Source: Blastocatellia bacterium (GTDB taxonomy: Bacteria; Acidobacteriota; Blastocatellia; UBA7656; JADIYM01). Taken from it: a stretch of 39,702 nucleotides of DNA. Made by a program: the position numbers and the translations under genes. The notes under the pieces are model-generated. The model was not told the origin of the DNA. It searched no databases and saw nothing but the letters and a program-made list of their open reading frames with translations. The stretch is from assembly GCA_021463145.1 (NCBI GenBank), contig JAJTWZ010000038.1:1-39702 (forward strand), in the 5' to 3' direction. Positions 1 through 39,702 of this stretch are shown piece after piece. The stretch's first letter is position 1, and every line of letters begins with the position of its first letter.

Positions 1-174
1 TCGCCGCGCGCGACCCACGGCGGGGTGACTCTTCGTCCTGATGCCTGGATACCCACGGCATACGTCGTTGCTCCCGGCAGTTTCGCGGTTGCATGGCCCC
101 GAGAAAGTGGCGCCAGACACCTTCGGACCGTTCGCGACTCGATTCGATTTCGGGCGATCGCTCTTGTCGAATTG
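1..174. other. upstream non-coding stretch
   Basis: I see no convincing gene here. A plus-strand open frame at 25-276 has no ribosome binding site, no recognisable domain, and runs through the promoter of the next gene. The only notable element is a short GGCGCC-centred sequence at 103-123, described in the findings. Confidence 0.5.
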
Positions 175-203
175 TTGACCTTCCAAGGCCGCCGACTTAC
201 GAT
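175..203 (+). promoter_or_regulatory. sigma70-like promoter for the 297-1046 gene
   Basis: TTGACC at 175-180 and TACGAT at 198-203 are separated by 17 bases, close to the housekeeping sigma consensus. Transcription would start near 210 and leave a leader of about 87 bases before the ATG at 297. Seen by inspection only. Confidence 0.5.
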
Positions 204-296
204 GGCGATCGCAAATTCGATGTGTAACCCCCCTGCCGTGAATTCAATTCATCGACCCCGTTGCCGGGAGCGGTAACAGGATTTCGGAGGCTCCCC

Positions 297-1046
297 ATGC
301 TATCGAGGAGTTTGATGTTGCTTGCGTCGGCGCTGCTCGTCGGCGGAAGCGTTTTCGCAACTGCGCCTGAGGCGAGTGCACAGCGTGAACGCAGGAGGCC
401 CAGGATCCGCCAGGTAAGCCCGTCGGCAGGCGAGACAGTGAAAGTCGGCGACGTCGTTACGATCGAATGGGAATTCGTGGACGGCAGCGGAGTCATCCTG
501 ACCGATGACCAGATGCGCTGGTGCGAGCAGGAGATTTACCTGTCGCTCGACAACGGCCGGACCATCGATCGGCGAATCACGATAAGGCTTGACCCGGCTG
601 CCCGAGTCACGCAGTGGGTCGTCCCGAACACTCCCACGAACGAGGCCATGTTGGACCTTCATTACGGCTGCGAGGCCGACGGACTGCCGCACGAGGTTCG
701 GAACCTGCAGAAGGGGTTCCGATTCAAGATCGTTCCAGGCGACCGCAAGCCAAGAGAGATCAGCCTGAAGACTTTCCCGAAGGAAGTCTTCGCCGGCGAG
801 AACCTCGAGCTTTCGTGGGAGACGGATCTCGACACGGGGACTCAGTTCGACGTTCAGGTTTCCTACGACCGGGGTGGGGAGTTCACGTCGGTCGGCACGA
901 CCGGCAGTTCCAGTTTTTCGTGGCCCGTCCCTGGGGACTACCGGGGCAGCCTCACGTTTCGAGTAGTGGCACAAACGCCGAATGGAGAGACGATCGAGTC
1001 GCCGATCCTCATCAGTGGTCAACGCTCGGTCTCGAGGCGGCGATAG
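297..1046 (+). CDS. exported protein with beta-sandwich-like repeats, unknown function
   Basis: A 249-residue protein of unknown function. I chose the ATG at 297 because GGAGG (286-290) lies six bases upstream; a TTG at 261 would add 12 residues before an already complete signal peptide. Residues 1-28 form a signal peptide ending ASA-Q. After a short arginine-rich stretch come two segments of alternating hydrophobic residues, each opening with a pattern like P-x-x-G-x-x-V-x-x-G-D-x-V-x-I-x-W (about 38-60) and F-A-G-E-N-L-E-L-S-W (about 168-180). This resembles Ig-like or Kre9/KNH-type beta-sandwich modules. No catalytic motif and no membrane anchor is visible, so it is probably periplasmic or secreted. 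It is single-gene and convergent with the next gene. Confidence 0.8.
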   Translation: MLSRSLMLLASALLVGGSVFATAPEASAQRERRRPRIRQVSPSAGETVKVGDVVTIEWEFVDGSGVILTDDQMRWCEQEIYLSLDNGRTIDRRITIRLDPAARVTQWVVPNTPTNEAMLDLHYGCEADGLPHEVRNLQKGFRFKIVPGDRKPREISLKTFPKEVFAGENLELSWETDLDTGTQFDVQVSYDRGGEFTSVGTTGSSSFSWPVPGDYRGSLTFRVVAQTPNGETIESPILISGQRSVSRRR

Positions 1047-1284
1047 GCGGCCGATACTTCTTGATTCGGGCGCGCCGAACCCTGGTTTACGCGCCCCAGG
1101 AGCAGACGGCGTAGCTGACAGGCAGGATTGCCGGGGATCGCGGCGGATCGGATCGACCGCCGCCGCGGCCCGCGGCGTTCATATGCGAGCGCGATGCGGT
1201 CCGAGCCGCCGCAGTCAGCACCGCTGCAGCTGGCACCCGTTGCGCTTCAGAAAACCGGGTTCCCTCCCACGCTCCTTCCGGGTC
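1047..1284. other. convergent intergenic region
   Basis: This 238-bp region separates two convergent genes and holds no supported gene. It has a perfect 7-bp GC stem (GCGGCGG at 1140-1146, CCGCCGC at 1157-1163) with a 10-base loop but no T tract, so it is at best a weak terminator. Confidence 0.35.
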
Positions 1285-1911
1285 CTACTGCGCCTCGACA
1301 GGCGCGGCGCGACGTCGCAGGATGATCATCAGGCCCAGGCCAAGCGTCAGCCCCATCACGAGACCAAATGCGCCGAGAAGGTACGACGTCATTTTCATCT
1401 TCTCGATTACAGGGTTGTCGAGCATGTTCGTCGAAAGGTGAAGCGAGGCTATCTTCCAGGCCCCGTCGCGCCGAACGACAGTTGCGGTCCATCGAGTTTC
1501 GATCACCATCGGCGCTCCGCTCGACAATGTGAGCGTATCGGTCGACGTCCCCGCCAGAACCTTCGACTGTGCGTCGACCTCGGTCACGGACTTCACGACC
1601 GGTTCGCCGGCATAAGCCTGGATGAGAGCGCCCTTGCCTGCGAACAGACCCTTCACGTAGCGTTCGATCGCGTCGTGGCCAACGACACTGTCGCCATTCT
1701 GGAACGTGACGACCGCATCTGGAGTTAACATCTCGCCAGCTCGGACAAAGTCGGAAGCCGAAATCGCACGGGCCAGTGATAGGGCCAGATCGGTCTCGCT
1801 CTGAGAGTCCGTTTGAGCAAAAACTTCGGCTGGCAGAAGCTGAAGAGCCAACACCGCAAAGCCGACAAATGAAATCAAGCGATGCCGGAGACGGCACGAG
1901 GACACGCGCAT
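1285..1911 (-). CDS. exported SnoaL-like (NTF2-fold) protein with C-terminal membrane anchor
   Basis: A 208-residue protein. Residues 1-33 form a signal peptide ending VFAQ. Residues about 40-165 look like a SnoaL/DUF4440-type NTF2 fold: an early helix with ALSLARAISASDF, a 'TPDAVVTFQNGDSVVGHDAI' segment, and a late strand ending R-R-D-G-A-W-K-I-A-S-L-H. About 173-198 is a membrane helix followed by RRR, so the domain would be held on the outer face of the inner membrane. The start is supported by AAGGGG six bases upstream. SnoaL folds serve many roles, including isomerases and small-ligand binding; no specific catalytic set can be named here. It is divergent from the 2019 gene and shares its promoter region. 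Confidence 0.75.
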   Translation of the reverse strand: MRVSSCRLRHRLISFVGFAVLALQLLPAEVFAQTDSQSETDLALSLARAISASDFVRAGEMLTPDAVVTFQNGDSVVGHDAIERYVKGLFAGKGALIQAYAGEPVVKSVTEVDAQSKVLAGTSTDTLTLSSGAPMVIETRWTATVVRRDGAWKIASLHLSTNMLDNPVIEKMKMTSYLLGAFGLVMGLTLGLGLMIILRRRAAPVEAQ

Positions 1912-1921
1912 TGATCACCCC

Positions 1922-1949
1922 TTGTGAAGTTGTTCGCGGACTGTATAGC
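1922..1949 (+). promoter_or_regulatory. promoter of the 2019 gene, overlapping the opposite promoter
   Basis: Plus strand: TTGTGA (1922-1927), 16 bases, TATAGC (1944-1949). On the minus strand the same bases read TGC-TATACA (minus -10 at 1947-1942), an extended -10 that fits the SnoaL-like gene starting at 1911. The two -10 boxes overlap by four bases. Confidence 0.45.
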
Positions 1950-1950
1950 A

Positions 1951-1979
1951 CGTGCAGGTGGGTCTATCACGCCTGCACG
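1951..1979. promoter_or_regulatory. perfect 8-bp inverted repeat, possible operator
   Basis: CGTGCAGG (1951-1958) and CCTGCACG (1972-1979) form a perfect inverted repeat with a 13-base spacer. It covers the expected start of the plus transcript and the -35 region of the minus promoter, so one bound protein could control both genes. It could instead be a hairpin at the 5' end of the plus transcript. Confidence 0.4.
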
Positions 1980-2018
1980 GAGTTCTGGACGGCTTGACCG
2001 GGAAACTGGAGGCTTCGA

Positions 2019-3677
2019 ATGCGAACACTGGATTTCAAGTACTCGATCCTTTTGTCGGCCGTGCTGGTGCTCCTCCCGACAAGTGACTTGTGGGCCACGC
2101 CGGTACAGGAGAAGGTAGCGACTTCCTCGATCTCCGGCGTGGTGTCTATGTCGGGCACCGCGGCAGCCGGTGTCGGCGTCCTGCTCAGCGACGCAACGCC
2201 TGGACCCAGAGGCGGCGGACGTCCTGCAGCGCGGACGGTATCCGACAAGATGGGGCGCTTCAATTTCGATGGACTCGAGCGCGGGTCTTATTACGTCGAA
2301 GCCTACGTGCCCGGGGCGGCGGTTCAAGTTAGTGCAGGGCGCCGAGCCACACTCGTCACCGTCGGCGCAGGCGAGAGCGTGGACGGGATAACGATCGACC
2401 TTCAGCCGGGAGGTGTGATCACCGGCAAAGTCGTCGACATCGATCGACGTCCGGTCGCTGGCGAAGCCATCCATCTGTATTCGGAAGAGAGGGTGAACGA
2501 GACAGCGACCGAGATGCTGCGGATGCAGTCCGACAGCACTACGGACGACCGGGGCGTGTACAGGATTTACGGACTGGCACCCGGCCGATATGCCGTTGGC
2601 GCTGGCAACCTGAAGGCCGGTTACGCCGATGGGTTGTACGCGATGGCCTTCTTCGGCGGCGGCGACAGCCCGGGTGAAGCCAGGCGCCTGACGGTCGAAT
2701 CGGGCTCCGAAGTCCGCGATGTTGACCTCGTTCTCGTGCGAGGCGAGTCCGGCTTCTCGGTCTCCGGAAGGGTCGTCGATGCGGCAACCCGTAAGCCGGT
2801 CCGTGACGCGCGGATCTTCGCGGGACCGATTCAGAATGGCCGGATGATGGCAGTCTCCGGCGGTGGCGCCGTGTCGGAAGATGGCGAGTTCACTCTGGCC
2901 GGCAGGGCGCGTGGATCCTGGGGAATCATGGCAATGCCGGGGTCGCCAGATGCCGAGTCTTATTACAGCGAAACGGTGGAAGTGGCCGTCGAGGATCGCG
3001 ACGTTTCGGGTGTGGTCGTGCAGATGCGCGAGGCCGCGTCCATCACGGGTGTCGTCGTTGGTCTGGAGACGGAGCCCGGACTCGACCTGTCGGCGATTCG
3101 AAGCGATGCGATCTCGTTGAATCGGCGTCCGGAGCCGGGCGACACCGGCCGATTTCCGTTTTCCTCGGCCCAGATTCGCGTCAAGCCGGATCTTACGTTT
3201 CGGGCAACCGGCCTCAGGACTGGCGAGTACACGCTGGCATTCAATCCATACTCGCAGTCGAAGGGTATGTACGTGGCGCGAGTCGAGATCGCCGGATCGC
3301 CAGTCGATGGCCCGATTCGGATTTCCGAAGCGGTAGAGATTTCTGACGTGCGCGTCGTGATCGGGCGAGCGGAGGCGCTCCTGCGAGGTGTGGTCAGCGT
3401 TAAGAACGGAACGCTTCCGTTCGAGCGCGTTGGCGTGCGATTGACGTCTGCCAGTGGTCAGACGATCGGAGGATTTGCGCGAGTCGACGCGAAAGGCACG
3501 TTCCAGATGGAATCCGTTCCACCCGGCGAGTATCGAGCGTCCGCCATTGCCCTTGGCGCGGACGCACCCATCGAGTCTAAACCCGTGACGGTCACGATCC
3601 CGAAGTCCGGAACCGTCGAGGTGACGATCGAGCTCGATCTCGGTCCGCGCTCGACGAATCCCGAGGAGGCGCCGTGA
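2019..3677 (+). CDS. exported carboxypeptidase-regulatory-like domain protein
   Basis: A 552-residue exported protein. The ATG at 2019 has GGAGG at 2008-2012. A signal peptide covers about residues 1-27 (hydrophobic core LLSAVLVLL). The rest consists of repeated modules of the carboxypeptidase-regulatory-like / CarboxypepD_reg type: strands reading S-G-V-V or I-T-G-K-V-V-D followed by D-D-R-G-V-Y-R-I-Y-G-L-A-P-G-R-Y, recurring near residues 35-100, 130-200, 245-310, 340-415 and 460-530. Such modules are transthyretin-like beta-sandwiches; in Acidobacteriota they occur in outer-membrane and surface proteins. There is no peptidase domain and no TonB plug or barrel. The stop codon overlaps the next start (GTGA), so the two are translationally coupled. 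Function unknown; a structural or carbohydrate-binding role is only a guess. Confidence 0.8.
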   Translation: MRTLDFKYSILLSAVLVLLPTSDLWATPVQEKVATSSISGVVSMSGTAAAGVGVLLSDATPGPRGGGRPAARTVSDKMGRFNFDGLERGSYYVEAYVPGAAVQVSAGRRATLVTVGAGESVDGITIDLQPGGVITGKVVDIDRRPVAGEAIHLYSEERVNETATEMLRMQSDSTTDDRGVYRIYGLAPGRYAVGAGNLKAGYADGLYAMAFFGGGDSPGEARRLTVESGSEVRDVDLVLVRGESGFSVSGRVVDAATRKPVRDARIFAGPIQNGRMMAVSGGGAVSEDGEFTLAGRARGSWGIMAMPGSPDAESYYSETVEVAVEDRDVSGVVVQMREAASITGVVVGLETEPGLDLSAIRSDAISLNRRPEPGDTGRFPFSSAQIRVKPDLTFRATGLRTGEYTLAFNPYSQSKGMYVARVEIAGSPVDGPIRISEAVEISDVRVVIGRAEALLRGVVSVKNGTLPFERVGVRLTSASGQTIGGFARVDAKGTFQMESVPPGEYRASAIALGADAPIESKPVTVTIPKSGTVEVTIELDLGPRSTNPEEAP

Positions 3678-5458
3678 AGCTCGAGAGGATACTCGACCGT
3701 GCACGGCGGCCGTTGGCCGCGGCTGTGGCGCTCGTAGTGTGCGCGGCCCTTGCACACGGGCAGTCCCCGGCCGATAGCGGCGCGACACCGGCGCGGTTGC
3801 CGCTTCGAGGCCGCGTATTCGACGAGTCGGGCAAGCCCTTGGACGGAGCGATGGTGCGGGCCTTCGGCATTGGCTTCGGTCCGGCGCGGTCGTCGTCTAC
3901 TTCGGCTCGCACGAATAGTGAGGGCGAATTCGTGATTCCGAATCTGGATTCCGGGGCCTATTCGGTGTCGGTGGTGTTCCATCCGCTGGTGGCAGTGGAG
4001 GGAATTCCCGTGGAGGGAGCGCGACCTGGGCAATCGATGTCCATCCGGATGGCGCGTGGCGCCGCGATCACCGGAAAGGTCCTCGACCGCGACGGAAGTC
4101 CGATGACGGGACTCGTGGTCAGTCCGCTGAGAACCAGGGACTCGGACGGAATTCGCGTCGAAGAGGGAGATCGGCCTGCCCAGGGCGGAACTGTCGACGA
4201 TCGGGGTGTCTACAGGCTATGGGGAGTGTTCCCGGGAACGTACGTCCTTCGAGTCGCGCCGCCACAGCGCTACTTCGAACGCGAGACCTATCTTTCTGAC
4301 CGCACCCGCACCTACTACCCGGGAACAGGCCGGGCGAATGCCACTGAGATCACGGTGCGAAGCGGCGACGAGATCGCCAATGCGGACATCGTGTTCCGCG
4401 GCGACGCCGGACACGGGATTTCCGGCACCGTGACAGCCGTTTCGGGCCGTGCGATCGGACGGCAGGCGGTAGTGGAACTGTTTCGGGCTGGCCTTCAGGT
4501 GCCCGATGGCACTGTCGTCGTCCAGCCGGGTGGAGTCAACACGTCGTTCAGCTTCAAGGCGATCGACGATGGAGACTACGAGCTCGTTGCGCGATCGATC
4601 GATGCCGAAGTCTACGACACGACCGATCGGGCTAGCGTGCGCGTCCGCGGGGCGGATGTGACTGGAGTGAGACTGCTACTTGCGCCAACGACGCACATTG
4701 CGGGCCGCATCGACATCGCGGCACGCACCGAAGCCGATGCGTGCGGTGCTTTGGCCGATGGAAGCACACACGCTCCGATCCGACCCATAGACGTGTCGGT
4801 GCGCTCTCGGCGAATGGATGGAAAGACGAGCGGAGGGGCGCAACCTTCGGCTTCCGGCGAATTCGTCGTCAAGCCGCTCGAGGGAGGGCACTACCGGCTC
4901 TGGGTCGAGTTCGGAGACGACACCGCATACGTCGAAGCGTTGGAGATGAACTCGAAGCCGGCGAAGCCAGCTCCAGGCTTGGGAGCCGCAACGGCGGCTT
5001 CGAAGGCGGCGCCGCTCCCGATCGCCCGCGACGGAATTCGAGTCTCGCGGGAATCGCAAATCGAGGGGGTCCGCTTCGTCATTGCGGCGGGAGCAGCGCG
5101 TGTAAGGGGCCGCGTCGTTCCGTCTAAGGAAGGCCAGCCGCTGCCCGCAAGGGTTGTTGTCTGTCTGGTCCCCGCGGACCGGAAACAGGCTGACGATGTC
5201 GTGCACTACTACGAAACGGCGACGGAGCGCGACGGCACGTTCGACGTCCGGAATGTCGCTCCAGGCGAGTATTTCGTCGTAACACGCGGGCCCGAGAGCG
5301 TCGATGTCCCGGCAAGGCAGATCTTTCCCGCCGCGTGGAACGCGAAGGAGCGGGCTTCGTTGCGGACGGCGGCCGAGAAAGCGGGAGTTCGAATCAGCCT
5401 CGCGCCCTGCCAGAGGCTCGAGTCGGCGGTCGTCAGATTCGGCGGAACGGCAAAGTAG
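3674..5458 (+). CDS. second exported carboxypeptidase-regulatory-like domain protein
   Basis: A 594-residue paralogue-like partner of the preceding gene, starting at a GTG that overlaps the previous stop by four bases. Residues 1-32 are a signal peptide (core LAAAVALVVCAALAHG). Transthyretin-like modules recur: L-R-G-R-V-F-D-E-S-G-K-P-L near residue 37, I-T-G-K-V-L-D-R-D-G near 130, ISGTVTAVSGR near 245, and a C-terminal V-R-G-R-V-V-P...G-T-F-D-V-R-N-V-A-P-G-E-Y-F near 475-540. An Ala/Pro-rich stretch near 420-440 looks like a linker. No enzyme motif is visible. Coupling and shared architecture suggest that the two products work in one surface or periplasmic assembly. Confidence 0.8.
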   Translation: MKLERILDRARRPLAAAVALVVCAALAHGQSPADSGATPARLPLRGRVFDESGKPLDGAMVRAFGIGFGPARSSSTSARTNSEGEFVIPNLDSGAYSVSVVFHPLVAVEGIPVEGARPGQSMSIRMARGAAITGKVLDRDGSPMTGLVVSPLRTRDSDGIRVEEGDRPAQGGTVDDRGVYRLWGVFPGTYVLRVAPPQRYFERETYLSDRTRTYYPGTGRANATEITVRSGDEIANADIVFRGDAGHGISGTVTAVSGRAIGRQAVVELFRAGLQVPDGTVVVQPGGVNTSFSFKAIDDGDYELVARSIDAEVYDTTDRASVRVRGADVTGVRLLLAPTTHIAGRIDIAARTEADACGALADGSTHAPIRPIDVSVRSRRMDGKTSGGAQPSASGEFVVKPLEGGHYRLWVEFGDDTAYVEALEMNSKPAKPAPGLGAATAASKAAPLPIARDGIRVSRESQIEGVRFVIAAGAARVRGRVVPSKEGQPLPARVVVCLVPADRKQADDVVHYYETATERDGTFDVRNVAPGEYFVVTRGPESVDVPARQIFPAAWNAKERASLRTAAEKAGVRISLAPCQRLESAVVRFGGTAK

Positions 5459-5472
5459 GCGCTTCCAGGCGA

Positions 5473-5499
5473 GGGGCGGACACCTTTCCGTGCCGCCCC
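5473..5499. terminator. hairpin between convergent genes
   Basis: GGGGCGG (5473-5479), a bulged A, CAC, a six-base loop, then GTG and CCGCCCC (5493-5499) form a ten-pair stem. It lies 15 bases after the stop at 5458 and 17 bases before the ybaK stop at 5516, so it may stop transcription from both sides. No T tract follows. Confidence 0.5.
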
Positions 5500-5515
5500 C
5501 GGCGCCACGACCCTC

Positions 5516-6004
5516 TCAGCTCTGAACTCGGGCGATGTCGGCGAGTGTCGCGCCGACGAGACGGACGAGCTCCGCGGGCCGAAGTACGAGCTCCAGACCG
5601 CGCCGCCCGCCGCTGATCCCGATTTTGTCCCAGAGCTCGGCCGTCTCGTCGACGAAGACAGGGAAAGCCCGTCGCGCGGCAAGAACGGTTACAGCGCCAC
5701 GGATGTAACCGGACAATTCGAGAACGTCTTTCAGCGGGACGACGTCGACTCGCTTGTTGCCGGACACGGCTGCGAGCCGCTTCTCGTCGAGCACGGAACC
5801 GCCTGGAATCAGGGCAAAGAGCGGTCCGGTGCGGTCGCCACGCGCAAGGATTGTCTTGAAGACTGTCTCCGGCTGCATGCCCAACTTGCGCGCGGTGTTC
5901 TCTACACTGAGGTCGGATTCGTCGACGTCGTATTCGAGAACGGAATACGAAACGCCGGAGCGGTCGAGTTGACGCATCGCGTTGGTCTTTTCCACGGTGG
6001 GCAT
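5516..6004 (-). CDS. ybaK: YbaK/EbsC-family aminoacyl-tRNA deacylase
   Basis: A 162-residue protein of the YbaK/ProX-type editing family, which hydrolyses mischarged aminoacyl-tRNA, typically Cys-tRNA(Pro), in the cytoplasm. Diagnostic features are the opening T-N-A-M-R-Q-L, the segment T-V-F-K-T-I-L-A-R-G-D near residue 50 with the conserved active-site lysine, I-P-G-G-S-V-L-D-E-K-R-L-A near 67, and GYIRGAVTVLA (the GG/R-GxxSP-like region) near 100. It matches the usual full length. I preferred the ATG at 6004; an upstream in-frame start would run into yjbQ. It lies 31 bases behind yjbQ and probably shares its transcript. Confidence 0.85.
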   Translation of the reverse strand: MPTVEKTNAMRQLDRSGVSYSVLEYDVDESDLSVENTARKLGMQPETVFKTILARGDRTGPLFALIPGGSVLDEKRLAAVSGNKRVDVVPLKDVLELSGYIRGAVTVLAARRAFPVFVDETAELWDKIGISGGRRGLELVLRPAELVRLVGATLADIARVQS

Positions 6005-6035
6005 GCTGGCGCGCTGCCCGCCGTCGCGCAACCGG

Positions 6036-6476
6036 TCAGGAGCCGAGAATCTGAAGATGGACCGACCGCTGGCGCGGTCCGTCAAGTTCGGCGGCAAGCA
6101 CGGCCTGGAAGGTGCCGAGTACTATGTCGCCGTCGCGAATCGGAATGGCAAGGCTGTGGCCGAGCAGCGACGCCTTCAGGTGCGCGTCGGTATTCAGGCG
6201 GTCACAGTCAGAGAGGTCCGGATCGTTGTGCCGGTACGGGCGGTGCCGCGGTACCAGTTCCGAGAGGAAGTCCTGGATGTCGTCGAGGAGCGCGTTCTGC
6301 GTTTCGTTGACGAAAAGCGCCAGCGTCGTGTGCATCGACATCACCAGAGCCAGTCCGTCGCGGATGCCCCCCGACCGGACACGCGCCGAGATGCGCGGGG
6401 TGAGGTCGAGTATCTGGAGCCTGGCATCCGTGTTGAGCCGGATGAGCGTCGGGTGGGCGAGGCAGAGCGGTTCCAT
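6036..6476 (-). CDS. yjbQ: YjbQ (UPF0047) family protein
   Basis: A 146-residue full-length member of the YjbQ/UPF0047 family, some members of which show secondary thiamine-phosphate synthase activity; the true cellular role is unsettled. The family signature is clear: S-M-H-T-T-L-A-L-F-V-N-E near residues 47-58, then Y-R-H-N-D-P near 81, D-A-H-L-K-A-S-L-L-G near 97 and GDIVLGTFQAVL near 116. The His residues of MHT, YRHND and DAHLK are the expected metal or phosphate site. The ATG at 6476 has AGGAG nine bases upstream. It is followed 31 bases later by ybaK. A 155-bp gap with a hairpin separates it from the aconitase-like gene upstream. Confidence 0.9.
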   Translation of the reverse strand: MEPLCLAHPTLIRLNTDARLQILDLTPRISARVRSGGIRDGLALVMSMHTTLALFVNETQNALLDDIQDFLSELVPRHRPYRHNDPDLSDCDRLNTDAHLKASLLGHSLAIPIRDGDIVLGTFQAVLAAELDGPRQRSVHLQILGS

Positions 6477-6502
6477 GGCAGCGATCTCCTGCGAGCGAAG
6501 TA

Positions 6503-6524
6503 CTTTGCGGGTCAAAGCGCAAAG
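6503..6524 (-). promoter_or_regulatory. inverted repeat upstream of yjbQ
   Basis: CTTTGCG (6503-6509) and CGCAAAG (6518-6524) form a perfect 7-bp inverted repeat with an 8-base spacer, 27-48 bases before the yjbQ start. It could be an operator or a leader hairpin. I could not place a good -35/-10 pair here. Confidence 0.35.
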
Positions 6525-6579
6525 ATGCACCGGGAGAGATTCGGGTTGTTTGCGAACCGGCCGTGAGAGGAGGTGGGAG

Positions 6580-6614
6580 GGGCCAGGGCGGTGCGCGTGG
6601 ATCCGCCCAGGCCC
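6580..6614 (-). terminator. strong hairpin after the aconitase-like gene
   Basis: GGGCC-A-GGGCGG (6580-6591) pairs with CCGCCC-A-GGCCC (6603-6614): 11 GC pairs with one A-A mismatch and an 11-base loop. It begins 17 bases after the stop of the 6632-8680 gene. There is no T tract on the minus strand, so it may attenuate transcription or protect the 3' end. Confidence 0.5.
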
Positions 6615-6631
6615 TTTCGCAAGGAATCTGC

Positions 6632-8680
6632 TCAGCCCACCGCGAAGACGCTTGCGTCCCACTTCAGCCCGATCTCGGCGGGTGACGCGATGTAGCCGGC
6701 GAGCGCCGACGCCGCGACAACCTGCGGGCTCGCAAGATATCCCTCGCCCCCGAGTCCCATCCGGTTCTGCCAGTTCCGGTTGAACGTCGTAATCGCCCGT
6801 TGGCCTGCCGTAAGCGCGTCTGGCCCCTGCCCGAAGCAGGGCCCGCACCAGGATTCGCGGATCCTGGCGCCGGCCGCACGGAACACGTCCCCGATCGAGT
6901 CGCCGCCAAGCCGTTGATCCGGCTGCTCGATCTGCTTCTTGACGAGTCCGCTGCCCGGAAAAACCAGGAACTCGCGACCGGCCGCGATCCGGTCGAGGCC
7001 GATGCCGCGCGCGGCCTTGAGCAGCAACGCCGCGCCGAGCAGGTCGTCGTATCCCCCATTCGTGCACGACCCGATCATCGCCTTGTCGAAGACGATGCGT
7101 TCCTTCGCAACCTCGTCGGCCGGGAACGCGTTGCCGGGGCTGAAGGGCTTCGCGACCATTGGGACGACGCCGGCGAGGTCGAAGCGCTCGTCGATGGCAT
7201 ACGTCGCATCGGCGCCCGGCGCGATGCGCGGATATGGCATTTCGATTCCGCGCTCCTCGAACCAGGCCGTCGTAATGTCGTCCTGCGCGAAGAGCCCGTT
7301 CTGCGCTTCGGCCTCGGCCATCATGTTGCAGATCGTGTTGCGGAACGGGATCGGCAGCTGGCGCGCAGCGTCGACGAACTCAACGCTCATTCCCTGCGAC
7401 TGCGCCGCGCCCCAGCGCCGCAGCAACTCGAGCACGATGTCCTTGCCGTTCACCCACGGCTGCAGCGTGCCGTCCAGCACGACCCTTCGCTGGCGCGCGA
7501 GCGTGAAATAGATGGAGCCCGTCGCCCACCCGAATCCTAGAGTCGTGGAGCCGACGCCCATCCCGATCGCGCCGTAAGCGCCATATGCGCGCGAGTGCGA
7601 ATCGGCGCCCGGAATGAACGCCCCCGGCACGACCAGTCCTTGTTGCGGAAAAAAGAAATGGAAGATCCCGTCACCCGGCTCCGCCCACCAGGGCGCCCGG
7701 ATGTCGTGCCGGCGCGCGAACTCGCGCGAGATGGCGGTCTGGCGGTCGTCCGACTCCTTTCCGGTGAAGACGAAGTGGTCGCTTGCGAACGCGGCCCGCC
7801 GCGGCAGGATCGTGTCGCCTCCGGTGATCGTGTTGAACGTGTATATCGAGAACGGGCCGGTACCGTCCGACGCCGGCAACAGGTCGGCATAGACGCGAAG
7901 CGTCTCACCGGGAGCGACTCGAGCTGCCTTGTCGACGCGGTGAGCCCAGACGATCTGCTCGGCCGTCGTCATCGTTCGCGCAAGGTCGGCGTCGGGGAAG
8001 GCGATCTCAGGGTTGACCGAAAGCGACTCGATGAACTCACGCCGGCCGATGGCGAAAATGCCACCGGATTGCCGGATCTCTTCCTCCTTGTCCGAGAGCG
8101 GGACCGGAGTGTAGGACTTTGCCTGCGTGAGGTTGCGCAGCCCGCGCGTCGAGGAGTCGAACGAAAACTCGTCTCCGTCGGCTGCATCCGCGACGGCCTC
8201 CGGGCATTGCACGACGTGCAGGCCGAGGTTCATTGCGTTGCGACGGAAGATATCGCCCATGTTGTTTCCACAAACGATGACCATCTCGAGGCCGGCTTCT
8301 TCGGCGATGCCCTTCAGACCCGCCGGTGACATTTCGCGTGAGCTGCCGATCGCGAACCGGTCGCCAGCGACGAGGAATGTCTCGCCGGCGTGCACACGCT
8401 TCCGAAAGTCCGGCATGAGGTAGCGGAACGAGCCCGCCTTCCATCGCTCGTCGAGGGTCTCGAGACTTTCGGACACGCAGTCCGCGGCGGGGGTGATCTG
8501 GTCGGTGTCGATGGCATCCAGCTTCCGATCCGGCGACTTCGGGTCCCAGAAGATTAAAGCGCGGCCCGTGACCACGTGGGCGTCGGCGTGGGCCGCACTG
8601 GCGTCGCCCGGCGCGGCCGAGGCGAGGATTTCAGGGACGGTCGTGTGACCTTGCGGAACGGCGGGACCAATCGGCTGCAT
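6632..8680 (-). CDS. aconitase-superfamily hydratase, swivel domain first
   Basis: A 682-residue enzyme of the aconitase / isopropylmalate isomerase superfamily, which moves a hydroxyl between carbons of a carboxylic acid using a [4Fe-4S] cluster. The order is unusual: a LeuD-like swivel domain (about residues 35-190, with D-T-D-Q-I-T-P-A and F-A-I-G-S-S-R-E) precedes the LeuC-like catalytic part (about 240-682). Cluster ligands appear as I-G-S-C-T-N-G and W-C-G-P-C-F-G-Q-G. The substrate loop reads GADSHSRAYGAYGAIGMG. AcnB also has its swivel early, but this protein lacks the AcnB HEAT domain. The ATG at 8680 was chosen for GGAGG five bases upstream; an ATG at 8761 has none. Substrate unknown; citrate, homocitrate or isopropylmalate analogues are possible. 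Confidence 0.85.
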   Translation of the reverse strand: MQPIGPAVPQGHTTVPEILASAAPGDASAAHADAHVVTGRALIFWDPKSPDRKLDAIDTDQITPAADCVSESLETLDERWKAGSFRYLMPDFRKRVHAGETFLVAGDRFAIGSSREMSPAGLKGIAEEAGLEMVIVCGNNMGDIFRRNAMNLGLHVVQCPEAVADAADGDEFSFDSSTRGLRNLTQAKSYTPVPLSDKEEEIRQSGGIFAIGRREFIESLSVNPEIAFPDADLARTMTTAEQIVWAHRVDKAARVAPGETLRVYADLLPASDGTGPFSIYTFNTITGGDTILPRRAAFASDHFVFTGKESDDRQTAISREFARRHDIRAPWWAEPGDGIFHFFFPQQGLVVPGAFIPGADSHSRAYGAYGAIGMGVGSTTLGFGWATGSIYFTLARQRRVVLDGTLQPWVNGKDIVLELLRRWGAAQSQGMSVEFVDAARQLPIPFRNTICNMMAEAEAQNGLFAQDDITTAWFEERGIEMPYPRIAPGADATYAIDERFDLAGVVPMVAKPFSPGNAFPADEVAKERIVFDKAMIGSCTNGGYDDLLGAALLLKAARGIGLDRIAAGREFLVFPGSGLVKKQIEQPDQRLGGDSIGDVFRAAGARIRESWCGPCFGQGPDALTAGQRAITTFNRNWQNRMGLGGEGYLASPQVVAASALAGYIASPAEIGLKWDASVFAVG

Positions 8681-8715
8681 GAGAACCTCCGGAGACGGAT
8701 CTGAAAAAGCCCGAG

Positions 8716-8732
8716 ATAGTACCGTATCGGTA
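8716..8732. promoter_or_regulatory. palindrome and -10 box of the aconitase-like gene
   Basis: On the minus strand TACTAT (8721-8716) could be a -10 box placing the transcript start near 8709. TACCG-TAT-CGGTA (8720-8732), a 5-bp inverted repeat, abuts it and could be an operator. No good -35 is seen. Confidence 0.3.
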
Positions 8733-8853
8733 TCGCGAGGGGTAGCAGGCGGGCCGCTCATCGGATGGAGACTCCTGGCAGGTCACGACCGGCAGTTCCG
8801 GCGGTACGCGAGGCCGCCTTGCCGGTACCTGCTCGCTATCGCGCGCGGCGCTG

Positions 8854-8880
8854 TTGTCTTGCGCCCAACCGGTTTACACT
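8854..8880 (+). promoter_or_regulatory. possible promoter of the deaminase gene
   Basis: TACACT (8875-8880) lies seven bases before the GTG at 8888, with a weak TTGTCT (8854-8859) 15 bases further upstream. If used, the transcript would begin at or next to the start codon, so the mRNA would be leaderless. Confidence 0.35.
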
Positions 8881-8887
8881 CGCGGCC

Positions 8888-9457
8888 GTGCAGCCCGAGA
8901 TCCGATTCCGAGTGCCCGGCTGGGTCGACGAGACGGTCGGCTGGGACCGCATTTACTCAACGGACGACGAGCGGGCGGCGCTCGCGATCGAGCTCGCGCG
9001 CCGCAACGTGACGAAGCGCACGGGTGGGCCGTTCGGTGCGGCGGTGTTCGAATCGGGCACGGGGCGAGTCGTCTCGGCGGGAATCAACCTCGTCGTACCG
9101 GCGAACAATTCTTCGCTTCACGCGGAAGTCGTCGCATTCATGCTCGCTCAGGCGAAGCTGGGCAGCTATTCGCTTGCCGGAACGGAAGGCCGACGGTACG
9201 AGGTCGTGACGTCTTGCGAGCCGTGCGCTATGTGCCTCGGCGCAACACTCTGGTCTGGCGTGCAGCGGATCGTGTGTTGCGCTACGGGCGACGATGCGCG
9301 AGACCTGGCCTTCGATGAAGGCCCGGTGTTTCCGGAGTCGTGGTCGTACCTCGAGGATCGCGGCATCGAGGTTGTACGCGGGATCAGGGGCCGCGAGGCG
9401 CGAGCAGTGATGGAGACTTATCGCGAGCTGGACGGAGTGATCTACAACGCGACGTAA
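8888..9457 (+). CDS. nucleoside/guanine deaminase-like zinc enzyme
   Basis: A 189-residue protein of the cytidine deaminase-like superfamily, nearest in pattern to TadA/GuaD-type deaminases that hydrolyse an amino group from a nucleobase. The zinc site is intact: H78-A-E80 and P112-C113-A-M-C116. The segment GGPFGAAVF near residue 46 is the usual substrate-pocket strand, and SSLHAE and CEPCAMCLGATLWSG are typical. Full-length GuaD-like size. I placed the start at the GTG at 8888; a longer frame from 8765 adds 41 low-complexity Ala/Arg/Pro residues. Substrate cannot be fixed by eye. A purine-type permease gene lies nearby at 10121-11704, compatible with base salvage. Confidence 0.8.
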   Translation: MQPEIRFRVPGWVDETVGWDRIYSTDDERAALAIELARRNVTKRTGGPFGAAVFESGTGRVVSAGINLVVPANNSSLHAEVVAFMLAQAKLGSYSLAGTEGRRYEVVTSCEPCAMCLGATLWSGVQRIVCCATGDDARDLAFDEGPVFPESWSYLEDRGIEVVRGIRGREARAVMETYRELDGVIYNAT

Positions 9458-9546
9458 CTCGACTCCGTTCGAAGCTCATTTCAGCGGAAACCCCGCCTGC
9501 GAGTTCCCGTACAAGCTGCACTTTGGTTCAAGGGAGTCCACCGGAC

Positions 9547-9993
9547 ATGCGTCACCCGTCTATTTTCGTCGCCAGTTGGGTCCTGCTTCTGCTTCTCGCA
9601 GTGGCGATTTCAGGGATTTCGGCTTTCTCTGCTTCCCTGGCGCTATCTCGCAGGCCCGATACGATCGTTGCGGGGTTGTCGATCGACGAGCTTGCGACGG
9701 GGAGGCCCGAAGCGGCAGACGCCCTGCGTGGCCGTAGGTTGACTGCCTCGGGATGGGCGCTTGCAATGGGTCTGCTCGCGGTTCTCGTCATCGCCGGTCC
9801 TTACCGGCGAGGCGAGCGATGGGCGTGGTATGCCCTTCTCCTATCATTCGGCGTGTCCCAGGGGCTGTCGCTTCTGCGGGTGCCAATGTTGGGGAGCAGC
9901 CTCGGCGCTGGCGCATCGGCCGTAATCCTGACGGTTGTAGGGATTGGACTGCTTGCCGGAGTGCCGCGGATGTTTCTCGACAGGAACGGGTAG
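9547..9993 (+). CDS. small four-helix membrane protein, unknown function
   Basis: A 148-residue integral membrane protein with about four helices (roughly 8-32, 68-88, 94-112 and 118-142). There is an acidic or polar loop between the first two, containing S-I-D-E-L-A-T-G-R-P. The ATG at 9547 has a purine-rich AAGGGAG about ten bases upstream. No family is recognised. It sits 89 bases after the deaminase gene on the same strand and is convergent with the permease gene, so it may be cotranscribed with the deaminase. Confidence 0.65.
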   Translation: MRHPSIFVASWVLLLLLAVAISGISAFSASLALSRRPDTIVAGLSIDELATGRPEAADALRGRRLTASGWALAMGLLAVLVIAGPYRRGERWAWYALLLSFGVSQGLSLLRVPMLGSSLGAGASAVILTVVGIGLLAGVPRMFLDRNG

Positions 9994-10120
9994 TCCGATT
10001 AGCGGGTGACTCGTTCAGGCGGTTCGCTCGTGACTGGCACTATTCGGCAATGGCGCGGCCGGCAATTCGCTCGACGTCCAGGGGTTGTTGCGCGTTCGCC
10101 GGTCACGCGGGAGGCGGCGG
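9994..10120. other. convergent intergenic region
   Basis: 127 bases between convergent stops. I see no gene and no clear terminator. Confidence 0.3.
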
Positions 10121-11704
10121 TCAGTGCCCGTCGCCAGGTTCGGTTACCCATCTCGCGGCAAACACGACGGCCGCCATTGCTCCGTATGCGGACACCCAGG
10201 GCCAGGCCGGCGCGAGGACGAGGGCCGTGTCGCCCGGCGTCCACACGAAGGAGTGCATCAGGCCCGTAGCCGATATAGCGGCGGCGATGAGGAACCAGAC
10301 GGCGGCGGTCCGGAACCTGCGTTCGATGATGCAGACGGTGGCAGCCGACAGGATCATCGCCGTGAAGATGAACCCTTGCTCCAGTGCGAACGCACCGTCG
10401 ATCCACGTATCGGAAGCTCGAAACACGGCGACCAGATCGGCGCCGAACTGCGGCCCGCCCGGCGCGCCGAACCCGGCAACGCGCAATCCGGTCTTCGCCA
10501 TCAACGCTCCCCACGCCGCAACTCCCGGAAGCAGTCCCAGGACGACAGCCGGCGCGTGTTCGCGCGGCACCGCCTGGAAGGCCTGTGCGGTGATGACGAT
10601 CCCGATCCATAGCACGATCGCCATTCCGGCCTCTATCGGAATCGCCCAGGCGAGCACCGCCAGGGAACCGGTGAGGCAGACGCCCGCCATCACGACTGCG
10701 TTGAGTATCGAATATCCGGATCGGGCGCCCATCGCCTTCCACCCGGGATGGCCGATGTAGATTGTCGTTGGAAAGCACGAACCGAACAGCGCCGCCGCAA
10801 GGGTGCCGATTCCGTTTACGAGAAGTGACGACCGGGTCGGGAAGGCGTCGCCGGCCGCTTCGGCCGACTCCAGGTTCTGCAGCGAGCCGACGACGTTGAA
10901 GACGCCCATCGGAATGATGATCGACAAATAGGTGAGCATGTGGCCGCCGGTGAACGCATCCACCAGATCGCCCACGACCGGGACTGGCAGGTAAAGGCCG
11001 ACGCCTTCGTAAGACAGTGGCCCTACCGGCGCCGCGCCGGTCGCCCACGCGATGATCGTGCCGATCGCGACCGCCACGAGCCCGCCGGGGACTCCGCCTT
11101 TGAAGCGCACACGCCCGAAATAGACGAGCAGCACGACCGCTAGCGTCGTCAATCCGACCAGCGGCCTCGCGTAAGTCCGGAACAGGAACCCGAGCGAGAT
11201 GAACGTCAAGGCGATGCCCGCAAGCGTTGAGAGCATCGCCGCGCGTGGCGTGAGCCGGCGGACCCAGTCGGCGACGAATGCGCCACCGGTTTCGATGAGC
11301 CCCGATCCAACGGTGGCGATGAGACCGGCCTGCCAGGCAATACGCACCGGATCCGGATGCCCGGCCGCGACGGCCGCAAGCTTCGCGGGCAGCATCACGA
11401 GGAACACGTGAGCGATGAGCGAAACGGTGTTGATACCGAATGGCAACGCGCACGTTTCGGGCCGTCCCGTCTCGATCGCGTGCCGGCGCGCCTGCCAGGC
11501 GTAGTAGACGTTTCCGATGACGAGCGACACGGCGACACCCGGCAGGATCCGGCCGAGGAGCAGTTCGTCGGGGAAGCCGAGAACCGTGCGGCAGAGGACG
11601 CCAATGAGCAGCAGCTGAACGAAGTTGTCGAGGGCGAGCCCGAAGAAACCGTCGATGTCGCCGCGGACGAACCACGCCGCGTGGGATCGTGAAGCAGTTG
11701 TCAT
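10121..11704 (-). CDS. NCS2-like (xanthine/uracil-type) membrane permease
   Basis: A 527-residue polytopic membrane protein with about 12-14 helices, probably a secondary transporter of the NCS2 / AzgA-like nucleobase permease group. Supporting segments are the N-terminal FFGLALDNFVQLLLIGVLC, a LPFGINTVS motif near residue 84, G-S-G-L-I-E-T-G-G-A-F-V-A-D near 133, and FNVVGSLQNLESAEAAGD near 270 with the acidic residues common in this fold. The same general fold is shared with SLC26 sulfate permeases, so the substrate is not certain. The start at 11704 has no clear Shine-Dalgarno. A minus-strand TATCAT at 11751-11746 could be its -10 box. Confidence 0.7.
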   Translation of the reverse strand: MTTASRSHAAWFVRGDIDGFFGLALDNFVQLLLIGVLCRTVLGFPDELLLGRILPGVAVSLVIGNVYYAWQARRHAIETGRPETCALPFGINTVSLIAHVFLVMLPAKLAAVAAGHPDPVRIAWQAGLIATVGSGLIETGGAFVADWVRRLTPRAAMLSTLAGIALTFISLGFLFRTYARPLVGLTTLAVVLLVYFGRVRFKGGVPGGLVAVAIGTIIAWATGAAPVGPLSYEGVGLYLPVPVVGDLVDAFTGGHMLTYLSIIIPMGVFNVVGSLQNLESAEAAGDAFPTRSSLLVNGIGTLAAALFGSCFPTTIYIGHPGWKAMGARSGYSILNAVVMAGVCLTGSLAVLAWAIPIEAGMAIVLWIGIVITAQAFQAVPREHAPAVVLGLLPGVAAWGALMAKTGLRVAGFGAPGGPQFGADLVAVFRASDTWIDGAFALEQGFIFTAMILSAATVCIIERRFRTAAVWFLIAAAISATGLMHSFVWTPGDTALVLAPAWPWVSAYGAMAAVVFAARWVTEPGDGH

Positions 11705-11906
11705 GGCGTTGTGGAGAGGACGTGCAGCCGATTGGAACGAGCGCGATGATACATCAGCAGGCCTCCGCGGGAGCCGAATCATGCGGGATCGGTGGATCTG
11801 CCCTCCTCCGGCACGCTTGCGCGAACGCGCAGCGCGCAGTGTTTGTCGCAACTTCGCATTGCGAGAACCCAGGGAGGTCGCCGATCCTGTGCTAACGTCA
11901 CCGGCG
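11705..11906. other. divergent intergenic region
   Basis: 202 bases between the permease and oxidoreductase starts. A small inverted repeat GATG-ATA-CATC (11745-11755) overlaps the possible permease -10 box. No clear promoter for the plus-strand gene was found. Confidence 0.3.
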
Positions 11907-13379
11907 ATGTGGCGTTTTTTACAGCCGGTCAGACATTCGCTTCCGGCAGCCCGCTGGCCATCGGCCGGCGAAGCTGCGGCATCACGGCTCTTCAGCCCAG
12001 TTGACGTCGGTAACGTTCGTCTGGACGAGCGCACGTGGGTTCCCGCGATGGTGCCGTGGCGAGCGACCGATGACGGATTCGTCACGCCAGACAACCTCGA
12101 CTGGTATGGCCGGTTCGCCAGCGGCCGTCCAGGCGCGATAGTTGTCGAGGCTACGGGTGTTCGCGACGTGCCGTCCGGCCCGCTGCTCCGGATCGGACAC
12201 GACAGGTTCATCCCCGGACTTGCGAGACTCGTCGAGCGGGTGCGTTTGGCGAGCGGTGGCCACACGCGGCTCTTCATTCAGATCATCGATTTCCTGTCTG
12301 TGCGGCGGCGTCCGGATCCGGCGAAGTACTTCGCCCGTTTCCTCGACGTGACGGATCGGCATCGGCGCGCGATTGCGGACCTTACTGGCGCGGATCGTTG
12401 GACGAGCGCTTCGGACGACGACGTGCGCGCGTTTCTCGGCGCGGCTGCGGACGACGTCCTCGTACACGTGCTGGGCGAGCGGGAGATCGAGTCCCTGCGA
12501 TTCGGTTATCGCGAGCGGGTTACCGACACGCACCTCGATCACATCCGTTCGCTGCCCGAAGTGCTTCCGCCGATCTTCGCAGCTGCCGCGGTGCGCGCGC
12601 GCGAGGCCGGGTTCGACGGGGTCGAACTTCACTTCGCCCACGCTTACACGATGGCGTCGTTTCTTTCGGCGAGGAACACGCGTGAGGACGGTTACGGCGG
12701 AGCCAGGGAGCAGCGCGTTCGGCTGCCGCTGGAGGTTTACGAGGCGGTGCGCGAGAGCGTAGGCGGTGATTACGTCGTAGGCTGCAGGTTCCTGGGCGAC
12801 GAGGTAATCGAGGGTGGCAACCGGATCGACGATGCGGTGTACTTCGGCCGGCGGTTCGCCGCAGCGGGGTTCGATTTCCTTTCGGTTTCCAAGGGCGGGA
12901 AGTTCGAGGACGCGAAGCAGCCGAAGGTCGGGCAAGCCGTGTATCCGTACACCGGGCGGAGCGGATACGAATGCATGCCGACCGTGAATTCGGACGAGAA
13001 GGGGCCGTTTGGCCGCAACGTCTCGCTCGCCGCGGCGATACGGCGGGCGATTCGGAAGGATGGCGTCTCGACTCCAATCGTGACGGCTGGCGGTATCGGC
13101 ACGTTCGACGAGGCCGAAGCGTTGCTCGCGCGCGAGGATGCCGACGTCGTCGGGTTTGCGCGGCAGGCGCTTGCCGATCCTGACTGGTTCGAGAAGGTAC
13201 GGCGCGGGCTGGGAAGCGAGGTGCGCCGTTGCGAGTTCACGAACTACTGTGAAGGGCTCGACCAGATGCACAAACAGGTGACTTGCAAGCTCTGGGATCG
13301 GGTTGACCTCGACGAGCCTGACATCGCGATGTCGGAGGATGGGCGGCGGCGGTTGGTTGCGCCGTCGTGGCGCCGGTAG
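11907..13379 (+). CDS. NADH:flavin oxidoreductase, old yellow enzyme family
   Basis: A 490-residue FMN-dependent TIM-barrel enzyme of the old yellow enzyme family, which typically reduces activated C=C bonds with NAD(P)H. Typical blocks are LFSPVDVGNVRLDERTWVPA (FMN-site entry, about residue 28), F-D-G-V-E-L-H-F-A-H-A-Y near 235 with the substrate-anion His pair, F-L-S-A-R-N-T-R-E-D-G-Y-G-G near 250, and TAGGIGTFDEAEALL plus D-V-V-G-F-A-R-Q-A-L-A-D-P near 390-425 (FMN phosphate). It ends with a C-x5-C-x11-C set (RRCEFTNYC...VTC). This resembles the cysteine-bearing tail of iron-sulfur enoate reductases, but those carry four cysteines. The ATG at 11907 adds about 30 residues before the barrel; a later start is possible. 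Confidence 0.85.
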   Translation: MWRFLQPVRHSLPAARWPSAGEAAASRLFSPVDVGNVRLDERTWVPAMVPWRATDDGFVTPDNLDWYGRFASGRPGAIVVEATGVRDVPSGPLLRIGHDRFIPGLARLVERVRLASGGHTRLFIQIIDFLSVRRRPDPAKYFARFLDVTDRHRRAIADLTGADRWTSASDDDVRAFLGAAADDVLVHVLGEREIESLRFGYRERVTDTHLDHIRSLPEVLPPIFAAAAVRAREAGFDGVELHFAHAYTMASFLSARNTREDGYGGAREQRVRLPLEVYEAVRESVGGDYVVGCRFLGDEVIEGGNRIDDAVYFGRRFAAAGFDFLSVSKGGKFEDAKQPKVGQAVYPYTGRSGYECMPTVNSDEKGPFGRNVSLAAAIRRAIRKDGVSTPIVTAGGIGTFDEAEALLAREDADVVGFARQALADPDWFEKVRRGLGSEVRRCEFTNYCEGLDQMHKQVTCKLWDRVDLDEPDIAMSEDGRRRLVAPSWRR

Positions 13380-13450
13380 AGCCGCGGGCAGGTCAACAAA
13401 GGCAATGCACCGCGGCGGACCGAAGGCGCCGTCAGGGGGAGCTGCCAGGA

Positions 13451-13474
13451 GGGCCGCCAGTTGCGAGGCGGCCC
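13451..13474. terminator. bidirectional hairpin between convergent genes
   Basis: GGGCCGCC (13451-13458) and GGCGGCCC (13467-13474) form a perfect 8-bp stem with an 8-base loop. It lies between the oxidoreductase stop (13379) and the dipeptidase stop (13480). No T tract. Confidence 0.5.
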
Positions 13475-13479
13475 GCTCG

Positions 13480-14739
13480 CTATTGCCCGCGATACTCCAG
13501 CCGTTTCGGAACAGGCGTCTCCTTCTGAAGCCGTGACGCGACGACCTCGCACTCCCGCATCACCCGCAACAGGTTTTCCCCGAGGATCTTCCTCACGTCC
13601 GCGTCCGAGTATCCGCGCTTCACGAGCTCGTAGGTTAGATTCGGCAGTTCGCTCGTGTCCGCCAGTCCTTCCGGCAGGCTGATGCCCCCGTCGAAGTCCG
13701 ACCCGAGCCCGACGTGGTCGATCCCGGCGACCTTCACCGCGTGGTCGATGTGGTCGACCAGCACCGACAGCGGCGTGCGGGGAATGTGCGTCCGTTCGAA
13801 CTCCTCGTATGCCCGATATAGCGCCAGGTCGTCGCCCTTGTACTTCTCCTGAATGGCATCGAGTTCGGGCCTGTACTTGATCGATGCGTCGACCCGCCGC
13901 TGATCGATGAACGTCTCGTAGAAGTTGATCTGGATTACACCGCCGTTGCGCGCAAGCGCGCGAAGCATGTCGTCGTCGATGTTCCGCGTGTGGCTGCACA
14001 GGGCCCGGCAGGACGAGTGCGACAGGATGACCGGCGCCTTGCTGACTTCGAGCGCATCGTAAAAAGTCTCGTCCGCCACGTGCGACAGGTCGACCATCAT
14101 TCCGATCCGGTTCATCTCGCGCACGACTTCGCGGCCAAAATCGTTTAGCCCGCCCCAGCGCTTCACGTCCGGCACCTTCGCGCCGAAGCTGCCCGAGCTG
14201 TCGGCCCAGTTGTTCGTATTCGTGTGGGTGAGCGTCATGTAACGCACGCCAAGCCTGTAAAACTCGCGCAGTGCAAACAGGGAGTCTTCGATCGCGTGTC
14301 CGCCTTCGATGCCCATCAGCGCCGCGATCTTGCCCTTCTTCGTGATGCGGCGAATATCGGCAACGGTGAAAGCCATCTCGAGCGATTCCGGATGGCGGGC
14401 GACCTGCTCGTAGACGATGTCGATCATATCGAGCGCGCGCCGTGCCGATCCGCCTTTCTGTGCGAATGACTTGTCGACATAGATCGCGAAGAACTCGGCG
14501 TCGAGCCCGCCTTCCTTCATTCGGGGAATGTCCGTATGCCCGTCTTTGCTTCGCGCGCCCATGTCGAAGTCGTCGTCGACAATTCGCGAGGTCACGTCGT
14601 TGTGTGTGTCGACGACCATTGCGGCGGCGTGCAGCCGTGCCGCCCGTTTCCAGAGGGCCGGATCACGTGCCGGCGTCTGGGCGCCCGCGTATGGGCAGAG
14701 AAAGGCGATCAGCAGTGCGACGAGCGAGATTCGTTTCAT
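13480..14739 (-). CDS. exported membrane dipeptidase, peptidase family M19
   Basis: A 419-residue zinc dipeptidase of the renal dipeptidase (M19) family, which cleaves dipeptides, often with a D-residue, outside the cytoplasm. Residues 1-20 are a signal peptide ending AGA. The binuclear zinc site is complete by eye: D-T-H46-N-D48 near the N-terminus, the bridging Glu in M-G-I-E-G-G-H, then MVDLSHVADETF and PVILSHSSCRALCSHTRN with the later His ligands. V-G-L-G-S-D-F-D-G-G near residue 340 is also typical. The length matches exported bacterial homologues. The start at 14739 has no Shine-Dalgarno, but TATAGT lies six bases upstream, so translation may be leaderless. Confidence 0.9.
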   Translation of the reverse strand: MKRISLVALLIAFLCPYAGAQTPARDPALWKRAARLHAAAMVVDTHNDVTSRIVDDDFDMGARSKDGHTDIPRMKEGGLDAEFFAIYVDKSFAQKGGSARRALDMIDIVYEQVARHPESLEMAFTVADIRRITKKGKIAALMGIEGGHAIEDSLFALREFYRLGVRYMTLTHTNTNNWADSSGSFGAKVPDVKRWGGLNDFGREVVREMNRIGMMVDLSHVADETFYDALEVSKAPVILSHSSCRALCSHTRNIDDDMLRALARNGGVIQINFYETFIDQRRVDASIKYRPELDAIQEKYKGDDLALYRAYEEFERTHIPRTPLSVLVDHIDHAVKVAGIDHVGLGSDFDGGISLPEGLADTSELPNLTYELVKRGYSDADVRKILGENLLRVMRECEVVASRLQKETPVPKRLEYRGQ

Positions 14740-14745
14740 GGCGGC

Positions 14746-14751
14746 ACTATA
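14746..14751 (-). promoter_or_regulatory. -10 box directly before the dipeptidase start
   Basis: On the minus strand TATAGT (14751-14746) is followed after six bases by the ATG at 14739. Transcription would start at about the A of the start codon. No convincing -35 was found. Confidence 0.35.
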
Positions 14752-14917
14752 CGTCTACCGGATGTCAGATCAGAACCTGCAGCCGAAGCGGCCCGATTTG
14801 CCCGGAGAATCGGCGCCTCCCGCCGCCCATCCCGATCCTGAAGCCATCTGGTGCGAAACCTTTCACGAACGTGTACCGTAGTGCCCCATCACTCTGCTTC
14901 AAGAGGAGCCACTCACA

Positions 14918-16513
14918 ATGAATGTAGGATTCGCCAGGAAGGCCTGCGTGCTCGTGTGCTCGCTCGACGTCTGGGCGATAACTGGCGCCAGAATCGTCCC
15001 GGTCTCTGGACCTCCGATCGAAAAGGGAACGATCGTCGTTCGAGACGGTTTGATCGAATCGGTTGGCGCCGCGACTGTCGCTCCGGCCGACGCCAGGTTG
15101 ATCGATGGAGCCGGGCTGACCGTGTACCCCGGTCTTATCGACTCGTTTGCGTTCGTCGAGCCGGAGACGAAACCCGACGGGCCGCCGCAGGGCCAGCCAC
15201 GCGCTCCCGACCGTGAGAACCCTCCGGGCGTTACGCCGCAACGCGAGGCCATCGACCTGGTGAAGAACGACGCACGGATGGAGGGACTCCGTGCCGCCGG
15301 ATTCACGTCGATGCTGGCAGTTCCGAAAGGCGGTGTGTTCCGCGGGCAGAGCGTTCTGGTGAACACTTCGGGTGCAAGCGGCTGGGCGATGACGGTGAAG
15401 TCGCCGGTAGCGATGCACCTCTCGTTCGAGCCGCAAGGCGGTTTCGCCCAGTATCCCGGCTCTCTGATGGGCGTGTTCTCGGTGATCCGTCAGAAAATGC
15501 TCGACGCCACACAGTACCGGCAGCTTCGCGAGCAGTACGCCTCTTCGCCGGCCGGGCTGCGTCGGCCCACTTTCAGCCGCGAGTACGAGTCGCTCATCCC
15601 GATTCTCGACCGCTCGCTTCCAATCTCGTTCGAAGCAAATCGCGACCGTGAGATCGCCAGGGCGATCAAGCTCGTGGACGAGTTCCGGCTCTCGGGAACG
15701 ATCGCCGGCGGGCGTGAAGCCTGGAAGGTCGCGGCCGATCTCGAGTCGCGAAGAATCCCAGTGCTTCTCTCTCTGAATTTTCCGGAGGCGCCTATGGACC
15801 TCGATCCTGAAACGCGAGAGGAATTGAAGGACGTTCGCGATCGGCTGGAGGCGCCCGCCTGTGCTGCGAAGCTGGCAAAGGCCGGAGTCAGATTTGCCTT
15901 TCAATCAGGCGGTATCCGGTCACCGAAACAGATGCTGACAAACGCGGCAAAGGCCATAAAGGCCGGTTTGCCCGCCGACGCCGCGCTTCGGGCTCTTACG
16001 CTATCGCCCGCCGAAATTTTCGGCGTCTCGAATCAGCTCGGATCGCTCGAGCCCGGCAAGATCGCAAACCTGGTAGTGACCAGCGGCGATCTGTTCGACG
16101 AGAAGACCAAGGTTCGCTTCACCTTCGTCGATGGCGAACGTTTCGAGTACAAGGACGAGCCGGCGCCGATGCCGGCCGAGTCTGCCGCCGTCGACGTCAC
16201 CGGCACGTGGGAGATCGAGGTCACCACGCCCGACGGTCCTCAGAAAGCGACGCTCGAGATGACGCAGAAAGGAAACAGCGTCACTGGAATGTTCCGTACG
16301 GAGATGTTCGGATCGAGCGAGGTGAAATCCGCGTTCGTGTCGGGCAAGAAGCTCACGGTCAACGTGATGCTAAACATCGGCGGCAATCCGCTGGACATCA
16401 CGTTCGCGGGCGACGTTGAAGGCGACACGATGAAGGGCACGTCGAGTGTGGCTGGCCAGGGCTCGATGAGTTTTACGGGAGCGCGAAAACCAAAAGGGGG
16501 CAAGCTTCGATGA
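14918..16513 (+). CDS. amidohydrolase-like protein lacking metal ligands (pseudoenzyme?)
   Basis: A 531-residue protein with the amidohydrolase fold of imidazolonepropionase-like enzymes: a composite beta sandwich (ITGARIVPVSG...KGTIVVRDGLIESVG), then the barrel, then the sandwich return G-S-L-E-P-G-K-I-A-N-L-V-V-T near residue 375. The usual metal motif after PGLID (H-x-H) reads S-F-A-F here. The later barrel His and Asp positions (PISFEANRD, FQSGG) are also replaced, so hydrolysis is unlikely. Residues about 425-531 form an extra beta-rich module (DVTGTWEIEV...LEMTQKGNSVTGMF), lipocalin-like in pattern. The N-terminus has a hydrophobic run of only about seven residues (CVLVCSL) and no cleavage site. 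AAGAGGAG precedes the ATG. The stop overlaps the next start (ATGA). Confidence 0.8.
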   Translation: MNVGFARKACVLVCSLDVWAITGARIVPVSGPPIEKGTIVVRDGLIESVGAATVAPADARLIDGAGLTVYPGLIDSFAFVEPETKPDGPPQGQPRAPDRENPPGVTPQREAIDLVKNDARMEGLRAAGFTSMLAVPKGGVFRGQSVLVNTSGASGWAMTVKSPVAMHLSFEPQGGFAQYPGSLMGVFSVIRQKMLDATQYRQLREQYASSPAGLRRPTFSREYESLIPILDRSLPISFEANRDREIARAIKLVDEFRLSGTIAGGREAWKVAADLESRRIPVLLSLNFPEAPMDLDPETREELKDVRDRLEAPACAAKLAKAGVRFAFQSGGIRSPKQMLTNAAKAIKAGLPADAALRALTLSPAEIFGVSNQLGSLEPGKIANLVVTSGDLFDEKTKVRFTFVDGERFEYKDEPAPMPAESAAVDVTGTWEIEVTTPDGPQKATLEMTQKGNSVTGMFRTEMFGSSEVKSAFVSGKKLTVNVMLNIGGNPLDITFAGDVEGDTMKGTSSVAGQGSMSFTGARKPKGGKLR

Positions 16514-17955
16514 TCAGATTACGACCACTCCGAGCAGGACTTCGGTTACGTGCGAACTCGATCGTCGCCGTCGCCGCGCTTGCCGCGCTTGCGGCTCCCG
16601 CGCTTGCCCAGAAGCCTGCTTCGCGCGAGATCCTGATCCGTAACGCCACGGTGATGACGGTGACCAAAGGAGTCATCGAGAACGGCTCCGTGTTGATACG
16701 CGACGGCAAGATTGCCGATGTCGGGACAAGCGTGAAGGCCTCTGCCGATGCGACTGTGATCGACGCCGCCGGCAAGTTCGTCACGCCCGGCGTCATCGAT
16801 TGCCACTCGCACATCGCGGTCGACGGCAGTGTTAACGAAGGTTCGTTTTCGGTCACGTCGATGGTGCGCATTGCCGACGTGATCGATTCGTCTGACAGTG
16901 GAATCGTCATCGGGCTGAGCGGCGGCGTGACGATGGCGAACGTGTTGCACGGCTCGGCGAACGCGATCGGCGGTCAGAATGCAGTGATCAAGATGAAGCC
17001 GAACCGTCCGGCCGGCGAGTTGATCTACGGGAATGCGCCTCCGGGCATCAAGTTCGCGCTCGGCGAGAATCCGAAGCGGTCGAACTTCCAGGCGAACCCC
17101 GCACGCTACCCGCGCACGCGAATGGGGGTAGAGAACGTCATCCGCGATGCATTCACTCGAGCGCGCGACTACCGCGAGGTATGGGCGCGCTACAACGCCG
17201 ACGTGAAGGCCGGCAAGAAGCGGGTTGCCGTCCCGCGGCGCGACCTGGAGCTCGAGCCCCTCGTCGAGGTGCTCGAGGGCAAGCGGCTGGTCCATTCGCA
17301 TTGCTACCGCGCCGACGAGATCCTGATGCTCATTCGGGTTGCCCGTGACTTCAATTTCCGGATCGCGACGTTTCAACACGTGCTCGAGGGCTACAAGGTC
17401 GCTCCCGAGATCCTGGCATCCGGCGCGGGGGCTTCCACCTTTCAGGACTTCGGCGGATACAAGATCGAAGCGTTCGATGCCACTCCCTACAACACGGCGA
17501 TGCTATGGAAGGCGGGCATTCTCGTGTCCCTGAATTCCGATGATGGCGAGCGGCAGCGCCGGCTCAATACCGATGCTGCGCGTGCCGTGCGTTATGGAGG
17601 CGTTCCGGAGGACGAAGCGCTGAAGATGATCACGATCAATCCGGCGAAGCAGCTCGGGATCGATCGCTGGGTCGGCTCGCTCGAGAGGGGAAAGGACGCC
17701 GACGTCGTGATCTGGTCGGCGCATCCACTCAGCTCTTACGCGGTCGCCGAGAAGGTCTACGTCGACGGTAATCTCGAGTTCGACCGCGCGGTTGCAATTC
17801 GGGATGCCGAGGCGCGACGTGCCGAATCGAAGCGGCTGGTCGAGCAGGAAAAGGCCGACAAGAGCGCGAAGCCGAACCCTGACGCTCCTAGGACGGCGCC
17901 GGCTCCGAGGCACGGGCTTCACCACGACGACGCTTGCGAAGGAGGTGGAGAATGA
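16510..17955 (+). CDS. exported amidohydrolase with intact metal site
   Basis: A 481-residue exported amidohydrolase of the imidazolonepropionase-like group. Residues 1-33 are a signal peptide (ALAALAAPALAQ). The metal-binding motif is intact: P-G-V-I-D-C-H99-S-H101. Further likely ligands are His in LVHSHCYRAD near residue 260, His in ATFQHVLEGYK near 290, and Asp in VSLNSDDGERQ near 340. It returns to the beta sandwich at G-S-L-E-R-G-K-D-A-D-V-V-I-W near 395. The C-terminal 60 residues are charged and end with a short His-rich stretch (HGLHHDD). It overlaps both neighbours by four bases, so it is translationally coupled to two degenerate relatives. The substrate is unknown; exported members often act on peptides or cyclic amides. 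Confidence 0.85.
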   Translation: MIRLRPLRAGLRLRANSIVAVAALAALAAPALAQKPASREILIRNATVMTVTKGVIENGSVLIRDGKIADVGTSVKASADATVIDAAGKFVTPGVIDCHSHIAVDGSVNEGSFSVTSMVRIADVIDSSDSGIVIGLSGGVTMANVLHGSANAIGGQNAVIKMKPNRPAGELIYGNAPPGIKFALGENPKRSNFQANPARYPRTRMGVENVIRDAFTRARDYREVWARYNADVKAGKKRVAVPRRDLELEPLVEVLEGKRLVHSHCYRADEILMLIRVARDFNFRIATFQHVLEGYKVAPEILASGAGASTFQDFGGYKIEAFDATPYNTAMLWKAGILVSLNSDDGERQRRLNTDAARAVRYGGVPEDEALKMITINPAKQLGIDRWVGSLERGKDADVVIWSAHPLSSYAVAEKVYVDGNLEFDRAVAIRDAEARRAESKRLVEQEKADKSAKPNPDAPRTAPAPRHGLHHDDACEGGGE

Positions 17956-19307
17956 AACGCAGGATGTCCGTTCGTGTCGCGGCGGTATGCCCTCTGGCAC
18001 TGCTGGCGCTTCCATTGCTTGGCACGGCTGCTTTGGGATCCGGGCCGGCTGCTGCGGAGTCGTACGTAATCGAGAACGCCCGACTTGTGACGGTCTCGGG
18101 ACCGGCGATCGAAAAGGGCTCGATCGTAATCGTCGATGGCAAGATCGCCGCAGTCGGAGCGACGGTGACAGCTCCGGCTGGCGCGAAGCGCATCGACGGC
18201 ACGGGCTTGTCCGTCTATCCGGGGATGATCGACGCGGCGTCGCGCCTTGGACTCGTGGAGGTCGGATCTATCGCGGCGACCAACGATGCTTCCGAGATTG
18301 GAGACATCAAGCCGCAGCTTCGTGCGTTCGAGAGTTTCAATCCGGCGAACGAGTTCATTCCGATGGCTCGCATTAACGGCATCACGACAGCGGTTTCTAC
18401 TCCGGGTGGGGGACTGATTGCGGGTCAGGTGGTTGTCGCGGATCTCGACGGCTACTCGATCGAACAGATGGCGATCCGTCCGTCGGCCGCCATGGCGCTC
18501 AGCTTTCCGTCCGGGGTCGGTGGAGAGTCGTTCGACTTTGCTACGTTCTCCGTCAAGCGGTCTTCGGATTCGGATGCGCGAAAGGCGCGTGAGAAGAGAC
18601 TTGACGATCTTGCCGGGCTGTTCGACCGGGCGCGTTCCTACGCTAAGGCCGTGAAGGCGCGGGCGTCGGACCCCACGTTGCCGCCGCTTGAGGAGGACCT
18701 CGGTCTCGCGGCTCTGGAGCCCGTGCTCTCCGGTCAGCTGCCGCTTTTCGTGGCTGCCAACGACTTTCGCGACGTGAAGCGCGCCGTCGAGTTCTGCGAG
18801 AAACAGAACGTCAAAATGATCCTGCGGTCCGACGCGAGTTTCGGGCCGTTCGACCTTGCAGCGGTAGCGTCGTTCCTCAAGGAGAAGAAGATCGCGGTGA
18901 TCTTTGGACCGATGTACACGCTGCCTTCCGACGAGGACGACAGGTACGACATGCCCCAGCAGGCGCCAGGAGCATTGGCAAGGGCCGGCGTGCCATTCGC
19001 TTTCGCCTCCGAAGACTCCGCAATGGCCAAGGACTTGCCGTATCAGGCGGCGATGGCCGTTGCATACGGAGGATTGTCGAAGGACGATGCCATTCGGGCG
19101 CTGACGCTCTGGCCAGCGACGATCTGGGGCGTGGCCGACCGGATCGGATCGCTGGAAGTGGGCAAGCAGGCGAACCTGTTCGTTACGAACGGAGATCCAC
19201 TCGAGCCGAGGACGGACGTGAAGTATCTGTTCATCCGAGGGCGTAATATCCCGCTCGTGAGCCGGCAGACGCAGCTGTACGATGCGTACAAATCTCGGGT
19301 CCCGTAG
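17952..19307 (+). CDS. exported amidohydrolase-like protein lacking metal ligands
   Basis: A 451-residue exported amidohydrolase-fold protein. I chose the ATG at 17952 because AAGGAGGTGG lies just upstream and it gives an ATGA overlap with the previous gene. Residues 1-36 form a signal peptide ending PAAAE. The fold is evident from IENARLVTVSGPAIEKGSIV, YPGMID and the late GSLEVGKQANLFVTNGDP. The position of the usual H-x-H after PGMID reads A96-S-R98. Other ligand positions are also lost (FVAAND, FASEDSA). It closely parallels the 14918-16513 protein in sequence but has a normal signal peptide and lacks the C-terminal beta module. Most likely a non-catalytic partner of the middle enzyme. Confidence 0.8.
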   Translation: MKRRMSVRVAAVCPLALLALPLLGTAALGSGPAAAESYVIENARLVTVSGPAIEKGSIVIVDGKIAAVGATVTAPAGAKRIDGTGLSVYPGMIDAASRLGLVEVGSIAATNDASEIGDIKPQLRAFESFNPANEFIPMARINGITTAVSTPGGGLIAGQVVVADLDGYSIEQMAIRPSAAMALSFPSGVGGESFDFATFSVKRSSDSDARKAREKRLDDLAGLFDRARSYAKAVKARASDPTLPPLEEDLGLAALEPVLSGQLPLFVAANDFRDVKRAVEFCEKQNVKMILRSDASFGPFDLAAVASFLKEKKIAVIFGPMYTLPSDEDDRYDMPQQAPGALARAGVPFAFASEDSAMAKDLPYQAAMAVAYGGLSKDDAIRALTLWPATIWGVADRIGSLEVGKQANLFVTNGDPLEPRTDVKYLFIRGRNIPLVSRQTQLYDAYKSRVP

Positions 19308-19433
19308 AGAAGGCGGACAGAACGAGAGGGATTCGAAGTGGATTTGCGGTGTCAGTTGGATTGAATGGGGCCAACGTGCGTTGTTCCCGTGAATGCCACA
19401 CGTGTCGCGTTCGACCTGTCGCTCTCGACGCCG

Positions 19434-19442
19434 TGATATGCT
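19434..19442 (+). promoter_or_regulatory. extended -10 box before the kinase gene
   Basis: TGA-TATGCT (19434-19442) fits an extended -10 element; the start would be near 19449, about 12 bases before the ATG. No -35 at standard spacing. An ACACGTGT palindrome lies upstream at 19398-19405. Confidence 0.3.
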
Positions 19443-19460
19443 GGCCGGCCGTGACCAGCG

Positions 19461-21890
19461 ATGACGGGACAGACGGTTCTTCACTACAAGATCGGTAACC
19501 GGCTCGGCGCGGGCGCAATGGGCGAGGTGTACCGCGCCACGGATACCAAGCTGAATCGGGACGTGGCGGTGAAGTTTCTGCCGTCGTCGTTTCACTACGA
19601 CACTGGCCGTCGCGCGCGTTTCCTGCGCGAGGCCCAGGCCGCGTCTGCGCTCCGTTCGCCGAACATCGCCCACATCTACGACATTGGCGAGGCCGACGAC
19701 GCTTTCTTCATCGTTATGGAGCTTGTCGATGGCGAGGCGCTCTCGGAGCGGATACGCAGAGGCCCGCTCCCGGTTCGCGATGCCGTCGACTTCGCGGCGC
19801 AGATCGCCGACGCCCTCGACGAAGCGGCCGGACGTTGCATCGTCCATCGCGACATCAAGAGTTCGAACGTGATGGTCACGCCGCGCGGACTGGTCAAGGT
19901 CCTCGATTTTGGACTTGCCAAGGTGATCGCGCCCGACGACAGCGGCGGCGTAGCGATGGCGCCCACGCTTCTCCTGCCCGCCCTGGAGACGACGCCGGGA
20001 GCGATCGTCGGCACGGTCAACTACATGTCGCCGGAAGCGGCGCTCGGCAAGCCGGTCGATACGCGCTCCGATCTGTTCTCTCTAGGCGTGGTGCTCTACG
20101 AGATGCTTGCCGGCGTTCTGCCATTCGAGTCGCCATCTCCGACCGAAACGATCGACAGGATCGTTCACAACGATCCTCCTCAGGTCTCGCGGACGAATCG
20201 CGACGTCGGGCCGGAACTCGAGCAGATCCTGCGAAAGGCGCTGGCGAAAAGTCCTGACTACCGCTATCAGACGGCGCGAGATCTTTACATCGATCTTCAC
20301 GAGTGCCTGCGGAACGTAAACGACTCCGCCCCGACAGCCATTCTGCGCCCGTTCGACCGCGCGATAGCGCCGGCCTCGACGAGCAGGCAACTTGCGACCG
20401 CGTTTGCGCCCGCGCCGCGCGTGCCGAACGCAGTGGCGGTGATGACGTTCGCGAACATCACCAAGGAACCGGCGGACGCGTGGATTGGCGCGGGCATTGC
20501 GGAGACGGTGACGGCGGATCTGAAGAACGTTCAGGGATTGAGGGTGATGGGGCGCGAACGGGTCTTCGACTCGCTCAAGACGCTCGGATCCGCCGACGGT
20601 ATCGAGTCCGACGAGTTGCTGGCCATCGAAGTCGGCCGTTTTCTCGGTGCTACGTGGATCATCGGCGGGGGGTTCCAGCGCATCGGCGACGTCATCCGCA
20701 TCACGGCGCGATTCCTCGAGGTGTCGACGGGAGCGCTGTCGCGGTCGGTGAAGATCGATGGAAGTATCGGCGAGATATTCGACCTTCAGGATCGGATCGT
20801 CTACGAATTGATGAAGGGTCTGAACCTCGAGCTTGCCGACGACGAGATCCTGGAGATCGAACGGGACGAGACGCAGTCGGTCGACGCTTACGAGTGCTAC
20901 TCGCGTGGAATGATGAACCTGCGCTCCGCGACGCCGGAGTCACTCGACCGGGCGGTGTTCCTGCTTTCGAAGGCGACGGAGTACGATCCGGAATACGCGT
21001 CGGCGTGGGCCGCGCTGGGCGCGGCGCACGACCTGAAGGCATCGTTCCAGAGCCTGACGGACCTCGCTTACACCGCGATCGAATGCGAAAAGAGGGCGAT
21101 CGGTCTCAATCCGCGGCTTGCTCGCGCGTGGGACTGGCTGGCTGGCGCGTACCTCACGGTGGCGATGTCCGACGAGGCCATCGAGGCCGCGCAGCGCGCG
21201 ATCGACCTGGATCCGAATCTGTCGTCGGCGCGGCAGTCGCTGGGCCGGGCGTACTGGCTGGGCAAGGGAATGATCGCGGAGGCCATCGCGGAGTTCGAGC
21301 GCGTCGTGCAACTCGAGCCACGATCCGGCTACACGCTGTTGCAACTCGGGTTGCTCTACACGTTCGAGGGCGACTACGCAAAGGCCGAGGCCATGTGCCG
21401 CCGGGCGATAGATCTGCAGGAGCGGCACATCTCCGGAAAGGTCGGCCTTCTCATCGTCGGCGCGCGGACAAGACTTGGCTACGTGTACTACTGCGGGCGC
21501 CGCTACGACGACGCGATCCGCGAGTACGAGCTCGAGCTGGATTTTCTGTCGTCGACTGCGCACGCGCTCAAAGAGAGGGCTCTCATCGAGCTTCACCAGA
21601 AACTTGGCGCCGCCAATCACAGGCTCGGGAACGTCGAAGCAGCCGAGGCGCATTTCGAGCAGGCTGTGACATTATTCGAATCTCGCGTGGCGATCGGCGC
21701 GGACGACCCTTCGACCAGGTACTACATCGCGTGCCTCTGGGCGCTTCGCGGCAATGCGGTGAGGGCCGCCGAGCACCTCGAGAATTCGATGCGGACTCTG
21801 AAGGTCATAAGCCGGATCCGCGCGCAGTTCGATCCAGACTTCGACCAGATCAGGGACGACGAGGTATTCGCGGCGCTGATGCGCGACTGA
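19461..21890 (+). CDS. soluble Ser/Thr protein kinase with TolB-like region and TPRs
   Basis: An 809-residue Hanks-type kinase. Residues 10-290 hold the kinase domain: glycine loop G-A-G-A-M-G, VAVK38, catalytic H129-R-D131-I-K-S-S-N, DFG at 149-151, G-T-V-N-Y-M-S-P-E in the activation segment, and RSDLFSLGVVLYEML. After a linker rich in Ala/Pro, residues about 315-455 resemble the TolB N-terminal/adenylate-cyclase-associated module (VAVMTFANIT, LRVMGRERV, GATWIIGGGFQRIGDVIRITARFLE). About 480-800 hold tetratricopeptide-like helices (A-S-A-W-A-A-L-G-A-A-H-D, Y-T-F-E-G-D-Y-A-K-A-E-A-M). There is no transmembrane helix, so the protein is cytoplasmic. Target unknown. Its stop is six bases from the convergent SCO stop. 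Confidence 0.9.
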   Translation: MTGQTVLHYKIGNRLGAGAMGEVYRATDTKLNRDVAVKFLPSSFHYDTGRRARFLREAQAASALRSPNIAHIYDIGEADDAFFIVMELVDGEALSERIRRGPLPVRDAVDFAAQIADALDEAAGRCIVHRDIKSSNVMVTPRGLVKVLDFGLAKVIAPDDSGGVAMAPTLLLPALETTPGAIVGTVNYMSPEAALGKPVDTRSDLFSLGVVLYEMLAGVLPFESPSPTETIDRIVHNDPPQVSRTNRDVGPELEQILRKALAKSPDYRYQTARDLYIDLHECLRNVNDSAPTAILRPFDRAIAPASTSRQLATAFAPAPRVPNAVAVMTFANITKEPADAWIGAGIAETVTADLKNVQGLRVMGRERVFDSLKTLGSADGIESDELLAIEVGRFLGATWIIGGGFQRIGDVIRITARFLEVSTGALSRSVKIDGSIGEIFDLQDRIVYELMKGLNLELADDEILEIERDETQSVDAYECYSRGMMNLRSATPESLDRAVFLLSKATEYDPEYASAWAALGAAHDLKASFQSLTDLAYTAIECEKRAIGLNPRLARAWDWLAGAYLTVAMSDEAIEAAQRAIDLDPNLSSARQSLGRAYWLGKGMIAEAIAEFERVVQLEPRSGYTLLQLGLLYTFEGDYAKAEAMCRRAIDLQERHISGKVGLLIVGARTRLGYVYYCGRRYDDAIREYELELDFLSSTAHALKERALIELHQKLGAANHRLGNVEAAEAHFEQAVTLFESRVAIGADDPSTRYYIACLWALRGNAVRAAEHLENSMRTLKVISRIRAQFDPDFDQIRDDEVFAALMRD

Positions 21891-21896
21891 CCTGAA

Positions 21897-22784
21897 TCAC
21901 TTCAAAGTCGAGCGCAGGTCTTCGACAACGGTTGCCACCTTCCATTCGTTGCCGCGGTAGACCTTCACGAGTGTCCCGTCCGGTCCTACGATCGCCGTTC
22001 GCAACGAGTGGACGATCTGGCCGTCCTCTTTTCCGTAGACCAGTCCATAGGCTTCGGCGACCTTGCGAATGGTGGCTGGATCGGACGTCGCGAAATCCCA
22101 GTTCTCCGGCACCTTGCCATCGATCGTCGCGACTTCGCTGGCGTGAGCATTCAGGACTCCAGGAGTGTCGAATTCGGGGTCGATCGTTATGCTCACGAGC
22201 CTCACACGGCTGGCGAACCTCGGGTCACCCAGCAGCAATCGGTCGATTTCGGCGAACCGCTCGGTCATCAGCGGACAGTAGTCGGGCAGGGGACAGCGGG
22301 AAAAAATGAAAGTCACCAGGACGGCGGAGCCCTTCAGGGATTGGAGCGATATCGGCTTGTAACGATGTGTAGTGAGAGAGAAGGGAGGCGCTGCCTCGCC
22401 GGGAACCGGTTCGGTGGCGCCGTCGATCATGCTCGGCGCGCCGGCCGGACCGGGCACCGGCGTCACTACGACGTTCTCGAGCCAGGTGGCTTTGCCTTCG
22501 ACAATCAGGTTTGCGCTGATGCGGCAGCCTGGCGTGGCGGCCTGGAACACCCAGTCGTCCTTGACGCGAAACGGCATCGTCATCGGAGGCATGTAACCGG
22601 GAACGTCGCCGTGATCGACTGTAAGCCGCCCGCGTTCGGCGTCCACCGACACCACGCGGCCTTCGAGTGGATACGACTGGCGAGGCGCCGATTCGCCACA
22701 TCCGGCGACTGGCAGGGAGGCGGAAAGAAGAAGCGCCACCAGAGCCGGGCGACAGATCCTTCGAAACGTGGGCAGACCGGTCAC
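21897..22784 (-). CDS. lipoprotein with CusF-like copper domain fused to SCO domain
   Basis: A 295-residue predicted lipoprotein starting at GTG 22784; the lipobox is L-P-V-A-G-C29. Residues about 38-108 match the CusF-type copper-binding beta barrel (D-H58-G-D-V-P-G-Y-M-P-P-M68-T-M70-P-F). Residues about 130-295 are a SCO1/SenC thioredoxin fold, which delivers copper to cytochrome oxidase. The copper cysteines are spaced C164-PLPDY-C170, a C-x5-C variant of the usual C-x3-C; the distal His is in G-Q-I-V-H-S-L-R-T. It lies apart from the oxidase operon, which has its own SCO gene, so it may handle copper delivery under other conditions or for another oxidase. It is divergent from the 22893 gene. 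Confidence 0.85.
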   Translation of the reverse strand: MTGLPTFRRICRPALVALLLSASLPVAGCGESAPRQSYPLEGRVVSVDAERGRLTVDHGDVPGYMPPMTMPFRVKDDWVFQAATPGCRISANLIVEGKATWLENVVVTPVPGPAGAPSMIDGATEPVPGEAAPPFSLTTHRYKPISLQSLKGSAVLVTFIFSRCPLPDYCPLMTERFAEIDRLLLGDPRFASRVRLVSITIDPEFDTPGVLNAHASEVATIDGKVPENWDFATSDPATIRKVAEAYGLVYGKEDGQIVHSLRTAIVGPDGTLVKVYRGNEWKVATVVEDLRSTLK

Positions 22785-22792
22785 GCGAATGG

Positions 22793-22801
22793 AGTGTAGC
22801 A
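22793..22801 (-). promoter_or_regulatory. extended -10 of the CusF-SCO gene
   Basis: On the minus strand TGC-TACACT (22801-22793) is followed after eight bases by the GTG at 22784. The mRNA would be nearly or fully leaderless. Confidence 0.35.
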
Positions 22802-22833
22802 AGCCGATCGCCGGAATAGCACATCGGGAATGA

Positions 22834-22861
22834 TTGAATTGCCATTCCTGTTTGCTAGGAT
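22834..22861 (+). promoter_or_regulatory. promoter of the 2OG oxygenase gene
   Basis: TTGAAT (22834-22839), 16 bases, then TAGGAT (22856-22861) preceded by TGC (extended -10). The start would be near 22868, leaving a 25-base leader with AAGGAG before the ATG. Confidence 0.5.
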
Positions 22862-22892
22862 TCGCCGCATCGGCAAGCAGCAAGGAGCGCGC

Positions 22893-23741
22893 ATGGTACT
22901 GCAGGTTGATTTCACTTCCGACGAAGCGCCGGAACGATTGGCGCAGTCGATTCGCGAGACTGGATTCGCGGTGATTACGGAGCATCCGATTCCGTGGGAG
23001 CTCGTCGCGTCGACGTACGAAGAGTGGGCGAGCTTTTTCGCGAGTGAAGTCAAGCACGCGTATCCGTTCCAGGAGGCGGTCGAGGGGCAGTGGGGCTACT
23101 TCCCGTTCAGATCCGAGAATGCGAAGGACAGCGGTCTCAAGGACCTCAAGGAGTTCTACCACGTCTACAAGTGGGCGCCGCTTCCGGCGGGCGTGTCGGA
23201 GAACACGCGCGCGCTGCACTCCGAACTGGAGCGGCTCGCCGGAACGATACTGGGCTGGATCGAAGACAACACGCCGCCGGGTATCCGCACCGGGTTCAGC
23301 GAGCCGCTTCGTGAAATGATCGAAGGCAGCCAGCGGACGCTCTTCAGGATTCTGCATTACCCGCCGATCGTCGAGGACGCCGAGCCCGGCGCCGTGCGTT
23401 CGGCCGCACACGAAGACATCAACCTGCTCACGCTGCTTCCAGCGGGCACGGCGCCGGGGCTGCAGGTGCTCGACACGTCGGGTTCCTGGCACGAGGTCGC
23501 CTGCGATCCGGCGGCGATCATCGTGAACGCCGGGGACATGCTCCAGATGGCAAGCGGGGGGTTCTATCGATCGACGACGCACCGTGTGGTGAATCCCGTG
23601 GGGGATGCATCGCGTGAGCCGCGATACTCGATGCCGCTCTTCCTGCATCCGAGGCCCGAAGTGCGGCTGTCTTCCAGTCACACTGCCGGGACGTATCTGG
23701 ACGAACGATTGCGGGAGATTGGACTCAAGACGGCGGATTGA
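22893..23741 (+). CDS. 2-oxoglutarate/Fe(II)-dependent oxygenase, isopenicillin N synthase-like
   Basis: A 282-residue cytoplasmic non-heme iron oxygenase of the isopenicillin N synthase-like (DIOX) family, which couples 2-oxoglutarate decarboxylation to oxidation of a substrate. The facial triad is visible as A-H-E-D in RSAAHEDINLLTLL (His and Asp) and the distal His in RSTTHRVVNP. The Arg-x-Ser that binds 2-oxoglutarate is in EPRYSMPLFLHP. The N-terminal part (ETGFAVITEHPIP, WASFFASE) is the usual DIOX_N segment. The ATG at 22893 has AAGGAG five bases upstream; an earlier ATG at 22830 lies upstream of the promoter. The substrate is unknown; relatives act on amino acids, ethylene precursors or secondary metabolites. 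Confidence 0.85.
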   Translation: MVLQVDFTSDEAPERLAQSIRETGFAVITEHPIPWELVASTYEEWASFFASEVKHAYPFQEAVEGQWGYFPFRSENAKDSGLKDLKEFYHVYKWAPLPAGVSENTRALHSELERLAGTILGWIEDNTPPGIRTGFSEPLREMIEGSQRTLFRILHYPPIVEDAEPGAVRSAAHEDINLLTLLPAGTAPGLQVLDTSGSWHEVACDPAAIIVNAGDMLQMASGGFYRSTTHRVVNPVGDASREPRYSMPLFLHPRPEVRLSSSHTAGTYLDERLREIGLKTAD

Positions 23742-24166
23742 CGGAGTTCGCCGAAGATACAGCCGGCGGGTCCGGCGGACGCTCTGGCTTTCGGCCGGCC
23801 CCGCCACCGGATCGGTCCAAATTCCGAGGCCGGCCCGTCGCCGTCGCTCCGGGTACGATTCCTAGGAGCAATGGTCGCATCGGAATCGCGTGCTCGACAC
23901 GTTGCGAGTTCACGGCCGTGCCAACTGCGCCCGGCCATACAACCGTCGCTGCTTGGCGAGAAGCGGGAATCTCACCTGAAGCTCGAGCGGCGACGCGTCC
24001 TTCGACTACCCACAAAACTCGCTCGAGCTCTGCCCACAGGCCGACTTTCCGACTCTCCGAAAACCAGCTTCAACAGAAGTCACGGTTAAGTCATTGCGCA
24101 TGTCTCTCATACACAACTACTTACGGCAGATATGCGTGGTTTGTGAAAAACAATGCAATATTTGAT
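23742..24166. other. long intergenic stretch before the respiratory operon
   Basis: Part of a 704-bp gap between the oxygenase stop and ctaAB. The open frame at 23738-24175 has no ribosome binding site or recognisable domain and I do not call it. From about 24060 the sequence turns AT-rich, unlike its surroundings, and leads into the promoter at 24167-24195. Confidence 0.5.
23765..23805 (+). terminator. hairpin after the 2OG oxygenase gene
   Basis: GGCGGGTCCGG (23765-23775) pairs with CCGGCCCCGCC (23795-23805) with one mismatch and a 19-base loop, 23 bases after the stop. No T tract. Confidence 0.4.
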
Positions 24167-24195
24167 TTGAACTAATTCGCGCTCTGCGCTATAAC
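24167..24195 (+). promoter_or_regulatory. strong sigma70-like promoter of the respiratory operon
   Basis: TTGAAC (24167-24172), exactly 17 bases, TATAAC (24190-24195): the best promoter match in the window. Transcription would start near 24202 and leave a leader of about 245 bases before ctaAB. A second, weaker candidate lies in the leader: TTGCGC (24272-24277), 16 bases, TACGCT (24294-24299). Confidence 0.65.
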
Positions 24196-24205
24196 GTTCG
24201 CGCTC
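24176..24205 (+). repeat. 9-bp direct repeats flanking the -10 box, possible operator
   Basis: TTCGCGCTC occurs at 24176-24184 and again at 24197-24205, 21 bases apart (two helical turns), on either side of the TATAAC box. Direct repeats at this spacing suit a dimeric regulator binding one face of the DNA. The regulator is unknown. Confidence 0.5.
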
Positions 24206-24445
24206 AAGGGTAGTCCTATTAGGTTGATAAAGAGCGCGGCCGGCCCCACAGACCGTTGCTTTGTGATCGGGTTGCGCAAAATCCACCGGCAGTTACGCTG
24301 GATCGAACGATCCGGTACCGGAGACGGAACCCTTCTTCTTTCAAATATTTGCATTCATTGGCCAGTGGTACGGCCTTGATTCCCGGTTCGAAGCGGCTCG
24401 CAGTCGCAGTCGCAAGTGCTCCTGGCACCAAAACCGCTCCGAAGC
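24206..24445 (+). other. palindrome-rich 5' leader of the respiratory operon
   Basis: The leader carries several perfect palindromes: GGCCGGCC (24238-24245), GGATCG-AA-CGATCC (24300-24313), TCCGGTACCGGA (24311-24322, overlapping the previous one) and CAAATATTTG (24342-24351). They could be protein sites or short RNA hairpins. I recognise no known riboswitch and no small gene. Confidence 0.4.
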
Positions 24446-26320
24446 ATGAAGTCCAGCCTGTTGACGAAGCTCAATTTTCAGAAGTTTGCCTGGGGAGTCC
24501 TGGGATTCATGGTCCTGGTGATTGTCTGGGGAGCCTTTGTCCGGGCGACTCATTCTGGCGCGGGGTGCGGCAGTCACTGGCCTCTCTGCAACGGCGAGGT
24601 CATCCCGTTCGCGCCGCGCATCGAGACCCTGATCGAGTTCGTGCATCGCGCTTCGAGCGGGCTTGCGTTCATCCTGGCCCTGGCCCTGGCCGTCTGGGCC
24701 TACCGGCGCTACGGGGCTGGCCACTCTGTATTCCGGTTCGCGCTTCTCTCGTTCTTTTTCACGCTTTCCGAAGCCCTGCTTGGCGCCGGTCTGGTGCTGT
24801 TCGAACTGGTGGCGAGCGATCGATCCGGTGCGCGCGCCGTGATGATGCCGCTCCACCTGATCAACACTTTCCTGCTTCTGGGATCCCTGACGATCACGGC
24901 CTGGTCCGCTTCGACTGGACGCGCGTTCAGATTTCGCAGTCAGGGAGCGGTTGGATGGGCCATTGGCGTTGCGATCGCCTCGACTGCGCTGCTGGCTGCG
25001 ACCGGCGCAATCGCCGCACTTGGCGACACTCTCTTTCCCGCAACGAGTCTCCAGGACGGCGTCCTGCAGGATCTCAGCCCTACGGCGCATTTCCTCGTCC
25101 GGCTTCGGCCGCTGCATCCACTCGTTGCCGGATCGGTCGGACTCTACCTGCTTCTGTTCGCCGGCCTCCTCGTGCACTTCCGGCCGTCGCCGCAGGTGCG
25201 CCGGATGGCACGCGTAATGATCGGACTCTTCGGTCTCCAGATGCTGGTGGGCCTGGTGAACCTAGTTCTGCTGGCGCCGGTCGCCATGCAACTCATCCAC
25301 CTGTTCCTGGCGGACGTCGTCTGGGTTGCGCTGGTCCTGATCATCATCGAAGCCTGCTCCGTCGGCGTCGAGCACATCGAGAACCGGAACTACACTCCCG
25401 CTGCCGGGGCGCTCGAGGCCAGCGCGGTCGAACCGACCTGGCGCGCCTACATCGCTCTGACCAAGCCGCGCGTAATCAGCCTGCTCCTCTTCACGACTCT
25501 CACCGCGATGGTGATCGCGGCCGGAGGCTGGCCAGGGACCCTGCTATTCCTCGCGGTTGCAATCGGCGGCTACATGTCCGCCGGATCGGCAAACGCGATC
25601 AACATGGTCATCGATCGCGACATTGATATCCGGATGGAGCGAACCGCTAAGCGTCCGACCGTCACCCGGCAGATCTCTTCGCGGAATGCACTTCTGTTCG
25701 CTTACACGCTGGCTGGACTGTCGTTCCTGATTCTGTGGCTGGCTGCCAACATGCTGACCGCGATGCTGGCGCTCGCGGGGCTCGTCTGCTACGTCATCGT
25801 CTACACGCTCTATTTGAAACGCCGAAGCTGGAACAACATCGTCATCGGCGGTGCGGCTGGCGCGTTCCCGCCGCTCGTAGGCTGGGCCGCGGTCACGGGC
25901 GATCTCAACTGGTTCGCCTGGTGCCTGTTCTGGATCATTTTCCTCTGGACACCGGTTCACTTCTGGGCGCTTGCGCTGCTCATCAAGGACGATTACGCGA
26001 AGGCCGGCGTGCCGATGCTGCCAGTTGTTCACGGTGAACGGGTCACGGTAATCCAGATCGTCCTTTACGCCGTCCTCACGGCCGCAATTTCGGCAATGCC
26101 GCTGGTTCTTGGCGAGGTCGGCCGAATCTACCTGGTGGCCGCGTTCGCGCTTAACGCGGTGCTGCTTTTGCGAAGCATGCAGTTGTTCCAGACGCCTGAC
26201 CGTCCGCACGCGAGCTCGCTCTTCAAGTTCTCGATGACCTATCTGTTTCTGCTGTTCCTCGCAATGGCAATCGACCGTTCCTATGTCTCGGCGGCCACGG
26301 CGGCCGTTCTCGGTCAGTGA
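24446..26320 (+). CDS. ctaAB: fused heme A synthase / heme O synthase (CtaA-CtaB)
   Basis: A 624-residue membrane protein that joins both steps of heme A formation. Residues about 1-310 are CtaA/Cox15 (oxidises the heme O methyl group). They have the Cys pair in G-C-G-S-H-W-P-L-C and four heme-ligand His in [26 protein letters not shown] and QLIHLFLAD. Residues about 330-615 are CtaB/Cox10 (farnesylates heme B). They have the prenyl-diphosphate motif N-M-V-I-D-R-D-I-D near 387 with M-E-R-T-A-K-R-P after it, and [15 protein letters not shown] near 468. About 16 helices in total. The start at 24446 has only a weak purine run; a GTG at 24416 is less likely. First gene of the operon; it supplies heme A to the downstream oxidase. 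Confidence 0.95.
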
Positions 26321-26341
26321 TCCACTCTCAAGGATTTCGCG

Positions 26342-27001
26342 ATGGCTCAGATTTTCCATCACAGCGCCAACACCCTGGCCCGGACGAGCATTCTGCTCGG
26401 CATCCTCGGAGCCGGTTCCGTCCTGGGGGTAATGGTGATGTTCTTCTATTCGTCGGCGGTCACCGGTGTCGGTGAAGTTCGCGAGCAGCCCGTTCCCTTC
26501 AGCCACGCTCACCACGTCGGCGGCGAAGGGATCGACTGCCGCTACTGTCACACCTCCGTCGAAAGCGAAGCGTCGGCCGGCATGCCGTCCACCAAGACCT
26601 GTATGACCTGCCACTCGCAGATCTGGAAGGACTCGCCTCTGCTCGAGCCGGTTCGCGCAAGTCTCAGGTCGGATCGCTCCCTTCCCTGGGTTCGTGTTCA
26701 CGACACGCCGGATTTCGCCTATTTCAACCATTCCATTCACGTGAACAAGGGCGTCGGCTGCTCGACCTGCCACGGCCGGCTGGATCAAATGCAGCTCACT
26801 TTCAAGACCGAGACGCTCTACATGCAGTGGTGCATCAACTGCCACCGGAATCCGACGAAGGTGCTGCGACCCCGCGACAAGGTCTTCGATCTGACCTGGG
26901 AACCTCCGCTCAACCAGGAAGAGGTCGGCGCAAGGCTCGCCAAGGAATACAACATCCCCAACCGCCAGCTCCTGACGAGCTGTTCGACGTGCCACCGATG
27001 A
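26342..27001 (+). CDS. actA: alternative complex III subunit ActA, pentaheme cytochrome c
   Basis: A 219-residue multiheme cytochrome c anchored by an N-terminal helix (about 14-36). It has exactly five heme-binding C-x-x-C-H motifs: CRYCH, CMTCH, CSTCH, CINCH and CSTCH, the last three residues from the C-terminus. Five hemes and the N-terminal anchor match ActA of alternative complex III, the quinol:electron-acceptor oxidoreductase that replaces bc1 in many bacteria. Electrons pass through it on the periplasmic side. It lies 21 bases after ctaAB, with AAGGA upstream, and overlaps actB by four bases (ATGA). Confidence 0.95.
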   Translation: MAQIFHHSANTLARTSILLGILGAGSVLGVMVMFFYSSAVTGVGEVREQPVPFSHAHHVGGEGIDCRYCHTSVESEASAGMPSTKTCMTCHSQIWKDSPLLEPVRASLRSDRSLPWVRVHDTPDFAYFNHSIHVNKGVGCSTCHGRLDQMQLTFKTETLYMQWCINCHRNPTKVLRPRDKVFDLTWEPPLNQEEVGARLAKEYNIPNRQLLTSCSTCHR

Positions 27002-30000
27002 TCACGAACGATCCAAACACCCTAACAACGGAAGCTCCCGAAGCTCGGAAGAACCTCGGAGCCGAGACGGGCAGGCGCTTCTGGCGCAGCCTCGACGAGT
27101 GGTCGAGCACGGACGACTTCAAGGCGCTCATCGAGCGGCACTTTCCGTCGCAACTCGAAGAGGTGCTCGATCCGGTCACGCGCCGATCTTTTCTCAAGGT
27201 TATGGGCGCGTCGCTTGCCTTCGCCGGAGCGACGGGTTGCAGCCCGGTTCAGCCGACCGAGTTGATCTATCCCTATGCGTCGAATCCTCCGGCGGGAATG
27301 TCACCCGGTCAACCGCTCTTTTTCGCAACGGCGATGCCTTTCGGCGGCTACGGTACCGGCGTGCTCGTCGAGAGCAACATGGGCCGGCCGACTAAAGTAG
27401 AGGGCAACGCGATGCATCCGGCCAGCCTTGGCGCGGCCGATGCTTTCATGCAGGCTTCAGTCCTATCGCTCTACGATCCCGACCGGTCTCAGTCCGTAAT
27501 GTTCAACGGCCGGACGGGATCGTGGGACGGGTTCCTGGCCGCCATGCAGCGCGAGCGGACGAAGCACCGGGAGAATGGCGGAGCCGGGCTCCGGTTCCTC
27601 ACCGGCCCACTCACTTCGCCTTCGATAGTCGCGCAGTTGCGAGCTCTTCTCGGGGCCGATCACTACCCCAACGCCAAGTGGTATCAGTACGCGCCTGTCA
27701 GTCGCGCGAACCATCACGCAGCGTCGAAGGAAGCGCTCGGGGGCGCGTTCGACTTCGTCTACGACCTCGCCAAGGCCGACGTTGTCGTGTCGATCGACTC
27801 CAACTTCCTCGTTGAAGGTCCGGGACATCTCGCTTACGCTCGGCAGTTCGCCGATCGTCGTCGCGTCTCGGACGGCAGGACCGAGATCTCCAGGCTGTAT
27901 GCGGTCGAGAGCAGCCCTACCCTTACCGGGGCAAATGCCGACCATCGCCTGCGCGTGAAGCCGAGCCATGTCGAAGTCGTTGCGCGCGCAATCGCGCAGG
28001 GCGCCGGCGTAACCGCCGGGCAGGGTTCAGGACTCGACGCAGCCGCGGCCGCATGGATTACGGCCGTCTCGAAGGACCTGCTTGCGGCCAGGGGCAGGAG
28101 CGTCGTGATTGCTGGCGACACGCAACCGCCGGCCGTCCACGCGCTTGTTTTCGCGCTCAATCAGGCTCTTGGGAACGTCGGAACTACCGTCAGAGTCATT
28201 CCCGCGGTCGAAGCCCAGCCGGTGGATCACACTGCCCAACTCGTGGAACTCACCAACGAGATGGAAGCTGGCGCCGTCGACATGCTCGTGATGTTCGGCG
28301 TGAACCCGTTCTACGACGCGCCCGCCGATGTCGCGTTCGCAGCGGCGATGCAGGGCAAGGTCCGGCTTCGCGTACACCTGGGCGAGTCGTACGACGAGAC
28401 CGGGTTCCTCAGCAACTGGCACGTGAATGCGGCTCATTACCTGGAGTCGTGGGGCGATGTGGTGTCCTACGATGGAACGGTATCGATCATGCAGCCGCTC
28501 ATCGCGCCGTTGTACGACGGCAAGACACCGCAGGAAGTTCTGAACGCGCTGATGGGGCAAGGCGGAAGACCGGTTTACGATCTCGTCAGGGAGCACTGGA
28601 CGGCAACGGTCAAGTTGCCGACGCCGGCCGAGTTCGATGTGTTCTGGCAGAAGTCCCTCAACGATGGCCGCGTGACTCTCCCAAGCGAGACTCCAGCGCA
28701 GGTCGTCGCGGCCACACTCGGCGCTCCGGCCCCGGCCGCGTCGGGTCAGGCAGCCACCACGGCCGTACGGCCCGTAGCAGCGCCGGTGTCTGCGCCTGCC
28801 GCACCGGCGGTGAATCCCGCGATCTTTGCCCAGCCGCTGGCCCCATCCGGCGATTCGCTCGAGATCGCCTTCCGGCCCGATCCGTGCCTGTGGGACGGCA
28901 GCCTTGCGAACAACGGCTGGCTGCAGGAGTTGCCGAAGCCGCTCACGAAGCTCACGTGGGACAACGCGGCGATCATGGGAATCCGGACGGCCGAACGCTT
29001 CGGACTCGTCGACGGCGCAGTCGTGGAGCTCGGACTCGGCGGCAGGAAGGTCACGGCTCCAGCTCGAGTGCTTGCGGGCCACCCTGAGGGCTTCGTCACG
29101 TTGCACCTCGGATTCGGCCGCGAGCGCGCGGGCAGCGTGGGCAATGGCGTCGGCGCCAACGCTTATGCGCTGCGCACGGCATCGGCTCTCTGGCTCGCGA
29201 GTGGGTTGGAAGTCCGGCCAACCGGCGAGCACTACGACCTCGCCGTCACCGAACACCACAATATGATTTCCGCTGGCTCGCACGCCGATGAGGCGGGCTC
29301 GCTCAGCGACCACTATGCAGGCGGTAACGAGACCGTCGGAGCCGGACCGGCCTACGTAGACGGCCAGCGAGGCCGCGAGCTCTATCGAGTTGCCACGATG
29401 CAGGAGTTCCTTGCCGACCCGCTCGTCTTCCAGGGCGGCGGCGGCCACGGCGCATCGGCCGAGGGCGGTCACGAAGGTGGCGGCTCTCATCACCCGTCCA
29501 TGCTCGACCGGCAGTTCGAGTACAAGAATAACAAGTGGGCGATGTCGATCGATACGCAGGCCTGCATTGGTTGCAACGCGTGTGTCGTCGCTTGCCAGTC
29601 CGAGAACAATATTCCGGTTGTCGGAAAGGCGCAGGTTCTCGTCAACCGGGAGATGCACTGGCTGCGAATCGATACTTACTTCGAAGGCAATGTCGAAGAT
29701 CCCGCGACCTACTTCCAGCCCGTGCCCTGTCAGCAGTGCGAGAACGCACCCTGCGAGACCGTGTGCCCAGTTGGCGCAACGGTTCACAGCGAGGAAGGCC
29801 TCAACGACATGGTCTACAACCGCTGCGTCGGCACGCGGTACTGCTCCAACAACTGTCCGTTCAAGGTCCGGCGCTACAACTTCATCAAGTACTCGGATCA
29901 GAGCCCGCTTGCGCAACTTCGCGCCAATCCGAACGTCACGATCCGTGCCCGAGGCGTGATGGAGAAGTGCACCTACTGCGTCCAGCGGATCTGGCGGGCA

Positions 30001-30237
30001 CGGATCGCGTCCGAGATCGAGAACCGCCCGGTTCGCGACGGCGAGATCCGGACCGCGTGCCAGCAGACCTGCCCGACTGACGCCATCGTCTTCGGCAACG
30101 CCAACGACCACGAGAGTCGTGTCGTGAAACTAAAGGCCACGAAGCTCAACTACACGTTGCTCGACGAGCTGAACGTGTTCCCGAGAACGAGCTATCTCGG
30201 TCGCGTAACCAACCCCAATCCCGAGCTCGAGGCGTAA
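26998..30237 (+). CDS. actB: alternative complex III subunit ActB, iron-sulfur molybdopterin-like protein
   Basis: A 1079-residue periplasmic subunit. It carries an internal Tat-type signal, R62-R-S-F-L-K-V-M-G followed by a hydrophobic run to C81, after a 60-residue extension, as in other ActB and related extended-Tat proteins. The middle (about 90-800) is a molybdopterin-oxidoreductase-like fold that in known ActB lacks the cofactor. A Pro/Ala-rich linker lies near 575-605. The C-terminal part has four ferredoxin-like cysteine clusters: CIGCNACVVAC near 856, CQQCENAPCETVC, CVGTRYCSNNC, and CTYC with a later CQQTC. These fit the iron-sulfur relay known for ActB. The start overlaps actA by four bases; there is a seven-base gap to actC. 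Confidence 0.95.
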   Translation: MITNDPNTLTTEAPEARKNLGAETGRRFWRSLDEWSSTDDFKALIERHFPSQLEEVLDPVTRRSFLKVMGASLAFAGATGCSPVQPTELIYPYASNPPAGMSPGQPLFFATAMPFGGYGTGVLVESNMGRPTKVEGNAMHPASLGAADAFMQASVLSLYDPDRSQSVMFNGRTGSWDGFLAAMQRERTKHRENGGAGLRFLTGPLTSPSIVAQLRALLGADHYPNAKWYQYAPVSRANHHAASKEALGGAFDFVYDLAKADVVVSIDSNFLVEGPGHLAYARQFADRRRVSDGRTEISRLYAVESSPTLTGANADHRLRVKPSHVEVVARAIAQGAGVTAGQGSGLDAAAAAWITAVSKDLLAARGRSVVIAGDTQPPAVHALVFALNQALGNVGTTVRVIPAVEAQPVDHTAQLVELTNEMEAGAVDMLVMFGVNPFYDAPADVAFAAAMQGKVRLRVHLGESYDETGFLSNWHVNAAHYLESWGDVVSYDGTVSIMQPLIAPLYDGKTPQEVLNALMGQGGRPVYDLVREHWTATVKLPTPAEFDVFWQKSLNDGRVTLPSETPAQVVAATLGAPAPAASGQAATTAVRPVAAPVSAPAAPAVNPAIFAQPLAPSGDSLEIAFRPDPCLWDGSLANNGWLQELPKPLTKLTWDNAAIMGIRTAERFGLVDGAVVELGLGGRKVTAPARVLAGHPEGFVTLHLGFGRERAGSVGNGVGANAYALRTASALWLASGLEVRPTGEHYDLAVTEHHNMISAGSHADEAGSLSDHYAGGNETVGAGPAYVDGQRGRELYRVATMQEFLADPLVFQGGGGHGASAEGGHEGGGSHHPSMLDRQFEYKNNKWAMSIDTQACIGCNACVVACQSENNIPVVGKAQVLVNREMHWLRIDTYFEGNVEDPATYFQPVPCQQCENAPCETVCPVGATVHSEEGLNDMVYNRCVGTRYCSNNCPFKVRRYNFIKYSDQSPLAQLRANPNVTIRARGVMEKCTYCVQRIWRARIASEIENRPVRDGEIRTACQQTCPTDAIVFGNANDHESRVVKLKATKLNYTLLDELNVFPRTSYLGRVTNPNPELEA

Positions 30238-30244
30238 CCGAGTT

Positions 30245-31660
30245 ATGTCAGAACAGTCATTAACGAAGACGGCGGATCCGGCGGAGTTCGTGCCGGTAAT
30301 CGCTCCGGGCAACACGTATCGAACGATCAGCGATCGCATTGCCGACATCGTTCTTTCGAAGGACATCAAGCTCGGCTGGGCGTTCGGGCTCCTGATCTCG
30401 TTCGGCTTGCTCAACGTGTTCGCGATTGCCGCCACCTACCTGATCTACATGGGTCCCGGTATCTGGGGCATCAATCAGCCGGTCGGTTGGGGATTCGCGA
30501 TCGTCAATTTCGTCTGGTGGATCGGAATCGGCCACGCCGGTACGCTCATTTCGGCGATTCTGCTTCTGCTCAAGCAGGACTGGCGCAACTCGATCAACCG
30601 TTTCTCCGAAGCGATGACGCTGTTCGCGGTGGCTTGCGCGGGCCTTTTCCCGGTGCTTCACCTTGGGCGTCCATGGCTTGCCTACTGGCTTTCGCCGTAT
30701 CCGAATACCTTTGGATACTGGCCGAACTTCCGCAGCCCGCTGGTCTGGGACTTCTTCGCGGTTTCCACGTACGGAACGGTTTCGTTGCTGTTCTGGTTCG
30801 TCGGCCTGATCCCCGACCTGGCGACCTTGCGCGACCGTGCCGGGAACGTCTGGTTCCGTCGCATCTACGGACTGCTCGCAATGGGTTGGCGAGGGTCGGC
30901 GCGACACTGGCACAACTACGAAATGGCCTACCTGCTGCTCGCCGGCATGTCGACGCCACTCGTGCTTTCCGTGCACTCGATCGTTTCGTTCGACTTCGCG
31001 GTATCGATCCTTCCGGGCTGGCACTCCACGATCTTTCCGCCTTATTTCGTCGCTGGCGCGGTGTACGCCGGGTTCGCAATGGTGCTCGCGATCGCCATCC
31101 CGTTCCGGAAGTTCTACAAGCTCCAGGACTTCATCACGATGAAGCACGTCGACATGATGTGCAAAGTCATGCTCTCGACCGGCTTGATCGTCGGCTACGG
31201 CTACCTGATGGAGGTCTTCTTCGGCTGGTACAGCGCGAACAAGTACGAGCGTTACATGACCTGGAACCGCATGTTCGGCCCATACTGGTGGTCGTACTGG
31301 TCGCTCATCCTGACCAATGTCGCGATTCCGCAGGTCCTCTGGCTCCGCAAGCTTCGTTACAACCTGCCGCTGGTTTTCATCGTGTGCATGTCGATCAGCA
31401 TTGGAATGTGGCTCGAGCGTTTCGTCATCGTCATCACGAGCCTCCATCGCGACTACGTGCCTTCGTCGTGGGGAATGTATTACCCGACGGTGTGGGACTG
31501 GGCCACGTACATCGGCACGATCGGCCTCTTCTTCACGCTGCTGTTCCTCTTCATCCGGTTCCTGCCGGCCATCAACATCTTCGAGATGAAGCACCTGCTG
31601 CGACACAAGGAGCACGAAGCCCACGGGCTCGCGCATCATCCGTCCGAGGGAGGCCACTGA
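30245..31660 (+). CDS. actC: alternative complex III subunit ActC, NrfD-like quinol-site protein
   Basis: A 471-residue integral membrane protein of the NrfD/PsrC family with about ten helices. In alternative complex III, ActC carries the quinol-oxidising site facing ActB and may take part in proton movement. Typical segments are W-W-I-G-I-G-H-A-G-T-L-I-S near residue 97, F-P-V-L-H-L-G-R-P-W near 138, and AYLLLAGMSTPLVLSVHSIV near 225. It ends in a His-rich tail. The Shine-Dalgarno is poor, so it probably depends on coupling from actB seven bases upstream. It is followed two bases later by actD. Confidence 0.95.
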   Translation: MSEQSLTKTADPAEFVPVIAPGNTYRTISDRIADIVLSKDIKLGWAFGLLISFGLLNVFAIAATYLIYMGPGIWGINQPVGWGFAIVNFVWWIGIGHAGTLISAILLLLKQDWRNSINRFSEAMTLFAVACAGLFPVLHLGRPWLAYWLSPYPNTFGYWPNFRSPLVWDFFAVSTYGTVSLLFWFVGLIPDLATLRDRAGNVWFRRIYGLLAMGWRGSARHWHNYEMAYLLLAGMSTPLVLSVHSIVSFDFAVSILPGWHSTIFPPYFVAGAVYAGFAMVLAIAIPFRKFYKLQDFITMKHVDMMCKVMLSTGLIVGYGYLMEVFFGWYSANKYERYMTWNRMFGPYWWSYWSLILTNVAIPQVLWLRKLRYNLPLVFIVCMSISIGMWLERFVIVITSLHRDYVPSSWGMYYPTVWDWATYIGTIGLFFTLLFLFIRFLPAINIFEMKHLLRHKEHEAHGLAHHPSEGGH

Positions 31661-31662
31661 GA

Positions 31663-32211
31663 ATGCGAACCTTCGAGGAGCCCTCAGGAATTCACGGCGT
31701 AATGGCGTCGTTCTCCGATGTCGATTCCCTGGTATCGGCCGTTGGAAGCGCTCGCGAAGCCGGCTACGAGAAGCTCGACGCTTACTCGCCATTCCCGGTC
31801 GACGGACTGAGCGACGTAATGGATCTCAAGCCGTCGAAGATGCCGATCATCGTGCTGACAGGCGCTTTGATGGGCCTCGCGAGCGGCGTGGGGATGCAGT
31901 ACTGGATGGAAGTCATCGATTATCCGAAGAACATCGGCGGGAGGCCGCTCTGGAGCTGGCCGGCTTTCGTGCCGGCCGTGTTCGAGTTGACTATCCTTCT
32001 AGGGTCGTTCGCTGCCGTCATTGGGATGCTGCTGCTGAACGGGTTGCCGATGCCTTACCACCCGGTCTTCAACGTCCCGCAGTTTCGGAAGGCGTCGCGC
32101 GACGGCTTCTTTCTCTGTATCGAGGCGGACGATCCCAATTTCGACCTTGCGACGACGCGCTCGTTTCTCGAGAAACTCAATCCAATCGGAGTCTACGATG
32201 TCGAACGCTAA
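31663..32211 (+). CDS. actD: alternative complex III subunit ActD (DUF3341)
   Basis: A 182-residue membrane subunit of the DUF3341 family with two helices (about 65-88 and 110-130). N-terminal cytoplasmic segment: SFSDVDSLVSAVGSAREAGY, then D-A-Y-S-P-F-P-V-D-G-L, the family's hallmark. Later Y-H-P-V-F-N-V-P-Q-F and a ferredoxin-like end. In solved complexes ActD packs against ActC and ActF. The ATG at 31663 lies two bases after the actC stop, with GAGGGAGG upstream. The end overlaps actE by 14 bases. Confidence 0.9.
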   Translation: MRTFEEPSGIHGVMASFSDVDSLVSAVGSAREAGYEKLDAYSPFPVDGLSDVMDLKPSKMPIIVLTGALMGLASGVGMQYWMEVIDYPKNIGGRPLWSWPAFVPAVFELTILLGSFAAVIGMLLLNGLPMPYHPVFNVPQFRKASRDGFFLCIEADDPNFDLATTRSFLEKLNPIGVYDVER

Positions 32212-32899
32212 CGGCAGCCATCGTCGCTGCTCGCGATTGCTCGTTGCGCTTGCCGTCGCGGGCCTTGCGGGGCTCGGCGCCGGCTGCAATCTCGAAATGC
32301 GCGACAACTCGCGCATCAAGCCGTACGAGCATTCGCCGGTATTCGCCGACGGCCGATCTTCGCGGCCGCTCGTGCCCGGCACGGTTCCGCACCGTCCTGA
32401 ATTCGGAGACCCGAACTCGGCATTGCTGACCGGCTTCAATCCCGATGGGCAGCCGACGGCGGAACTTCCTCTTCCCGTGACGGCGGAGTTGCTCGCCGAG
32501 GGCAGGAAGCAGTTCAACATCTATTGTGCGGTGTGCCACGGAACCGACGGCGCCGGAAAGGGTGTGATTGTGCGCCGTGGCTTTCCGCCTCCGCCTTCCT
32601 ACCACATCGAGCGGTTGCGTCGCGCGCCGGTTGGACACATTTATGACGTGATCACGAACGGCTATGGCGTGATGTACAGCTACGCCGATCGCATCCAGAC
32701 TCCGGAGAAGCGCTGGGCTGTTGCCGCCTACATTCGCGCACTCCAGTTCAGCGAGTTCCCGAAGGGGCTCGACGCCGCTGCTCTGCCGGCTGCAGCGCCT
32801 CCCACCCCGGAGAAGCCCGGCGGCGCTGCACCCGCTTCCAGTCCAAATGCTCCGGCGCACGCGCCATCCGAACCTGCGGCCTCTGGAGGCAATCACTGA
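32198..32899 (+). CDS. actE: alternative complex III subunit ActE, monoheme cytochrome c lipoprotein
   Basis: A 233-residue exported monoheme cytochrome c. The signal sequence ends at a likely lipoprotein cysteine (G-L-G-A-G-C30), although the -3 residue is Gly rather than the usual Leu. The heme motif is C110-A-V-C-H114, and M in GYGVMYSYAD is the probable axial ligand. The tail (about 190-233) is rich in Pro and Ala. In the complex ActE passes electrons from ActA to the oxidase or to soluble carriers. It overlaps actD by 14 bases and actF by one (TGATG). Confidence 0.9.
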   Translation: MSNANGSHRRCSRLLVALAVAGLAGLGAGCNLEMRDNSRIKPYEHSPVFADGRSSRPLVPGTVPHRPEFGDPNSALLTGFNPDGQPTAELPLPVTAELLAEGRKQFNIYCAVCHGTDGAGKGVIVRRGFPPPPSYHIERLRRAPVGHIYDVITNGYGVMYSYADRIQTPEKRWAVAAYIRALQFSEFPKGLDAAALPAAAPPTPEKPGGAAPASSPNAPAHAPSEPAASGGNH

Positions 32900-34095
32900 T
32901 GACCAGCGTGACTGACAATTCCCGTCCACTGATCAACAAGATTCAAGGCCTCGCTTCCGTGGTGATGGTTCTTGGCGTACTGGCAATCGGGGCCGGATTT
33001 TCGATGGAGCCCGAGACGATCTACCAGTCCTATCTGATCGGCTGGCTCTTCTGGAACGGCATTGCCGTTGGATTCCTCGGTCTGCTCATGCTTCATCACG
33101 TCGTGGGCGGGGACTGGGGATTCGTCAACCGCCGGTTCCTCGAAGCGGGCGCGATGACCGCGATCGTCACGGGCGTCCTGTGCATTCCGATCCTCCTCGG
33201 ATTGCCTCATCTCTACGAGTGGGCGAACCCGGCGAAGGTCGCGTCGGAGCACGTGCTGCATGAGAAGGCGCCCTACCTGAACACTGGTTTCTTCTATGGC
33301 CGCGTTGCCTTCTATTTCCTTTTCTGGGCCGGTTCCGCGGTTCTTCTCAACGTATGGTCGGCTGACGTCGATAAGACCGGCAGCCATTCCTTCCGCGTGA
33401 AAGCTCGCCTGCTCAGCGCTCCAGGCCTGCTCGTTTACGTCCTGGTGTACACGTTCTACAGCATCGATTTCGCCATGTCGCTCGAGACACACTGGATGTC
33501 GTCGATATTCGCGTTGTTGATGATGGTGGGTGGGGCGTTGTCGACGCTGTCCATCCTCGTGATCCTGATGTGGCGGTTCCAGAGCACCGAACCGTTGTCG
33601 AAGGTCCTCGTTCGGGCCCGGTTCCACGACGTTGGAAACCTGATGCTCGCGTTCACGATGCTGTGGGCTTACATGGCGTTTTCACAGTATCTGATCGGGT
33701 GGGCGGGGAATCTTCCCGAAGAGGCGGGCTTCTACAGCAAGCGTCTCAGCCACGGATTCATGAACGTAGCGGTCGCACTCGTCGTGCTGCACTTCGTTCT
33801 GCCGTTCTTCCTTCTACTTCTGCGGCCGATCAAGAAAGCCCCGGCGATGATCGCCATGGTCGGGATTCTGTTCATCGTCATGCGCCACGTGGACCTGTGG
33901 TGGTTCGTGAAGCCGGCGTTCGACGGCCAGCCCGGTTCGCATTTTGCGTGGACGGACGTTGCCGTTACTGTTGGTATGGGCGGGATCTGGCTCTTCGCGT
34001 TCTGCCTTTTCCTCAAGTCGAAACTCATTCTTCCCGTCTACGAGTCGCATCACGACCGGCCGCCGGTGAAGCACGAGGTGTACCTCCATGGCTGA
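32899..34095 (+). CDS. actF: alternative complex III subunit ActF, NrfD-like membrane protein
   Basis: A 398-residue polytopic membrane protein, the second NrfD-like subunit of alternative complex III, with about ten helices. Typical segments are Y-L-I-G-W-L-F-W-N-G near residue 42, W-M-S-S-I-F-A-L-L-M-M-V-G-G near 198, and M-L-W-A-Y-M-A-F-S-Q-Y-L-I-G-W near 254. No signal peptide. It is translationally coupled to actE (TGATG) and overlaps the next gene by eight bases. ActF pairs with ActC in solved structures. Confidence 0.95.
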   Translation: MTSVTDNSRPLINKIQGLASVVMVLGVLAIGAGFSMEPETIYQSYLIGWLFWNGIAVGFLGLLMLHHVVGGDWGFVNRRFLEAGAMTAIVTGVLCIPILLGLPHLYEWANPAKVASEHVLHEKAPYLNTGFFYGRVAFYFLFWAGSAVLLNVWSADVDKTGSHSFRVKARLLSAPGLLVYVLVYTFYSIDFAMSLETHWMSSIFALLMMVGGALSTLSILVILMWRFQSTEPLSKVLVRARFHDVGNLMLAFTMLWAYMAFSQYLIGWAGNLPEEAGFYSKRLSHGFMNVAVALVVLHFVLPFFLLLLRPIKKAPAMIAMVGILFIVMRHVDLWWFVKPAFDGQPGSHFAWTDVAVTVGMGGIWLFAFCLFLKSKLILPVYESHHDRPPVKHEVYLHG

Positions 34096-34729
34096 CCACG
34101 AACTCGAAAAAGCCGGTTCCGGCGATGTCATTGGCGCCGGTCACCACGCGCACGGCGAATCGCCTCTGCACGAGGCATCGGAGATTCCGCTTTCACCGGT
34201 CGTCAAGTTCACGTTCGTGCTGGGTGTCACGATGTTCGGCTCCATGGCCGTGATCCTGGCGCTTTACAACTTCTGGTACACGAATTTCGCGACGCGAAAC
34301 ACGGGATCCTCTCCGCTCGTGAACATCGAGACGCCTATCACGGATCCGAAAGTACAGATCGACGAGCCCTCGGTCTTGAAGTCGATAAACGCGGAGAACG
34401 ACTCCGGGCTGGCCGCGCGCGGCGGCGACAAACTGTCGATCGACGATGCCATGTCGAAGATAGCCGAGGCGGGCCGATTGCCGGCTGGCCCGGACTGGAC
34501 GCTTCGTCCCGGCGAGCAGATGGTGGGTGGCGTCATCCTGAACGCGGAGCAGGTGAAGTACGCCAGCACGCCACCGTCACAGGCGCCTGCCGGAAGCGCT
34601 CCACCGGCCGCGGGAGAAGTCCCACCGGCGACTCCGGTCTCGACGACGACGCCTTCGGTTGCGCCTGCCCCGGTATCGGCGCCTGCTGCCGCCAAGGCGC
34701 CGGCAGATGGAAAACCCGGCGGACATTAG
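34088..34729 (+). CDS. one-helix protein, possible accessory subunit of alternative complex III
   Basis: A 213-residue protein with a His-rich cytoplasmic N-terminus (HHAHGESPLHE), one membrane helix (about 38-62), a periplasmic segment and a Pro/Ala-rich tail (about 160-213). Residues LSIDDAMSKIAEAGRLP near 117 resemble the I-P-I-x-x-A-M element that I recall in small proteins placed between actF and sco in related operons. No enzymatic motif. It overlaps actF by eight bases and ends nine bases before the SCO gene. A role as an extra complex III subunit (some complexes have a one-helix ActG) or as an assembly factor is inference from position. Confidence 0.7.
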   Translation: MADHELEKAGSGDVIGAGHHAHGESPLHEASEIPLSPVVKFTFVLGVTMFGSMAVILALYNFWYTNFATRNTGSSPLVNIETPITDPKVQIDEPSVLKSINAENDSGLAARGGDKLSIDDAMSKIAEAGRLPAGPDWTLRPGEQMVGGVILNAEQVKYASTPPSQAPAGSAPPAAGEVPPATPVSTTTPSVAPAPVSAPAAAKAPADGKPGGH

Positions 34730-34738
34730 AGGTTGGTT

Positions 34739-35635
34739 ATGAAGCCTTCGAGCCCGATGCGACGACGATTCACAAGAGAGACGGTCACGGCGTTCGTACT
34801 GTCCGTGTCGTCACTTTTGTGCTCGATGCCTTTCGCAGTTACCGTTGCGGCGCAGGAGCGTCCGACCGAGCGGGAAGCGCAGGCCGTGCTCGAGAAGGTC
34901 GACTACGCCCAGCTTCTGAACGAGCAGGTTCCCCTTGACTCGGTCTTCACCGACGAGTCGGGAAAACAGGTCCAACTCGCTCAGTACTTCGGAAAGCGGC
35001 CCGTCATACTCGTGATGGTCTTCTACGAATGCCCGATGCTCTGCACCGAGATTCTCAACGGCACGTTGAGAATGATGCAGGAGCTCGAGTTCACGGCGGG
35101 CAAGGAATACGAAGTCGTCACAATCAGCATCGACCCGCGCGAGGGGCCCGTAAACGCCATGGCGAAGAAGAATCAGTACCTTCGCCGTTACGACCGCGAG
35201 GGCACGTTCGATTCATGGCATTTCCTGACGGGGCAGGAGCCCGAGATTCGTCGCGTTGCGGACTCGATAGGATTCAAGTATTTCTGGGACGAGCAGACGG
35301 CCCAGTACGTACACGCGAGCGGCATTACCGTGCTCACGCCTACTGGCCGCATTTCGCACTACTTTTATGGCGTGCAGTACGACTCGGGCGACGTCCGCCT
35401 TGGCCTGGTCGAAGCATCGGCAAACAAGATCGGTTCTCCGGTCGATAAGCTGCTGCTCTTCTGCTACCACTACGACCCGTCGAGTGGGAAGTACAACGTC
35501 GCGGTGATGACGTTCGTCCGCGTGTTTGGTGTCTTCACGGTGCTCGCCATGATCGGCGGGTTCTTCTTGTTGATGCGGCGGGAAAAGCACGGTCAGGCTC
35601 TGCCTTCCCAGCCCAGTGCAGGTGCCGAAGGATAG
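34739..35635 (+). CDS. SCO1/SenC-type copper chaperone, membrane-anchored
   Basis: A 298-residue SCO-family protein that delivers copper to the CuA centre of subunit II. A signal segment covers about 15-38 (VTVAAQ). The copper site is C98-P-M-L-C102 with the later His in Q-Y-V-H-A-S-G. A C-terminal helix (about 262-283) anchors it, a layout common for SCO proteins next to alternative complex III genes. It differs from the CusF-SCO lipoprotein at 21897-22784 in domain make-up and cysteine spacing. The start at 34739 is preferred over a TTG two codons upstream. It lies 11 bases before coxB. Confidence 0.9.
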   Translation: MKPSSPMRRRFTRETVTAFVLSVSSLLCSMPFAVTVAAQERPTEREAQAVLEKVDYAQLLNEQVPLDSVFTDESGKQVQLAQYFGKRPVILVMVFYECPMLCTEILNGTLRMMQELEFTAGKEYEVVTISIDPREGPVNAMAKKNQYLRRYDREGTFDSWHFLTGQEPEIRRVADSIGFKYFWDEQTAQYVHASGITVLTPTGRISHYFYGVQYDSGDVRLGLVEASANKIGSPVDKLLLFCYHYDPSSGKYNVAVMTFVRVFGVFTVLAMIGGFFLLMRREKHGQALPSQPSAGAEG

Positions 35636-35646
35636 GGAACTCCAGC

Positions 35647-36582
35647 GTGTATTCAATGTTGCTGTCTTTATTGCCAATCCCCGAACAGGCGTCGACGCAG
35701 TCGGTCGCGATCGATACGCTCTTTCTCGTATTTACGGCGCTCGTGGTGTTCTTCACGGTGCTGGTTAGCGTCGTGCTCACGATCTTCGCAATCAAATACA
35801 CGCGGGGATCCAAGGCTGACCGGTCGAATCCTCTCGACGGAAGTCTCAAGCTCGAGATTACCTGGTCGGTGATACCCCTCGTCCTTGCGATCGGAGCCTT
35901 CTCCTGGGCTTCGTACGTCTACTTCGACCTGGTCCATCCGCCGGCGGATTCCATGGAAGTGACCGTGGTCGGTCGGCAATGGATGTGGAAGATCCAGCAC
36001 CCGACGGGTCAACGCGAGATCAACGAGCTGCACGTTCCTGTCGGGCGTCCCGTGAAGCTGACGATGACATCGCAGGACGTCATCCACTCGTTCTTCATCC
36101 CCGCGTTCCGCGTGAAGCAGGATGTCGTCCCCGGAACTTATTCCCAGCTCTGGTTCGAGGCGACCAAGCCCGGCACCTATCACCTTTTCTGCGCCGAGTA
36201 TTGCGGCACCGAGCACTCGCGCATGATCGGTTCGGTCGTTGCGATGGAACCGCAGGATTACGAGAAATGGCTGCAGGCGGGATCGACGAACGAATCGATG
36301 GTGCAGGCGGGCGAGCGGCTGTTCCGCGACAAGGGCTGCAGCGGATGCCACGCCGGTAACTCCAGCGTCCGGGCGCCGCTTCTGAATGGAATCTCGGGTG
36401 GCCCCGTGCCGCTCGACGACGGCACTGTAGTTCCCGCCGACGATCTTTACCTGCGTGATTCGATTCTGCTTCCGAAAAAGCAGGTCGCGGCCGGCTTCAA
36501 GCCAATCATGCCGACCTTCCAGGGTCAGCTGAGCGAAGAGGAATTGTTCCAGCTCATCGCGTACATCAAGACGCTCGAGTAG
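35647..36582 (+). CDS. coxB: cytochrome c oxidase subunit II with fused cytochrome c (caa3 type)
   Basis: A 311-residue subunit II. Two membrane helices (about 20-50 and 72-95) are followed by the CuA domain with R110-Q-W-M-W and ligands H147, C182, E184, C186, H190 and M193. A cytochrome c domain follows, with C231-S-G-C-H235 and a likely axial Met in P-I-M-P-T-F, which defines a caa3-type enzyme. Electrons from complex III enter through this heme. I kept the GTG at 35647; an ATG at 35656 would drop three residues. It lies 12 bases before coxA. Confidence 0.95.
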   Translation: MYSMLLSLLPIPEQASTQSVAIDTLFLVFTALVVFFTVLVSVVLTIFAIKYTRGSKADRSNPLDGSLKLEITWSVIPLVLAIGAFSWASYVYFDLVHPPADSMEVTVVGRQWMWKIQHPTGQREINELHVPVGRPVKLTMTSQDVIHSFFIPAFRVKQDVVPGTYSQLWFEATKPGTYHLFCAEYCGTEHSRMIGSVVAMEPQDYEKWLQAGSTNESMVQAGERLFRDKGCSGCHAGNSSVRAPLLNGISGGPVPLDDGTVVPADDLYLRDSILLPKKQVAAGFKPIMPTFQGQLSEEELFQLIAYIKTLE

Positions 36583-36594
36583 CAGGGTGCATTT

Positions 36595-38241
36595 ATGAGT
36601 TCAGAAGCTCTCACATATCCGATCGAACCGGCTAAGGCCGCTTCACCCGGCGACAACTACCTCACGAACGGCTTCAGCTTGAAGTCGTGGCTGTTGACGC
36701 ACGATCACAAGCGGATTGCCATTCTCTACCTCATCTCGATATCCGTCTTTTTCGTGATAGGCGGGCTGGCGGCATCGCTCGTGCGGCTCGAGCTCATCAC
36801 TCCGGAAGGCGATCTGCTGGCGCACGAGACCTACAACAAGATGTTCACGGTCCACGGGGTCGTGATGGTCTTCTTCTTTCTGGTGCCGTCGATCCCGGCT
36901 GTCCTGGGTAACTTCCTCGTTCCGCTGATGATAGGAGCGCGCGACCTCGCGTTTCCGCGGATCAATCTTCTCAGCTGGTATGTGTTCATCGTCGGTGGGC
37001 TCTTCACCCTCGTCGTCGCGTTGACCGGCGGCATCGATACTGGATGGACGTTCTATACGCCTTACAGCTCGATGTTCTCGAACACCTACGTCGCGATGGC
37101 GGCGGTAGGTGTCTTCATCACAGGCTTCTCGTCAATCCTGACCGGTCTGAATTTCATCGTGACGATTCACAAGATGCGCGCGCCCGGCCTTACCTGGTTC
37201 CGGCTGCCGCTCTTCGTGTGGGGACAGTACGCGACGAGTCTGATCATGATCCTGGGAACGCCGGTGCTTGCGAGCACGGTGGCGCTGGTGGCCGTTGAGC
37301 GGGTGTTTCGTATCGGTGTATTCGATCCGGCGCTTGGAGGCGACCCGATCCTCTTCCAGCACCTCTTCTGGTTCTATTCACATCCGGCGGTCTACATCAT
37401 GATCCTGCCGGCAATGGGAGTGATCTCTGAGCTGATCTCGGCGTTCTCGCGCCGTCCTGTTTTCGGCTACCACTTCATTGCGCTCTCGTCGATCGCCATC
37501 GCTGCGCTCAGCTTCCTCGTCTGGGGGCACCACCTGTTCGTCAGTGGACAGTCGCCTTACGCTGGCCTGGTCTTCTCGGTGCTCTCGTTTCTAGTGGCGG
37601 TGCCGTCGGCAATCAAGACTTTCAACTGGACGGCGACCCTCTACAAGTCTTCGATCTCCTGGGACACGCCGATGATCTACGCGATGGGCTTCATGGGCCT
37701 GTTCCTCATCGGAGGGCTGACCGGACTTTACCTTGCCGCAATCGCCATCGACATCCACGTGACGGACACGTACTTCGTCGTAGCCCACTTCCACTACATC
37801 ATGGTCGGCGGCGCGGTGATGGGGTACCTCGGCGGGATGCACTACTGGTGGCCGAAAATCAGCGGCCGCATGTACCCGGAGGGATGGGCCAAGATATCGG
37901 CCGTACTCATCTTCGCCGGGTTCAACCTCACCTTTTTCCCGCAGTTCATCGTCGGTTACTGGGGAATGCCTCGCCGATATCACACGTACGCGCCGGAATT
38001 TCAGGTACTCAACGTGATGTCGACGGCTGGCGCTTCTATTCTCGGAGTCGCTTATGCGTTCCCGGTGTTCTACTTCCTCTGGTCGCTCAAGTACGGGGAA
38101 AAGGCGCCCGCGAATCCCTGGGGCGCTACCGGACTGGAGTGGCAGGTGCCGTCGCCTCCACCGACCGTGAACTTCGAGGAAGTGCCGGTCGTGACCGAAG
38201 AGCCTTACCAATACCCGCTGTTGGAGCCAGAACGTGTCTAG
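36595..38241 (+). CDS. coxA: cytochrome c oxidase subunit I, A2-like
   Basis: A 548-residue heme-copper oxidase core with 12 helices. Heme a ligands are H87 (F-T-V-H-G) and H400 (A-H-F-H); the heme a3 ligand is H398. CuB ligands are H263 in [10 protein letters not shown]312 and H313. The tyrosine of HPAVY can form the His-Tyr crosslink. The usual Glu of the D-channel (HPEVY) is Ala here, with Tyr-Ser just before the His, which marks A2-type oxidases. A K-channel lysine is present in Y-K-S-S-I-S-W. Inner membrane; reduces O2 and pumps protons. It overlaps coxC by eight bases. Confidence 0.97.
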
Positions 38242-39103
38242 TCAAGCACTCGATCTTCACGACGCTCACGGTCACGATGGACACTCGTCCCACGCGCACC
38301 AGTTCGACGATCCCGTCCAGCAGCGTGATTCCGCAACGCTCGGGATGTGGGCATTCCTGGCGACGGAAGTACTCTTCTTTGGCGCCCTCTTCGTGATGTA
38401 TTCCGTGTTCCGTTACCGCTATCCGGTGATGTGGGACATGGGCAGTCACATGCTCGACTGGAAGCTGGGGTGCCTGAATACCTTCATTCTTCTTTTCAGT
38501 TCGCTGACGATGGCCCTTGCCGTCCAGTCGGCGCAACTGGGGAAGACGAAGCGGTTGAACGTGTGCCTGATTCTGACGATTGTCCTGGCGTTCGGTTTCC
38601 TCGTGGTGAAGACGTTCGAGTACCACCACAAATACGAGGAGAGCGTGATTCCTGGCCGCTACTTCCAGATCCCGCCGCACGAGATCGAGATTTACGAGAA
38701 GAAGTACGGCGAGGTCTTCCATCCGCCGTCGAAGATGGAAGCGTCCGCCGGGTCCGAGACTGTCTATGACCCGATGGGTCCATATGGCCCCGGGCCCGTT
38801 ATGCACGACGGACACCCGGAGATGACGACGGCGAAGGCGCCGCTCGAGCCGGTCTTTACCGACGATTACCGCAAGCTGCAGCTGTTCTTCGCGCTCTATT
38901 TCGCGATGACCGGCCTGCACGGCATCCACGTGATCATTGGCATCTTTATGATCGGAACGCTGGTGTATCTGAACCAGAAGGGCTGGTTCACGAAGGAATA
39001 CAACACGCCTGTCGAGATGACGGGTCTGTACTGGCACTTCGTCGACATAGTGTGGGTGTTCCTCTACCCGCTTCTCTATCTGATGGACAGGGCACACTCA
39101 TGA
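38234..39103 (+). CDS. coxC: cytochrome c oxidase subunit III with expanded loop
   Basis: A 289-residue subunit III starting at GTG 38234 (GGAG seven bases upstream, inside coxA). A His/Asp-rich N-terminus is followed by [14 protein letters not shown] near residue 36, then helices near 80-100 and 110-128, and a C-terminal pair with [11 protein letters not shown] near 226 and [12 protein letters not shown] near 265. Residues about 135-212 form a hydrophilic insertion rich in Pro, Gly and His, longer than in standard subunit III. It overlaps coxD by four bases. Confidence 0.95.
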
Positions 39104-39399
39104 GCACAGGACACGTCGTACCTACCCGCGTTTACCTGACGGTATTTGCAGCGTTGATGCTGCTGCTGATCGTTACGGTCGCCGTGGCATTCGTGCCTCT
39201 CGGTTCGCTCAACCTGCCGATTGCGATGCTGATCGCCGTCGTGAAGGCCACCATCATCGTGATGTACTTCATGGAAGTGAAGTACGGAAGCAGACTGCTG
39301 TGGGTATTCGTGTCGTCGTCGTTTCTGTTCCTCGTCATTTTCCTGGTGCTTACGCTCAACGACTATATGACTCGCGGGTGGATGACTCTGCCGCAATGA
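39100..39399 (+). CDS. coxD: cytochrome c oxidase subunit IV
   Basis: A 99-residue protein with three helices, matching prokaryotic cytochrome c oxidase subunit IV (CoxD/CtaF-type). V-K-A-T-I-I-V-M-Y-F-M-E-V-K near residue 50 is the family signature. The ATG at 39100 overlaps the coxC stop (ATGA). It is the last gene of the operon and is followed 32 bases later by a strong hairpin. It stabilises the core enzyme and has no cofactor. Confidence 0.92.
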   Translation: MSTGHVVPTRVYLTVFAALMLLLIVTVAVAFVPLGSLNLPIAMLIAVVKATIIVMYFMEVKYGSRLLWVFVSSSFLFLVIFLVLTLNDYMTRGWMTLPQ

Positions 39400-39431
39400 G
39401 GCTTTCCGATCCGCGCCTGTAGACCACGTGC

Positions 39432-39478
39432 GACCGCCGGTGACTCGGCTTGCGAGCCGATTGTGCCGGCGGTCTTGT
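39432..39478 (+). terminator. nested hairpin terminator of the respiratory operon
   Basis: GACCGCCGG (39432-39440) pairs perfectly with CCGGCGGTC (39466-39474). Inside, TCGGCT (39445-39450) pairs with AGCCGA (39455-39460) over a TGCG loop. A short T-rich stretch (TTGTGTT) follows. It stands 32 bases after the coxD stop. Confidence 0.75.
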
Positions 39479-39503
39479 GTTCCGGCCGGAAAGCGATGAC
39501 GGT

Positions 39504-39608
39504 ATGACGGCGCCGCTGCGATGCCCGGTTCGCAACTGTGGACAGCGCCTCCTGCGCGAAGTCGCGCGGGTGGTATGTCTGAGTGGACACTCCTTCGACA
39601 TTGCGTGA
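39504..39608 (+). pseudogene. truncated remnant of an RlmA-type rRNA methyltransferase N-terminus
   Basis: A 34-codon frame whose product reads M-T-A-P-L-R-C-P-V-R-N-C..., then C-L-S-G-H-S-F-D-I-A and a stop. Cysteines at 7, 12 and 25 and His at 29 fit the N-terminal zinc site of RlmA/RrmA-family guanine-N1 methyltransferases, which begin L-x-C-x-V...C...GHSFDIA and then continue G-Y-V-N-L-L. Here the frame ends right after FDIA and the continuation is not found in any frame, so the rest of the gene appears lost. A functional mini zinc protein is possible but less likely. Recognition is by eye. Confidence 0.55.
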
Positions 39609-39690
39609 CCTGACGGCAAGAGTGCGGGAAGGGTGGGGCGGTTAGCGCGTAGGCTGAGGGCGATGGATTCATCCACGCCTGGAGGTCGCA
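39609..39690. other. intergenic region before the edge gene
   Basis: 82 bases between the remnant and the next start. I see no clear promoter; GGAGG at 39681-39685 belongs to the next gene. Confidence 0.3.
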
Positions 39691-39702
39691 ATGCGCACGA
39701 AA
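39691..39702 (+). CDS. start of a further gene, cut by the window edge
   Basis: ATG at 39691 has GGAGG (39681-39685) five bases upstream. Only four codons (M-R-T-K) are inside the window, so the product cannot be named. Confidence 0.5.

Follow-up and report, generated by a model that had tools for sequence, protein, structure and literature searches.

A conserved amidohydrolase-fold trio with a single intact metal site as a candidate exported heteromeric enzyme

What do two amidohydrolase-fold proteins do when they lack the metal site of their family and are encoded on either side of a paralogue that retains it? Such a set, genes A, B and C, lies in the 39,702-nucleotide stretch of a Blastocatellia bacterium contig analysed here (JAJTWZ010000038.1; the window). 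A and C are annotated simply as amidohydrolases, though they would be unable to use the metal chemistry of the family. A sequence-only reading of the window had described three amidohydrolase-fold genes joined by ATGA overlaps; its coordinates and open reading frames proved correct, and both junctions are ATGA.

About 14902-14908, forward strand: ribosome-binding site AGAGGAG of gene A
14918-16513, forward strand: gene A, exported amidohydrolase-fold protein of 531 amino acids, without metal ligands and with a C-terminal beta module (open reading frame, Pfam, alignment)
16510-16513, forward strand: ATGA overlap of A and B, with the B start ATG at 16510 and the A stop TGA at 16511-16513
16510-17955, forward strand: gene B, exported amidohydrolase of 481 amino acids with the full ligand set, presumed catalytic subunit
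17940-17949, forward strand: ribosome-binding site AGGAGGTGGA of gene C, located within B
17952-17955, forward strand: ATGA overlap of B and C, with the C start ATG at 17952 and the B stop TGA at 17953-17955
17952-19307, forward strand: gene C, exported amidohydrolase-fold protein without metal ligands (open reading frame, Pfam, alignment)

A start of C at the TTG at 17934 is unlikely, since the ATG at 17952 is the one preceded by AGGAGGTGGA. All three window proteins score above the cut-off of PF01979 (Amidohydro_1; A with 46 bits), although for A and C the match covers only the C-terminal part of the barrel. In pairwise comparison, A and C are 34% identical to each other and 26-27% identical to B.

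Only the middle protein keeps the metal ligands

Among solved structures, the closest in sequence to all three proteins is 3ooq (B 224, A 119 and C 120 bits), which we take to be the Thermotoga maritima locus TM0814. Alignment with 3ooq was used to map the six ligand positions.

15146-15154, forward strand: degenerate H-x-H position F77-A78-F79 of A (3ooq alignment)
16804-16812, forward strand: H99-S100-H101 of B, the first two metal ligands, invariant in 156 B proteins
17065-17067, forward strand: ligand E186 of B, in the motif GENPKR, corresponding to E153 of 3ooq as numbered in the aligned fragment
17299-17301, forward strand: ligand H264 of B (3ooq alignment)
17377-17379, forward strand: ligand H290 of B (3ooq alignment)
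17539-17541, forward strand: ligand D344 of B (3ooq alignment)
18237-18245, forward strand: degenerate H-x-H position A102-S103-R104 of C (P0003 numbering; 3ooq alignment)

In the window, B retains six of six ligands (H99, H101, E186, H264, H290 and D344), as expected from the earlier proposal that only the middle protein, with H99-S-H101 and the later ligands, has a metal site. That proposal also held that the outer proteins have lost the H-x-H motif (F-A-F in A, A-S-R in C) together with the later ligands, and each indeed retains none of the six: the positions are occupied by F77, F79, P172, E239, G264 and G331 in A and by A102, R104, S193, A274, G304 and E360 in C. The pattern of a catalytic member (H-x-H, K/E, H, H, D) is present in B and missing from A and C. 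Judged by these residues, B should be a metal-dependent hydrolase.

The same division recurs beyond the window. B has all six ligands in 134 of 134 main-set loci and in 22 of 22 alphaproteobacterial loci (156/156). The 115 A proteins keep between zero and two of the six, and none has the full set; C keeps up to four in the 134 main-set loci and up to two in the 22 alphaproteobacterial pairs, with 0/156 complete. Because the pattern recurs in independent genomes, a sequencing artefact was dropped as an explanation. A search of the 3ooq mapping for metal ligands at alternative positions in A or C returned none. Such ligands are unlikely, since five of the six ligand columns in A and C lie at the 84th-99th percentile of variability and conservation sits elsewhere; with no conserved polar set at the six positions, this explanation was also abandoned. 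The exception is the column of the fourth histidine, which is a near-fixed glycine in both A (101/115) and C (100/134).

A and C have near-invariant residues of their own: Q192 and D196 in A (each 114/115), and D118 (134/134), E121 and R146 (each 132/134) and E109 (131/134) in C. In A, the polar residues that are conserved, R191, Q192, D196 and E255, lie in or beside helices. The near-invariant acidic residues D118 and E121 of C (P0003 numbering) belong to the loop that follows the first strand of the barrel, and E121 aligns with a near-invariant glutamate of B, E110, and with E79 of 3ooq. An arginine common to A and C (position 125 in A, 146 in C) is a leucine in B.

Gene order and fusions across phyla

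Loci were collected from Acidobacteriota and by a scan of 84,980 species genomes, and 22 alphaproteobacterial loci were added to the resulting 141, which span at least ten phyla. The records name Acidobacteriota, Gemmatimonadota, Krumholzibacteriota, Ignavibacteriota, Fimbriimonadales, Marinimicrobia, Planctomycetota, Verrucomicrobiota, Pseudomonadota, Bacteroidota and Eiseniibacteriota; many source genomes are metagenome bins, so individual taxon labels may be wrong. As homology to the trio was the basis on which loci were picked, the architecture counts are no random sample and describe the company that B keeps. With fused domains in brackets, the 141 loci include 67 [A-B]-C, 30 A-B-C and 13 A-[B-C]; rarer forms are B-C without A (19), [B-C]-A (4) and a single [A-B-C] chain of 1347-1388 amino acids (3; L068, L140 and L143). 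Genes overlap or lie within 60 bases of each other at 153 of 167 junctions. Gene order in relatives, a check suggested by the sequence-only reading, is thus kept across at least ten phyla, including Acidobacteriota and Gemmatimonadota. That reading had mentioned similar tandem pairs in related phyla, which understates the case: in Bacteroidota, Planctomycetota and others the trio is present as an A-B fusion with C. Genuine B-C pairs form another arrangement, probably older than the trio.

B is also frequent within sampled groups, being found in 64 of 149 Acidobacteriota genomes (over 40%) and in more than half of the Bacteroidota genomes (115/198; with E values of up to 1e-60, some of these matches are more distant relatives). 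Among 398 Pseudomonadota genomes, 57 were matched by an alphaproteobacterial B query. A is not needed universally, because it is absent from pair-type loci and, in genome G025, lies on a different contig from B-C.

Two loci depart from these arrangements. One Acidobacteriota genome has five consecutive genes that read B-B-B-C-BC by best model, the last with two domains (L080; G006:C4:8000-22000), possibly a separate expansion. On a Hymenobacter volaticus plasmid (L181; NZ_CP095062.1), the A-B unit has its A part broken into three reading frames, with B and C still present; either decay or sequencing errors would account for this.

Origin of the two outer proteins

In a tree of 100 domains, A forms one clade (support 100) and B another (99), with 3ooq just outside B. 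The C proteins of trio loci also form a single clade across phyla (99), adjoining A, and the C proteins of six two-gene loci (L083, L128, L087, L089, L093 and L098) form a series between this clade and 3ooq/B. Several C proteins of two-gene loci retain three or four ligands. A probably derives from C. The data leave the root unfixed; were the active side ancestral, the most economical course would run from an active enzyme to a B-C pair whose C gradually lost the site, and from C to A. Compared over 111 complete loci, pairwise identities within A, B and C correlate at 0.79-0.83; this would be expected of genes that move as a unit, though species phylogeny contributes.

Export and predicted contacts

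By a simple hydropathy test, a hydrophobic N-terminal segment is present in 44 of 45 unfused A, 42 of 47 B and 110 of 114 C proteins, and at the N-terminus of 62 of 67 A-B, 17 of 17 B-C and 3 of 3 three-way fused chains. B of Qipengyuania has a lipobox-like N-terminus. The proposal that all three window proteins are exported stands for B and C, which have ordinary Sec-type N-termini; the N-terminus of A in the window is short and atypical (MNVGFARKACVLVCSLDVWA), though unfused A proteins pass the test almost without exception.

Two natural fusions were modelled with AlphaFold2. An A-B fusion from Krumholzibacteriia (L110; 999 amino acids, 79 aligned sequences) gave a pLDDT of 88.9 and a pTM of 0.87, and a B-C fusion from Acidobacteria (L157; 890 amino acids, 32 aligned sequences of which five are fused) gave 86.6 and 0.86. 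If two equal barrels had no defined position relative to each other, the pTM would be expected to fall clearly lower. By these predictions, A would contact B and B would contact C, although the pTM of a single fused chain speaks to such contacts indirectly. Both halves of the A-B model have the amidohydrolase fold: the B half matches 3ooq with Z 45 (r.m.s.d. 2.0 Å, 38% identity over 368 residues; the next match has Z 26), and residues 20-423 of the A region match 4ub9 with Z 23.8.

16187-16510, forward strand: C-terminal module of A, residues 424-531, modelled as an eight-stranded beta barrel in a homologue and absent from some A proteins

This module bears out the suggestion that one subunit carries an extra beta module: it spans about residues 424-531 of A, and the A-B model has eight strands there, at 438-530. 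In the modelled fusion the module reaches 21.4 bits against the Pfam lipocalin-like family GH43_C, below its cut-off of 23.4; a Pfam search with the module of the window protein gave no match, and the matches in a fold search with the whole A-B model were filled by barrels. Because a number of A proteins lack the module, it is not essential to the system everywhere.

Neighbouring genes and substrate

Among about 140 main-set loci, no neighbour recurs in more than ten, and those that do recur are mixed. As no other neighbour recurs widely, the trio is self-contained. In the window it is flanked by an exported M19 membrane dipeptidase (13480-14739, reverse strand; PF01244, 389 bits), which we set aside as a substrate clue because it is divergently transcribed and is not among the recurring neighbours listed. 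Directly downstream lies a Ser/Thr protein kinase with TPR repeats (19461-21890, forward strand); the same cluster was seen near only four of the loci. A copper-related protein with CusF-type and SCO1/SenC domains in a single chain follows (about 21897-23000, reverse strand).

Family models did not assign a substrate. None of the NCBIfam equivalogs compared with B (imidazolonepropionase, N-acetylglucosamine-6-phosphate deacetylase (NagA), dihydroorotase and prolidase) came near its cut-off, the best among the matches listed being 77.6 bits against 391, with hutI at 65.7 against 298 and nagA at 60 against 226; assignment by this route was rejected. In 7 of the 22 alphaproteobacterial loci, the B-C pair has a POT-family peptide transporter (PF00854) immediately upstream, a link restricted to one lineage, the Erythrobacteraceae-type loci L182 and L215-L220. 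Three of these (L218, L219 and L220) differ in most of their other neighbours. In L182, and probably in three further loci, an FKBP-type prolyl isomerase comes after the pair. Because of the transporter beside the pair, a peptide-like substrate is favoured, a tentative assignment in which our confidence is low.

A proposed heteromeric enzyme and its alternatives

We consider it likely that A, B and C are subunits of one exported heteromeric metallohydrolase in which B is catalytic and A and C are fixed non-catalytic partners. A heteromeric periplasmic enzyme with non-catalytic subunits was what the sequence-only reading had put forward, and it gains support from the fusions in four arrangements, the co-diversification of the three proteins and the A-B and B-C fusion models. 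The ligand pattern, co-occurrence, gene order, fusions and trees can be read from the sequences themselves; the stoichiometry, the need of A and C for activity and the substrate class we infer. In the proposed enzyme, B, with the sole metal centre (H-x-H, E, H, H, D), would be the catalyst, most likely hydrolysing a small amide or peptide-like bond. The outer two, A and C, duplicates from the same ancestor that would have lost the metal site, may pack on B and stabilize it, and would probably shape or gate its active site.

Gene coupling and fusion are also compatible with co-regulated proteins that never touch. A and C could be ligand-binding proteins, serving for sensing, capture or delivery in one pathway with B, that use the emptied barrel pocket and form no permanent complex. 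Their pockets would then be free to change, and the ligand columns are highly variable, as if different lineages bind different things; all three proteins are exported, and the loop that follows barrel strand 1 in C holds the conserved acidic residues E109, D118 and E121. However, the four natural fusion arrangements and the confident relative placement in both models favour contact, and we regard this reading as improbable. Still less probable, in our judgement, is that A and C are enzymes with a metal-free mechanism, or with ligands elsewhere, that carry out successive steps with B. In its favour, the fold has been retained across phyla (median pairwise identity 33% for A and 38% for C), but the six ligand positions hold no conserved polar set, the fourth histidine is a near-fixed glycine in both proteins, and the conserved polar residues of A are placed in or beside helices.

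We give almost no credence to the view that these are simply tandem paralogues undergoing decay, which chance has grouped or co-transfer has preserved. Loss of the ligands and the split A part on the H. volaticus plasmid would fit that picture, but the same order, the invariants specific to each protein and a single-clade origin are found in at least ten phyla, and fusions would not be preserved among copies in decay. The idea that A and C are pseudogenes was also dropped.

If the preferred reading, a complex of A, B and C, is real, it would be a common envelope enzyme. It would also be a rare case in which active ancestor-type, half-decayed and fully dead partners can be compared, so that the passage from a homomer to a heteromer with pseudoenzyme subunits becomes directly testable. 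The fullest version of the proposal is doubtful as a whole: a widespread exported enzyme of Gram-negative bacteria with one live chain and two obligatory dead chains that complete or gate its site, a stepwise loss of the metal site preserved in present-day pair-type and trio-type loci, and a peptide-like substrate from the envelope or the environment.

Comparison with known systems

No description of the trio was found in the literature searched, nor any paper on 3ooq or on the substrate of TM0814. B resembles 3ooq in having the same ligand set and the common motifs GSAN-GGQ, GENPKR and TRMG, and the two group at a support of 100, with 3ooq outside the B clade; the 3ooq entry is one protein, whereas here there is a set of three. 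In Acetoanaerobium, a relative (L183) carries every ligand and lacks a signal peptide. Amidohydrolases of the prolidase and Lys/Arg carboxypeptidase type (3feq/3n2c, 3mkv and 3mtw) have the same fold and type of metal site. Such peptide-hydrolysing enzymes are among the structural matches of the A-B model, with Z of about 25, not above deaminases or triazine hydrolases; unlike the trio, they have a single active chain.

That a dead amidohydrolase chain can be a required subunit is already known in principle: in the aspartate transcarbamoylase (ATCase) of Pseudomonas aeruginosa, an inactive chain of the amidohydrolase superfamily, the pseudo-dihydroorotase pDHO, is a necessary structural subunit (PMC7053772). 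The active partner of pDHO is an unrelated transcarbamoylase and the assembly is cytosolic, whereas the active partner in the trio is a paralogue, the dead chains are two different ones, and all are exported.
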